A stretch of DNA of 64,000 nucleotides from NCBI GenBank assembly GCA_003707065.3, contig PPXM03000009.1, positions 186,001 through 250,000 on the forward strand, read 5' to 3'. Origin of the DNA: Trigonopsis variabilis. Its lineage: Eukaryota > Ascomycota > Trigonopsidomycetes > Trigonopsidales > Trigonopsidaceae. Below the pieces are notes generated by a model that did no database searches, was not told the DNA's origin, and saw nothing but the letters and a program-made list of their open reading frames with translations. Numbering within the stretch: the first letter of the stretch is position 1; the number at the start of each line of letters is the position of its first letter. Shown one piece after another: positions 1 through 64,000 of the stretch. A program made the translations under genes and the position numbers.

Positions 1-991
1 TCGCAAAGGAGTGAATCTCCCGAAGACGCCTGTGGATCTCCCCGCCTTATCGGAGAAAGATGTGCAAGATCTCGAGTTTGGTGTTCGCAACAATGTCGAT
101 ATGGTTTTTGCCTCGTTTATCCGATCTGGCGCTGATATCCGCCACATTCGGAAGGTGCTGGGCGAGGCCGGCAAGCACATTCAAATCATCGCCAAGATTG
201 AAAGCCAGCAAGGAGTCGACAACTTTGATGCTATCCTCAAGGAGACTGATGGAATCATGGTTGCTCGCGGTGACTTGGGTATCGAGATTCCCTTGAGTCA
301 GGTGTTCATCGCCCAAAAGATGATGATTGCTAAATGCAACATTGTCGGAAAGCCATGTATCTGCGCTACCCAGATGCTCGAATCTATGACTTACAACCCC
401 CGCCCTACTCGAGCCGAAGTTTCGGACGTTGGTAACGCCGTCCTCGATGGAGCTGATTGTGTCATGCTTTCGGGAGAGACTGCCAAGGGAAACTATCCTT
501 GCGAAGCTGTCGCTGTCATGGCTGAGACCTGTTTGTTGGCTGAAGCTGCTATCCCTTATGGCTCCAACTTCAACGATCTCCGGTCGCTCACTCTTCGTCC
601 CACCGAGACCGTCGAGACTATTGCCATTGCTGCTGTTTCGGCTTCGTTCGAGCAACAGGCCAAGGCCATCATTGTTCTGTCGACTTCTGGCACCACTGCT
701 CGTTTATGTTCGAAATATCGTCCTGTCGCTCCTATTCTGATGGTCACCCGGAACGCTTCTGCGTCGAGGTACTCCCATCTTTACCGTGGAGTTTATCCTT
801 TCTTCTATGATCAACCCAAGACTAATGATATTGCTCTTTGGAACCAGGACGTTGAGGAACGTCTCCGTTGGGGTATGCACGAGGCTGTCAAACTCTCCAT
901 TCTCTCCAAAGGCGATGTTGTTGTTGCCATCCAAGGCTGGCGTGGAGGTCTCGGACATACAAACACTTTACGCATTCTCGAATGTGTCTAA
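1..991 (+). CDS. Pyruvate kinase, 3' part (5' end outside window)
   Basis: Glycolytic pyruvate kinase, which makes ATP and pyruvate from phosphoenolpyruvate and ADP in the cytosol. The frame is open from base 2 and about 329 residues are visible, roughly the C-terminal two thirds of a fungal enzyme of about 500 residues. It begins in the B-to-A domain region (KGVNLP...[10 protein letters not shown]). The Mg/substrate loop VARGDLGIE, the [18 protein letters not shown] signature and MLSGETAKG are all present. The C-terminal domain has STSGTTARL, part of the allosteric effector loop, and ends in [14 protein letters not shown]. No intron is seen in this part. The next gene converges on it with only about 110 bp between stops. 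Identity is certain; the start is not visible. Confidence 0.97.
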
Positions 992-1104
992 GCCGATATC
1001 GAGGGATAGAATAAGCACAAATGAATATTATTATTTTGGTTGTTTATGTAGACAGTATTTACAGGTAGAGATCTCCTCGTTTTAGGTAGAAAGATGTGCA
1101 TGCC

Positions 1105-3010
1105 CTATACAACTTTTATGTGGTATTGCTCCAACTGGGCATTGGTGACATGTGAGGGAGAGCCCACCATAACATCGGCACCAGCCGAAGTCTTTGGAAA
1201 AGCAATCACGTCTCTTATAGAGTCGGTTCCCACAAGCATAGCAACCAAACGATCAAAGCCAATAGCCAATCCGGCATGAGGAGGGCATCCGCAGGCCAGA
1301 GCATTAAGAAGATGGGTAAAAGGATGAGCTGAATCACTTTCGAGACCAAGGACTGAATGTAAAATATGCTTTTGCAACTCGGCATCGTGGACTCTAGTGC
1401 TACCTCCTCCAACTTCGCAGCCATTGATAACAGCGTCATAATGTTGGCCTCTGACTTTGAGAGGGTCGGAATCGAGCAATTCAACATCTTCGAGACGACA
1501 CATGGTGAAAGGGTGATGGGTTGCAGTCAATTTCGAATAGTCGAACTGAGGATAAGCTCCCAAGTCACACGTGGGCGCAGTCTCCACAGGACTAAATAAA
1601 GGAAAGTCGACCACCCAGAGAGGGGCAAACTTTGCACGAGTCGACCAAGTTTCAGGAAAGTCCTTTGTAAGAATCTGTCGCACAAGACCGAGCGGAGTGG
1701 GATTTTCAAACGGAACTTCCTGGCGATCGGAGACATAGAGCAAGTCGCCAATAGATAGACCAAGACTAGCATTTATCTCGTCAATACTGCGGCTCGGTGA
1801 AGCAGAGACAGTATTGAACTGGTCGAGCCATGATTTCAACGTTTCTTCTGAATCAATAGCAATTGCTTTCAATCGTCCTGCAGTTCTATCCATAACTTTG
1901 TACTGCTTGAAAGCTTTAGAGATCTTTTTACCGAGCTTAAGTCCCTCAGGAACTCGAAGAGCTTCAACAACGGGATAATCTGATGGGCCGTGGGCTTTAA
2001 TCTCTGGCACGGGCTGGATTTCAAGGGTAAACCGAAGGTCAGGTTTATCGATGCCATACCTTGACATTGCCTGCATGTAAGTCAAGACAGGAAAGGGGTC
2101 TGGGAGGCTGTAATCTGTCAATTTTCTAAACACATTTCGGAGAACGTTTTCGACCACGAGACGGACATGCTCACCGGAAGCAAACGCCATCTCTATATCT
2201 ATTTGTGTGAATTCCGGCTGCCTATCCTGGCGAAGATCTTCATCTCTGAAACAGCGAGCAATTTGATAGTAGCGGTGAACGCCTGACGCCATCAGCATTT
2301 GTTTATACTGTTGAGGACTCTGAGGTAACGCGTAAAATAGGCCTTTTGAACGAGTTGGAACCAGAAACTCTGCAGCTCCTTCAGGCGTACTTTTAAACAG
2401 CATTGGTGTCTCTACTTCTGTAAAATTAAACGACTCCAACGTCGACCGTATCGATTGAGCAGCCTTAGCCCTAGCTTGCAGATTCCTCTGCAGTTCGAGA
2501 CCTCGTAGCTGCAAGAATCGCTGTTCTTGAGGCCATTCCTTGGTTGGGTTTAGTTTTAATTGCCCGGCCATCTTGGTTGTCGAATTGAGTGCTTGGATAT
2601 CCTCGATTCTGACTTCCATGTGCCTTTCCTTGCCAGTCGACTCTTTTTTCACTTCTAACACTCCTGTGACCACTACTGGAGACTCAGACAGTAGAGACTT
2701 GCCGAGGAAATCCGAGTTATCCTCCTTCCGCTCGCTCATGATCTGGATCAAGTCTCCATTTGGATCTCGCAGCCGACCAAAAGCTAAGGATTTCGAGACT
2801 TGTTTTACCCGGCTATCGATCCATCCATGTAAAATCACCTTATCGCCGGGTTTCCTTTGATTTAGATCCCGGATCGCGTCCGTAGCTTGGGGAAATAAAA
2901 CTGCCCTGTAAGCCAAGAAATTCGTGCTCTAACTCACATTCCGATCGGATTCGCTCATATCTATTTTGTAAACACCGAGCAGAGGTGGCCAGATGTCGTC
3001 TGAAATTCAT
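1105..3010 (-). CDS. MSD1: Mitochondrial aspartyl-tRNA synthetase (bacterial-type)
   Basis: Class II synthetase charging tRNA-Asp in mitochondria. An OB-fold anticodon domain (LHGWIDSRV) is followed by motif 2 (CFRDEDLRQDRQPEF), an insertion between catalytic halves as in bacterial-type AspRS, and motif 3 (GLAIGFDRLVAMLVG). I model exon 1 at 2938-3010 and exon 2 at 1105-2900, joined over a 37-nt GT-AG intron, giving about 622 residues. Exon 1 supplies a basic, acid-poor N terminus (MNFRRHLATSARCLQNR) typical of a mitochondrial presequence. The ATG at 2916 opens the long frame but lies inside the intron, so I reject it. An alternative donor near 2970 (about 70-nt intron) also keeps frame. Identity is firm; the exact first junction is moderate. 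Confidence 0.93.
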
Positions 3011-3225
3011 TACCAGTCCGCTCGGATGGTCCCACTCTAGATTGCCAGCACCACGCAACTGGCAGTACTTCTAGCGCCCAATTGGAAGGTGAATCTTTCT
3101 TTGACACGGTTTTTACTGTCTACATCATTTCAACATGTGCATATGAGGCTACTCCAAGGACTAAGTTTTTGGTGCTTGATCTGATCTTCGGTTGCGTTCC
3201 CTACGTCTGAGTTGTTCCGGCACTG

Positions 3226-3954
3226 ATGGAACGACTTTGGGATCTTGCATCTCTATCTGCGACGCTACTGCAACCTCACCGCTACATCATCTTAATGAGC
3301 GTCCCCGATTGGGATGACGATTGGGTTAATGAATGTTTTCGTCATAACGACTGTGATGAATGCTTGTCTCAGTCAACCGTGAAGTGTGGATGGTGTCCTT
3401 TCGTATGTTTTCGTGTCTTGTCTAGCTCTAATCTAGTCTCAACTCTGTGTGCCCAATGTTGAATATGGTCTTCTTCAGCCTATTTTCTATAACCAGACCT
3501 GTCCTATTGCCTATGAGAATTTCGAGTTCCGTACAAGGCCTCTTGGCTGCTCGGGTAAATATCACTCGAAGCTCAAGTTGCTAACTCTAAAGTATCTACC
3601 CAGCTGGCTCTGGGTGTATCGGGAACATTTCTAGGTACACTTCTATCGATCTTTGTTTTGTGGGTCGTTTATAAATACCGCCGCATTTTCTATCGACCTC
3701 GCCCGGTTCTTTTGGACATTTCTTCGGGGCCTTCTCAGGAAAGGCTCAGCACACCATCTTCATTCTTTAGCCCCAACTATACCCCTACCCACCAGACTGA
3801 TTCCGAAGCTTCGTATCCGGCAGTGGAGGGAGATTCCGGGTCAGGTGCAGGGCCATCGCGAAAGCAGAGTGGAGAAACTACCCCTCTGGTCAGAAACTCT
3901 AGACGATCGGATAGCTTCTGGTCGTATAATAGCATGGCTCCGAGGACTTCCTGA
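3226..3954 (+). CDS. PSI (plexin repeat) domain single-pass membrane protein
   Basis: Exons 3226-3402, 3437-3554 and 3593-3954 are joined by 34- and 38-nt introns and give about 218 residues. A cysteine-rich PSI/plexin-repeat segment comes first (NDCDECLSQSTVKCGWCPF, then SQLCVPN across the first junction). FRTRPLGC follows, then a hydrophobic helix (about residues 105-125, ending FVLWVVYKYRR) and a Ser/Pro-rich cytosolic tail of about 90 residues. This order matches a fungal family annotated only as PSI domain-containing proteins, and both junctions restore its conserved strings. Function is unknown; a secretory-pathway membrane location is inferred. No clear signal peptide is seen from the first ATG. 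ATG 3295 is an alternative start, and an undetected upstream exon is possible. Confidence 0.8.
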
Positions 3955-4150
3955 CTGATTATTGAACATGTTGTAATTTCAAATGCATGGCGGCTTGTTC
4001 GAATAGGGTACGAATAAGCAAGCCCTTCTCGGGAGATCATAGGTTTCCTCGTCTTTTCCGTCCTTCTCTTACACTGAACTGGGTCCTTCAAAGCATTCAT
4101 AAGATATATTCTCATCTTCCAAGGCATCCCTCTGTATAATAAAATGCATG

Positions 4151-5636
4151 CTAGTTGTAAATTCTCTCCAGGAGCAGACCACCAAATCTTTCCCCGCGTA
4201 AATCACTATCTATTGCAGCCGTGATCTGATTTCCCAGATGGCGCAACCATGCCCCTCGATCACTCCTCAGCTCATCATCATGATACTCATCACCAGATAC
4301 TAGGCCCGCCTCCTGCTCTCTTTTCTCAGCCTCGTCAAACCTCAGCAATCCCCGTTTATCAAATACGCAAGCTCCTCGACTCCATTGCCCGCTTGTCTCA
4401 ATTCGAACATCTAATTTCGGAACCAGCTTCCATATGTCCTGTTGTACAATTGGGAAGATATCGATCCAACTATCCGGCAGAACCGATTCGCCAACATCGT
4501 TATTGTAATTCATAGCAAAGTAAATAGCCAAGGGGTCATGGAGACTTAAGCTCGAGACTGCCTTTTCTTTCTGCTCAATCTGTTCTATAAGTTCCAAATC
4601 TTCCGCACCTTCAGGATACCTAGACCTCATCCGTTCAAAAGTGGCCATCATGAATACACTTGTCCACTCAATCAAGGGAGAAGGAGGTAAGCCTCTTGTT
4701 GCGGTCTGTATTCCCATCAGATACTGGGTCTCTGTGAGAACATGAAGAGACGTGATATCAACAGGAAAGAGAATCACTTTTATGGGATGACTGATAAGTC
4801 TCAGACGTTCCTTCCACGGTCCATAGGAACAAGAATGTAACCTACAGCAGTCCTGCAGAGCTTCTTCAGGTGGCAGAGTGTTGAAATGTTTATTGCTTAT
4901 CGAGTAAACGATGGCAGCGGCCATTGGATCTGCAAAAACGTTAAACTCGGCAACAGGCGTGATGTTTCCCGGCCTTAACAGTGCTCCTCCCATAGATACG
5001 ACTGCATTGACTCGGCTGAAAGTCTCAGGGTCGATGTAGGCAGCCAGTGCGACATTAGTCAGCGGTCCAACTGCTGCGATATTGACAGTCCCTGGAGGAT
5101 TAGATCGTAAGATGTTAAGGATTTCTATGTAGGATGGTTCGTGGGAAACCCTGAATAATTCCTCTTCGATGTCTAAATCAGCTTTCTTGTTCCAAATGTC
5201 GTCTACCAAGCTCTGAGGGGGATTATACTCGGTCATGATCTTGGACACGTTACCTAATCCGTCTCGTCCATGGAAATAATCCGCGTCTACAATCGTGTCC
5301 GCCAGAGGCATATGTGCTCCAACGGCCAGTAATGGCTTCTGCCTTGGGCTTTGCCCATTGGCTCCAATATATTCGTAATAGGGCTTTGGTCCAAGTTCAT
5401 GCTTTTTTCGATACTCCACCTCCATCTTGAGCACATGAAACAAGTTCACGGCATTCCTCAATGCATTGTAAGCCGTCGTGTTTCCAAAACAGATCGAGAT
5501 CAACTCTAGATCAACATTCTCGCTGCTTAGTGCCAGCAGAATCCCCAAAACATCATCAACCTAACTGTCAGAGGCGTCCATGTCCAATAAAACTTACTCC
5601 GGGATCTGTGTCAATAATTAACTTTGTTCTTGCCAT
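4151..5636 (-). CDS. Inosine/uridine-preferring nucleoside hydrolase family protein
   Basis: Exon 1 (5598-5636) encodes MARTKLIIDTDPG. Exon 2 (4151-5560) continues VDDVLGILLALSSENVDLE after a 37-nt intron, so the junction rebuilds the DTDPGVDD calcium- and ribose-binding signature of the family. The total is about 482 residues, longer than bacterial enzymes (about 310) but usual for fungal members with an extended C-terminal half. Further family features are AAVGPLTNVALA and the FNVFADPMAA region. The family cleaves N-glycosidic bonds of ribonucleosides for purine and pyrimidine salvage; the substrate cannot be told here. It is convergent with the PSI-domain gene. Confidence 0.9.
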
Positions 5637-6056
5637 AATAGTACAGAAACCGGTCTTATCCTCCGACCTTGTTCTAATCCCCTCTCTAATCCGCCGGTCT
5701 GTAGCGACGCTTCCAAGTGCACGTAGCATCGGCGAGCCCCGAATCGCTATCTGGTGATTTAACTACTCATTACACGCGTCTCTCCTATTAATAAGGCTCT
5801 CTGATTACAGGTGACATAATACGTTTTCACGCCTATTTGATTTGTGGTAGTTTGAATCGCATGGGCCGAGTAAGGATGCACCAGCGCTGCTATGAAGCTA
5901 CGTGTGTGCGTGCAGAATTAGAGTTTCAATTACCACCACAGACCCAAAAGATCATATTAATACAATGTCTCTCAGAAGAGAGAGAATTCGGAGAAGAAGA
6001 GAGTAAAGCAGACCAGGGTGTTTTTGACAAATATTAGTGACCTCTCGATCCTTAGC
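5637..6056. other. Intergenic, 420 bp
   Basis: This is the upstream region of the nucleoside hydrolase gene and the 3' flank of the ketosphinganine reductase gene. A 66-codon open frame on the plus strand (5837-6037) has no recognisable content and I do not call it. No repeats or RNA genes are seen. Confidence 0.5.
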
Positions 6057-7273
6057 CTAATCTTCTCCAGATGATGATTCCAGCTCAGTCACGAATAGCA
6101 TTTCCTCCCTTTTCTCTGGACTCAGTACTTCCCCGGGAATTAGTGTCGCTTGAATCGCGTCATCTTGTACTGCGAGGGGAGTTTCTTCATCCACACTGAC
6201 CAAAGTGGCATGCTCCGCTCTTGGGTTGTCTCTGAAAAAGGCGCGGATCTGGGAATTGATCACAAGGCTAGCAATGGGCGCAATCACAATCAGTAAGAGG
6301 GATATAATCATTTGGAAAAACCAATGAGTTCTCGGACCAATTCCGAGTGCGGTACAAGTTAAAACCCAGCCAATAAAGTCGGTAGTAATAGATTCCTGAC
6401 CAGCGGCAAGACGGCGAACGACAATATCGGCACATCGTTCGCACGTAATGGGCGGGGAAGATCCTTCAATAAGGGCAGTAATGGTTGGCTTAGTCAGGTT
6501 CTCTTCTCTGAAGCCCTCAGAGTCAAAGTTTCCCGGGTACACGCAGACAACCTTGATTCCATGAGGGATACACTCGTGTCGAAAAATATCGGCCAGCGAT
6601 CGCAGAGCGGCCTTAGACGGTGCATATTGTCCATACCCAATAAACGGGAACAGTCCCACGGGAGACGAGAAAAAGACGATCTTCCTATTTGTCACAAAAG
6701 TGCCGTCAGGATCAGCTTTGATCATGGCCTTTAATGATGCCTAATACAGGTTATTATGAGATACCCATGCCCAACTTACCAACGAAAGCCACAAGGCACT
6801 AAAATAATTGATGTTCATGCCCAGTTTCAGCGTCTTTGGGTCCATATCACGTAACAACCCAGGAGTCGAGGCGCCTAGAAGTTAACTAGAGTCGACATAT
6901 ATCTATATTTACCAGCGCAACAAAGTACCAGGTCTGGAGCTCTTGGAGCTTCGTCAATAGCACGCTTAGCTTCCTCCCATACAGACAAGTCTGCAGATGC
7001 GTATCCAACATAGGACCCGGTAGAAACAACCTAATGTTAGATCGAATGCTCTCAAGGACATTTACCTTGATCTTTTCTACAGCCTCCTTAAGCTTTGACT
7101 CGGTACGAGCAATGATATACACGTCGGCACCAGTCTTAGCATATCGTAGAGCCAGTTCGAGACCCAGCCCCTGGGACCCTCCCGAGATCACAACTAGCTA
7201 TCGGTCAATACCAATAATAACAGTCCCTTACTTTTCCACGAACGTCTTCTTGAGATCTGTTCCACCACCACAT
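6057..7273 (-). CDS. TSC10: 3-ketodihydrosphingosine (3-ketosphinganine) reductase
   Basis: Short-chain dehydrogenase that reduces 3-ketosphinganine to dihydrosphingosine with NADPH at the ER membrane, the second step of sphingolipid synthesis. Five exons (7232-7273, 7066-7197, 6913-7030, 6780-6874, 6057-6740) are separated by introns of 34, 35, 38 and 39 nt and give about 356 residues. Visible motifs are the Rossmann signature SGGSQGLGLELA, LVLCCAG, the NINYFSALW helix, the catalytic Ser in VFFSSPVGLFPFIGYGQ, and YAPSKAALRSLAD with the Tyr-x3-Lys pair. A C-terminal hydrophobic stretch (about residues 275-300) fits the ER anchor of this family, and an acidic tail follows. All four junctions keep frame and restore conserved text. 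Confidence 0.93.
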
Positions 7274-8130
7274 GACAGAAAGTAAAGCCTCGTAGGCAGA
7301 GAATGAATCAAGTTAACTTGGATCAATTTGCCGTGCGAAAGATACAATGAATACTGTGGTGGGGCGGCTGGCCTCACTACACTATGTATTGCGATTAGCA
7401 ACCACGACTAGCTCGGCAAAACTGTGTCTCGGATGAAGGTGTCAGTAGCGCACAGCGCGTTCTAGCGGGCACATCTCGCATCGGCGGGTTTAATATAAAT
7501 TAGAAACAGCTATAATTTAGTATCATTACAGTTTCCAACTACTCTGTCTTTCTCTACTAATTAATAATGGGATGATCTCGACCTGATTGCATGTCTCCAG
7601 AAGCAGTCTATCCTTCTCACGATGCCCTTTATAATGCTACCAATGAATGGGCCTTTCTCGCGGCTATGCCTTTATTGCAACAATGTCAGCGAGAAAACAG
7701 TCAGGACTGCTAAGCGTAATGTTCTCTTGCGATCGTCGTAAGGAAGTCTTTAAGGAGCCTTACTACGATCGAAAGAGAACATCCCTGCCTGCACAGGTGT
7801 ACTCATGGAAGCTCCAAAAAAGAACAATGTATGGCTATTCTGTGCATTTGCAAGTCTCACACTAGTATGATGTGTGTATAAGTCATGGTTTGGAGTATAT
7901 CCCGATCATACAGAATATAAAGTTAAGAAACGTAATCAGCAAAAAACTGCAATTGGAATCATGTATAATAAGAAATTAACGAGCTTCAGCTATACTTATC
8001 AAGATTCTAACTCGCGTCTTAGCTGCTGTAGCACTTGCTGTTCGAGTGCTAGTAGATCTTGAGGAGGGTAAGTGCTACAGTTGGGAGGTAAAAAAATTCC
8101 CGAGCAAGTTGAACCTACGTCTCACCGAAG
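7274..8130. other. Intergenic, 857 bp, with one long hairpin
   Basis: Divergent promoter space between the TSC10-like and SAS10-like genes. Short open frames at 7647-7865 and 7874-8062 have no recognisable content. The only structure I see is the inverted repeat at 7719-7782, listed separately. Confidence 0.5.
7719..7782. repeat. Inverted repeat with 25-nt arms (hairpin)
   Basis: Left arm 7719-7743 and right arm 7758-7782 are reverse complements at 23 of 25 positions, with a 14-nt loop. It lies in a gene-free stretch about 350 bp upstream of the SAS10-like ATG. It could be a small structured RNA, a relic of a small inverted-repeat element or a protein site. The sequence alone does not decide. 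Confidence 0.7.
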
Positions 8131-9817
8131 ATGGCACGAAAACAAGCTAGGATGGCGGAGGAAGACTATGGATTAGATGATGTTGATGAGTGTAAGTGTA
8201 GGGAAAAGTGCTTTATTAATTTTAGTCCATGAAAGCCGTGAAAAAGTCCTACTAGATGGTGATGATGAAGGTGAGCAAAAAAGGGAAGGAAGACAAAGCT
8301 AAAGAACAGACGTTGATGACTCTAGCGAGGAAGAGGTTTATGCTAATGAATCATCGGAGGAGGACTCTGACGAGGCTGAGAAATCCGAAGACGAAGAGGA
8401 AGCAGATGAGTTTTCAGGATGGGGATCTTCGAAACGAAACTACTACAATGGGGATTCCTCAGCCGAGGAGGAGGATGAAGATCAAGTTGAGGTGATATCA
8501 AAGTACCAGAAGAGCCATTTGGATAAGTTGGGCGAGGGTGCCTTTTATGATGAGGATGATTTAGAAACATGGAGCAAACAGAGCGTCAAGTCTGAAGAAA
8601 AGGCAGTCGAGAAAGTCAATCGCGATTTGGGTCATTTATCGGCATCTGACAGAATTCAGTTCTTGCGAAAGGCTTTTCCTGAAGTCAAGCCTCTAAGTGA
8701 AGAGTATTCGAGGCTCCTGGATGTTTGGAAAGACCTGCAAACTGCTGAGGATAAATCGCCTATCGTACTATTAAAAAAGAAGGCTCTTGGTTCCTATCTG
8801 GGTATATTGAGCGTCTATTTCATGTTATTGACTGCTTCTACTGGATCAACGGATTCAAGCCACTCCTTGAACGATTTAAAGGATCATCCTATTATGGAAA
8901 ACTTAGTCCGGTCTAAGGAGGTTTGGAGGGTCACTGAAGAGTTGCAAGATCTTGATGAGAATGACGAAGATGAGGAATTACTGTCCTCTCAAGAAGAGGG
9001 GCTTACTATCGATGATGTGTCTGAAGAAGAGAGTGATGATGGCCTCAGTAATCAAGATGCTCAGGAAATCAGTGAAGATGAAGTGTCAGAACAGGACTTT
9101 TCTGATTCAAGTCTAGACTTCTCTGCCGGCAAACGGAAACGGGCCAGTGGTGACAAATCAAGAAAGAAATCGAGATTCGAGGATGACTACGTTGAAGGAG
9201 AATTGGATGAAGATGATAGAGAAGCCAAGGAAAAGAGAAAGCGAAGTCTGAGGTTCTACACTGCCCAGATCGCCCAGAAATCTAAAGCTCGACAAGAAAA
9301 ACTTCAAGGTGACCAAGATCTGCCGTACCGAGAACGGGACAAGGAGCGAGCCACAAGACTGAATGAAGAAGCCCGGTTACGTGGATTACAGGAGCAGGAT
9401 AAGCTTGGACGAGATGACGATGGCAATCTAAGTGCCGACGGAAACTCTAGCTACGATGAACTCGCTCGTGAAGTCAAACAAGAAAAATTGTCTAGGAAGG
9501 CGGCCAGGAAGCAGGCTCATGAATTAGCAGTTGAAGCCGCTAAACAAGGCAAACTAGAAGACCTGTTACATGATGAATCAATTGGTGCCGATGGCAAGCG
9601 AGCGATTACTTATCAAATCGAAAAGAATAAGGGCTTGGCAGCAAAGAAAAATAAAAATGCTCGCAACCCTCGGGTCAAGAAGAGAAAGAAGTTCGAACAA
9701 GCCAAGAAGAAACTCAAGAGTGTCCGACAAGTCTACAAAAAGCCGGCTACAGCTTACCAGGGAGAACTTACGGGTATCAAGAAGAACCTGGCTCGGTCGG
9801 TCAAATTGTCGAATTAA
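8131..9817 (+). CDS. SAS10: Sas10/Utp3 small-subunit processome protein
   Basis: Nucleolar component of the SSU processome, needed for 18S rRNA maturation. Exons 8131-8191, 8226-8270 and 8310-9817 (introns 34 and 39 nt) give about 537 residues. The N terminus is acidic, then comes the family hallmark GWGSSKRNYYNGD. The Sas10/Utp3/C1D domain follows at about residues 190-270, then a second acidic stretch and a basic Lys/Arg-rich tail. The C-terminal block (YQIEKNKGLAAKKNKNARNP, then VKKRKKFEQAKKKLKS) is the conserved Sas10 C-terminal domain. The start at 8131 gives MARKQARMAEEDYG and is the first ATG before the acidic region. Identity is firm. Confidence 0.94.
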
Positions 9818-10002
9818 TCATGTATATATATTCATTGGTGTATTATGTATGTTGGCTTCAATCTTAGTTTTCTCCTGTTACCGTCTCGTAGAACCGGTAC
9901 TAATGTTTCCCAGATACGCTACAGAAGATTGTCTCTCCTCACTAATCCGACCATCTATATCACCACTCGGCTTCCTTACTCGTCCTATTGTCGCCGTCTA
10001 TT

Positions 10003-11103
10003 ATGACGGCTTGGCTCCGATCTCTACGGATCAATCCTATCAGATACATTACAAATCCTCTCCCGGTCCGCCATCTATCCACCAACCCTTTTATCAACCC
10101 TCCGTTTTCTAGCTCTGAACTCTCTCGAAGATTTCAGAAGTCCATCTTTTCGTCCAAAAAGAAAGTCCCGCTAACCGTTTCGACCCAGGCTATTGAGGCA
10201 TGTCGAGTGTTAATCAAGCAGCAAGCCCTAGGAGGACGAAATCAAGCAATACCCAAGCCTGTCAAGGATCTTGGACTAAAGCCCGATAAGGTTGACGGAT
10301 TCGATCTTCTTTGTCAAGTGCTAAAAAGTCCTAAGGTGGACTTTAATGATTCTTTACTCAAGGCAACTTTACTGTCTGAGCCTACGACCAATAGAGCGGT
10401 GGAGATCTTGAAGATCTTCAATACCAAAAATGATACGAACAAGCCAGTTCCTATAAATATTGCGTATATTCCTTTTAGAAAAGCCTTATTAAAAGAAGAA
10501 ATTCCGGAAGCTATCAATATAATTGATCAGTCAGCTGCTTCTCCTGCTTTTTTGGCTGACAGAAAGAATAAGCTCATAAAAGGCGTGAGCAGCTGGTCTC
10601 TGGGCTGCGTCTCCATCATGGGTTTAGTCGAAATGCTCTTACGAAGTGGAGCCTTTGGAGTCTGGGAGTCAACTGCTACCATCCAGACCATGCTGGGAGT
10701 TGCATTGTTTAATATTTCCCTGTTCTTGATGATGGTCTTATCGGGAAGACTGACGGAAAATGGAGGACGGGTCCGCTGGAAGCGTACAGTTTTCCAGCAC
10801 TATTGGTACATTCACGCGCCGGAACTGCAAATGATGGGCCATGTGGCAGATGCTGACGAGGCGATTCCTCGCAATCAAGGCGACGTGAGCCCGTTTGTCC
10901 GTATCCAGGCCGACAAGCGTAATATGGTCGTCGGAGATAGCGAACAAGAAATGTTGATGAAGGAATACTGGGCTAGAGCTGGCGAGGGCTTTGAATGGGT
11001 CGAACCCGATCAGGACCCTGCTGACCACCACGTCAAACAGCAGAAAGCCAAACTTCTCACCGAAGCTGGTATCTTGGATAATGTGGGCAAGGCATCCAAG
11101 TAG
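10003..11103 (+). CDS. Unassigned mitochondrial membrane protein
   Basis: I do not recognise the family with confidence. The product from ATG 10003 is about 366 residues from a single exon. The first 40 residues are rich in Arg, Ser and Leu with no acidic residue (MTAWLRSLRINPIRY), which fits a mitochondrial presequence. A hydrophilic middle part follows. Two hydrophobic segments lie at about residues 200-225 (WSLGCVSIMGLVEML) and 235-260 (GVALFNISLFLMMVL), then a matrix- or intermembrane-facing tail with YWARAGEGFEWVEPDQDPAD, which looks conserved. It lies head-to-tail after SAS10 with about 185 bp between. An inner-membrane location is inferred from composition only. Confidence 0.75.
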   Translation: MTAWLRSLRINPIRYITNPLPVRHLSTNPFINPPFSSSELSRRFQKSIFSSKKKVPLTVSTQAIEACRVLIKQQALGGRNQAIPKPVKDLGLKPDKVDGFDLLCQVLKSPKVDFNDSLLKATLLSEPTTNRAVEILKIFNTKNDTNKPVPINIAYIPFRKALLKEEIPEAINIIDQSAASPAFLADRKNKLIKGVSSWSLGCVSIMGLVEMLLRSGAFGVWESTATIQTMLGVALFNISLFLMMVLSGRLTENGGRVRWKRTVFQHYWYIHAPELQMMGHVADADEAIPRNQGDVSPFVRIQADKRNMVVGDSEQEMLMKEYWARAGEGFEWVEPDQDPADHHVKQQKAKLLTEAGILDNVGKASK

Positions 11104-11265
11104 ATTTGTACATATGAAAGTTTGCTCCTGGGATACATACAAGTCTGCATTTTGTAAATCATAATGAGTCTGCTACGCTCGTCTTCGTTATTAACAGTAG
11201 TTGAATCAGTACACCTATATAGACACCTCCTTATTTACATTCCTCTTATGCACGTTCCATGTCAT

Positions 11266-13605
11266 TTATTTCTCAGTCTCGAGTTCTCCGGCCTCATGAT
11301 TGGGTTCAACGTAGAGCTCGTCGTCTTTGACCATAATCTTGACTGTCTCGCCGTTTCGGACTTGTCCTTTGATCAAAAGCGTGGCGAGATTGTTCAAGAG
11401 AGATTTCTGGATCACCCGGTTAAGAGGACGAGCACCGTATAGAGTGTCGTAGCCCTTGTCACTTAACCATTTTCTGGCTTCATCGGTCACGTCAAGCTTG
11501 ATTCGTCGGTCAACAAGCCTCTCATTCACTTCATCAAGACGGATATCAACAATCTCGCGAATGGCCTTACGAGAAAGTCGGTTGAAGACAATTAGCTCAT
11601 CCAATCTGTTGATAAACTCGGGTGCATAGTATTTGCGGACGTTCTCAATGACCTTCTGGCGAGTCTCGGCACTGACCTTGCCATCATCAGAGGCGTTGGG
11701 ATCGCTGATCAAAATTTCTTGACCCAAGTTAGAAGTCATGACGATGATTGTGTTTCTAAAGTCAACTTTTCGACCTTGGGAATCAGTCAAGAAGCCTTCA
11801 TCGAGCACTTGGAGAAGAAGCTTGGAGACATCAGGATGAGCCTTTTCAAACTCATCAAACAACACCACAGCATAGGGCTTGCGACGGATGGCTTCAGTCA
11901 GTTCACCGCTCTCTTCGTATCCCACATAACCGGGAGGCGATCCAATCAAACGAGATACATTGAATCGCTCCTGGAACTCCGACATGTCGAACCGCACAAC
12001 CGCTCCTTCATCGTCAAACAAAAATTCGGCCAAGCCTTTGGTGAGCTCGGTCTTACCAGTACCCGTAGGACCCAAGAACATAAAGCTTGCCACTGGCCGT
12101 CGCTGGCTCGTAAGTCCGGCTCGTTGTAGACGAACGGCATCAGAAACAGCATGAATGGCTTCATCTTGTCCCACAACTCTCTTTTTAAGCGAATCCTCCA
12201 TGAACAATAGTCGATCCTTTTCACCCTTGAGCAGATTATCGGTGGGAATACCTGTCATTCGGGATACAACGTGAGCAATATCATCCGAAGTAACGGAATC
12301 ATGAAGAAGGCTCTGGGCTTTGGCGCCATCTTCGGTAGGGACCCGGTTCTCAAGTTCGGGAATGCGAGAGTATTGTAATTCGGAAGCACGAGCGAAATCA
12401 CCTGATCGGCGAGCAAGTTCTAATTCAACTTTTGCCTTTTCAAGGTCCGACTGGGCTTGTTTAATAATTTCCAATTCAGCCCGTTCTTTGTCCCAGATCT
12501 CAGTCAATCGTTTGCTTTCTGCTTGTTTGGCTGCAAGCTCTTCTTCAAGCTTCTTTCGACGGTCGACAGAGATGGGGTCAGTTTCTTTCTTGAGAGACTC
12601 CAATTCAATTTGGATTGTCATGATAGCCCGATCAAGTGCCTGAATCTCATCGGGGCGAGATTCCTGTTGTAAACGAAGAGCCGAACATGCTTCATCAACG
12701 AGATCGATGGCCTTGTCGGGTAAAAATCGATCAGTTATATATCGATTGCTATAAGTGGCCGCGGTGACCAAAGCAGCATCGGTCAAACGCACACCATGAT
12801 GGACTTCATATCTTTCTTTGAGACCACGGAGAATGGATATCGTATCAGCCACCGTTGGCTCTTTTACCATGACTGGTTGGAAACGACGCGCCAGCGCAGC
12901 ATCTTTTTCGATATACTTTCGGTATTCGTCGATTGTAGTAGCACCACAGCACTGGAGTTTTCCTCTAGCCAGTGCAGGTTTAAGTAAATTACTAGCATCC
13001 ACACTTCCTTCAGCTTTTCCGAGACCAAGGAGAATATGAAGCTCGTCGACAAAGAGAATGATGTTTCCATGAGCTTCTTCGACTTCTTTTAGAACGTTCT
13101 TCAGTCGCTCTTCAAAATCTCCTCTGAACTTGGCTCCCGAAATTAGACTGCCAAGATCCAGGGCAATGACTTCCTTCTTCTTCATGCTTTCGGGAACTTC
13201 TCCCTTGGCAATTCGTTGCGCCAACCCTTCCATAATGGCAGTTTTTCCTGTTCCTGCCATACCAATCAATGCCGGGTTGTTTTTGGTCCGTCTCGATAAG
13301 ATCTGAATCGTCCGTCGAATCTCCTCATCTCGACCAATCACTGGATCCAATTTGCCTTCCTGAGCAAGTTTGGTTAAGTTTACTCCGTATTTTTCTAATG
13401 CAGGTTCATTATCAGTCCCATTATCTGTAAATTTCATTCCGCCAGATCCGCCACCGGGTGCTTGAGCATATCCTCGGATCTGACCATAGGTAGGCCTCCA
13501 CTGATTTCTAATTCCAATAGCAATGGCGGCTCTAGGCACACGAGCAACTGCTAATCGACGTACAGTCAAAGCACGTGAGTTGCGTGTCAAATTCCTAGAT
13601 AACAT
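11266..13605 (-). CDS. HSP78: Mitochondrial Hsp100/ClpB disaggregase Hsp78
   Basis: AAA+ disaggregase of the mitochondrial matrix that works with mtHsp70 to resolubilise proteins. It has about 779 residues from ATG 13605. The presequence is [21 protein letters not shown]1 has Walker [10 protein letters not shown] and Walker [10 protein letters not shown]. The coiled-coil middle domain (about residues 350-470) is rich in Glu/Lys heptads. NBD2 has Walker [10 protein letters not shown], Walker [27 protein letters not shown], and sensor-2 [10 protein letters not shown]. There is no ClpN domain, as expected for Hsp78 and unlike cytosolic Hsp104. The frame extends upstream to 13764, but those residues overlap the promoter and lack family similarity. 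It is divergent from the CHORD gene. Confidence 0.96.
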
Positions 13606-13776
13606 TAACGTAAGATCACTTGTAGTCGCAGAGATGAGGTGACGTTTTATATACCGGTAGGTCCCCAAACGGCGGGACCACGTGACCGGGAAGCGATGAC
13701 TAGACGTTACTGGAAGGCTCGAGAATGTAGTAGACCTTTGCTCGACGGCAAAGAGATTGAACAAGACCTAGTCAAC
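13606..13776. promoter_or_regulatory. Bidirectional promoter HSP78/CHORD with heat-shock-element-like site
   Basis: Only 171 bp separate the two divergent start codons. At 13713-13725 the sequence reads GAAGGCTCGAGAA, which is GAA-nn-CTC-nn-GAA. It has the 5-bp phasing of an Hsf1 element (GAA-nn-TTC-nn-GAA) with one mismatch in the middle unit. An E-box CACGTG lies at 13679-13684. Both flanking genes encode chaperone or cochaperone proteins, so shared heat-shock control is a reasonable inference but untested. Confidence 0.5.
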
Positions 13777-14766
13777 ATGTCAGTAACCTGTACCCATAAT
13801 GGTTGCGGAAAAGCTTTCGAACCAGATCATCCCGAAGGTTGCGTCTATCATCCTGGCGGACCGATCTTTCATGATACATTAAAAGGATGGTCGTGCTGTG
13901 GGAAGCGAGTAGGATCGTTTGAAGAGTTCATGACTATTCCAGGGTGTCATACTGGATCGCATGAGGTAGAGAAGGCTCCAGAAAAAGCCCCAAAGAAGGT
14001 TGTCGTGGAACCGTCTACGGTCGAGAATGGAATTGAAACTTACGGAGCACCTCCAGCCCCGACAGTTCAACCTACGAAACCTGTTGCTACCTCTAAAGCG
14101 GATGAGAAGCCCCAAGTGAGACCTTTGGAACAAGATCCCGAAGATAGCGTTATTCCTCCAGATGCGACATGCAAACGCTCAGGATGCAATCAGAAATATA
14201 CGGGTTCAAGAGAGGGCTGTATCTTTCATCCGGGAGAGCCAACATTTCATGACGGTAGTAAAGGCTGGTCCTGTTGCAAACGGCGGGTTCTTGAATTTGA
14301 TGAGTTTTTAAAGATTCCAGGCTGTAAGACAGATCGGCATTTGTTTGTGGGTGATCCCGAGCGGGAAAAAGAACGAGCTGCAGAAAAACAGGCAAAAGAA
14401 AAATGTCGCGTCGATTTCTATCAGAATCCGTCTAAAGTGGTGGTTACCATTTTTGCGAAAAATTGCGATAAAGATCGATCGACGATAAAGATCGCAGCAG
14501 ATAAAATAGACTTGGATCTTTACTACATGAAGGACCGTCATTACCAAGATACGATTGAGCTGTTTGAACCCATTGTCCCCGAGCAATCATCCTTTGTCAT
14601 AATGGGTACAAAGATCGAGCTCAACTTGCAAAAGAAAGAAGTCGGCTCTGCTTGGGCTACGTTGCGAAAGGGCGAACAAAGTTTTGAAACCATAAAGTTC
14701 GGCGTCACCGGTAGGGTGGGCACCGTAGGAGCTAAGGAGATTCACAGCCGGGTTCCTCTTGCCTAG
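13777..14766 (+). CDS. CHORD-CS domain Hsp90 cochaperone (CHORDC1/Rar1-like)
   Basis: From ATG 13777, about 329 residues in one exon. There are two zinc-binding CHORD domains: residues 4-65 (CTHNGCGKAFEP, CVYHPGGPIFHD, GWSCCGKRV) and about 130-190 (CKRSGCNQKY, CIFHPGEPTFHD, GWSCCKRRV). A Pro/Glu-rich linker separates them, and a p23-like CS domain follows at about residues 215-300 (VDFYQNPSKVVVTIFAKN). This order is that of animal CHORDC1/Morgana and fungal homologues, which bind Hsp90 and the Sgt1 system. The plus-strand frame extends upstream to 13639, but family members start next to the first CHORD Cys. It shares a promoter with HSP78. Confidence 0.95.
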   Translation: MSVTCTHNGCGKAFEPDHPEGCVYHPGGPIFHDTLKGWSCCGKRVGSFEEFMTIPGCHTGSHEVEKAPEKAPKKVVVEPSTVENGIETYGAPPAPTVQPTKPVATSKADEKPQVRPLEQDPEDSVIPPDATCKRSGCNQKYTGSREGCIFHPGEPTFHDGSKGWSCCKRRVLEFDEFLKIPGCKTDRHLFVGDPEREKERAAEKQAKEKCRVDFYQNPSKVVVTIFAKNCDKDRSTIKIAADKIDLDLYYMKDRHYQDTIELFEPIVPEQSSFVIMGTKIELNLQKKEVGSAWATLRKGEQSFETIKFGVTGRVGTVGAKEIHSRVPLA

Positions 14767-15011
14767 GCGAGATGTTTTGACTGTATAACAGATTTCGCTT
14801 GAGTTTGCTGGTGAGGTCTACGCCAATGCATAGACTAGCTGTGGAAGCAGACTAGTCTACTAGTCCTCAAGGAAAAAGTTCATTATAATGCATACAACTC
14901 ATATGTATAGTTGAAGACTACGTATAACTGACACCAAACCAAAATGATACAATTGAAAATAGATACAAGTAGAGCCTCAAGACCGGTTTAGCCGTCCTTT
15001 ATAAACATTGT

Positions 15012-16091
15012 CTAATATCGGATAGCTTTACCAATCTTACTTTCCCAGTTCAACGCCCGTTCAAAACCATTCTTGCCCATTTGGTAGTCTTGGACAGCTT
15101 TGATTATTCCTTGTTGGGAATTCGCAACAAAGGGACCATGTTGGACTGTGTTTTGGTGCAAGATCTCTCCAGCAATCAACACTGCTCGAAGAGTATCCTT
15201 TGCATCCTCAGGCACATGGATCTTGACAAGATCACCTTGCTCACTAAATGTGGCAATATTGAAGGTGCCAATGACCTTACCCTCAACTTCGGCCTCTCCG
15301 TATAGGACATACATAAAGGCATTCCAGCCCTTGGGAATCGGCTGAGAGAGAGTTCCGCCCGGTTTAATCTCAATATCAAAGTACCACATTGGCGTGTAGG
15401 CCAAGTCTTTGACACTTTCCACTCCATTACAGATACCAGAGATGACCTTGACCTTGACATTATCGGAGGGACACGTTACAGGAATCTCATTTGCTCTCAA
15501 ATCGCGATATCGAGGATCCACGTTCTTCAATTGATCAGGCAGATCCACCCACAACTGCATTCCTTCCAGGTATTTGTCTGTCTGATCTGCGGCAGGCATC
15601 TCGGCGTGAACAATCCCTTTACCAGCTGTCATAAATTGTAAATCCCCAGGTCCAATATGACCTGCACTACCTGTGAAATCTTCATGGTTCAAACGGCCTG
15701 AAAAAACATAGGTCACTGTCTCTTGGCCTCGGTGGGGGTGATCAGGGAACCCTCCTTTAGTATTAGACGGCATCTTGAAATGATCAAGCATTAAAAAAGG
15801 GGAGAAATTTCTCAATCCATGAGTTCCAATACTTCGTCTCACTCGTGCCCCAACACCTTCTGATTGCTCTCGGGCAAGGAAGTTTCGGGCAACAGTTCTC
15901 GGTACTAAGTTTGCAGACATTGATTCTTGTTGATTCTTGTTCGTAGCCAGGTTAATATATATCAGGTAACTTGTGATAAGAACTAAGCCAGCTAAAATTT
16001 TCATCCAAAAACCCTGGGCGCTCCTCGGGTCTGTATTTATAGTCAGCAGATACTGCAGAGGTAATCTTAAGTCATCCGCAAACGAAATCAT
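15012..16091 (-). CDS. Pirin (cupin, metal-binding)
   Basis: Bicupin of the pirin family, a putative Fe-dependent quercetinase or redox-sensitive nuclear cofactor. The N-terminal cupin keeps the metal ligands HPHRG, the His of SGRLNHEDF and HAEMP. The C-terminal cupin includes GEILHQNTVQHGPFVANS. Typical fungal pirins start near the Met at 15920 (MSANLVPRTVARNFLAREQ), which gives about 302 residues. The open frame extends upstream to ATG 16091 through ATG 16004. The extra 57 residues contain a hydrophobic run of about 19 residues (KILAGLVLITSYLIYINLA) that could anchor or target the protein. Which start is used cannot be settled from sequence. Confidence 0.92.
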   Translation of the reverse strand: MISFADDLRLPLQYLLTINTDPRSAQGFWMKILAGLVLITSYLIYINLATNKNQQESMSANLVPRTVARNFLAREQSEGVGARVRRSIGTHGLRNFSPFLMLDHFKMPSNTKGGFPDHPHRGQETVTYVFSGRLNHEDFTGSAGHIGPGDLQFMTAGKGIVHAEMPAADQTDKYLEGMQLWVDLPDQLKNVDPRYRDLRANEIPVTCPSDNVKVKVISGICNGVESVKDLAYTPMWYFDIEIKPGGTLSQPIPKGWNAFMYVLYGEAEVEGKVIGTFNIATFSEQGDLVKIHVPEDAKDTLRAVLIAGEILHQNTVQHGPFVANSQQGIIKAVQDYQMGKNGFERALNWESKIGKAIRY

Positions 16092-16433
16092 TACCTGAGT
16101 CTTGCCTAACGAGTTTTGGCCCCGTCGATGACCATTCTTGCATAATCTTATCTAACCGCTACAAGACTTCTTTCTGGTACCTTCAAGCAACCAACCAGAA
16201 AGGCGCGTTTACGAGATTAATCAGCACCTTGTACAGCCCCTGGCCTTAAGCTAATGGCTGCTTGTGGTTCACAGTCATAAAAATATAGTCTGGTCTGGAA
16301 TCCATCGACATGCCTGCAAGAGACAAACAAAACCAAGCGGCCTAACTATCGCTACAGGTTTTAAGAGAGGCTCTTAATGGGACCAGTACGGCAGTATTTC
16401 GAAGAATAAAAGAGAAAAAAAATAAAAAAATAG
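16092..16433. other. Intergenic, 342 bp, between pirin 5' end and tRNA-Leu
   Basis: Pirin promoter side. Apart from the A-runs next to the tRNA (listed separately), I see no gene or repeat. Confidence 0.5.
16415..16430 (-). terminator. Pol III terminator of tRNA-Leu
   Basis: On the minus strand the tRNA 3' end is followed within 4 nt by a run of 7 T (16424-16430), then A, then 8 T (16415-16422). This is a strong RNA polymerase III stop signal with a backup. Confidence 0.85.
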
Positions 16434-16516
16434 TGACACCCGTGGGATTCGAACCCACGCCTACGAATAGATTAGGACCTTAACCTAACGCCTTAGACCA
16501 ACTCGGCCAGAGTGCC
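16434..16516 (-). tRNA. tRNA-Leu (anticodon AAG)
   Basis: An 83-nt type II tRNA. The acceptor stem GGCACTC pairs with GGGTGTC (two G-U pairs), with discriminator A. The A-box region (TGGCCGAGTTGG) and B-box GGTTCGAATCC are clear. The anticodon stem TTAGG/CCTAA encloses the loop TTAAGGT, so the anticodon is AAG, reading CUU/CUC Leu codons. A long variable arm, as expected for Leu, is present. No intron and no encoded CCA. A poly-T terminator follows directly. Confidence 0.97.
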
Positions 16517-16953
16517 TTAATTGTTGTTTGAGAGGCGGTAATGTTACCCGAATACTTTAATCGTTATGTAAGCAGCTACATATACAAAAAAATTCATCTT
16601 GTAAAATTAAATAGAGAAAAAATACAATAAACAATCGCCTATTGTTTCAGCATAAGATACAGACGGATATACTTTCAGTTATTACTTATTTTTAACTCTT
16701 TTTGGATAGGGTTCTGGATAGCATTTAGGCCAACAGATAAGTTAACCACCAAACGTATATCCTATCTTATTCATCTTACGTAGATGGTAGGCGCGCAATT
16801 TTATCATTCCTCCATATCCCCAATAGTGTCCCGTTTTAGATCACGACCAACAATATCTCAGTAGAAGAAATCCGCGCTCAGTCTTCACCATCTCTAGGTC
16901 GTATTACCGCCTATAATTTTCGCTCTATAGTACATCCGATCACTATTAGTGCT
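16517..16953. other. Intergenic, 437 bp, AT-rich
   Basis: Upstream side of the tRNA gene and 3' flank of the YPP1-like gene. Very A/T-rich at 16570-16700. No gene, repeat or RNA is recognised. Confidence 0.5.
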
Positions 16954-19262
16954 TCAACCTATGAAATTACTGGCTCCGTATGGTCGTTCACCTCGTTGGC
17001 GAGCCCAACGATAGCTCTCCTCAAACGCCTTTCTCGCTTCGTCGTGCGCTTTTAATTTTTCATATGCTTCCCCAAGAACAAACCAAACATCCGCTCGATT
17101 AAATCCCGTCGTATCGGCGGCACGCGTGAGCATTGTGATGGCACTTTCAATAGCAGCGACGTCCTTTGATTCGTGTCCCCGCTTTGAGAGTAATGAGGCC
17201 AACACCACGATACTTCCAAGATGTCCTAGGCTTGCAGTTTTCTCCAGCAGAGCATTTGCTCGGTCATCGAGGAGAGCCTGCTCTACTGCCAGTGCACCAG
17301 CTTGTCCAAGTTCAACAGCCCCTTGGCTTACTCGATCACTTAGATCATACTCCATCGTAAGTGTCACCTTTGCAGTTTTCTCCGTTGATGATCCATAGAG
17401 AGAACCAAAGGCCTCGTCACAGCACCGTTTAGCATCATCTGTCAGAGCAGCACGACGATAGACCCCTGCGGCTGCTAGCCAGGCTTCCATTGTGAGTTTA
17501 CTATCTCTTGCGTCCGCAGTAAGTCCAAATAACGCCTCTAGCATATCTAAAGCCGCTTGAGGTCCAATCAAGGCTTCTAATAAACACATTTCAGCCATTT
17601 TTAGCCGTATCTCTCCTTTCACCCCTTCAGTTGCAGAGATTTCCTTGGAAGCAAGCTCGATTGCCTCCAAAGCAGCCTCATGTTCATCCACAGCACACAA
17701 CAGTTCTACCAGTAAGAGCCAGGCGCCGACATGTGTTGGGGTTAACAATAACGCTTTTCTAACTTGGGCGAGACTTGCTGAAGGTCTTCCAACTCCTGCC
17801 AGTAGCCTAGCATAGTTGAACCGTGCTAAGAACAAGTTCCCATATTGAAGTGATATCTGAAACGCTTTGGAGGCCTTATCTATAAAGCCGTTTCTTTTTC
17901 CTGGACATGAAGCTTTATAAACTGCATAAGAGTATGCAGTACCGATGGAGGCCCATGCCAGACTGGACGTGGAAGAAGAGATAGGGTGCTCCAATAAGCT
18001 TTCGAGCCATTCAGCCAATTTATTGTTTAAATCCACATCGTCGAGGGCCTCGGTGCAAAGCAAAACCCCATGGATAGCCGTTCGCACCATTGCTTCTCTG
18101 TGTTCATCGGTGATTTTGACACGGGTTGGGTGGCGTTCGCGTTGAGCCAAAGTCTGATGGCAGACATCCATGTAAGACAGGAGAGCTCGCTTCGCTTGGC
18201 CAAGACGACCAAGGCTTGTAAGAACTATTAGCATACCACGCAGTACTGGTAAAGATAAGTATGTTTTTCCCGAGCTTTGCTGCAATATACTCAAAAGTTG
18301 AGTTCCTTTGGCCTGGTCTTTACCTGAAACTTCCCAGAATCGAGTCCGAAGATCAACATAAGTCTCTAATGACGTATTTGACTCTCCAGCGTTCGGGAAT
18401 CGTGATCTAGCAACTAAATCTTTGTCAAGTACATCAATAAATGATTTTATGATCCCTTTCAAGGAATGAGAAGCCTTCCTTTGATAAAGAGCAATTAAGA
18501 ATGACAAACAAGAAACTAAGACGGAGTTCCTAGATGATGCACAAATGTCGGAAAGAATGAGTTTGGCCTTATGGGCTTCCAAATGATGATGCTGAGCCTG
18601 AGGTGAAATGAAAGAATCGGCGATGGAAGTCCAAGATGACGGCGTCTCTCGATCCGAAGAGGACGAAGATAAAACTAGCATTCGATCAAACAACAAATGG
18701 ATCCACTTGATTCCAAAAGGGTCTAAATAAGCTGGTAGCTCTGGTAAACAAGTATACGTCAAGAGTGCCGCTTCTGACTGTTTTAAGCCTTCCAAAGCTA
18801 ACCCAAGACAAGTCAAAGACATAATGTGAAGCCAAAAAGTGATTCGCAGAGTAGGATGAGGAGGAGGTTGAATCGGATTGGACGAAACCCGATTGTACTG
18901 ACCTTCCAATAGATCCAGGTATCTATTCAAGACCTTGACTGCAAATTGCAGTTCAGCATCCCTAGGAACGCTATTGTTCAATGGCGATCGCACTTGATCT
19001 AAAGGTTTCTCTCGGTGAACGACCGTCCCCTGAGGTCCGATTTCTATAGTATCATGACCAGTAATCTTATTAATCTCAACAATTATTTGCCCTATGACGG
19101 AAAAGTCTCCTATTAGTGACCAGTTGATTCACTTATCATACCTTTCCCCTCAATATCTCCGTCATGCTCGTCGCTGTCACGAACTAAGTTATCGACCTTG
19201 TCCCATTCACAATGACATAGAGCAGAATCAATCGATTCCACGTACCTAGATGTTAAGGTCAT
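16954..19262 (-). CDS. YPP1: Ypp1/TTC7-like TPR scaffold of the PI4-kinase Stt4 complex
   Basis: TPR-rich alpha-solenoid protein of about 752 residues. Ypp1 (TTC7 in animals) bridges Efr3 and the PI4-kinase Stt4 at the plasma membrane. Exon 1 (19142-19262) begins MTLTSRYVESIDSALCHCEW; exon 2 is 16954-19091. The 50-nt intron has an alternative acceptor at 19110 (32-nt intron) that also keeps frame and adds 6 residues; I cannot choose. Helical TPR pairs run through the C-terminal half, for example YGNLFLARFNYARLLAGVG, VGAWLLLVELLCAVDEHEAA and the last repeat VWFVLGEAYEKLKAHDEARK. The tail YRWARQRGERPYGASNFIG resembles the end of fungal Ypp1. Identity rests on overall TPR pattern plus these termini. 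Confidence 0.82.
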
Positions 19263-19525
19263 GAGATTGCCCTTAGCTGGGACGTCGGCGTTGCTCAGGA
19301 CACGTTAGCTGCTCAAGGAACATCTAGCAACGGTGATCCCACTCCTCGCGTCGGTCGGTCTATGGTATGGGCTGCACACGAGGCCAGTAGGCTAACTTCC
19401 TGTACATCTCTATATTACTAACTGAAAAATACATATTACTAGACAAAATAAATCGTAATCATCATATGAATCATCCATCTCTCTAAGCAACCTTGGCAAC
19501 AGCAATGCTTTTAGAAACGAAGAAA

Positions 19526-21141
19526 TTACATCTTCTGGCCAAAACTCTTTAGGAAAATATGCCAGTCCATTTTTCCTTGATGGTTGTTCAAGACCATCTC
19601 ACATCGGGTCCAGAGAACGCAGAAAGAAGCACAGATCATGAAGACGCCCGCAAAGATGATAGCTCGGACAAAGTTTGCCGGAGAAGCGTGCTGAGAGTAG
19701 CCCACAAGGACACCACCAATAGGAGTTCCAATCAAGGTGGCCATGCCTCGGATCATGTATAGGAATCCGTTAACTGAAGGGACATTTTGCTATTGGGTCA
19801 GTACGGTTGGGGCTGGCGACACTTACCACTCCAAATAACTCAGCAATCACAGCAGGGAAAAGAGAAACATAGACTCCGGCGGTAATAGCATAAAGAAAGA
19901 TGAAAGCAATGTAGATAGGCTTATCAGCAACAGTTTCTCCAAGCGACGTTGGGATCCACATGGTCAAAATAGATATGGCAGCAGTAAAAGTGCAGAAGGT
20001 CAGCATGTTTATCCGTCCCACTTTATCAGCAGCCATGCCTAACAGAATCTTTCCCGACGCACTCAATCCGTTGGTCAAGGCAATGATCAAAGCACCGCCA
20101 TTGACCGAATAACCCAGAGAAGTAGCAAAAGTAGAGATGAAGTAAATGGGGAAATAATAGACGCAAGCCTGCAAGAAAGCCGAGCAGCATTGGGAAAAGA
20201 ATAATCTTGTCTTTGCTATTCTCCAATCAACCAGCGTAACGGCGCTTCTAGTTGACTGTTGGGCCTTGATGATACGAAGGGCATGTGGATCCCATCGAAG
20301 AGTCAAAGCTGGAAACGCCAACAATCCAAATGATAATGACCCAATAAGCCTCAATGTATTCCGTAGACCGATACGGCTAATCAACACTCGAATAACCGGA
20401 GCCCATACTAAACCTCCGATACCACTAATATTTGTCAGCTGAAAGAGATTAACAAACTTACGTTCCACTCAGCACTATTCCCATAGCTAGCGCTCGTCTC
20501 TTATTGAACCAACCAGGAGTTACAGTCACAGCGGGAATATAACTCAAACAGGTGCCTATGCCCACAACCACTCCTTGAGCCAAGCTGGAGGTTAGACATA
20601 AGAGCTCCTAACGATATCCTACATGAAGTGCCATGTCTTGGTGCCGAAACTAGCTAGAATCATTCCAATCGCAAACAGGAAAGCCCCAAGAATAGTCACG
20701 AGCCCTGGTGAGTATCGTCGACAATAGTATCCTGCAAATGGGCCTCCTAACGTCATGATAGAAGCACCTAAGGTACCCTAGTCCATTAGCCCATATTGCA
20801 AACGATATGTTATACAATCAAATCAATTTCGGCTGGTGTGGCACCCTGAAAAGCTGCGACTCGTCCAGATTGATACTCTTCTTGAAAAACACCAAAGGAA
20901 AAGTTCAACCCACACGTTGTAAACGTCGCACTCGTGGCGCTGACAATCATCAAAATCTCTTTCCTGTCATATCAGTCTCATTTACATCCTTTTCCCCTTA
21001 CAGTCGACTCGGTTTATTTTCCTCCTCCGGCGTTTCTGCTCTCGTCTCTGCCACAGGAGACTGCGGCTCCCGCATATCCATGATGGATTCAGTCCTCGAG
21101 CTAAGCACCTGCAGCTCTTCTCCTTCTCCTTTTCTCTGCAT
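19526..21141 (-). CDS. MFS transporter, monocarboxylate (MCT/MCH) type
   Basis: Six exons: 21002-21141, 20816-20963, 20623-20777, 20462-20584, 19827-20424, 19526-19789. All five introns are 37-38 nt, and the product is about 475 residues. A hydrophilic N terminus precedes twelve expected membrane helices. Family strings rebuilt across junctions include SATFTTCGLNFSFGVFQEEY, FQGATPAEIDLIGTLGAS, ILAQGVVVGIGTCLSYIP and GWFNKRRALAMGIVLSGTGI. The second half carries NGLSASGKILLGMAADKVGR. These fit the MCT-like/Mch family of fungal plasma-membrane carriers; the substrate is unknown. The donor of the third intron (GTAGGA) is slightly off consensus. An upstream in-frame ATG at 21189 would add 16 residues. 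Confidence 0.9.
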
Positions 21142-21493
21142 GTTTCGGTAATGCTCGCGTCGGTGGTTGTCAGATATGACTAATTTCAAATCCGAAGGGC
21201 GAGCCAGTCGTTACAGAGCTGGGGTAAATGAAGCCGTATGTCGACCGAATCCCGGCTCCAACCGATACTTTAAGAGCACGATTATAATCAGAAATTACAT
21301 TAATTGATTTATACAAATATTAATCTTGAGTTCAGAATGAAGAACAGTTGGATCTGAACCGATAAAATGAGCTTGGATATAGGGCAAGCTCAAGTTGTGG
21401 ACGATTTCGAAGGCCTACGAGTGAATTGATAACGACGAGTAAATAAATTCTATCTAGCTACCTGCGTCCCGACGCATAACGAATTGTACAACC
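21142..21493. other. Intergenic, 352 bp
   Basis: MFS promoter and ARB1 3' flank. No gene or repeat is seen. Confidence 0.5.
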
Positions 21494-23293
21494 TTAGAAC
21501 TTCATCTTCTTAGCAAGATGATCCTTATATTGGAGAATGGTACCATCCCAACGGGTGGTCGTCTTGTTTTCACAAACGTAGATATCCTTAGCAATCTTAT
21601 CAAGGAGACGGAAATCGTGGGAAACCACCACGACACCACCTTCAAACTCATTGATAGCATCAGCTAACGAGTCAATAGTAGGAATATCAAGACCGTTCGT
21701 AGGCTCGTCCAATAATAGCATGTTGGGTGCATCGATGGCCAACAAGGCGAAGACGACTCTGGATCGTTGACCTTCAGACAGAGTAGCCATCAACGCAGTT
21801 TGACCCTCACCAGTCAAGCCGTAACGACCTAGCTGACCTCTCCAGTATTGGAAATCTTGCGAGATATTCGAATACTTATCGCGGACAAACTCTAAAGCAC
21901 TTTTGGTTAAATCAAGCTGATCAGCAGAGTGCTGAGAATAGACACCCAATTTCAAATGAGTATGCCGACTGACACGACCGCCGGTAGGAATATTCTCACC
22001 AGTCATGAGTTTCAACAGGGTGGATTTACCAACACCATTGGGACCCACCAAGGCAATACGGGAATCCATGTCAACACCGAAATCAAGATGTTCGTAGAGA
22101 TTGTCTTCAGCTTTGCCTGAATAAGAGAACGTCACGTCGTCAAAAGAGAGAACAGGAGGAGGAAGTCGCTCAACCTCAGGAAAGCGGAACGAGAAAACTT
22201 TATCGGGAACCACCTTTTCGATCAACCCGTCAGCTTCCATCTTATCGAGGATCTTTTGTCTCGATTTAGCTTGGCGCACCAGGTTGGCATAGGTACCAGC
22301 CGAGGCGATGAATTTCTTGATATGAGCAATTTCATCTTGTTGTTTATAATAGCCCTTCATTTGATTGGCTTCATTCTCACTTCGGGTCTTGACATAGGTG
22401 TCGTAATTACCAGTATATGCAATTAATTTTGATTGTCTCATATCGATCATGTTAGAACAGACTCCGTTAAGGAAATCCTGGGAATGAGACACAAGAACCA
22501 AGATTTTGTCGAAATTCTTTAAATACTCCTCCAGCCACACACAAGCTTCTAAATCTAAATGTGCGGTGGGATCATCCAACAACAACAAAGACGGTTTAAC
22601 GAACAAAGCTTTGGCTAAAGCAACTCTCATTCTCCAGCCACCACTCATATCCTTAGTCTTTTTCGTCTGAGTCTTGGAGTTGAATCCCAAACCATTCAAG
22701 ATCAACGAAGCGCGGGTCTCAAACGTACTAGGGTCTAATTCGTCGATGCGCTCATATATATCGTCTAATAGCGGACTGTCAGGTCCATCTTTCTCCAAAA
22801 TCTCTTCACTGAGAGTTTCTAAACGTTTCAACTCTAATTCGGCCTCCCGTACCACATACTCTAACGCCGAGTATTCAGTGGCAGCGGCAGGTTCGTTCAG
22901 TAGATAAATGTCGATAGTTTCAGGTATAGGGAATTCTCGAGCAGCAATAGCCTTCAACAAGGTAGATTTGCCACATCCATTTTCACCCAATAGACCATAT
23001 CTTCGACCGTAATTCAACTCCAGAGTAGAATCGGTGATAAGCACTCTGCCGTGGAACACCAAGGAAACCGAAGATAACTTAATATCTCGCGATGTAACCA
23101 AACTAGCCAGGACACCCGTGGTCACTCGATCAGAGATGCCTTCCTTATCTTCTTGTAGTTTGAGCTTTTCAACCTTTGCTGCAGCTTCATCAACAGCCCC
23201 ATCAGCGGCTCCGTCCACCTTCTTCTTGGGATCCTTGGAGGCCTTCTCAGCCTTCTTAGCTTGTCGCTTGGCCTTAGACGCAGAAACCGCCAT
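21494..23293 (-). CDS. ARB1: ABCF ATPase Arb1 (ribosome biogenesis)
   Basis: Cytosolic/nuclear twin-ABC ATPase of the ABCF family, which acts in 40S and 60S biogenesis. It has about 599 residues from ATG 23293 (MAVSASKAKRQAKKAEKASK), which matches the Lys-rich Arb1 N terminus. NBD1: Walker A GENGCGKST, signature MSGGWRMRVALA, Walker B LLLLDDPTAHLD, with Asp at the position usually held by catalytic Glu. NBD2: Walker A GPNGVGKST, signature LSEGQRSRVVFA, Walker B MLLLDEPTNGLD. A charged linker lies between. The domains lack membrane segments. The gene is divergent from the Alb1-like gene. Confidence 0.95.
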   Translation of the reverse strand: MAVSASKAKRQAKKAEKASKDPKKKVDGAADGAVDEAAAKVEKLKLQEDKEGISDRVTTGVLASLVTSRDIKLSSVSLVFHGRVLITDSTLELNYGRRYGLLGENGCGKSTLLKAIAAREFPIPETIDIYLLNEPAAATEYSALEYVVREAELELKRLETLSEEILEKDGPDSPLLDDIYERIDELDPSTFETRASLILNGLGFNSKTQTKKTKDMSGGWRMRVALAKALFVKPSLLLLDDPTAHLDLEACVWLEEYLKNFDKILVLVSHSQDFLNGVCSNMIDMRQSKLIAYTGNYDTYVKTRSENEANQMKGYYKQQDEIAHIKKFIASAGTYANLVRQAKSRQKILDKMEADGLIEKVVPDKVFSFRFPEVERLPPPVLSFDDVTFSYSGKAEDNLYEHLDFGVDMDSRIALVGPNGVGKSTLLKLMTGENIPTGGRVSRHTHLKLGVYSQHSADQLDLTKSALEFVRDKYSNISQDFQYWRGQLGRYGLTGEGQTALMATLSEGQRSRVVFALLAIDAPNMLLLDEPTNGLDIPTIDSLADAINEFEGGVVVVSHDFRLLDKIAKDIYVCENKTTTRWDGTILQYKDHLAKKMKF

Positions 23294-23787
23294 GTCAAGA
23301 TTCAAGAAAAATTTTAATCGTTACATCATATAAGTAGCACTTTTATATCTGGCCTCCAGGTCACCTGACTAGAGCTTGTTGAAGCATTTTCTCTCTCCTA
23401 CGTGCCCTACACTGGACTTACTATATAAATAAATATAAATAACTCTTTGTTTTATTATTTCAAGGCCATGAAATGAAGGCTTTTTCCTTATTTTCGCTTC
23501 TTTTCCCTTTTTCTTCCTGAAACCCTTTGATGACTTTTCTCCCAAAAGGGCCATAATTACAAAAGTTTTTTTCCCTTGCTCCCTCGACCAAGAATAAAAG
23601 AAAAGCAGAAAAGCCACGAAGGTGCGATTGTGCGAGAAGGACATCTAGAAATCTTATATATTCTATCACGCTAAATAGCTGAAGACCTATATTTCTATTT
23701 TTCACTCAGTTAAGAGACAGATCCTCTGCAACACCCTAGGCGAATCCTTTTTGTCTTCTGCTGTCCGAACATTTTCTCTACAACATA
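23294..23787. promoter_or_regulatory. Shared 494-bp upstream region of ARB1 and Alb1-like genes
   Basis: Divergent promoter of two ribosome-biogenesis genes. It contains GAAAAATTTT at 23306-23315, resembling the RRPE element of yeast ribosome-biogenesis promoters, and long T/C-rich tracts at 23470-23530. Small open frames on the minus strand here (23369-23705) are pyrimidine-tract artefacts. Confidence 0.35.
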
Positions 23788-24165
23788 ATGGCGAATAAAA
23801 ACTCGATTAACAAGAGCAAACTTGCTTTAAAACGTGCCAAAAACACCGTTCGAGGAGCTCGAAAAGGGCGTAAAGCTCTCAAGGCCCCTGAACCGGCTAT
23901 CACTCGATCAGGCATATCGAAAAAGCGACAGATCAAAGATCAGAGGAACAAGGAATACGCCAGGCAAAGGTTTGAGGCATTGGGGCAAGATCAGGATGAA
24001 GATATGGATGCCGAATCAAGGCTGTCGAAAACGGCTGCCAAGAAGCTACGCTTAAAGAGCGTCCAGCAGGGGCTGTTAGAGGAAGAATTATCAAAGGGTC
24101 TTGATGCTGTTTTTCTCGGGAAAGGGACGACTCTGGGGGCGCCTCCTGCGGTGTTTGTAGATTAG
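23788..24165 (+). CDS. Alb1-like 60S ribosome-biogenesis protein
   Basis: A 125-residue, very basic protein from a single exon: MANKNSINKSKLALKRAKN, then an Arg/Lys-rich centre (GARKGRKALK, ISKKRQIKDQRNKEYARQR), an acidic patch (DQDEDMDAE) and a hydrophobic C terminus. The N-terminal NSINKxKL pattern and size recall Alb1, the Arx1 partner on pre-60S particles. I rate this assignment moderate because the family is short and poorly conserved. The divergent position next to ARB1 supports a ribosome-biogenesis role. Confidence 0.65.
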   Translation: MANKNSINKSKLALKRAKNTVRGARKGRKALKAPEPAITRSGISKKRQIKDQRNKEYARQRFEALGQDQDEDMDAESRLSKTAAKKLRLKSVQQGLLEEELSKGLDAVFLGKGTTLGAPPAVFVD

Positions 24166-24432
24166 TTAGTTTAAGGCATAGTTTACTGAGTTCAAACGAG
24201 GCTACGATTTCGAAATCAACCTAAAACGAATGTTACTTCCTTCATGAAATGAGAGCCATGAATCGTCATAATGTACAAGCGCATCCCCAGCGCAACCAAA
24301 ACGAATGCCTTTTTAAATAGAAAGAAAAAACAACCCGGAATTACTCTGTTCTAGGTTCATCCCTGTAAAGTCCGTCGATCGGACCAAGTGTAAAAGTCAA
24401 TTAAGTCTATATCCCTGCGGACCATTTTCGGC

Positions 24433-25223
24433 TCACATGTAGGAGCAGCTATGGTTAAGAGGCCAACTATCATTTGGACCTGCCGAAATGGGGCTTCCTG
24501 AAGATCTAGCCGAGTTGCAAGAACTTGGAATGGTAGTCTTGGTATATGTATGGGTTAATTGGGGTTCCAGAGACGATGATGACAGGGCAGAGTGGTCGCT
24601 AAGTGAGGGGCAAGTCGAAGGAGTCCGACTATATTGGCTGGCACTTGAAGACAGCCGTGTTTGGGTAATTGAAGCTTGAGATCGCGTTCGAATGTGAAAT
24701 TTCGAGCGAGCATCGCGCTCCTTTGCTTGATCGTGAGCCAAGGTCTTCATCAGGGATTCATTGGAACAAGAGATGACCGATGGGGCGCTGATGCTATTCT
24801 TTGAGATGATCGAAGAGCTTTTCTTTGATCGCACTGGAAGTTAGAAGGTGAATTCAAGAAAGGGGTGGTAAACATAAGTAACATTCTAGAACGCGGAGTA
24901 AAGCGCGATAATGATATCACAACATGAAATCCAAAGCAACAGTGAATGAAAAAGTATTCAGGAAGGCAAAAAAATATTAACTTACGCGACATTTTTGAGA
25001 CCTTCTTGGAAAGCCAAGATTCGAACTTCGACGACTCCTTCTCATCCTCGCTATTATTGAACCAGATATCGTCATCAATATCATCTAGGGCTTCGTCGAC
25101 AGTAGCTATTAGAGGAGGAAGTGAGACATAACCGCTATGAGAGGGTGTCCGCGCTGGACGATCGGATCCCGCCGAACTAATCGACGAGATCGAAGCAGCT
25201 TGCGTGTGAGTGCGGAAAGGCAT
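24433..25223 (-). CDS. Ser-rich protein of unknown function
   Basis: Exon 1 (24986-25223) and exon 2 (24433-24833) are joined by a 152-nt intron, long for this window, giving about 212 residues. I do not recognise a family. The N terminus is Ser/Thr-rich, then comes an acidic segment (DEALDDIDDDIWFNNSEDE) and a possible short helix (FESWLSKKVSKMS). The second exon is almost entirely Ser, Thr and small residues and ends NHSCSYM. A TATATAT stretch at about 25319-25325 lies about 95 nt upstream of the ATG, with several CCCCT/AGGGG boxes (STRE-like) nearby. The product could be a regulatory protein; no catalytic domain is visible. The coding call rests on the clean junction and sustained frame in both exons. 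Confidence 0.55.
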
Positions 25224-27397
25224 CCAGTCAAAAAGAATTAGATGAAGGAGGAAGAATTACAACGCGGGTCCAAGGGGTAACAAGGTCAATTGAAAGTAGG
25301 AGGGCGTGGAGGGGGGGATATATAGTGTGGGAGCTTGGGCATGCACAACAACCCACCCCTGGAGTCAAAAACACCTAAGGGGGCAGCAACATACTCGAGC
25401 TGAAGGGGTTCCATGCGGCGCCTACTTGATTTGAATTTCTCGTAATTACAAATAATAACAATTGTTTTGAATATTACTTTCTGGTTTACGTGAGTTTGCC
25501 GAGATCTTCCTAGGTATCAAATTTTTTCCTACAGACATGGCACAGTGAATATCATAGTCTGGACCTTGACCCGGCCTGCAGAAAAAATCCAATGCAGTGA
25601 CTTAGACATGGGAATGGGACATAAACCTGGGGAGCCAGTCAACCTAAGGCAAGGAGTGGCACGATAGACGCGTGAACGCCGCAGCTATTACAGAGTTAAG
25701 AATAAACAAACAACAAATCCGGTGGTCAAACGTACGCGATAGTTGATTTATTCGTTATTTCAAATGGCCATTCCTCAATTGAGATCTTCGGAAAAGCCAG
25801 CTTTCCTGACGTGTTTTTTTTTCTTGTCAGGGCGCGTCAGGTCATACATTTATGTCTTCAGGACAAAACATTGCAATGTAACAGGAGCATTTCTACAAGA
25901 GCTTACAGTCTCATCCCATGAAATATCAATAACAATCATTTTAAAATAATTAATCCATTATTTATGCATTAAGGGCTCCTTTCCATGTGCCACGTCTACC
26001 CAAGGACATGTCTTTGACGTGTAGCCGATATTCCCAAATCCAGTCCAACGGTATCCTTCCAAAAACGGACAACGTACATATTCTTTAGCCCACACGCATA
26101 TTTTATTGGTCCTGCGGTGGAAATTCCCAAAGCAGGCAGGTACTTCTTGAACAGGACAGATGTTCAGTAGACCAATAGGGCATCTTGACCTGAGGCGAGA
26201 TTTCTAGGAAATCTAGGAGATGGAGAGGACGAGTGAAGACTGATGTAAAAGTCGTACTGGGTGAGGATAAAGTGACCCGACCACGACCTACTGGATGGAT
26301 GCCTCGCTCCGTCTGTAAACTTTAACAGCCACATGGAAAATGTGCCTGGTTGCTAGAGACAGTGCCCATTCTGTCGCTAAATGGCTTATCGCCTAATCTC
26401 GCCTTCACATGAAATACTTGGCAGGAGAGGCAGCTTCACGTTCTATTATGCTTCTCTCTGCCTTCCCGCTTTCTCTTGTATTGAGTATTTGGTGCTGGAG
26501 TCAGGTTTCATATGCTATTGGATTGGCTGCCTCCCCTTGAACACCAATTCTGCGTTTTTTCGCTTGGGGTTCCCTGGCATAGACTGACAAGCCCTGTATA
26601 CAGTAAACAGATTGTCCGATTGGCTGTAATTCATATCTATATGCATCAGAGGACACGAGGACGCGGTCTGATCCTTCTGACCAAGCAAAAAGCATATTCC
26701 TGAATCTCTCTTCCACTAGAGCAAGGTTACACATACGCAGCATTCCTTTTTAGTTCAGCTCCGGACGATAAGAGCCAGTTTCGGTCTCTTTCCAAGCGTC
26801 TAAATAAATACCTTGTCCATAGCCAAGACGCGCACCCGGACGCAGTCGTCTTGGCTACCTTCTCTCATTCACAGTGCCTGTGACGTAGATCTGAAGAATA
26901 CCGAAGGCAAGCTGAAGACCTCTTTCTACAACAGAATATCGACTCTTTAGTAAACACGCTCAATACTAGGACGACATTCAATAAGACCGTCTAGACAAAA
27001 CGAGCAGTAGTATAATTGATCTTTGTTGTAATTTTTTCTTTTCTATTCGACAAACCTAGTACACGGCATTACCTATTATCAGAAGATAACAGTTTGTTCG
27101 GATAGCTTGATAAAGCCCACATTCCAGTATACACTAGAGAATATAAATACAACAGACGCTCATTTTACCCACATCCTCTTATGAGTTAACAGTAGTAGTC
27201 ATCAAAACGACAAGCCAATCGCAAAGCCGTAGATCATTGCTACTTTAGCAGCATGCGGTCGCTCTGGATTTATATTGCTATGAGGGTAGGCCCATAAATG
27301 CTACTGATCAACGGCCTCGATGGAGATGAAGTTATCCGTTTTCTCTGCGAGATTAAGTACAGCCATCCTTGTTCCCACGCAACGCCGTTACGTCGTG
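25224..27397. other. Gene-poor interval, 2.17 kb
   Basis: The longest stretch without a gene in the window. The first 200 bp look like the promoter of the Ser-rich gene. Open frames of 60-80 codons (25743-25949, 26381-26587, 26501-26743) have no recognisable content and no flanking splice signals that extend them. A hairpin lies at 26820-26857. An unannotated non-coding RNA is possible. Confidence 0.5.
26820..26857. repeat. Perfect 11-bp inverted repeat (hairpin)
   Basis: TAGCCAAGACG (26820-26830) and its exact reverse complement (26847-26857) enclose a 16-nt GC-rich loop in a non-coding region. Confidence 0.6.
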
Positions 27398-29053
27398 ATG
27401 GACACTCTCCCCACATCGTTTGGAAAACAAGACAAAAGCGCGGAGGATATCAGAGAGCGGAATATAAACAGAGCAATCCGACCTGATGCCATCAAGAAAC
27501 CCGCTTCAGACAGTCCTGATCGAGAAGGAACGACCGATTCAGAATACGAGGATGAAGATGATCTGAGCTCCTTGCCCATATCCCATCAACTGTCATTTCC
27601 TCCCCATTCAAAGTGCACGACCTCAGTTTCGTTGGATAAATCTGGAACACATTTATTGACGGCATCATTTGATACGATGTTGGATTACTGGGATCTGGCG
27701 GCTCTCGCTCCCAGAGCCCTGCGTCCTTTTCGACAGATTGAACCGGTTGAATCAATGCGTCTTCACGGTGCATACTTTGATCCCAGCAGCCAGCTGGTTT
27801 TGGTCATTCCTGATACAGCCCAGGCTAGGCTGTTTGATGGAAACGGACAAGAAATAGGACAGACTGTCAGAGGGGATCCTTATCTTAGAGATCTTAAAAA
27901 CACCAAAGGGCACACCTCTACCTTGACTTGTGGAATCTGGAATCCGAACGAAAAGGCCGGTACCTTTGCTACTGCTGCGATTGACTCCACTATCCGGATC
28001 TGGAATTCGGGCGCTCTCGATAAAAACTCTCACGTAATCGTTCTTAAGCCTCTTAAATCGTCTGCATCGAAACTTTATGCCACATCGATAGCATGGAGCG
28101 ATGATTCTTCTTTGCTGGCGGCTAGTCTGTCTGATGGATCTTTGGTTTGGTGGCCAGGATCCGGTCCTTTCCATCGTCCTAAAGGTTCTATCCAAAATGC
28201 CCATTCCCCTGATTCTGTAATAACTTCGATTTCCTTCCTCGGTTCAAGCCAGTTGCTCTCGCGGTCAACAGACGGTTCGGTCAAGCTTTGGGATGTTAAA
28301 CAGGCAAAGCTACTTTTACTCAACTCAGACCTCCCTTGTTCACATGAAGGAACCCAAATCATGCCAATTGGTTCAGACTTCATTGCCACAGGAGTAGACT
28401 CTCCGCCTGGGCTCGCAATTCTGGATCGATCGGACCTTCAATTGGCCGGTCCTGTCTTGCCTTTTCATGAACCTTCCCCTGCTCAACGCTCTGCTCATGA
28501 TGATATTTTTTCTGGCTTTATTTACGACGATTTTCGACAAGAATATCTGCATAACGAACTTACTCCTTCTCCTCCTGTTAGTCTCTTTTTCCATCCCAAG
28601 CTACAGCAAATAGTCGTTGGCACTGCATCTGGAGGAATACATATCCTGTTCTCGCCTACCCTGTCATCGGGAGGTGCTCTTACCATCGCTTCGCGATCGT
28701 CCAAGGCTCGTCACATAGACGATGAAATTTCCAGGATCACCGACCCGCTTGAGATGGCCAAGGCCGCTCTACAGGCTACAGAAGACGAGACACAAACAGG
28801 GGAACGTCGCAAAAGGACGGAACGTGTACTGCCCGACGTCCCTAAACCTAGTGACCTGTCTCTCTTAGACGAACGGGAACGACCCAAGCCAGAAGATCCT
28901 AGAGAGGCTCTGCTCAAGTACGCCGAAAAGGCTGAAAAAGAGCCTCGTTTCTTTACCATGTACAAAGATACGCAACCTGTGAAGATTCTCGCTAAGTCGG
29001 AGGACTACTTAGACGAGCTGGACGAACAAGACAAAAAGAAAAGACGGCGTTGA
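27398..29053 (+). CDS. WDR70-family WD40 protein
   Basis: WD-repeat protein linked in other eukaryotes to chromatin and DNA-damage response. About 551 residues from ATG 27398 (MDTLPTSFGKQDKSAEDI). An acidic N-terminal region precedes LPISHQLSF, the usual entry to the propeller. Blades are visible at DKSGTHLLTASFDTMLDYWD, NTKGHTSTLTCGIWNPN with ATAAIDSTIRIWN, DDSSLLAASLSDGSLVWWPG and SRSTDGSVKLWDVKQ. The C-terminal part has SLFFHPKLQQIVVGTASGGI and ends with a basic tail after KYAEKAEKEP and KTQPVK-like text (DTQPVKILAKSEDYLDE). The order of these strings follows human WDR70 closely. An earlier ATG at 27320 is less likely. Confidence 0.92.
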   Translation: MDTLPTSFGKQDKSAEDIRERNINRAIRPDAIKKPASDSPDREGTTDSEYEDEDDLSSLPISHQLSFPPHSKCTTSVSLDKSGTHLLTASFDTMLDYWDLAALAPRALRPFRQIEPVESMRLHGAYFDPSSQLVLVIPDTAQARLFDGNGQEIGQTVRGDPYLRDLKNTKGHTSTLTCGIWNPNEKAGTFATAAIDSTIRIWNSGALDKNSHVIVLKPLKSSASKLYATSIAWSDDSSLLAASLSDGSLVWWPGSGPFHRPKGSIQNAHSPDSVITSISFLGSSQLLSRSTDGSVKLWDVKQAKLLLLNSDLPCSHEGTQIMPIGSDFIATGVDSPPGLAILDRSDLQLAGPVLPFHEPSPAQRSAHDDIFSGFIYDDFRQEYLHNELTPSPPVSLFFHPKLQQIVVGTASGGIHILFSPTLSSGGALTIASRSSKARHIDDEISRITDPLEMAKAALQATEDETQTGERRKRTERVLPDVPKPSDLSLLDERERPKPEDPREALLKYAEKAEKEPRFFTMYKDTQPVKILAKSEDYLDELDEQDKKKRRR

Positions 29054-29116
29054 TTATAGTGAAGTACAGAGAACGGTTTACGTGATACAGATCATCTCTT
29101 CGTAACATACATAAGA

Positions 29117-30359
29117 TCAGGCGCCCCCACCCATTTTATTATATTGGAATAATACCTGGGAATTCTGGCCTTCACCGCCTAGGCCCCGGTTTGCGGTAGG
29201 AGACTTGTCGCCAGAAGGAGGAACAGAGAGTGGATTACTAGGTGTTTGAGGAGGAGGGAGACGAGTAAGACCATAAAGAGCACCAAAGAAGCGAGTCTCT
29301 GCTCCTGGTGCGAAGTAAAGTCTGCGAATCTCCTTGAAGCAGTTGGCGGTGACAAAAGAATCGCTTCCAGCTTGCATGGGAGGGCTGGCTCTTGCAACTC
29401 GGAGCTCGTCAGCTAGTTCATAAAGATCACCTTTTATATCTTCACGGAAAGTTTTCGCAAGGGTATGAAGGTCTAAAGTCCGAGGGAAAAAGATGTTAAA
29501 GAGGGATAGGAAATCGGCTTGTTCAGGGGGAAGAGGAAGAGAAGTCATGATCGAGATAAGATAACCAAAGTCATAGCCCGCATGGAAGGAGACCCAGGTG
29601 ATGTCATCATCAAGAACCAAGCCAGAAGAAATCAATAGCTGGGCGAATTCAAAGCGATCGATGCCAAATTCTTCGTGACGGCGCAGATCTACTCCACTCT
29701 TTGCTAATATCTCAATCGCTTCGGTCTGAAACATATCGGAAGAAGGGTTAAATTTGAAATTGAATTGCCACGTATGAGGGAGGAGATCAGGGTGATTTCC
29801 TGCATTATCGGATAAGGTAATCCCCAATTGAATGATGTTGAGAAGATCGACATTACACCGAAGAGTCTGGTAATGGAAACTCGACTGCGACTCGAACTGC
29901 CCAATAGGCCTGGCCACAATACCAGGAAACTCAATACTCTAGCTTGTTAGTTTGGCTAGTTTAGTCAACACATACCACAGACACAATAGGAAACTGTTTA
30001 ATAAGATCACGTAAAATGCCCATTTCATTCTCTAGGTTCGTTTTCCAGACCTCGTGAACATACGGAGGAGATGAGGACCCTACTGCGGCTTGAGGAGTCC
30101 CACTCAAAACGTGAGATTGTCCTGTGGGAGTAGGGGTATTATGAAATCTATTGGATAGACCCAGAGATGATAGCTGGGCCGAAGGATGGTGGTTCTGATT
30201 GCCCACCACAGGAGGAGTAGGGGGTATTTGTATAGGTCGAGCTGATCCCAAAGATGGGCCTGCTGACGATGGAAATCCCCCCATCATCTGTCCTGGAGGA
30301 TTACCCATCTGCATCCCAGGCATATAGACTCTTGATGCAGGTTGGATAGGTGGAGGCAT
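29117..30359 (-). CDS. POP2: Caf1/Pop2 deadenylase subunit of CCR4-NOT, altered active site
   Basis: Exon 1 (29976-30359) encodes a Pro/Gly/Met-rich leader and the start of the RNase D-like fold (VHEVWKTNLENEMGILRDLI, then FPIVSV). Exon 2 (29117-29938) resumes SIEFPGIVARPIG after a 37-nt intron; total about 401 residues. Caf1 enzymes use a DEDD set with D-x-E in the string DTEFPG. Here it is SIEFPG, so Ser129 replaces the first Asp while Glu131, the Asp of HAGYDFGYL (about 251) and the Asp of GSDSFVT (about 321) remain. The His of HQAGSD is Met (MQAGSD). Budding-yeast Pop2 is also known to have Ser in the first position. Reduced or metal-shifted nuclease activity, or a mainly scaffolding role, is inferred. 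Confidence 0.93.
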
Positions 30360-30632
30360 TATCTAAACGAAGAGGAGAATCTGACCGAATAAATAGAGGA
30401 TAAACAAGGCGCAAACCACAGTTCTAATAAAGACACGGCGACAGGATGCTTTTTTATTCCCCTCGGAAACTTTAGAATCGAGAAAATGAAGATATGTTGA
30501 GACTCAGCTGTCAAAGTTAATCACCGCTGATGAATCCCAACCTCTCCGTTGCCATGACACGCAGGCAGTGGGCAGGGCTCGGTAATGGGCCAATCACGAC
30601 GTTACCTATTCATTACTACAGTCGAGAAAACG

Positions 30633-30856
30633 ATGCCTGAATTCCCAAGTGGTGATCCTTGGGCTCGACGGTAAGCTTGGAACCTTTATTTAATTGCTGT
30701 CTTGTTACTGACATTTTTGGTAGTGAAGCTTGGAGATATACTGGTGATTTTACTCGTGCCAATCGATTCCGACATGCTCTGCCTGGTTTTGCTATAGGAG
30801 CTGGCATTTTCGCGGTGGTTTATGTGTTTGAGAGCTTTAAGTCAAAGGGTCATTAA
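30633..30856 (+). CDS. NADH:ubiquinone oxidoreductase B12 subunit (NDUFB3-like)
   Basis: Accessory subunit of mitochondrial complex I. Exons 30633-30670 and 30724-30856, with a 53-nt intron, give 56 residues. The text MPEFPSGDPWARREAWRYTG, then RANRFRHALPGF and one membrane helix (about residues 34-50, IGAGIFAVVYVFE), matches the B12/NDUFB3 pattern (DPWARREAWRY, then ALPG before the helix). It shows that this fungus has complex I. The first exon is only 38 nt, so the gene is easily missed. Divergent from Caf1 with a 273-bp spacer. Confidence 0.92.
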
Positions 30857-30968
30857 TAAAATATCATTGGAAGTTACTATTTTGATGAGTGTAGACTGAG
30901 ATTACAATAGATTCGATCGGCTTGTCTGGAGAAGATACATATAGACACAATCCAAAAAGAAAGAGAAA

Positions 30969-32105
30969 TCAAACTAGACTAGAGATCCTTCGGACTATAG
31001 AGCGAAAGGTGACAACATTGGCAGGGTCGACAGGAGAAGAAATCAGAGAGGCGGAGAAAGGAGAGTAGGTAGGAAGACTAGAAGGCTCGTGAAAAAGCCT
31101 GGACTCGTATAATACTGGGAGGCATGAAGTGGTGATGATATAAGGGGGATCAGGGTGAGGTAGTGAAGAGAAGCTAACAGACGGATGAGGACGAGGAACT
31201 AATGTCCCATAATCGGCAGAGGAGTCATTATTAGAGGATGAAGTCGAATGAGCAGTAGAATTGGAAATAAGATAAACTCCTATAAAAGTGATAGAACAAC
31301 CAAGAAGAAATAAGACAAGATCGCTGATCGTCTGTGTTTTCATTTCCCCTCCAAAAACCGTAGAAACAACCAGAACCGACAAAGTAAACAGAGTAAAGTG
31401 TAGAGGGACCACTTTAATAGCTCCAGACAAGCTCAGAGCTTTGTTCAAAAAATGTACCTGAAGAAGGGCAGTGAGAACAAGCAAAAACAACAACAGATAA
31501 GACCAGGGAATCTCAATTAGCACCAAGAATCCAATTTGAAGAATGCAAGACAAGGCTTTCGTGAAAACAACCGTGTAAGCGCCAATCAAAGCAGCAATAG
31601 CGAGATCAATAACCATACTTTGCGGAAAACGGGAATGCGCCAAAAACGTTAAAGTAACAATCAACAAAATAGAGACGGTGGTATAGATAATAAAATTCGG
31701 ACTTAGAAAATTCTTCAAAATCTCATCAGGAGAAGTAAAACCGGGGGAGGAATCGCCCGGGGACCAATGAATCATGACTACAGTTCCGATAATAGCAAGA
31801 ATTGCCCCTTCAATGTCATGAAAACATATAGGCTCATTAAATACTATAGGAGCAATAAAAGTATTACTTATAATGGTGACCACGCCCAAAGGAGCGATAA
31901 CTGAGGCTGGTGCATAGCCGTAAGCCAGAAAATTTCCAAATTCCCCAAGACAGAGTAGTAAAAAGCCCTGCCACCATATTGGAGAGGTCACATATCGAGG
32001 AGAATCGCCATCAAGATGAGCTTTTCGTTGAGTATTTAACGCCAACGAAATCAAGATATTGCCAACGATGGAACAACTTATCCCAGTACCTTCTCGGGAG
32101 AACAT
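30969..32105 (-). CDS. NIPA-family magnesium transporter (DUF803)
   Basis: Multi-pass membrane protein of 378 residues in one exon with about nine hydrophobic segments. Family hallmarks are GNILISLALNTQRKAH in helix 1, WWQGFLLLCLGEFGNFLAYG, ASVIAPLGVVTIISNTFIAP, and the later ALSLSGAIKVVPLHFTLFTL with FGGE. A cytosolic Ser/Pro-rich tail of about 90 residues follows the last helix. NIPA proteins transport Mg2+ in animals; in fungi the role is inferred from homology. ATG 32105 (MFSREGTGIS) is the first in-frame Met and sits directly before helix 1. Confidence 0.9.
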   Translation of the reverse strand: MFSREGTGISCSIVGNILISLALNTQRKAHLDGDSPRYVTSPIWWQGFLLLCLGEFGNFLAYGYAPASVIAPLGVVTIISNTFIAPIVFNEPICFHDIEGAILAIIGTVVMIHWSPGDSSPGFTSPDEILKNFLSPNFIIYTTVSILLIVTLTFLAHSRFPQSMVIDLAIAALIGAYTVVFTKALSCILQIGFLVLIEIPWSYLLLFLLVLTALLQVHFLNKALSLSGAIKVVPLHFTLFTLSVLVVSTVFGGEMKTQTISDLVLFLLGCSITFIGVYLISNSTAHSTSSSNNDSSADYGTLVPRPHPSVSFSSLPHPDPPYIITTSCLPVLYESRLFHEPSSLPTYSPFSASLISSPVDPANVVTFRSIVRRISSLV

Positions 32106-32825
32106 TAGATCTCCTTTCTGCCGAGTGCGTATCTATTCATTCAATATTCCGAGGGTTCCATATAAACGGAGAGATAAATCTGAAAAAGCCAGCAAATGTG
32201 GCCGTCGATAGCGATGAGCTTTGGTGGGAAGATAGTAGCGAAGGGATGGGCACGTGATTGATTGTTCAAGTGGGAGAAGCGCTCAACTAGAATACATCTT
32301 GCTCATACCTGGCTTGTGATAAGTCTATTCAATTGACTGTGCAGATGTTCTCTCTGAGTATGACACCAGTCATCGAATAACTCTGTTGTACTGAACCTGG
32401 AGGGGCAGTGTCAACTCGATTGAGCTTCTTAAGCTCACGATACGCCCTACCTGAGTCCCATTGTGTGGTAAGGATATACCATTATCAAATGAAACATTGT
32501 TTAATCCATGCCGTACCTTGGTCAAACGTAGAAAAACTAGCTTTCCCTCGAGGAAATCCACGCCTTGATCGTTGATTAAAAGCAAAAGAGCTCAATAAAC
32601 TCTCTCTACATTATATACAAGACAGATTCGAGAAAAGTTTTTTGGGGCCGTCTAGTTCGGTTGGAGCTGTGGTGAGCAGTAGTTGTCATCTAATGATGCG
32701 GTAACGGAGGACAAAGAGAATAGTCGCGTTTATTCCCAAGGGGTTGTATTCTATCATCGCCGTGACTATTTCCCCTTGGCAACACCTTGCATCAGAAACC
32801 CCTTCGACTCATAAATCTCATTCAA
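32106..32825. other. Intergenic, 720 bp
   Basis: Divergent promoter space of the NIPA and CLA4-type genes. A 71-codon minus-strand frame (32370-32585) lacks recognisable content and is not called. Nothing else is seen. Confidence 0.5.
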
Positions 32826-35236
32826 ATGTCGGGTCTCTCAACTGCTGAGATCTTTAGCCCGACATCTTTCCTAAATCCTGGCCCGGCTCCTCCTCCTCCG
32901 CAGCAGTACAGGAGTAATACCAAGTATCCCTTCCGTCAAGGCTGGGTTTCGGTCAAGGAAGAAGGATTCGCGTCCCTTCTATGGAATAAGAGATATTTGG
33001 TTCTCAGGGAGAAGACTTTAGAATTCTATAAGTCTGAGGTATGTTTTTTTGCTCCAGATCGTTGGTTGGTCTTTGGTTTCATCTTCCAGGGGGACCTCTC
33101 TCTGTTGTCCTGATTGACTTTGAGCCAACGACTCGGAATTTATGTAATCGGCTTTACTAATATAAGAACGGATCACCAGTGCTTTCAATTCCTTTGGATA
33201 TAATTGCCAATACCTCGCGAACTGATTTGAAACCATTCTGTTTTGAAATCATCCGCCCCAATTCGAAGACTATTTACGTGTCTTGTAAATCTGATGGCGA
33301 GCTATATTCTTGGATAGATGACATATCATCTCGCTGTCCTGCTACCGGGTTATCAGAACCGGTCAACTTCACCCATCATGTGCATGTTGGCTTTGATCCT
33401 ACTTCAGGAGGATTCACAGGGTTGCCCGATTCATGGGCGCGCTTGCTGAATACGTCAGCTATTACCAAAGAAGACTATGCCAAGAATCCTCAAGCCGTTA
33501 TCGAGGTCCTAGAGTTCTATTCTGATATTCAGAATGGCAACGAAAATGCGGACGACCGTTACTCGCCTGGAACCGACTACGACTCCGTAGACAGCTCCTC
33601 GATCCCTAGCTTATCAAGAAATCTGTCTGGACTTCATCTAAATACTCCCGATCCCTTATCTCCCAGCACTAACCGACTTCCGCCATCTTCTCAACTCCCC
33701 TCAACAGCCCCCCTCTCTTCAGCCTCTCCTTCTTCTCACAGTCCTTCTCCTTCTACAAATGGACAGGGCTATTTCAAACCTCGTCCCGGTAACCGTGACA
33801 TGGGCAAATTTACGGCAGTTCGCCAAGCCCCTCGACCGCCTGTACAAACAACTGCTAGTTTTGTTGAGGATCGAAAACCTCGACCTGAATTGCTGCATTC
33901 CCATACAGCCACAGGAATTGCCCCCAGACCAAGAGATCCTGAGATTGACTTAGCAGCCAGGGATGTGGCCCCACGTGACCTCGTTCATCGCACCCCGCCG
34001 CGCGATGGAGCGCGTGAGATGGTCAAGCCTCTGAGCCTTTCCACTCCCGTCTCTCGAGCTGGCACCCCTACCCAGTCTTACCAACGTCCCATTCCCCCTC
34101 CTGCTGCCTTATCTGCTTCTCACATACCTCCTCCCCGACTCAATGCAGCTGAAGCTCCTAAACCTCACATCGCTCCCTCTCCGGTTAGACCATCACCTGC
34201 ACCATCATCGTCACCTAGTCGTCAAGCTCCTGCAGCGGCTGCCGCTGCTGCTGCAGCTGCCATGAATGGATCACCAACCAAACCCCAGGAGCCTAGACGA
34301 CACCACCGAAAGGAAAATAAGAGTGGACGAATGACCGATGCTGCGGTCATGGAACGGCTAAAGACAGTCGTCAGTCCTGGAGACCCTACAGGAATGTTCA
34401 AGGCTCTTCATCAAATAGGCCAGGGCGCATCTGGGAGTGTCTATGTTGCTCGAGCTAAATGGCCAATGGGGCCCGAAGGACGTCAGAGCAGCATTGTCGC
34501 GATTAAGAGAATGGAGTTGACCAAACAGCCTAGAAAGGAGCTGATTGTGGATGAGATTTTGGTGATGAAAGAGAGTCAGCACCCTAATATTGTGAATTTC
34601 TTGGATGCCTTTTTACGGAATGAGACGGATTTATGGGTAGTGATGGAGTATATGGAAGGAGGAGCATTGACAGATATCATTGAGAACAACCTAATGACGG
34701 AAGCACAGATCGCAGCTATATGTTTGGAGACAACCAAAGGGTTGAGACATTTGCATCATAAGTCGATTATTCATCGAGACATAAAGAGTGATAATGTACT
34801 GCTGGATCGCTATGGTCATGTAAAGATCACGGATTTTGGATTTTGTGCTAAGTTGACGGAAAAGAAAAACAAGCGCGCCACAATGGTCGGTACACCTTAT
34901 TGGATGGCACCAGAGGTTGTGAAGCAAAAGGAATATGGTGAAAAAGTGGACATCTGGTCCTTGGGAATCATGACGATTGAAATGATTGAAAGCGAGCCTC
35001 CATATTTGAACCAAGAACCCCTTAAAGCTTTATATTTGATTGCTACGAACGGAACACCCAAATTGAAGCATCCTGACAGACTGTCATATGAGCTCAAGAC
35101 GTTCTTGGGGTCATGTCTTTGCGTGGATGTGAGCCGCCGGGCTACGGCTGACGAGCTATTAAAGCACCCTTTTCTAGAAAAAGCCTGTAATGTGTCGGAG
35201 CTATCGGTCCTTTTACCGAAAAAAGCATCGAGGTAA
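32826..35236 (+). CDS. CLA4: Cla4-type PAK kinase (PH-CRIB-Ser/Thr kinase)
   Basis: Cdc42/Rac effector kinase for polarity, septation and morphogenesis. Exons 32826-33038 and 33167-35236, with a 128-nt intron, give about 760 residues. A PH domain spans about residues 35-130 (KEEGFASLLWNKRYLVLREK, then ANTSRTDLKPFCFEIIRP). The CRIB motif follows (EPVNFTHHVHVGFDPTSGGF). A long Pro/Ser-rich linker holds an 11-Ala run. The kinase domain starts at about residue 485 with GQGASGSVYVA, VAIKRMEL, HRDIKSDN, DFGFCA and GTPYWMAPEV. PH plus CRIB distinguishes Cla4 from Ste20. The long intron contains short stretches that could be mistaken for exon, but only the 33166 acceptor gives the conserved PH string. 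Confidence 0.95.
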
Positions 35237-35417
35237 ATAATAAGGATAAATTAAGAATATTTCACCGTAGAGGCTAAAACAATTTACTGCCATAGGCTCG
35301 AGTAGTATGCTTTTGGAAAGAAGCAGTATATCTAGGTGAGCTAGCCCGAGGCAGACAATATTGACGGCCTAGAGTGGTGCATCTGTGGAAATCAATCGTA
35401 GGAATATAGAGACGAAT

Positions 35418-35993
35418 TCATGCGCCTGAGGCAGCAGCTCGATTCAATAAAGACTGGAGATTATTCTGAGCATGAGCAATGAGAGGGTTGTTGGGCTCAA
35501 GGAGAGGAATGAACTTGGACTGATTCAAGCAGAACTCGATTTGTCGGACCACAGGCATTCGGTCATATTCATTGAAGAGCCATAGCCCGTAGATGATTTG
35601 CTGTCCATTTTCTGTTTTCTCCAGCATAATGATATCTTGTTCAAAAGCTATTTGGGTGGTCGACCCTGATAACGAGTTGCACGATAAACCAAGGGAGAAG
35701 TTCTCAAGAGAAAGCCGGTTTAGAACCAAGACCGCAAATGGATATGGATCTGATTTCGTGGCATGTCTCATATAAGTGAATAGAACTCCTTGGTAAGGTA
35801 GCTTCTGCCATTCATAGGTCGCACCGACTTGGATATATTTATATACAACACAGTGAGAAGAAGTATGAAGTATTTGAGTCATTGACGGATCATATCGAGA
35901 CAAGACAGTATAGTTGGCGATCTGTTGGTTGTAATCCTCCAAGTTTACTAGAGTAGATTGCATTCGATCCGAATTAATAGGAAGACCTGGCAT
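35418..35993 (-). CDS. DCP1: mRNA decapping enzyme subunit Dcp1
   Basis: EVH1-fold activator of Dcp2 in 5'-3' mRNA decay, in cytoplasm and P-bodies. About 191 residues from ATG 35993 (MPGLPINSD), close to the short yeast-type Dcp1 with EVH1 fold only. Visible family text: NYTVLSRYDPSMTQILHTSS, VVYKY, YEWQKLPYQGVLFTYMR, FAVLVLNRLSLENF and YGLWLFNEYDR, ending with a helical SLLNRAAASGA. The frame extends 7 codons upstream without an ATG. No metazoan-type C-terminal trimerisation extension is evident. Confidence 0.93.
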   Translation of the reverse strand: MPGLPINSDRMQSTLVNLEDYNQQIANYTVLSRYDPSMTQILHTSSHCVVYKYIQVGATYEWQKLPYQGVLFTYMRHATKSDPYPFAVLVLNRLSLENFSLGLSCNSLSGSTTQIAFEQDIIMLEKTENGQQIIYGLWLFNEYDRMPVVRQIEFCLNQSKFIPLLEPNNPLIAHAQNNLQSLLNRAAASGA

Positions 35994-36207
35994 TTTGTAT
36001 ATTCTGTGTAACAAATAGTGGTCTGAAGAGGTGTATGGCCTCAGCTGTAAAAAGCGTTCGGGTCAGATTATGCTTTATCTGTCGAGTAGTTGAAGTGGAG
36101 GGAAGAGAGCGATCGTTGAGGTGCTGCTCTCGATGATCGTTACCAAAGACCATTCTGAACGAAAGATACTTAGGCGCGTCCAAAGTAAAAAAGAAAGTCG
36201 TACACAA
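35994..36207. other. Short divergent spacer upstream of DCP1
   Basis: 214 bp between the DCP1 start and the possible small gene at 36208. No distinct element is seen. Confidence 0.4.
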
Positions 36208-36672
36208 ATGAGTCTGCAATCGTATAGATATACTATTCGCATCTATTTACCTTTACTTTTCAATGTATGTCCTACATTCATATTTCTCAGAGGAGATGGC
36301 ACATAATCTAAGTGGAGAATGACGAAGGATAGAACGACAAGGAACTACGGTCATTGCTTTTGAGCATTGTCCATACTTGAAGATTCCACCTCATATTCAT
36401 TAGAGATCCTTAGTCATATTTGTATCATCAGCTGCTGGGTATATCACAGCAGTCATTCCTGTCTGTACCACGATCACTGCTCCTTTAGGTACATTTGAAT
36501 GCACGTTGATGATAATAATAAACACAATGGTAATAAGCTATCCACCATAGTTATATATTTCTTTTAATAGGCGATAATTGCCATCTATGCTCTTGCTCGT
36601 CGACGTTACAAGGATCTGTTCCGTTCTCCCAACCGGCTTGTCCCTTGTCATCATGACCATTTTCTCTTATGA
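36208..36672 (+). CDS. Possible small two-helix membrane protein (tentative model)
   Basis: Tentative. Exons 36208-36264, 36404-36529 and 36571-36672 keep phase 0 throughout, joined by a 139-nt and a 41-nt GT-AG intron, giving 94 residues. The product would be strongly hydrophobic in its middle (VIFVSSAAGYITAVIPVCTT, then TLMIIINTMAIIAIYALA) followed by a basic RRRYKDLFRSPNR stretch. That pattern is unusual for random non-coding frame. Its last exon overlaps the 5' end of the inositol phosphatase frame in a different reading frame, so either the two models share sequence or one is wrong. I do not recognise a family. Transcript data would decide. Confidence 0.3.
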
Positions 36673-39309
36673 TACTGATCTTTGTCGACTAGAGGTTTAT
36701 TATCCTTCTCAATTGATAAATTCAGGCTCGTGCTTTTACATATTACGACCGCTAAGCAATCTGCATCATGGATCAGCTCATCCGGTAAAAGGGAGTCGGC
36801 TATATATTGACGACATTGCTATAAATGAGAAGACGGATGACAATAATAAAGAGAAATTGTTAACAGAGGACAAGAAGCTAAGTCTTCAAATTGGTGATAG
36901 GCCATTGGGACACCAAGTGATTAGTTCGGAACGAGATAAATCTCAGCTCGATCAATTGATCGAATTATGGAAACAGATACAAAGTCTTCCAAATGAGGAC
37001 AAGGATAATGATGACCAGAGAAATATGGTGGCAAGCCGTCTTAATGAAAAAACGGCCCAGTTTCTCAATACTCAGTGGGTCCAGATTATATGTCTGACGT
37101 GGAATTTAGGAGGAGGAAAGAATATCGAAAAGGCTATAAGTGATCTTTTAATTTCGTTAGAAACCCGGTCACGGGCCAATGAGAAGGAAAAGGCCAACGA
37201 TAAAGACCATCAAGCGTCCAACAGTACTATTCCTCGACTTTATTTGATCGGATTTCAAGAAGCAGACGCTTTGTCACCTAAGAACTTTGTTAACAATAAG
37301 AGTACTCATAACAGCATAATAAAACTGGTCTTAGAGGCTCTAGGAGACCAGAGTCATGAGCTAATCGCAAGCGATCAGATGCTGGGAATGATTTCGTTGG
37401 TCATAGCTGAGAAGCCTTTAGATAAACAGGTCTTGGTTGTTAAAAACGAACAAATCGGAACTGGGGTTCTAGGTATCTGGGGTAACAAAGGAGCTCAGTC
37501 CTCTTGGATCCGGGTAGGTAAAGACTCTCTGTTACTTGAACCCTCCGGAATTGATCTTGATTTTATAAATCTACATTTATCTGCGGGTGAGGGAAGTTCC
37601 TGTGATGATAGAAGAGCCTGGGACCTGCAATCTCTCGGTAAGAGATTGACTCTTCCTCCCTTGAGTGATGTCACTTTTCTTAACAACCCAGATGGCAAAG
37701 ACTGGGATGATGTTTTATTTGATGGCGATAATGAGGGCAAAGAAAGCCACTCTTATCAGGAGATTACGGATGATCCGCTTTCGTCTGCAAATGCGGAGGA
37801 GCATGATCCCGGTGACTCTGTTCAGTCATCATCAGAAAAGGAGACGTTAACAGAAAATAGAGATGTTAATATCGCCATTGAAGCTTCGAAAAGTCCGACA
37901 AAGGGTTGTTTGATCATCGTGGCTGGAGATTTGAACTTTAGGCTGAATGGTATTGATCGAGAGAAGCTTGACAACTTGATTATTGATAAAAATTACAAAG
38001 AAATCCTTCATTATGATAAGCTCAACACCGAAATCAAGGCAAAGCGTGTATTTAAGGGTTTTGATGAAGGTATAGTTGATTTCGCTCCAACCTATAAATA
38101 TATATGCGAAACTAAGCAATTTGATCCTGCAAGGTTACCTGCCTATACGGATCGGATTCTGTTCAGTGAGAAGTCAAGTCTAGAGCTTGAAAACTATCAC
38201 AGCGTTGATACTATCTCGAGTTCAGATCATCGACCTGTTGTTGCCTCATTTTCTCTGACAACTGATTTCATCAATTACCCTATACGATCTCAGATTCTTA
38301 AAGAAATTTACAAAGAGCTTGACAAGCACTCAAACAAAGAAAAGCCTCAGATTAGAATCTCGCACCAGGATATCTCAATAGAGAAAATTAATCTCCTTCA
38401 ATGGCATCGTTTTGAAGTTGAAATCACCAACAGCTCAGAATTCCCGGCTCGATACGAGATTCAGCATCTTCCTGATCAGATTGACATTAAAAGCCCCCTC
38501 TCCGGAGTTATCCCCCAAACATCTACGATTTATCTTCAGGGTCGTGTTTTTACGACTTTGGCCAACCTTGATGATCTCCCTCTTTCTTTTGTTTTTGCTC
38601 TTCGTCTCATCGACTGTCAAGATTTTTTCATTACGGTTAATGTCGAAACTGCCACCGATTCTATCTTCACTGTTCCGTTTTCAACGTTGACTAGTGTCTA
38701 TTCTGGAAGTATCAGATGCCCTGAAGGTATAAAACAAAACGGAACAGTCGGAGTGTCCAGCGAACTGTGGAGAATGGTCGATTATTTAAAGCCAAGAGCT
38801 CGACATGATATGTTTAGAGACTTCGAAAAGCTCAAAATTAAAGATCATAAATCATTGACTCTCAAAATAGACGAATATTTCTTTAGGAATGCCCTCGCAC
38901 GCAAAACATTGAACATGTTGGATTCTGGTAACCAATATGATCCCTTAGACCCGGGGCACTTGGCCTTATCGAAGCATGGTGAGGACGTAAGGACAGTCGG
39001 CTGTGTTCTTTGGCTGATTCTGGCCAAGGTAGGCCCTGACTTGGTCCCTAACATTGATTTTGGTTCTCTTCGTGATCCATCAGACTGTTTGGATCTTCTC
39101 CCTTCATCTAATGCCTCATCTTTGATATTTCTCGGTGGCTTCCTCAGAGAGTGTAGTGAGCATCATGGGCCGAAATTGGAATCAAGTGGTAAGTCAGCGT
39201 ATGTACCATACTAACCACAGCAAAATGTCTTGCCTTGGCTCTAGGACTAGACCGCTGGCCAGAGAAAGAAGCTTACGAATGGGCTTTGCAGTTTCTTGGG
39301 TCGTGTTGA
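36578..39309 (+). CDS. OCRL/INPP5B-like inositol polyphosphate 5-phosphatase
   Basis: Phosphoinositide 5-phosphatase with exons 36578-39188 and 39221-39309; the 32-nt intron is the shortest I accept. Up to 899 residues, but the start may be ATG 36653 (MTIFSYDTDLCRLEVYYPSQ). 5-phosphatase motifs in order: TWNLGG, GFQEAD, WGNKGA, INLHLSAGEG, GDLNFRL, PAYTDRILF, SSDHRPV. They are more divergent than usual; the NxHLAAH-type string is altered to INLHLSAGEG. An ASH-like beta domain follows (about residues 590-690), then a degenerate RhoGAP-like tail (SELWRMVDYLKP) ending in AKCLALALGLDRWPEKEAYE. Domain order matches OCRL, which turns over PI(4,5)P2 in endosomes and Golgi. An acidic insertion of about 80 residues interrupts the catalytic domain. 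Confidence 0.88.
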
Positions 39310-40798
39310 GGTGAAGAACACTTGATTTTAGGTTCGAAGAATTTATACCTAAATGTGCATACCTTGGATCGGCCTTATGGTTCTTTATGTAGGTGCCATT
39401 CCGAGGACACGTGTGCAGACAATCACGATTAATCGATTAGGAATCGACCTTTCACCGTTCATTTCTGGTCAGCACAAGGGATTCGACTGGCAAAGAACCT
39501 GTAGATAGAAAACTCATCTGGATTGGATGCCTGTACTTCATAAGTAGCGTGCGGCGAGCTAAACAGTCCAAGGCACCTCTTTGATGGGAATATTGTGATG
39601 TAAGCTTTACAATCCATATTTTCTTTACTGCTCGATCTTGCAGGGACGGAGAGCACAAAGAGACATCTCTGCTGGAAAATGACAAACTTAGTCAGAAGGG
39701 CATTGAGCCGGAGACATCAGAGAAATGTCTCTTAAATGGTGTTGCAAATGTGTGCCACGCACGATATTGTCTGCGACTGTTGTAATTAGAAAGGAATAAA
39801 ATAAGCATTCTGACAACGACTCGAGAAGTACAGATAGGAAAAAATGGTATTTAAGTAGTACATATTCGGGAACTTCCTATTATCAAAATAAGTCCGTCAA
39901 AAGCCAACAGGTTATGAGTCGTGGGATGCTCCTAAATCGAGCTGCTAAGCCGGATCAAGATGATTTAGTGGTGAACCATGCATAGGTTTATGAAAATGAC
40001 CAACAGAACAAAAGGAAAGACCTACAGAAGATAAAATCTTCAGATGAACTGTCCCTACAATATCTTTCACCATGATATGACAGCGGGTACCCGTCATTCT
40101 TATGGGAAAGATTCAGAAATAGACATTTTGTCTCAGGATTTACAGAGAAATGTATCCTTAGCTCATCGCGAACTCTGAAGAAGCGGAACTCACATACATA
40201 TTGAGAAGAAATATGAGAGATACTGAATCTTAAAGGGAGCATCATGGACCCTATTGTAACCTATGGTGAATTAGCCTAGCCAGACTCTACCAAAAACGCG
40301 CAGAGAGCTACTCAAAAGCCATACAAAGGAAAATAGACTTCTACTCCTGAGAGATCTTTACCTAAAAAGCTGCATAATTTTGTCAAGATAATTACATACT
40401 GAGGGAAGGAAAATTATCGAAGTTGGGAAAGAGTAATCAGTTCTACTCTTGAGGAGTATGATGTGGCTCACATGATAGCACAAGACTACCAGCTGTGCCT
40501 TGCGAGAGGAAAACTAAAAATGTGTGGATTTGTGGAAACCATCAAAAGTGATCAGACGATCTAAAAAAGAGCCTGTGTCGTGAAAGTGCCAATCAAGTCT
40601 GGGGCCTCAATAGCTCGAGTAGCTTTATCAAGGCCACATTGATCAGACAAATTTGATTATCAGTGACAACTACCTCCAGCATATCGAAAGGATAAGATAA
40701 CGGCTGGTGTTGATCAAAGCAGATTATGATAGGACAAAAGACTGAAGTTGCTCTTAAAGGAGCCATTAGCAGAAAGGCCAACACTCTAAATGGAAGGT
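39310..40798. other. Gene-poor interval, 1.49 kb
   Basis: Between the 5-phosphatase 3' end and the homeobox relic. Minus-strand frames at 39452-39685, 39988-40245 and 40593-40859 have no recognisable content. I see no homeobox-like fragment here, no RNA gene and no clear repeat. Confidence 0.45.
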
Positions 40799-41150
40799 GA
40801 AACAAAGGAATCAGCCTCAAATGACCTATCGGCAGCCTTCCTCTTCTACTGGCCAACACTTATATGGCCGTTCGTATTTCAACTTTACCGTTCAGCTATG
40901 CCGTTGGTCTTTGTGCTTCTTATAGTTACCCTTCGGCTCCATGACCAAATCTTCCCGGTACAACAAACTGATATCTTGATGAAGGAATTTCTCAGGAATC
41001 ACTATCCAGATACCCAACGACGACAACCGCTTGGAATGACTCCAAGAAGAGTCCAGATCTGGTTCCACAATAGATCAATGGTGTTCAATCTCTGTTACAC
41101 AGCCCGCACCAGAGGGAACATATTAAGAATCTGATAGCGAAGGGAAAATG
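40799..41150 (+). pseudogene. Truncated inverted copy of the neighbouring homeobox gene
   Basis: Plus-strand sequence matching exon 2 of the homeobox gene that lies on the opposite strand from 41156. 40825-40950 matches the region coding MTYQQSSSSTGQHLY. A part of roughly 230 bp is missing, and 40961-41090 matches the homeobox nearly base for base (QQTDILMKEFLRNHYPDT, then MTPRRVQIWF). A 12-14 nt loss lies within the homeobox, and WFQNKR has become WFHNRS. The final match ends in the copy of the gene's last codons. It lacks the first exon and promoter, carries deletions that shift the frame, and is not expected to give a working factor. The homeobox part is far better preserved than its flanks, which hints at gene conversion. 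Confidence 0.85.
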
Positions 41151-41184
41151 CATTCTCAGCCATTTCTTTCGCTATCAGATTCTT
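41125..41184. repeat. Tail-to-tail inverted repeat joining homeobox gene and its relic
   Basis: AAGAATCTGATAGCGAA at 41125-41141 is repeated as its exact reverse complement at 41168-41184. These are the 3' coding ends of the relic and of the intact gene, separated by 26 nt. The two copies thus form a palindrome-like arrangement. Confidence 0.9.
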
Positions 41185-41972
41185 CTGTATTTGTTTCCCT
41201 ATGCTGCGGACTATGTAACAAAGGTTGAGCGCCCATTTGGGCTCGTTCACGTTCCATATTTTTGTAGTGTTGTCTTTTATTCTGGAACCAGATCTGGACT
41301 CTTCTTGGAGTCATTCCAAGCTGAATGGCGAGTTCTTGTCGTCGTTCGGTATCTGGATAGTGATTCCTGAGAAATTCCTTCATCAAGATATCAGTTTGTT
41401 GTGCCGACGCCCTGATGCGTCGAGAAGGCTGGGTCATTATCCGATCTTGGGGGCTAATTCCGTATTGGCGAGGATGTCGGAAAACATGTGCAGGTCTATA
41501 ATTCGATGTGGTAGATTGCGCGACATGATAATTGTTTGATGGCATCCATCGAAGATCGTGAGGGATCGCCGGCTCATATGCAGCTGGAAGATGAGACTGG
41601 TAATCTTCACGTCGACCTGGGTTATAGTAAGAGGACGGTTGAAAGACTGGCTGAGGGAGATGGGAAGATTGGGTCATTGGAGCCGGAGGGTAATTATAAG
41701 AAGAGCCGGGACCGGTGGGATAGTTGAAATACGAACCGTCATATAAGTGTTGGCCAGTAGAAGAGGAAGACTGTTGATAGGTCATTTGGGGCTGGAATAA
41801 GTTGGTTTCTTGGTTGTCGATTCGACTCTGACTTTGATGGGTCTGACCTTGGCTCTGTCCATAGTTTGGCCTTGGGAATTCGAGTTTTCTGTTCCCGGAA
41901 TCTGAAGGGAGATTTTGCAAATCTATAACATGAGTGCTCAGTTGAAATTTGATTGTTACCTTGATGATCCAT
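41156..41972 (-). CDS. Homeobox (non-TALE) transcription factor
   Basis: Exon 1 is 13 nt (41960-41972, MDHQ plus one base) and exon 2 is 41156-41922, with a 37-nt intron; 259 residues in all. The N-terminal 165 residues are Gln/Ser/Pro/Tyr-rich and probably disordered. The homeodomain lies at about residues 171-228 near the C terminus (DILMKEFLRNHYPDTERRQ, LGMTPRRVQIWFQNKRQHYK), with the invariant W-F-x-N-x-R and the Asn of recognition helix 3. A 3-residue TALE insertion is absent. The C-terminal tail is short and acidic. Fungal homeodomain proteins act in development or mating. The presence of two decayed copies and a CaaX peptide gene within 11 kb suggests a mating or sexual-development role, which is inference. 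Confidence 0.92.
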
Positions 41973-42281
41973 GAGATAATATTTTAATTCTATAGAGGAC
42001 AATCTTCGAGTATAGAGATTAATAGATAAATGAAGAAAGATTAATCGGGGCTCCTGTCTGACTTTAAATAGGAGTGACTGAGGCGGTTGGCTCGCCTTGA
42101 ATAATGAGGCAGTCGCTAGACCATATTTGATTAAGGGGTTTTAATATGCTGCCTCACGTTTGAAATTCCGTCTGTTGCTGTAGAGCTCAGCCAAGAATGA
42201 TGGTGATGTGAAAAGGCGGAAGAGTGCATAATATAAAGCTAAAAAATGATCTGTGTGAAATGTCACTAATATATAAACTGA

Positions 42282-42301
42282 CTTGCATCATACGATGCAA
42301 G
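42282..42301. repeat. 20-nt palindrome
   Basis: CTTGCATC-ATAC-GATGCAAG: perfect 8-bp arms around a 4-nt centre, about 310 bp upstream of the homeobox ATG. Symmetry suggests a dimeric protein site or small hairpin. Confidence 0.6.
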
Positions 42302-42774
42302 AAGACGGGAAATCGCCTACTGTTAATTCTGCGTATTGTATACACTCAAATGTCGGCCTGGATCTAAGGTGAGATCAAGAGAGTTCCTTTTGTCATTTGA
42401 AGCCACGGTTCGGCTAAAAGGGATAGCCCAAACTGGAAAACAATTTAGTGGTAAATGTGAATGATTTTGAAGAAGACAGCTGGTGCATGTTTGTATAACA
42501 CTACGTTGTAGAAGCATGGAATATATCAGGACGGAGAAGATGAAATATAGAAAGAGATTAAGACGGTTGAGATGAAATAGTTAATAAAAAAATGCTAAGA
42601 AAATAATAATTTTTATTAGCGTATCATGCCTATTCAGAAGCTGCGGAAATGACACAGGCAAATAGGATATGAGCCCTAGCTGAATATGGCTGATCAAAGG
42701 ATAAATAAGAAGAAAGTGGGAAATAAATGAATATTGAAATGGAAATACACGTGTTAAGAAAGACAGGAACATTT

Positions 42775-42815
42775 TTTCGTTTAACACAAATGATGATCAT
42801 TCGTGTTAAACGAAA
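42775..42815. repeat. 41-nt near-perfect palindrome
   Basis: Arms TTTCGTTTAACACAAATGAT and ATCATTCGTGTTAAACGAAA flank a single G and are reverse complements at 19 of 20 positions. It lies in non-coding DNA between the homeobox and SEC12 genes, about 800 bp upstream of the former and 570 bp upstream of the latter. Confidence 0.75.
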
Positions 42816-43381
42816 TATTATTAAAGACATCACTACCTATAGCGATGCAAGGGCACAAGTCTGGAAGACAGAAAAAGAACCTGTGGATACATCCCGAAAT
42901 TAGGGGATCCTCCTATATCTTGGAAAAAGAAGCAAACTACCAAGGCTTACTGTTCTATGGACGCTGATTGTATTGCTTTATCGGCCACATAACAATAACG
43001 TTATTTAGATAAAGCAGCTTATTCAAGAATCAAAAGTAGAGAAAAATGAAAAGAACCGTAATACATGAAGACAATCAAGACACCGTCAATGATAACATCG
43101 CGCCGTGATATAATAGACAAGAGAACCTATGTCACTGAAGCCATATAGATAAGCAGGACATGCATGTGAATGTACAACATTGATTGTCGACTAGAGCCTA
43201 GTGAACCTCTGTAACGAGCATGATCAGGCAGTAAACAATGTGTAACAAGGCACAACTTGAAAACGTCTGGGGTCGAACTGGGACATTGCCTGTCACCAAG
43301 GGACGTTGAGAGCTCACGACCGAGGTGACATCGAAGCGAGCAGCATCTTTGTCGTCTAACGCGATCGAGGCAGACAATTTG

Positions 43382-44707
43382 ATGGACAACACTACAACTA
43401 TTGATGTTGGATATCCCTTATTCACGGCAGGGTTTTCTAATGAGAACGTTTTAGTTGTTGCCGGTGGAGGAGGAGAAGGGCGGAACGGCGTACCCAACAA
43501 GTTGACTGCATTAAAATATCCATCGATAGTCCATAAAGGATATGAAGATGAAGATAGGGATGCCAGTGATCATGGAGAAAAGGTCGTGAAAGGCCCAGAA
43601 TTTCAATTTAGTGACTCTGCTGACTCCCCTACCAGCATGGCTGTATCCAAGGTAAGCAGACAGAAATAAAGATTCTAAAACAGGTTGCAGTCTTTAATCA
43701 TTGTTGGACAGAATGATGGAAAGCAGAGGACTTCATCGACGGGAGTAAATAATCATTTGAAGACGTTTACGTTGAATGACTCTAGGTATATCGATGTGTT
43801 TGGGGTGATGTGCTAATGAGAAGTCTTACCCTGGATAACGAAATATCAGTATTTGAGAAAGAAAATAACGAAGAAGATGATATATTTCAGGTGAGTAAAA
43901 CAAGACAGAGAATGGTGAGCTAAGACCCAGAAAATCACTGCTCTAAACTTAGATTGCTCCAAGTTAGCAATTTCCTCAGAGAAACAGCTATTTTTTCTGT
44001 CGTTACCTAATTATAAAGTCCTTCGTGGGCCTATTCGGCCAGAAGATGAAATTACGGATGGAATCTTTAGCTCGACTGACGACTCATTTGCCTTAGCGAC
44101 CAGCAAAGAGATTCAGATATATGATTCAAAACTGAAGATTAAGTCAACTCTCGCTAATTTCCCCGGACTAACGTTCCGTGGCGTCCGTTTCGATGAGTCA
44201 GGCTCTAAACTGGTCCTCGCTACGAATACCGCGAAGCGCACGGGTGCATACCTGTATAGTTTTGACATTTCCTCCAAGAAATCGACTCGCGTCGGTCTTC
44301 CTAAATCAGTAAAGGCAGTTACATCTTTGGATGTAGCAAAAGATTACGCTGCCATTGCCGGGTCAGATCTTTCTGTGGTGGTGGCTTCTATTAATAAGCT
44401 TCAAGTTCTCCATGTTTATAAAGACGTTCACGCCTTTGCAATCACCAAAGTTGCCTTTAATCCACAAGCAACCCGACTCGCCAGCGTGTCTGTTGCAAAT
44501 ACGGCGGTGGTTGCAAAGGTCCCCAAGGACGGTTATTGCCACAAAACCCGATCCACTATATTCTGGACTCTTATTTCGTTAATTCTTGTTATCCTCTTGG
44601 CCGTTCTATTTGAATACCTGGCGATTAACCGACTTGAAATCTCTCTGGTTGGCCGACTACGTGAACACCATGTTGCAAAGCTAGTTCCAACCCAATTGAT
44701 AGGATAA
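43382..44707 (+). CDS. SEC12: Sec12-like ER guanine-nucleotide exchange factor for Sar1
   Basis: WD40 membrane protein that starts COPII coat assembly by loading GTP on Sar1 at the ER. Exons 43382-43651, 43712-43785, 43824-43890 and 43931-44707 (introns 60, 38 and 40 nt) give about 395 residues. The first blade has YPLFTAGFSNENVLVVAGGG, the usual Sec12 opening including the GGGG loop. Later blades include ITALNLDCSKLAISSEKQ and DVHAFAITKVAFNPQATRLA. A single C-terminal membrane helix (IFWTLISLILVILLAVLFEY, about residues 336-355) is followed by a short lumenal tail. Size and topology fit Sec12/PREB. The exact start is moderate, as an additional upstream exon cannot be excluded. Confidence 0.85.
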
Positions 44708-44926
44708 GAATGACCTGCCATCGTTATGTTGTGTTAGACAGGAAGTTAGGATATTGTGCCTGATAATGACTGTATGAATGGAAGCGACATGGCTGAATGG
44801 CCAACAAGTTTTTGCTTTACAGAGAAAATAGTACGGGGGATCGAGCTAGCATCGTTTAATAAATGACAGGCAAAGAATCGAAGTAAGTTATTGGCCAAAT
44901 AAGTAGTTCGTTCTGCTGTTTTCCGC

Positions 44927-45058
44927 TTAGGAGATAACGCACATCAAGTCGTAGAATCCAGGAGCTATGGAGTTAAATCGAGGCTCCATTCCATACTCAC
45001 GGGAAGCATAGGTAGTAGTAGAAGAAGAAGTGTTGGTAGAAGAGATTTCCTTGTTCAT
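44927..45058 (-). CDS. CaaX peptide, candidate farnesylated mating-pheromone precursor
   Basis: A 43-codon gene starting MNKEISSTNTSSSTTTYASR and ending IAPGFYDLMCVIS followed by a stop. The final C-V-I-S is a CaaX box with Ser at the last position, a farnesyltransferase-type signal. Size, Ser/Thr-rich leader and CaaX end match fungal lipopeptide pheromone precursors such as S. pombe M-factor (about 42 residues, CVIA) and basidiomycete pheromones. After farnesylation, removal of VIS and carboxymethylation, a peptide of about 8-15 residues ending in Cys would be released; the N-terminal cleavage site is not obvious. A TATA box lies about 33 nt upstream, and four palindromic HMG-type sites lie at 60-240 nt upstream. 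Function is inferred; the gene itself is well supported by this layout. Confidence 0.72.
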   Translation of the reverse strand: MNKEISSTNTSSSTTTYASREYGMEPRFNSIAPGFYDLMCVIS

Positions 45059-45090
45059 TTTGTTGATGCTTTATTGACTAGTTCGATGCT

Positions 45091-45099
45091 CTTTATATA
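45091..45099 (-). promoter_or_regulatory. TATA box of CaaX peptide gene
   Basis: TATATAAAG on the minus strand, 33-41 nt upstream of the ATG. This is strong for this window and fits a small, highly inducible gene. Confidence 0.65.
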
Positions 45100-45117
45100 C
45101 CTTTTCAGCCTCCTCAG

Positions 45118-45298
45118 ACAATGCATTGTTTGGCTTGCTTATCAGCGAGGACTGAACAATGCATTGTTGAACTCATTGTTGCTCAGAGCTCCCCGGCCCC
45201 TCCATGTATTGTTGTTCCTTTTTGGTCCAAGCCTCACTGGGAACAACCTTGGGACAATGCATTGTTAAAGCACATTCGCATCTGAACAATGCATTATT
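45118..45298. promoter_or_regulatory. Array of four ACAATGCATTGT palindromes (HMG-box-type sites)
   Basis: Four copies: ACAATGCATTGT at 45118-45129, AACAATGCATTGTT at 45155-45168, ACAATGCATTGT at 45254-45265, and AACAATGCATTATT at 45285-45298 (one mismatch). Extra half sites lie at about 45173-45178 (ATTGTT) and 45208-45213. Each palindrome is two ACAAT/ATTGT cores head to head. ACAAT is the core of HMG-box factors (SRY/SOX-type, and related to fungal mating regulators). I saw no other full copy in the window. Confidence 0.7.
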
Positions 45299-45874
45299 CA
45301 AAATAAGACCACTAGTAACTCGGCTGTTCAAGCCGAAAAATTACAGCTTATCTCCTGGAAGCTGCGGCACCTGAGATGACAAAGAGAGATAGGCAAATTC
45401 ATTCAGTAGCTCTTGGACCCTAGTAAATCGTCCGTCCCCATCTGTGCTCCATCATGAAATACCTGTGCTACGTCCTAGGTACGGAAACCTTCAACTCAAA
45501 CTTTCTACCAGCTCATGTTGCACCTACATATTCATTTCCAAAGCTAGTCTAATGCTGAACCTCAAGGATCATGAGCATCTTCCTCGCTTCACGAACAGCT
45601 TACTCCAAATGATGCCACGTTATTTGAAAATCCACTATTTGTCCTTTTCTCAAATAAAAATTGTATCTCTACAGCCTTTTCTCTTCCTTTTTCTGTGCTA
45701 AAGAATGCTCGGCTCTGTACTTGACAAAGGAGCAACAACCAAATCATCTAGGAGCTACTCAAACCCTCATCCAAACGGTCCGTCTTCAAGTTCCTATATG
45801 CGAATGTGAGTATGTTGGCCATTGATGGGAATGTTGCCGGCTTGTTTCTGTTACAAGGCGATCCTTCCTAACTG

Positions 45875-47313
45875 ATGAACACCATCGGCCAGGGTCCCCT
45901 TATGGCGATTGCCCTTAGGGTTACTGCAATTGTGCCCTATAAAATCGCCGCGGTGGTCAATTCGCATATTCCAGAGCCATACTTGGTAAGTGGAGACCGT
46001 GAGAAAGTCTGATTAATGACGAGGACGAGATCTTCCATATCCCGCAAACAAAGCGGTATCTTGGCCACGACTGGACATCTTGGGATCCTAAAATCACGAC
46101 TCCTCCAGGACTGTAAGTTGGCCCTTAATACCGATTCTCACATTCAATAAGGTATTTCTTGGGAACCGTATGGACTAGAATCATTGAGTGGGCTAGTGAA
46201 CTCACCGGACAGCAGACATCTCTGATTGATACACTGCGTGGTCTGAATTTAGAGGGCGGATGTTTTATATTACCATTTATTGTTTCCAAATCTCGCGGAA
46301 TTGGTACTGCGTTGTCTGTCTCACTTTTCCCCCTCGTCTATTTCTTTGACTTTCTTTACTATACCGACGTGTGGTCCATCATCGCTATAATAAGTAGCTG
46401 GACAGTGATAGATCACAGTTCGTCTCACTCTAGTGCTATTCTCGGGTCCATTTTTGCCTGGGCGTCGCTCTGGTTCAGACAGACCAATATAGCCTGGGCA
46501 GGATATATCGCTATTTATGGTATTTCTACACCTTTGAGCCATCTGATAAGGTTCCGCGAAGAAGATCGAATTGTGGATATAGCTGCGGTTGCGCTACCAT
46601 TTCTGGCTGTTTTGACTTCCTTTCTTGTCTTTGTCTTTCTCAATGGAAGTGTCGCCCTTGGTGATAAGACCAACCACCAAATGACTGTACACGTTCCTCA
46701 ACTCTTTTACTGCTCTACTGTCGTCATGGGAATGTCATTTCCAGTCTGGATCTCGAGCCGTGTTCTAGTGGATTTTCTTCAGCATTGTGGTCTCCTTGCA
46801 AAGCCTAAAGACAGCCTACTCTCTCGCATAATGCGACTGGCTCGATTTCTCACAATACTACTCGGTATGTGTTTGATCGTCCGACACAATACTATCCAGC
46901 ATCCCTTTCTCTTGGCTGACAATCGCCATTACACATTCTACATTTGGAGACGTATCGTTATGGTACATCCATATGCTAAGTATATGCTCACTGTCGTTTA
47001 TTATGCCGCTACATATGCTCTTATCGACACCTTTCTGGCTGCCAACTCTGGCGGGGGAGAGGTGAGATCTTACTTGATCTTGGCAGGGTACATTGGCGCC
47101 CTGGTGCTTTCTTTGGTTCCAGCTCCACTCATAGAACCGCGATATTATGTTCCAGCTTTTGTTTTCTGGAGACTGGACCAAAAGCCTGGAAAGGTTAGAC
47201 TGACTGCTGAACTTGCATGGTATGCTCTCATAAATGCGGTGACCATCTATATTTTTATACAGTATCCTTTTACATGGCCCGATAATGCCGGCCTTCAAAG
47301 ATTCATGTGGTAA
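45875..47313 (+). CDS. ALG10: Alg10/Die2 alpha-1,2-glucosyltransferase
   Basis: ER-membrane enzyme adding the terminal glucose to the dolichol-linked oligosaccharide in N-glycosylation. Exons 45875-45985, 46024-46112 and 46152-47313 (introns 38 and 39 nt) give about 453 residues. The junctions rebuild the family signature [33 protein letters not shown]. Later hallmarks are [13 protein letters not shown] and [18 protein letters not shown]. About ten hydrophobic segments span the protein. The C terminus, including [20 protein letters not shown], is intact. The stop codon abuts the stop of the convergent gene with no spacer. Confidence 0.96.
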
Positions 47314-48171
47314 TCATGACGAGTCATTTGATTCCACCTCCTCATCATCCAGTTCCAGATCTTGGTTCCCATCGATCTTGTCTGGCTTTAACTCATCTAT
47401 AGACTCCATTTCAAACTTAATAATATCATCTGGTAAGGCGCCTCCGAGTTCTCTGCACCGCTCAAAATGCCGTTTTGCTTCTTCTCGATATTTTTCATAC
47501 TGATGTCTGGGATCTTGTCGATGGAGATACTGAGATGCTGTCATGTATGAAGATGGGATCTGAGAAGGCTCTGCGTAACCTGTCTCGCTCGCTGGCATCT
47601 GCTCCACAGCATGGGCGGCCAGGTCCATGGCGGCCATACCTGCGTACATGTGAAATAGCGGGTCGTCACTGTAAGGATACTGTAGCAAAAGATCTTCCAG
47701 CGTTTCCAACGCCCGAGAAGATTCTCCCTTATGTAATAGAATTTGGATCAGAGACGAGTAGAAGGTCGGCGCTTTTGGCAGCGCTAGAGTCCGTAGAGCT
47801 TCTGGGTTTTCTCGCGCTCGAGTCAAGGTCGCTCGATATGTACCGTGACGATAAGGGTAATTGATAATTAACCAATCAAGGAAAGCAGTAGGCCTACTAT
47901 CTTTGCGAACCAATAACTCGAGTCCTATGCCCCAGACACCCCGAATATCGACATCTTTGCATCGTATCAGCAAACTAAACACCCGCTCGACTCGCGTCCA
48001 ATCTTGTCTCCAAACGCACAGCCACAAAAGTCGATCGAGACAGATAGTGTGCTTGGATCTCGCTGTTAGGTCGCTCCGGTAGGCCCTGGGAATAGGAGCC
48101 ATTCCCATCCTGACGGCCGAAGCAATCTCAGGGTCTTTCTGTAACGCAGCGAGGAGGTCAATCGCCGTCAT
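47314..48171 (-). CDS. Rrn11-like Pol I core-factor subunit (tentative)
   Basis: About 285 residues in one exon. Helical, TPR-like text: LDRLLWLCVWRQDWTRVERV, FSLLIRCKDVDIRGVWGIGL and ELLVRKDSRPTAFLDWLI, then FYSSLIQILLHKGESSRALE. The run of W-R-A-x-R/L-I-R-C followed by VW-x-L-G-x-E-x-L resembles Rrn11, a subunit of the RNA polymerase I core factor (TAF1B/SL1 counterpart) in fungi. The C terminus is acidic. I assign it from pattern memory only, so the family name is moderate while the coding call is strong. It is convergent with ALG10, stop to stop. Confidence 0.6.
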   Translation of the reverse strand: MTAIDLLAALQKDPEIASAVRMGMAPIPRAYRSDLTARSKHTICLDRLLWLCVWRQDWTRVERVFSLLIRCKDVDIRGVWGIGLELLVRKDSRPTAFLDWLIINYPYRHGTYRATLTRARENPEALRTLALPKAPTFYSSLIQILLHKGESSRALETLEDLLLQYPYSDDPLFHMYAGMAAMDLAAHAVEQMPASETGYAEPSQIPSSYMTASQYLHRQDPRHQYEKYREEAKRHFERCRELGGALPDDIIKFEMESIDELKPDKIDGNQDLELDDEEVESNDSS

Positions 48172-48826
48172 ATATTGGCTTCATCAGGGATCCTGCGAGG
48201 CAAGTGACGACTTGAGAATTTGGGCTGACCTCAGTGATGAACGAGAGCTGTAACGATTCTGATCACCGTGTTGCGAAACCGTCATAACAAACCCACCTCC
48301 AAACCACCTTTCGAGGATGGTCACAAACGTTGAGGATCAGAACATTATCAGCCAGAGATCAATCAGATCATTATTGTATTAAATAGACTCAAGATGGAGA
48401 TTCGACTGAGTAAGACATACTTTGCAGTCACCAATTCATCACATTGTCAAGGGCCGATTCTCTATTCCTTTATGTGATTATACTCATGCGCTAATATATT
48501 TGTGAATATTCTCTCTGAAAACTAACTCGTCTACGTTGGCACCAACAGAAACCTAGTTGTCGTGGAAGATTAAATGTCTGATTAGCGGCGCCATATGTTA
48601 GCTAAACAAGTCAATGGCTGCATTTGCCCAATGCATGCGATAAGTAACCTGTGTTCAAGCAATAAGAAGAATTTCTTCACTCAGAATGATTGCTTTTGCT
48701 CCGACCTCGGAAGTTGTGTAGGCGCCATTTTCCAGAATACTCTGTAAGAACATTTTCGCTCATTGACTTGATTTCATTCACACCTGTCCATTACTGTAAT
48801 ATACACTAGCGATCGCTGGTTCGCTA
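48172..48826. other. Intergenic, 655 bp
   Basis: Upstream of the Rrn11-like gene and downstream of the glycosyltransferase-like gene. No gene, RNA or repeat is seen. Confidence 0.5.
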
Positions 48827-50794
48827 TTATCCTTCTTTGGTCCCTTTGGCGGCTCCGCTTTCCTTGTCCAAGTCTTGGAGGATATCGGCACAAAAGACAT
48901 AGTCCCAAGGATCATCATCATTATCATTCAAAAATCGGTCATTTCCCAAAGCCAATGACCCTGTCTCTTTGATTTTTTTGACCTCTTGTGTGATAATACT
49001 TTCTCGCTGGCATTCCGGACTGACTTTGTTAGCGAGATATTCAGCTCGCGACAGCAGCTTCATCATAATATAATCAGTCCGGGTTCGAAATGATGAGGCA
49101 TCTTCATCATCTGCTTGCTTATCGCATAGATCCTCCATATCGTAGGAGAAAATTGGAAGAGAATCCAGGCTAGTTGGCAAGCTCTCTGGTTTGAGCGTTT
49201 CCATCCGAGTCACATCCGAATTCAAGTCATCGCTCTCTTCTTCAAGGTAATTACTAGCCTCTGTATGTTTAAAGGCCATCGTAAGGTCCTCTGAGGGGTA
49301 AAGGACGAGACCGCCCAGAAAGCTCAGTACCTCGGTGACCAAGTTCGACTGATCAGGTATATCAGACGGACCGCCAATAGAAATTTGCTTGGAGGGTTCC
49401 TTCTGGAGACGATGGATAGTATAGGAGTGGAGCCTGCGCACCAATTGAGGTTTAAACATGGTGCCTTCAACCTGCCCGCTCTGCCAGAGACTAGACTGAT
49501 TTGCAGGCAGCGAAGAACGAGGATCGAGGCTCGGCAAAGGTAATAGAGACACTCCTGCGACCTGAGGACCGTTAGGATCCCCAAATAAATGAGAATGGGT
49601 GAAAACAAGCCACTGGTACCAGAATGGACTCAATTCATAATCAGGGGAGAGAACGAGCAGATAACGCTCGTCGACTTGATAGATTGAAGAGAAAGGGAGA
49701 TTGCGATCCTTCTGAATGACTATCAAGCTGAGTAAGTTACTCGGGTAGTTAGTCTTTTGAATCAAGTGAACCAAATTATGATCGATTAAAGAGTCACTAA
49801 GCTCAATAAAGACCCGCGGACGTTCATGGCCCAAAAAGTCAGTGTTGGCCAAAGAGCGAACCAAGGAAATTAACGAGCCAACATGATCGCTTGCCCGAAT
49901 AAGAATATCCAGTTTAAAATCTTTCCAAGAGCTGAAATCTCTTACATCCAAGTTGACCAGCCACGGTAAGTTGTCCAGTTCATTTTGAGCAAGGTCGATC
50001 TGAGTGATTCTAGGATTTGAATTGAAAAAGCGACTCAAAGAGTCAATTAGTTCCATTGAATCTTGTTTCTCGTCTGATAGCTCAAGTTGCGAAGACCAAA
50101 AGTAAGCATTGGGACGAAGAATCTCATAAAAAGCTGCAATGGCATTAATCGCGGGATTGAGTCCTTTTGAAAGAGGCTTATTTTTAGGGCGGGCGTCATG
50201 AATCGTGACCTGACACGAGTCCTCCTTTGACAGCCCATCAATATGGTGGATACTTTTTAAATCATTCAAAGAGATATCACTGCTACCGATAACTGCAACA
50301 TGAACATTAGAATCTTTATGATTGGCCATTTGACACGCAAAGCCTGTCAAGGCTGAGACTGCCGCGGGATCACTCGCCAAAAACACAAGGTTCTGATCTT
50401 TCGCCCCCGCTCGATTAGTCGATTCGTATAGTCCCAGAGTATTTTTAAGACTGGGCAGAATGGAATAAATTCTATTCAGCGAGTTTTCGCCCCGACCTCT
50501 ATTCGGTAAGGGCCGTTTAGGGGGATGTTGGCCGGCAACTCCAAATGGCTGTAACTCGGGATTTGCTATATCTTCAGGCTTTCGGATCAACTGACCCGGA
50601 AACCGTCCTTGGCCTGGAAAACGCCTACTCTCGTCTACAGGACTTGTCAATGCATTCACAGTCAGATAGATAAAGAGTAAACAGACAAAATAGAGGACGA
50701 TCTTTTTGGATATTCGGCAAGAACGAGGGTTTATATACCGCTTGGCCCGTATTCGCAACCCAGAATGGACTGGTTTGTCCTTAAATGTTTCCAT
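48827..50794 (-). CDS. Type II membrane protein, fungal glycosyltransferase-2-like
   Basis: From ATG 50794 (METFKDKPVHSG), about 655 residues in one exon. A basic cytosolic N terminus is followed by one membrane helix (KKIVLYFVCLLFIYLTVNAL, about residues 30-49) and a large lumenal part: type II Golgi or ER topology. The lumenal region has KLDILIRASDHVGSLISLVR, FIELSDSL and YLLVLSPDYELSPFWYQWL, recalling the GT-A nucleotide-sugar fold of a fungal family annotated only as glycosyltransferase 2. I cannot name donor or acceptor. The acidic C-terminal tail includes NDNDDDPWDYVFCADIL. The frame extends 14 codons further upstream, but no ATG occurs there. Confidence 0.75.
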   Translation of the reverse strand: METFKDKPVHSGLRIRAKRYINPRSCRISKKIVLYFVCLLFIYLTVNALTSPVDESRRFPGQGRFPGQLIRKPEDIANPELQPFGVAGQHPPKRPLPNRGRGENSLNRIYSILPSLKNTLGLYESTNRAGAKDQNLVFLASDPAAVSALTGFACQMANHKDSNVHVAVIGSSDISLNDLKSIHHIDGLSKEDSCQVTIHDARPKNKPLSKGLNPAINAIAAFYEILRPNAYFWSSQLELSDEKQDSMELIDSLSRFFNSNPRITQIDLAQNELDNLPWLVNLDVRDFSSWKDFKLDILIRASDHVGSLISLVRSLANTDFLGHERPRVFIELSDSLIDHNLVHLIQKTNYPSNLLSLIVIQKDRNLPFSSIYQVDERYLLVLSPDYELSPFWYQWLVFTHSHLFGDPNGPQVAGVSLLPLPSLDPRSSLPANQSSLWQSGQVEGTMFKPQLVRRLHSYTIHRLQKEPSKQISIGGPSDIPDQSNLVTEVLSFLGGLVLYPSEDLTMAFKHTEASNYLEEESDDLNSDVTRMETLKPESLPTSLDSLPIFSYDMEDLCDKQADDEDASSFRTRTDYIMMKLLSRAEYLANKVSPECQRESIITQEVKKIKETGSLALGNDRFLNDNDDDPWDYVFCADILQDLDKESGAAKGTKEG

Positions 50795-51770
50795 CGCTGG
50801 AAATCGTTGTCTTTGGAGGAAATTGGAATTGGTCAAGTTGGCATTGTGTCCTTAGGTTATGGCTACAGCGTCGTATCTCCCAACATGTTACATTCTAATC
50901 TATCGGCCATTGCAAGAGCGCGCACGAAGGGCACCAACAAGCAAAGCATTCTCTGGACGTTTCAGTCTAGTTGTAACGTTTGAAACATTTACTTCTCTCG
51001 GAACTCTGTCAGAGCTTCGGTCTCTCTTGCTAGTCGTTAGAAATTATTACATTGCAGAATGAGTTCTGAGAGCTCGAAAAGCTAGTTTTTGACAGAAAGA
51101 GCAATCGTTCGTGCTATTACTGCCATAAAGAGCTCCTCAAAATTTATTTATATTTGAAATTTTTAGCGGGTGTGGTGTTTTTTGACTGCTCTGCAGTGGA
51201 TAACGACCTGCGGTCAGTATGTACCGTATCTGCTCCACACCCATGCTAATTTAATAAAGTATATTCTACACACTAGTCATAGAGACACCAAAGATGCCTC
51301 ACTGTGTTCTATACTGCTACTGTCTTGCCGTTTGACTGCATACGACTCTGCAGACCCTTTTGCCATTTCTTCGACCGTATGGTCGAAACAAATTCATGGC
51401 ACATCATTTTCTAATAACGGTACACTAGGCATTCCTGTGTTACTCGCATTACCATCATCTTTGGCGGTATCTTATTGAGATATAGCAAACAGGTCACTAG
51501 TCTATGTACGGTATTAAGACACTTTCCTCGTGTCTACGCTGACATAAGCAATATGTCCTATTGTATTTCATATGTTAGTTAGTGAATAAACAGTGAGTCT
51601 TGACACACATGCCGAGTGCAAGGTCTCCGAGAAGAGAGCAAATAGGAAATAGTAGTGTATGCTAAAAGACACTCTAATATGCAAATATGAAAATAAGCAA
51701 ATGAATATTGCATTTAATCCTTTATAGGGCCAGTAATGGCTGCATCCATCCTACATCTCAACATATCTTA
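50795..51770. other. Gene-poor interval, about 0.98 kb
   Basis: Upstream of the glycosyltransferase-like gene. A 102-codon plus-strand frame at 51170-51478 has no recognisable content and no codon bias that I can judge; not called. It precedes the second homeobox relic. Confidence 0.45.
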
Positions 51771-52225
51771 GCAGCAGAGGGAATCTCAAACGTAAGATAG
51801 CATATTAAAACCCTTAATCAAGTACGGTCCAGCGACTGTCTCACTACTCAAGACGAACCTCACGCCTATTAAAAGCAGAACACAAGGACGTTTAATTTTT
51901 CTCATTTATCTATTAATCTTTATAGTCGAGAAGGACTTCTATAGAATTAAATATTATTCTCATGATCATCAAGGTAACAGTCAAATTTCAACTGAGCACT
52001 CATGTTATAGAATTGCAACATCTTTCTTCAGACACTGATAATAAAAAGCTCAAGTTCTCAAGGACAGACTAGGATAGAGCCAAAGTCAGATCCACCCAGT
52101 CAAAATCGGACAGACAGCTTGACAGATCCTTTATTGTCCCACTGCGGAGGATCACTCTATATCGGTGAAAATGTCGAAAAACATGCGCATTGTTATATTT
52201 CAATGTTAGATTGCGCAGCACGTCC
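51771..52225 (+). pseudogene. Second decayed homeobox-gene copy with promoter, exon 1 and intron
   Basis: 51771-51957 matches the 5' flank of the homeobox gene (41973-42180, opposite strand) in an unbroken collinear alignment, including CATATTAAAA and CATTTATCTATTAATCT. Next come a copy of exon 1 (one base short), a copy of the 37-nt intron (36 of 37 positions the same) and the first part of exon 2 to about 52130 with an in-frame stop. From about 52165 to 52220 the similarity switches strand: it matches the 41475-41525 part of the gene in inverted orientation. The homeobox is missing. Retention of the intron shows DNA-level duplication, not retroposition. It is clearly non-functional as a homeodomain gene. 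Confidence 0.85.
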
Positions 52226-52366
52226 GGAGAACTTGAAGTTGTGAGCCGAGACTTCTATAATTCTTCAACTATAGTGAGACAACTATAAAATTATCTGATC
52301 GAAATGTCTCTGCTCCATTATTATCTGGAGAATCGGTTCCATTATTTTGGAGATCAGCTATTGAAT

Positions 52367-53880
52367 CTAGGCCTCCCAGATTGCTCGCGGGCCCTGCTCA
52401 CTGTAGTCGTCTTTGGTAAGATAGCCTGAATCGATTCCACCCATATTGGAGTTGAACATCTGTCGTGCAGCCATTTCAGCACCTAGAAAAGCCACATCTT
52501 CATGACCGCGATGCTTCCATTCAGTAAGATAATCTGGCACTCTAGCACTTTTAATAAGAGTAGGGGCTTGAGAACGGATTCCGCCATAAGGAATGGAGTA
52601 GCCTGGTTGACCTCCGTAGGGAGTGCTTGATCCTGAGTTATTAAAAGAGCCTTCAGCAAAAGAAGCGGTAGCCTTGGTGATGAGAAATCGCGCATGTAAT
52701 AAGGACAATAAGTTTTCGCGGAAACCCTGAATAGCTGAACCGCGTCCGACGATACAGATAGACGACCAGCAGTCTTGACGACGACCCACATCTTCAACCT
52801 TAGACATTGCTAGTCCCACAGCATCGCAGATCTGATCGATTACGGCCTCAGTGCCTTGAAACCGTTCATTTTCCACGGTAATTTCATTGCCATCTTCATC
52901 GATAAATGAATTTGCCCTTCGCTCTTGATTGGCCACATCGGGTTTTTCACTGAATGCAAAAGACTGGATACCTTTACTGATAATATCTTTGGCATTGTCA
53001 GATGCCACTATAGCAGCCACATCGATCACGCCATCATCTTCTTTATCTTCATCTTCTTCAGGCTCACCAAAAAATCGGGTCCGCACATCTTTATCGGTAA
53101 TCACTTCATAAATTGGCGATCTCTTGAGAGATTCACATTGTTTGAAGGTCAGATTAGGCAATAATTTGTGGACAGCATCAGTGATTTGATATCCTCCCAC
53201 TGGAATATGAGTCGTAGCAGTCTCAACCGCTTCAAAATCCAAGACTGGTGTAATTGTAGTTTTGGTATGTCCAACATCAATCACTAAACCATTGGTAACA
53301 CCAAACCCATAAATGGCTCCCAACGCTTCAGGCATGACCGCCAAGGCAGGCACTTTGATATTTTGAAAAATATAAGCAGTCAATTCTTCGATCTCAACAG
53401 GTGACCACAAAGAGCCAATTGTCAATAGCAGCGGTTTCAAAATCGATGAAGGAGAATCTTTGATTGCGGATCGGTAAATGAGCTTACTAAAAGGTTAGAA
53501 TGCACAAAAACACATAGGAAAAGTGATAACCTCTTATACAATCAAGTACCTGGTCTTACATAATCGATAAGAGCAGCCTCTAACAACATTGCTGGACTTA
53601 CATTAAATAAGACAACGCGGAGAAGTCAACGATTTTTCCGTCTCGAATAGGATAAATTGCGTCTTCCTCCTTTCCGGTAGATGAATATTTGCCTTTCTGT
53701 CCGCTGGGATGAGGAAATACCCTAGTAGGAACAGTGATTTGAGGTATCGTCAAAGACTCATTCAATCCGAATTGCGCTTGAGTTGTGTCAGATCCTGGTG
53801 AGATTACCTGAGAGTCAGTTTCATTATCTATTGCAATTTGCTATTCTTACCAGGATAAATTCATCTTTAAAGGGAGACAT
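52367..53880 (-). CDS. ARP9: Actin-related protein Arp9/Arp42-like (SWI/SNF and RSC)
   Basis: Nuclear actin-related subunit of fungal SWI/SNF and RSC remodelers. Exons 53851-53880, 53602-53807 and 52367-53486 (introns 43 and 115 nt) give about 451 residues. The actin fold is visible in IYPIRDGKIVDFSALSYLIK, VPALAVMPEALGAIYGFG, NGLVIDVGHTKTTITPVLDF and the C-terminal SSICIVGRGSAIQGFRENLL. The ATP-site residues are diverged, as usual for Arp9. The end, VPDYLTEWKHRGHEDVAFLG with LTKDDYSEQGPRAIWEA, fits Arp9/Arp42 better than conventional actin. An acidic insertion (GEPEEDEDKEDDG) sits in the middle. The second intron acceptor is chosen because it alone gives an uninterrupted frame. Confidence 0.85.
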
Positions 53881-54039
53881 GGATGATTGACTTGAACGAG
53901 TGAGGACTGTTGTTAGGGGCCTGAAAAGTCCACTCTCCGTCCAAGGTGGGCGCTACAGCACTGTGCGACCTTACTACCAACAGAGCTCAGAGAGTAGAGT
54001 AGAGGCTCTCTCACCTTATTAGGAGCTCTAATTTATGTC

Positions 54040-55674
54040 ATGTCTGAAAGTGACTCTCTTTTAACCCCGGGCAGAAATTATGGGACGCAAGATTTACCTG
54101 TGATAGATAGAATCGTGTCGAGCGATGTCCCGATCGGAGTCGGTTTGATCGCACGACGAGGTTCCAGAGGCACTGGAGTGCGGAATGCTATATTAGGGGA
54201 AACGTTATTCGAGTCAGGCCAAGACCCAGCCCACCGATTAAGGAGATCATCATCTGGTGCTAGACGTCTCTCGTTAGATTCTATTGCTGGCATACCCAGC
54301 CAGACCTCTTTAAAACAAGAAGCCAAAGTATTAGCGACTTACAGTGGTCCATTGATCATCACATTAATTCTGCAGCAATCACTAACGCTGGCATCAGTTC
54401 TATCCTGTGGTCGACTTGGAAAAACAGAACTTGCGGCCGTTTCTTTGGCTTCGATGACTGCAAACATCACTGGATACGCGGCCATCCAAGGTATCGCAAC
54501 CTGTCTTGATACTCTCTGTGCACAAGCATACGGAAGGGGCAACTACGCGATGGTCGGCAGTCATACTGTCCGTTGTCTGCTCCTCATCCTTGCGCTCTGT
54601 ATTCCTATAAGTCTTGTGTGGATCAATGCAGTTCCTATATTACACCTGATCGTGCCCGAACCAGATTTGTGCGAATTGGCAGGCCAATATCTCCGGATCC
54701 TGGTCCTGGGTTTACCTGCATATTCGGGGTTCGAAGTCGGCAAGCGTTTTCTTCAAGCACAGGGTATGTTCAAGGCCTCGACCTATGTGATTCTCGTCGC
54801 TGCTCCAATCAATGCCATTCTTAACTACATTCTGGTCTGGAACAAGATCGTGGGAATTGGGTTCGTGGGTGCTGCAGTGGCTGTTGCAATTACCGACTAT
54901 GTGTTGGTTTTTGGTGTCGTGCTTTATGCCACCTTTGTCGATGGCAGGCGCTGTTGGTCAGGTATCCCCCAAAAGCCATTTTCCCAATGGGGACCAATGG
55001 TCCGCCTTGCCCTTCCAGGACTGATCATGGTGGAGGCTGAATTTCTTGCTTTCGAAATCATGACCTTAACTGCGTCATACTTTGGAACATTGGCCTTGGC
55101 CGCCCAAGCTGTCTTATCAAATGTCACGACTCTCACCTTCCAGCTTCCTTTTGCGATGAGCATTGCCTGTGGTACGCGAATAGCCAATTTTGTCGGGGCT
55201 GGATTTCCCTCATGCGCTAAGATGGCTTCTCAGGTGGCCTTAATAGGATCAGTTGTCTTTGGAATCATCAATGGAGTCATACTTCTTCTCGGCCGGAATA
55301 AGATCGGGTCTATCTTCAGTGATGAAAGTGATGTAAACGCACTGGTAGCTCAGACGATTCCGGTTTGCGCTGCTTTTCAGATTTTCGATGGTCTCACTAC
55401 AGTATGCAACGGCATCCTTCGCGGCCAAGGAAGACAGAGTTTTGGTGGATGGGTCAACCTTCTAGGCTACTATGTAGTTGGCCTCCCTATATCAATGGGT
55501 CTAGCCTTTGGATTAAATGCTCGAATCGAGGGACTGTGGATAGGAATCGCCATTGCATTATTTATCATCTCGAGCATCGAGACAGTGTATTGTCTGTACT
55601 GCGACTGGGAAAAAGTTGTAAAGGATGCGAATGCATACGCCGAGGATGAGACGGATGTGGCCGTGATATTATGA
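54040..55674 (+). CDS. MATE family multidrug/organic-cation antiporter
   Basis: 544 residues in one exon from ATG 54040. A cytosolic N terminus of about 95 residues precedes twelve hydrophobic segments. MATE hallmarks: GRLGKTELAAVSLASMTANI in helix 2, GIATCLDTLCAQAYGRGNYA, LRILVLGLPAYSGFEVGKRF, VRLALPGLIMVEAEFLAFEI and CNGILRGQGRQSFGGWVNLL. The family exports organic cations or metabolites against H+ or Na+; the substrate is not predictable. It is divergent from the Arp9-like gene with a 159-bp spacer and convergent with PEX12. Confidence 0.95.
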   Translation: MSESDSLLTPGRNYGTQDLPVIDRIVSSDVPIGVGLIARRGSRGTGVRNAILGETLFESGQDPAHRLRRSSSGARRLSLDSIAGIPSQTSLKQEAKVLATYSGPLIITLILQQSLTLASVLSCGRLGKTELAAVSLASMTANITGYAAIQGIATCLDTLCAQAYGRGNYAMVGSHTVRCLLLILALCIPISLVWINAVPILHLIVPEPDLCELAGQYLRILVLGLPAYSGFEVGKRFLQAQGMFKASTYVILVAAPINAILNYILVWNKIVGIGFVGAAVAVAITDYVLVFGVVLYATFVDGRRCWSGIPQKPFSQWGPMVRLALPGLIMVEAEFLAFEIMTLTASYFGTLALAAQAVLSNVTTLTFQLPFAMSIACGTRIANFVGAGFPSCAKMASQVALIGSVVFGIINGVILLLGRNKIGSIFSDESDVNALVAQTIPVCAAFQIFDGLTTVCNGILRGQGRQSFGGWVNLLGYYVVGLPISMGLAFGLNARIEGLWIGIAIALFIISSIETVYCLYCDWEKVVKDANAYAEDETDVAVIL

Positions 55675-55749
55675 AAGACTGGTGCTTTCATGTTTGTATA
55701 TTTTTTATAGAGCGATGCAGCTTGAAAGGATCTGGAGATGGGAAAAAGA

Positions 55750-56868
55750 TTAAATCATGAGCCTTCGTATTCCGTGTATTTCCCAAACCCCAGTCTCGTT
55801 GATATACCGGCATCCCAACAATTTCTGCCCTGTGATAGGGCACCGGCCTCCTTTTGGGGATTGAGAAGGGGGAGGAGCTTCGCTGAGATAAGTATAGATG
55901 CAAGGGTAACAGAATACTCGACCAGACTCGATGACAGCAGGATTTGTAATCTCCGTTTTGCAAATCTGACAAATATTCTCGTCAATTGCTGAATCAATAG
56001 AGGGTTTAAGAGGAAGGTCTATATGATCATCATCCGTATTGGTCATCGCGTTTGATTTTGCCATTCTGTGAGCAAAATCACTCTGATTCCACCATTCCAC
56101 TAATCTTAGAACAAAGATACCAGTCGCCAGTACAGAGTCCAGTGAGTTTAAACCCTTGAGGGCAATTGCTCGAAGCCCGCCACCCAGCGCCCCTTTTTCA
56201 CGCTTTTCAGTTCTAGACATGTCTAATTCATAGTCATAGCGAGATAAGCGCGAATATCGGAAGCCTATTAAGTTATCAATCGGGCTGTGGTAGGGTGTCT
56301 TTTGAAAAAGGTAGCCCAGATAGTAGCTCAGAACCGTTAGGGAGCCGGCCATGGAGATGACTGGCCACGAATAACTCAGAGCAATATCGAAATAAGACGA
56401 CGGTTTCTGGCCTGTTAACTCATAAGCATGAATAGTCTCGTAGCGAGCGTTGAGTTTCTCTCTAAGATAAGGCAATCCGACTGCAAACAAAAGACAAAGA
56501 TTAACCTGTCGTCTCGATAGTCGCCTCGTTTTGGCCAAGATTGAAGCCGATCCAGGATTGGAGCTGGTCGTTTTGGGAGGAGCATTAAGCACTCTGACTC
56601 GTTTCAAACCGTAAAAATGCTCTGTGAATGATGAATTCCACGATTTAAGGAAATGATACTCAATTGCAAGGGTCAACAAGGCATATATCTCGTCAAATCT
56701 TAAAGCTAACCGTAAAAGATATCGAGGATGCCGCTGAGCATATGAAGCGATAATGTAGCGTAGAGAAGGCCGTATCAATGACTCTAGCTGACCACTAGAT
56801 AGTAGCTCGAATAAAGTCGGTTGGTCTGGGTCGAGGGTTGTGGCATTAAGAGAAGAGAAAAAATCCAT
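55750..56868 (-). CDS. PEX12: Peroxisomal RING-type E3 ligase component Pex12
   Basis: Peroxin of the Pex2/Pex10/Pex12 RING complex that recycles the import receptor Pex5. 372 residues in one exon. The N terminus MDFFSSLNATTLDPDQPTLF is typical, followed by the Pex2/Pex12 domain (RPSLRYIIASYAQRHPRYLL, DEIYALLTLAIEYHFL) with membrane segments. The C-terminal RING is of the incomplete Pex12 kind: CQICKTEI, GRVFCYPCIYTYL, RCPITGQKL. Divergent from the DUF202 gene with a 139-bp spacer. Confidence 0.95.
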   Translation of the reverse strand: MDFFSSLNATTLDPDQPTLFELLSSGQLESLIRPSLRYIIASYAQRHPRYLLRLALRFDEIYALLTLAIEYHFLKSWNSSFTEHFYGLKRVRVLNAPPKTTSSNPGSASILAKTRRLSRRQVNLCLLFAVGLPYLREKLNARYETIHAYELTGQKPSSYFDIALSYSWPVISMAGSLTVLSYYLGYLFQKTPYHSPIDNLIGFRYSRLSRYDYELDMSRTEKREKGALGGGLRAIALKGLNSLDSVLATGIFVLRLVEWWNQSDFAHRMAKSNAMTNTDDDHIDLPLKPSIDSAIDENICQICKTEITNPAVIESGRVFCYPCIYTYLSEAPPPSQSPKGGRCPITGQKLLGCRYINETGVWEIHGIRRLMI

Positions 56869-57007
56869 TATGGAATCAAGATGAGATGTGGGGGACGGTC
56901 TAGTCAGGGAGCAACGCTTCAGAACACGCAGTCGATCGACAAGTGGTCAACTAAGCTCGGCGCATCACGTCGTCTGCAGTGTGTACTTATCTGCCTACAA
57001 ATCCAGA

Positions 57008-57532
57008 ATGGCTATATCTATACCCACTTCAAAACTGTTCAAGATAATATCTTGGCCTGGTGGAGAGCTGATTGTTCAGAATCTGGTCTCTGATTGTCGG
57101 GATCATTGCGCTAATGAACGGACGTATCTGAGCTGGATAAAGATCTCATTCTGGATTTCAGTAATGGCTCTTACTCTTGTTGCACCGTTTGATCTCATCA
57201 AGCATGATATCTACGGTAGCGAGCCCATGACACCGCATGAGATACTCGTGTACAATCGTGTCGCAAAAGGTTTTGCGCTGACTTTCTCGGTGATCTCCAT
57301 CCTGTGCGTCATTGGTGGACTGGTGACTTATATTCGGTCTACTAGAGCCTATATCTACCAATTTAGTCCCTCCCATCTTACTTATAAGGTTGGTCTCAGT
57401 CGTGTCCTGTCTATCTCTCCGTCGGAACAACCTATCGCTGTGGTCAAATCTAGCCCGATGGGAGTCGCGGTCCTTACATGTTTCACAATCATTATCACCA
57501 TCCTGTCAATCACCCTTATTGCGATTACTTGA
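57008..57532 (+). CDS. DUF202 small membrane protein
   Basis: 174 residues from ATG 57008. The conserved entry DCRDHCANERTYLSWIK is the DUF202/YidH signature (RDHxANERTxLxW). Three hydrophobic segments follow: FWISVMALTLVAPFDL, FALTFSVISILCVIGGLVTY and VAVLTCFTIIITILSITLIA. Family members in fungi are uncharacterised; the domain also forms the membrane anchor of VTC polyphosphate proteins, but there is no SPX or VTC catalytic domain here. An in-frame extension to 56888 lacks an ATG. Confidence 0.85.
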   Translation: MAISIPTSKLFKIISWPGGELIVQNLVSDCRDHCANERTYLSWIKISFWISVMALTLVAPFDLIKHDIYGSEPMTPHEILVYNRVAKGFALTFSVISILCVIGGLVTYIRSTRAYIYQFSPSHLTYKVGLSRVLSISPSEQPIAVVKSSPMGVAVLTCFTIIITILSITLIAIT

Positions 57533-57630
57533 GACTGCCTTGTTTCTTTGGACCGTGAGTCCTTATACAATTTCAATCACTTTACGCTGCGTGGTCAGTA
57601 TTTCGTCCAGCTTCAGCGAACGCCTGGCTC

Positions 57631-57720
57631 CAAGCACCTAGCATCGTCTAAGATCGCGTGTGTCTTCATGTGTCAAGCACCTAGCTTCATCCAAGATTCG
57701 CGTGTGCTTGTGTCTTCTTG
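57631..57720. repeat. Imperfect direct repeat, about 40 nt x 2
   Basis: CAAGCACCTAGC...GCGTGTG...GTCTTC begins at 57631 and again at 57674 with small differences. It lies in the 240-bp spacer between the DUF202 gene and the convergent RPN1 3' end. Confidence 0.6.
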
Positions 57721-57772
57721 TCTTTTCAGCTACAGATCCCTATTTCGTCATTCTATTGCTATCGTAGAACAT

Positions 57773-60538
57773 TCATGCATCCTCTTCGTGGTCTGGATTC
57801 TTCTTGAGAATCACAACACCTTCTAAAGCGCCGCCTAGACTAATATACTTGTCATCTTCCAATTCAGCTCGCTCACCGTACCCTAACAGCACCGGGGTTG
57901 AATGGGTGACCCACCCGGTGATGGTCTTGGGCCGGCCCGCTTGACCAACAACATCAACGGCTTGACCTACTCTCACATTCACTTGAAGAGGTTTCAAGTC
58001 CTCATCAACAGTGATCAAGAAGCGAGGATGAATAGCAGCATTGAGGTGGAATAGGAGGTAGTGAGTCGTGGAATCCACAATAAATGACCGAGCATCAATC
58101 ATAGCAGTGAGGACAGCAAGTAAAGCCGATAAGGCGACTTGAGACAAGATCTGTCTGTCATAGTGGAATGGATTCAAGGTATGAGTGCCCTTGCCAAGAT
58201 GAACCAATCCTTGAGCAATACGAACCATAAACGATGTGTTGCTGTTAGCACGGGAATAGTAGTTGGACAGTTGCCGTAAAAGTTGAGCCAGTCGGGCGTT
58301 GTTTGTCCCTGCTCCAACAAGACCCATAGCAAAGATTGCGTTAATAGCCACATGGGTATCACTGTCATGCGAATACCGTGATAGAGTGTCGTAAACTTTA
58401 ATCTGAGGGTTTGAGATAGAGATCAGACCCATGGCAAGCGGAACTGCCCGCCGAATATGAGCTTCACCGTAATGCATCAAATGGCCAAAATGTCTCAGGG
58501 CCATCTCTTGTCCAATATCTTCTCCCATAGCGATAGTTGCAATTCCCAATACAGAATAAGCTTGGTATGAATAGTCCGTCTTGGAATCTTCCTTCTCGCC
58601 ATCTTCTTCCGCTTCGGCTTCTTCTCCCTCTTCTTTGTCGGATTTCTTGGTTGACCGAACCACTGTACAATCATGGAGGAACTTTTGAATCTTGAGGACA
58701 TTTCCAGTGCCAGCGTATGCGCAGAGTTGCAAGAGAACTTCAAGGGTGGGACCAACAGGATGAGAAATAACCTTGACAGCTTCTGTAATGGCATCAGCCT
58801 GATCAGATTTGCCCATATAGATCAAGGCCAGACCGAGGCCAATGAAACGCACCCATTTATTTGACAATTCATCTTCTCGTTCCATTAGTGTCTGTATAAG
58901 GGTGGATGATATTTCTCCATTCGCCGAGCCCACAAAAATCTGTCCGACAGCAAGAGCAGCCTGTCCTACAATATCAAGTGAAGCAGATGGATCGGAGACG
59001 ATGGCTAGTAGAAAATCAGCCACTTCTTGTCTCCGTGATCCTGCATAGGCCAAACCTAGACCCATTATCGAAGCACTGCGTAGTGATTTCGATTTTGATG
59101 ATAAATGCTCGGGCAGAATGGCCAGAACGGGGTCAGATTCGTGATGAACTCCAGCGGAAAAGATACCAATACCCAGTAAAGCGCCAGCCTTTATATATTC
59201 TTCCGGTGAATACATGAATTTATCAAGCTTCTGAAGACCATTTCCCACATCCCATTGAAGAATTGAACCTGCAGATGCAGTAGCGGACATCATGCCGCTC
59301 TCACGGTTCTTAAAAATCCAAGACTGGTTATCTTCATCCAATCGGAGTAGTTTATCATTTTGGAAACCACAGTTAACAAAGGCGTTAACAAAAGTTGAAG
59401 CCAAGTTCTGTTTTGCAGAATCGAGACTTGCTCCATTATGTTCCAAATGCGATTTATAGATTTCTTTGGGAGTTTTTGGCTCAACGATATTGAGTTCCTC
59501 AGCCAAGTAGAGGAAATAATCTGATAGCTTGCCGTTAGATAGAATCTCAAGTAGCTCTTCATCTTCAGTTAAATCTTCTATCCAGATTTGTTGACGTGCA
59601 AGCATGAAAGCAAGCTGCTTTTGCATGAGACTATCTTTAGCAACATTCCAAACGTATCGGATGAGCTCAGTATCGTCGATTCGAATAGCTAGAGACAACG
59701 CCTGAGGTAATTTCTCGTGTTGTAGATATATTTTATAAGCTGTGTGGAGAAGAGAAGAATCATCAGGAGGAGCCATTAGAGGCACACAGCTGACCATATA
59801 GAGCCCAACTCGAGCATAGGTATTTTTATCAACAAACTGAGGCAACTTTTCAATAGCTTCAACTTCCAATAGAAGATCCACAGCATCTGCTTCGGCGTTA
59901 TGATTAAGGAAATAGGGCACGATCATCAAAGAAAGATCTAGTAACCGGTCGATGGTAGCCTGCTGACCTCCAAACTCGACAGCCATTTGATATTCTTGGC
60001 CGATTTCCAATGCCAAATGACGGACATATTCATGTCCCCAGCTAACAATTTCCTCAAAGCTTTCATCTTGGGCAGCAATCCTGTAATCGAGACAGTCCCT
60101 TTCAGCGCTACCATAGGTCATGGCCAGAACCGACAAAATATCAGCCAATCGAAGAGTAAGAGGCCGATAAGCTGGTCCTTTGTCGGGTGACTGCCATTCT
60201 ACAAACAAATCAGCCAGTGATGAGTAATGTGGACCCAAGAACTTTAATGGCTTAGGAACAGCGGTCATTGACGACGTAGATGACCGGATGATATCCTTTA
60301 GCGAAGTAAGAGCAGGTTCATATAGATCAAAATTTTTCTCCTAGAAGACATGGTTAGTTGTTATTACTCATTTTCCATGGATTCAAACCTTCAATCGCTC
60401 TACAAGCATATCCAGCTCACTCTTGAGCACCTGATCTTCCTCGCTAAGCTCCTCTTCATCGATGGTTGGTTCCTTTGTTTCTTTTGGCTTTTTGTTCTCC
60501 GATGGTTCTATCACTTGATCGGCTTCTTTGGTCGTCAT
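57773..60538 (-). CDS. RPN1: 26S proteasome regulatory subunit Rpn1 (PSMD2)
   Basis: Largest receptor subunit of the proteasome base, which binds ubiquitin, UBL shuttle factors and Ubp6. Exon 1 (60389-60538) encodes 50 residues, MTTKEADQVI to LDMLVERLK; exon 2 is 57773-60340; total about 905 residues. The 48-nt intron uses a GTTTGA donor. Entry text LYEPALTSLKDIIRSSTSSM and VPKPLKFLGPHY is typical. PC repeats are seen in the middle, for example ASAGSILQWDVGNGLQKLDK, YIKAGALLGIGIFSAGVH and SASIMGLGLAYAGSRRQEVA. An acidic insertion (EEGEEAEAEEDGEKEDS) lies between repeats. The C terminus is intact. Confidence 0.97.
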
Positions 60539-61216
60539 TATTAATAAGACGATGAATTGAGATTGGACGTTCTTGGGAGGCGAACGCAATAGGGCCAGGT
60601 TGTGATGGTTACTCGGGAGTAATTCTAAGTCTGTTGTGAATATTTCAGTACGCCTTCCTATATATCAACATGGCAGAAAGGAGTTATAGCGAGGACTATG
60701 TGTTTACGGGCTTTTTTTCAGAGGACGGTCATGTTTCCCTCTTCTCAACCTCCACTATCATAGAAAGGTACCTTGTGTAGCTAGGAATGCTATGGAACTC
60801 CATGACATGTTGCCGTCATGCCAAGGGAGTGCAGCAGCTCTAGTATTCTCGTTATCTTGGGCAAAGAAAGTTCAAAGCTTTCATGCGATATCACTAAGTA
60901 GTGAAAAGCTCTATTGACTGAGGTCTGCTATAACTCAATATAGCTACCATTCTCTTGATATCAGCATTAGGAGTAAGACCACTGACAGCAACCCACAAGA
61001 AGACCGTCCTTTTTATTAAGATATCTCTGATATAAAAAACATGCGTCTTAAATCCATTGTCAAATTCATCCAGATAAAGTAGCTCTACATGTCCACAGTC
61101 GGTCCAGTGTTCGTCGTAGTTGACTTGCCAACGACGGTCAGAGCGAGAACGAAAACTAATTTCACTTGTCAACCAACTTCCGTGCAGGAAACCGACTAAG
61201 GAAGCTCCTCTTCATC
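60539..61216. other. Intergenic, 678 bp, divergent RPN1/RAB6 promoter
   Basis: A 92-codon minus-strand frame (60894-61171) opens with TTG and has no ATG at its head or recognisable content, so I do not call it. No repeat or RNA is seen. Confidence 0.5.
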
Positions 61217-62241
<1,025 letters not shown>

Positions 62242-62453
62242 GACCAACATGCCGCAGCCGCTCTAGATAAATGCTACGTGGGTATATGATTAAGCCAATA
62301 TTTTTTTTCCGCTTCCCATTTTGAAATGTCTCTGTCTTGAGCACTCTTCTATCTCCTGACATGTCTATGAGCAGCCGTCATCCTTACTATGTCCGGTGGA
62401 AGATGATGCATCTAATGTATAATATGTCAATGTTCTCGTGCACTGAACGTAGT

Positions 62454-63627
62454 TCATCCCAGATTCATCGTATTGCCTATCCCTTTAGGATTCTCGTCCT
62501 TGAAATCATCCCATTGTCTTTGTTTATATGTTTCCGCGTCGACTGCATTCTCATCTTCGTCGGCATGTTTAGCATTGGGGTCCTCCGGAGGAGGTGGCTT
62601 AGATTCGATAATACCGCCCCTTTTCTTCTCTTCCTCGAGATATTCATCAATTGTCATAGTGGGAAGACGGTAATCATTTTGGAACACCTGTTTCTTCAGT
62701 TGGTCCCTTGATGATACAATTGTGAAAGGCTTATTAACAGTACTCACTCCGCCCGACTTTTTGCTCGCGTTCAAAAGAGGTAAATCTAGTCGCTCCGAGT
62801 ATTCCCTGGTATTTTGATCAATCTTTTGCGATTGACCTATTCTTGTTTGATCTCTTTCTGCTGGATTTTGTTCGACTAGCCGCAGCATCTTCTTTTCCAT
62901 CAAAATCCCGTTGAGAGAATCAAGAGCTTTTGATGCCAAAAAATGGATTTGAGCGACGTAGAGTTGTCTTCGTATATCATCTTGATCATCGTTCTCATCG
63001 TTAGAAAGCCGCAGCTTGCGATCCAGTAGAGATACTTGGTTTTGCAACTCTTTTTCGTACTTGAATCGTCTGATCTTTTCTTGACGTCGCTCACTAGCAT
63101 TTTTTAAAGTCTCAGGCCTATCATCTGTATCAAAAATGGACGATTTAGAACTATCGTCATATCCCTGGGGGTCTATAATACGATGGACGTCAGCAACGAG
63201 ATCCTTTGGAACAAGAGAATAATCATCACATCGGCGAAGAAATGCCAGATAATTCTGATATTCAAGATTTATCACCTGTTTTCTATCGACACCGGTTGTC
63301 TTTCCGTATAATTCAGCGATAAAATATGGTAAAGGTACAAACCTGATCCAGTTAGCATGACCGCAATCGCCATACTCACACAATGTCACCTGTAGCCAAA
63401 TCATCTAGTGATTCGTTTGAGCTAAACACTCCTAACACCTCGATCTTTCGCAGCAAAGCCGAATACTCGTCTATTCCTTGTCGAATCAAGCCCTGATATT
63501 CGGGACTTGTTGGCAGTGCGCCTCGGTTCAGAGCTTGTCCTATCTTGGAATTCTCATCATTCGGGTTGTAATTGGCTCGGATCTTTCTAAATATCGTAGC
63601 AATACTTTGATCATTCTTCTCCGTCAT
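62454..63627 (-). CDS. TAP42: Tap42/IGBP1-like PP2A-associated protein
   Basis: Binds PP2A-type phosphatase catalytic subunits downstream of TORC1. Exons 63380-63627 and 62454-63342 with a 37-nt intron; 378 residues. The N-terminal helical domain has VLGVFSSNESLDDLATGDIV, continuing FVPLPYFIAELYGK after the junction, then EYQNYLAFLRRCDDYSLVP. The central part has a charged coiled coil (RRQEKIRRFKYEKEL). The C-terminal signature TMTIDEYLEEEKKRGGI and WDDFKDENPKGIGNTMNLG is the most conserved Tap42 block. Identity is firm. Confidence 0.96.
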
Positions 63628-64000
63628 TGCTGATGATGAGATGGTATGGTAAGTAGAAGGCCTGTCGTCATCCGCCTCACTGTATCAGAAAGTTCTACCA
63701 GATTCGAAATTTGGAGAATATAATAGAGACAGCGTAGCGATCTTGAAGGAAAATTCTAACGTGCATCATTGATGAGACAGGTGCTGCCTGTTTCGGCAAT
63801 TGGTTCAACGTCGAAGCCCGGCCTACAGAGAGTATTGCTAAATGGAGGCTAAATCTTATGCGAAATAAATTATATACAAAAAAACCTCTACCAGTTTCAT
63901 TTTAAAAAGCCCTCTCTTTTATCCCTTCATTTGAACTCAGCTGCTTGCCTCCGCTACTTGTCATATCCGTCGCCGTCTCTGATACGCAGACCTTCTAGAA
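63628..64000. other. Intergenic, 373 bp to window end
   Basis: Upstream of TAP42. No gene start is recognised before the window ends. Confidence 0.5.

Follow-up and report, generated by a model that had tools for sequence, protein, structure and literature searches.

The M-factor precursor of Schizosaccharomyces pombe ends in the CaaX box CVIA, and to our knowledge its mfm genes are intronless. The mature pheromone encoded by mfm1-3 is given as YTPKVPYMC-farnesyl-OMe (PMC13099959). The fission-yeast M-box is described as the Mat1-Mc site that lies upstream of the Ste11-box in M-specific genes, and ACAATG or ACAATA words, picked by eye, are tabulated upstream of several genes, mfm1, mfm2 and mam1 included (PMC1693924, Table 3). 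In filamentous ascomycetes, a-factor precursors have been described from Sordariomycetes and, with 45-64 aa, from Leotiomycetes (PMC10569646). In Saccharomyces, sites of Ste12 have been assigned in one report to both mating genes and retrotransposon LTRs (PMC12712937).

Genes for lipopeptide pheromones are so short that annotation commonly overlooks them. The DNA analysed here, which we call the window, is a stretch of 64,000 nucleotides from Trigonopsis variabilis, part of contig C9 in a genome of 11.35 Mb and 15 contigs. It contains a short reading frame that was initially read as the precursor of a lipopeptide pheromone, and this reading is now supported by further copies in the genome and by a STE3-type receptor. 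The window gene very probably encodes a CaaX lipopeptide pheromone precursor of the a-factor/M-factor type; the predicted gene has two exons and a product of 31 residues. The complex I 49-kDa gene is present in this genome, which speaks against Schizosaccharomyces, a genus that, as far as we know, is without it.

As in S. pombe mfm1-3, several copies encode one peptide with an ...MC-CaaX end, and ACAATG/ACAATA words are found upstream, as in the mfm genes listed in PMC1693924 (Table 3). Unlike them, the window gene has the peptide core PPGFYDLMC, a predicted intron parts its leader from this core, and its promoter dyads are without the adjoining AACAAAG Ste11-box of the M-specific promoters. 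With the filamentous-ascomycete precursors described in PMC10569646 the window family shares a short product, a Ser/Thr-rich N-terminus, a single C-terminal CaaX and a common lack of annotation, but its members are shorter (28-31 aa), end in CVIS or CIIS where those precursors mostly end in CTVM, and carry Gly-Phe-Tyr where most of those have Gly-Tyr. Like the Ste12 sites of Saccharomyces LTRs reported in PMC12712937, a putative mating-type element is shared here by mating genes and retrotransposon LTRs, although in this case the dyad is of the HMG type, the repeat is copia-like and the lineage is another one. In a literature search that had most subscription journals outside its scope, and is weak evidence of absence, neither this peptide nor a leader-core intron in a CaaX pheromone of ascomycetes was found described, and the same holds for LTRs with M-box-like dyads.

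The reading frame and its sister copies

An ATG-to-stop ORF of 43 codons lies on the minus strand at 44927-45058 of the window, with the translation MNKEISSTNTSSSTTTYASREYGMEPRFNSIAPGFYDLMCVIS* and the C-terminal residues LMCVIS. The frame, its end and the TATA box of the original prediction were all re-read in the sequence, and the leader, which had been described as Ser/Thr-rich, has S or T at 11 of the first 19 residues. The features of the predicted gene are the following, where C8 and C1 stand for the copies on the contigs so named.

45099-45092, minus strand: TATA box TATATAAA, with 33 nt separating the box from the ATG
45001..45058, minus strand: predicted exon 1, Ser/Thr-rich leader MNKEISSTNTSSSTTTYAS and first base of a split Pro codon
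44965..45000, minus strand: predicted 36-nt intron GTGAGT...TTTAAC...CCATAG, a multiple of three, with the frame open
44927..44964, minus strand: exon 2, (P)PGFYDLMCVIS and stop; 30 of 38 nt the same as in C8, with 8 of the 8 differences silent
44930..44941, minus strand: codons of the CaaX box C-V-I-S; CVIS also in C8, CIIS in C1

The copies that the original prediction had left to a genome search were found. A degenerate search of the whole genome for GFYDLMCVI, allowing up to 3 mismatches, detected three places (the window gene, C8:211554 and C1:656473), against 1 for the reversed control, and these three loci encode the end GFYDL(M/I)C(V/I)IS. At the C8 locus the end, PPGFYDLMCVIS, is identical to that of the window gene. 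From the split Pro codon to the stop, 8 of 39 bases and none of the 12 residues differ between the two genes, all 8 changes being silent. When 8 substitutions were drawn at random 200,000 times, no draw left the peptide unchanged. The silent-only differences are therefore direct evidence that the encoded peptide end is conserved in that frame.

The third locus (656.47 kb on C1; L033:4468-4610, minus strand) encodes GFYDLICIIS, with M to I and V to I with respect to the main copies, so that the mature region is the same in C9 and C8 and has diverged in C1; in ascomycete CaaX pheromones it is common, though not universal, that more than one gene encodes the same mature region. Removal of a 56-nt intron from the C1 copy gives MNEEIAEILLVQLSASSPGFYDLICIIS, but 8 possible introns there leave a CaaX end, and no dyads of the kind described below were found upstream of it. 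The dyad-free promoter and the ambiguous intron suggest that this copy may be a relic, possibly decaying.

Protein searches were less productive. With the 43-aa frame as query, a search of the genome at E<=10 matched only the frame itself, and when the family was searched against 5.8 billion proteins a single match was obtained, at E 2.9, which was judged to be due to chance. This protein (P0009, 39 aa) ends in PGFYDLMCSM and was considered as a relative, but it is without a CaaX.

The CaaX end by itself is at chance level: the window has 304 frames of 25-60 aa that run from an ATG to a stop, one of them (the pheromone-like ORF at 44927-45058) ends in CaaX, and a mean of 0.67, with 2 as the largest value, was expected from 30 first-order random windows. 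This expectation, and the lack of a significant database relative, would agree with a chance ORF that is no gene. Such a reading is scarcely credible in view of the silent-only divergence between two unlinked loci and of the promoter dyads: the above-chance support comes from these dyads and from the C8 sister, which shares the 12 C-terminal residues and has 8 differences, all synonymous.

Predicted splicing of the precursor

When positions 44965-45000 are removed from the window gene, a product of 31 aa, MNKEISSTNTSSSTTTYASPPGFYDLMCVIS, is obtained. Among GT/GC..AG introns of 25-80 nt located up to 190 nt from the ATG, a CaaX end is left by a single one in the C9 copy and a single one in the C8 copy, and both are at the same position. 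The stretch in the window gene has a donor, a branch-like TTTAAC and an acceptor, as judged by eye, and such motifs are also present in the C8 copy. In the latter, removal of a 37-nt intron GCAAGT...TCGCAG gives MASNDLTTSTQTAIYSSPPGFYDLMCVIS, whereas without splicing the frame that starts with the ATG below the TATA box ends after 34 codons and has no CaaX. The start of this C8 intron with GC rather than GT is a point against the splicing model. In the window copy the read-through looked open because the homologous 36 nt are divisible by three, and an intron of such 3n length can mask the likely true product.

The number of bases identical between C9 and C8 is 35 in exon 1 (58 and 52 nt), 21 in the intron (36 and 37 nt) and 30 of 38 in exon 2. 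The identity of the intron stretch is proportionally not far below that of exon 1, so divergence alone is no marker of the intron. Statistics of intron motifs over 156.5 kb were not decisive either: one of 8 motif sets gave 24 occurrences in the 30-39 nt range, where random sequence gave 12.6 and reversed sequence 15, and the other seven showed small or zero excess. For this reason introns were read at conserved or open joins. Six of the seven joins tried were kept, and the first one of the WD-repeat gene (43652-43683), which read as 32 nt gave a stop, was dropped. The lengths found were 35 and 39 nt in myosin-I, 34 in RPC40, 40 in the WD-repeat gene, 39 in ALG10 and 43 in NHP6, where ALG10 and the HMG box of NHP6 were named through Pfam, and myosin-I, RPC40, NHP6 and the WD gene by eye. 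With six introns of 34-43 nt, an intron of 36 or 37 nt is ordinary in this genome.

These data also bear on a different form of the pheromone precursor, in which the unspliced 43-aa frame would give the actual product, or a further one, and the 36 nt would be coding, as their length and open frame permit. We consider this form unlikely: the homologous stretch of C8 has 37 nt and is out of frame unless removed, donor, acceptor and branch-like motifs (by eye) occur in both copies, and the size fits the six introns read in the genome. The mid-ORF stretch 44965-45000 is thus most likely an intron, as judged from the two copies. The original prediction holds for the pheromone gene as such and probably fails for its unspliced 43 residues, given that C8 needs the intron removed. 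Residues REYGMEPRFNSIA of the 43-aa frame would come from the 36-nt intron, and the predicted precursor then has 31 residues and the core YASPPGFYDLMC, in place of RFNSIAPGFYDLMC, the core first proposed within the longer frame. Both forms are below 100 aa (31 predicted, 43 unspliced) and have a single C-terminal CaaX, CVIS.

Promoter dyads, receptors and HMG-box genes

The promoter of the window gene carries copies of a dyad, AACAATGCATTGTT, which is a palindrome of two ACAATG half-sites arranged head-to-head (ACAATG.CATTGT). With up to 2 mismatches it was found four times in the 64-kb window, always within 240 nt 5' of the window-gene ATG (45117-45298), where the expectation for the window was 0.31 and 0 of 100 shuffles reached four.

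45117..45130, strand unspecified: dyad 1, one mismatch to AACAATGCATTGTT
45155..45168, strand unspecified: dyad 2, exact AACAATGCATTGTT
45253..45266, strand unspecified: dyad 3, one mismatch
45285..45298, strand unspecified: dyad 4, AACAATGCATTATT on the plus strand

The exact 14-mer is present at three places in the 11.35 Mb, one in the window-gene promoter and two in the C8 promoter, and the reversed control gave 0. The C8 promoter has four dyads with three spacings of 62, 63 and 62 nt, including the variant seen as dyad 4, in the opposite orientation relative to the gene, and has a TATA box, TATATAAAG, as well. M-box-like ACAATG/ACAATA words are present upstream of the TATA box, with four dyads per main promoter. 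The half-site resembles the fission-yeast M-box, a likeness that is limited to the half-site. Beside the dyads no AACAAAG Ste11-box was found in the 342 nt (C9) and 341 nt (C8) searched upstream, and the sole AACAAA/TTTGTT match in both stretches is at the ATG itself in C9. Dyads were likewise absent from the 329 nt upstream of STE3 and the 593 nt upstream of STE2. Taken together, the paralogues, the silent divergence and the dyads that the promoters share serve to identify a pheromone gene that has no relative to compare with.

A Ste3-type receptor, which the original prediction had put forward as a check, was found as the one PF02076 match of the genome (E 1e-86), in a 461-aa ORF from its ATG on contig C1. 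There is also one STE2 gene (E 9e-65), and the presence of both STE3 and STE2 marks an ascomycete with both receptor types. A search with the STE3 protein gave 7 matches among 7993 candidates scored, of which the best had 39% identity, so no close relative is found among the candidates scored. For this receptor, the farnesylated YASPPGFYDLMC would be a concrete candidate ligand.

Two other assignments of the locus were considered. A basidiomycete P/R locus was rejected because STE3 is on a separate contig (C1) and STE2 is present. In the case of a homeodomain MAT locus 3 kb away (41156-41785), the homeodomain resembles by eye the common WFQNKR type, and the neighbouring sequence a broken copy in inverted orientation. 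This homeodomain gene, on the minus strand, faces the apparent degenerate inverted copy (40790-41134, plus strand) at a distance of 21 bp, the pair occupying 40790-41785 of the window.

A small prenylated protein with an intracellular role, present in several copies and unrelated to pheromones, would also have a CaaX end, which is not exclusive to pheromones in the account of PMC10569646. This is very improbable for a product of 28-31 residues of which the C-terminal block alone is kept, with M-box-like dyads in both main promoters and a STE3 gene in the same genome.

For the pheromone gene, the ORF, the paralogues, the silent-only divergence, the dyads and the receptor genes were observed; that the gene is expressed and spliced, that the dyads are bound, and that the product goes through each processing step, is secreted and acts as a signal are steps that we infer. 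In the predicted route, the four head-to-head ACAATG.CATTGT dyads would be bound by a mating-programme factor with an HMG box, which would bring about transcription from the TATA box, and splicing of the 36-nt intron would then join the Ser/Thr-rich leader to PPGFYDLMCVIS. A farnesyltransferase would lipidate the Cys; loss of the VIS tail and methylation of the Cys would follow. A Ser at the X position of CaaX leads to farnesylation, and by this rule farnesylation is expected over geranylgeranylation. A cut in the leader, probably close to the Tyr that both main copies share, would give YASPPGFYDLMC / YSSPPGFYDLMC; this start of the mature peptide is a guess, set at that Tyr. After export of the lipopeptide, partner cells would sense it by means of the STE3-type receptor.

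With respect to the processing enzymes, no candidate of the ICMT family (PF04140) was found in the genome by a search that works exon by exon and was positive in 5 of 14 control genomes; the ICMT methyltransferase may be split by introns. The MAT alpha box (PF04769) gave no match in the genome in an exon-by-exon Pfam search run without a positive control. Splitting by introns or true absence would account for both negative results. HMG boxes at E<=0.001 were detected at five places, of which the best lies in a frame of 587 aa, and by eye no counterpart of Mat1-Mc was recognised among these five; the inspection covered the places at E<=0.001, below which the search listed another 5 rows up to E 10, including 3 at additional loci. 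The gene with the 587-aa frame (C1:228116-228343; L034:2409-4172, minus strand) has a box that matches SOX-2 (E 3.9e-9), and the HMG protein search gave 9 matches (best E 4e-21), none named Ste11; "Ste11-like" is a description by eye. A dyad with 2 mismatches, GACAATGCATTGTG, is located around 650 nt upstream of its ATG (L034:4827-4840). The protein is a candidate binder of the dyad, and self-regulation of the gene through its upstream dyad is possible.

The dyad in a copia-like LTR repeat and at other sites

In the whole genome the 13-mer ACAATGCATTGTT has 87 matches, which correspond to 84 distinct sites, and the reversed control has 0. Five of the sites are in the C9 and C8 promoters, one is at C3:213150, and the other 78 are in a copia-like LTR repeat, clustered on C1, C2, C4, C5, C6, C7 and C10 (L035, L037, L038, L039, L045-L048). 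In those clusters, each of which was retrieved and covered, all 79 of the 79 ACAATGCATTGT sites are inside an LTR-like repeat of around 290 nt, to which the window, C8, C3 and HMG loci gave no match. The repeat is nested and clusters within around 8 kb of contig ends, with the exception of C2, where it is around 100 kb from the end. Its dyads are often in runs at distances of around 22-28 nt, with three of them 5' of a TATA box in the copy measured, and a copia-type gag frame (PF14223, E 8e-24) adjoins LTR copies on C1. A looser 12-mer, with up to one mismatch, gave 149 matches against 8 in the control, and among the matches listed are the HMG-gene site and one site within the RPC40 coding region.

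It is conceivable, though we rate it below an even chance, that the pheromone genes and the copia-like family are both under the control of one mating-type HMG factor. The LTR dyads, often three, lie 5' of the element's own TATA box, so the element would be transcribed in mating cells, and the dyad would either have moved from the LTR to the pheromone promoter or have been captured by the LTR. That the same factor acts on both kinds of promoter is something we infer from the shared motif. If true, transcription of the retrotransposon would coincide with the very stage at which a jump would pass to the offspring. The near-exclusive presence of the dyad in pheromone promoters and one LTR-like repeat makes this a testable case of a mating-linked retrotransposon outside Ste12 and Saccharomyces.

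In the window itself, the frame GDPPISWKKKQTTKAYCSMDADCIALSAT at 42843-42992 (plus strand) looks by eye like a relic of a copia RNase H, with no Pfam match. On C3, from 213149 onward (L040:4150-4350), the sole other 13-mer dyad outside the LTRs precedes TATAAAAGG and a small ORF that reads MNKVEKLQISTDDIFIDVICKTTLVRI or, if spliced, has 32 aa. A CaaX end was never obtained from this ORF with the one or two introns tried, and it is possibly another gene of the same regulon.
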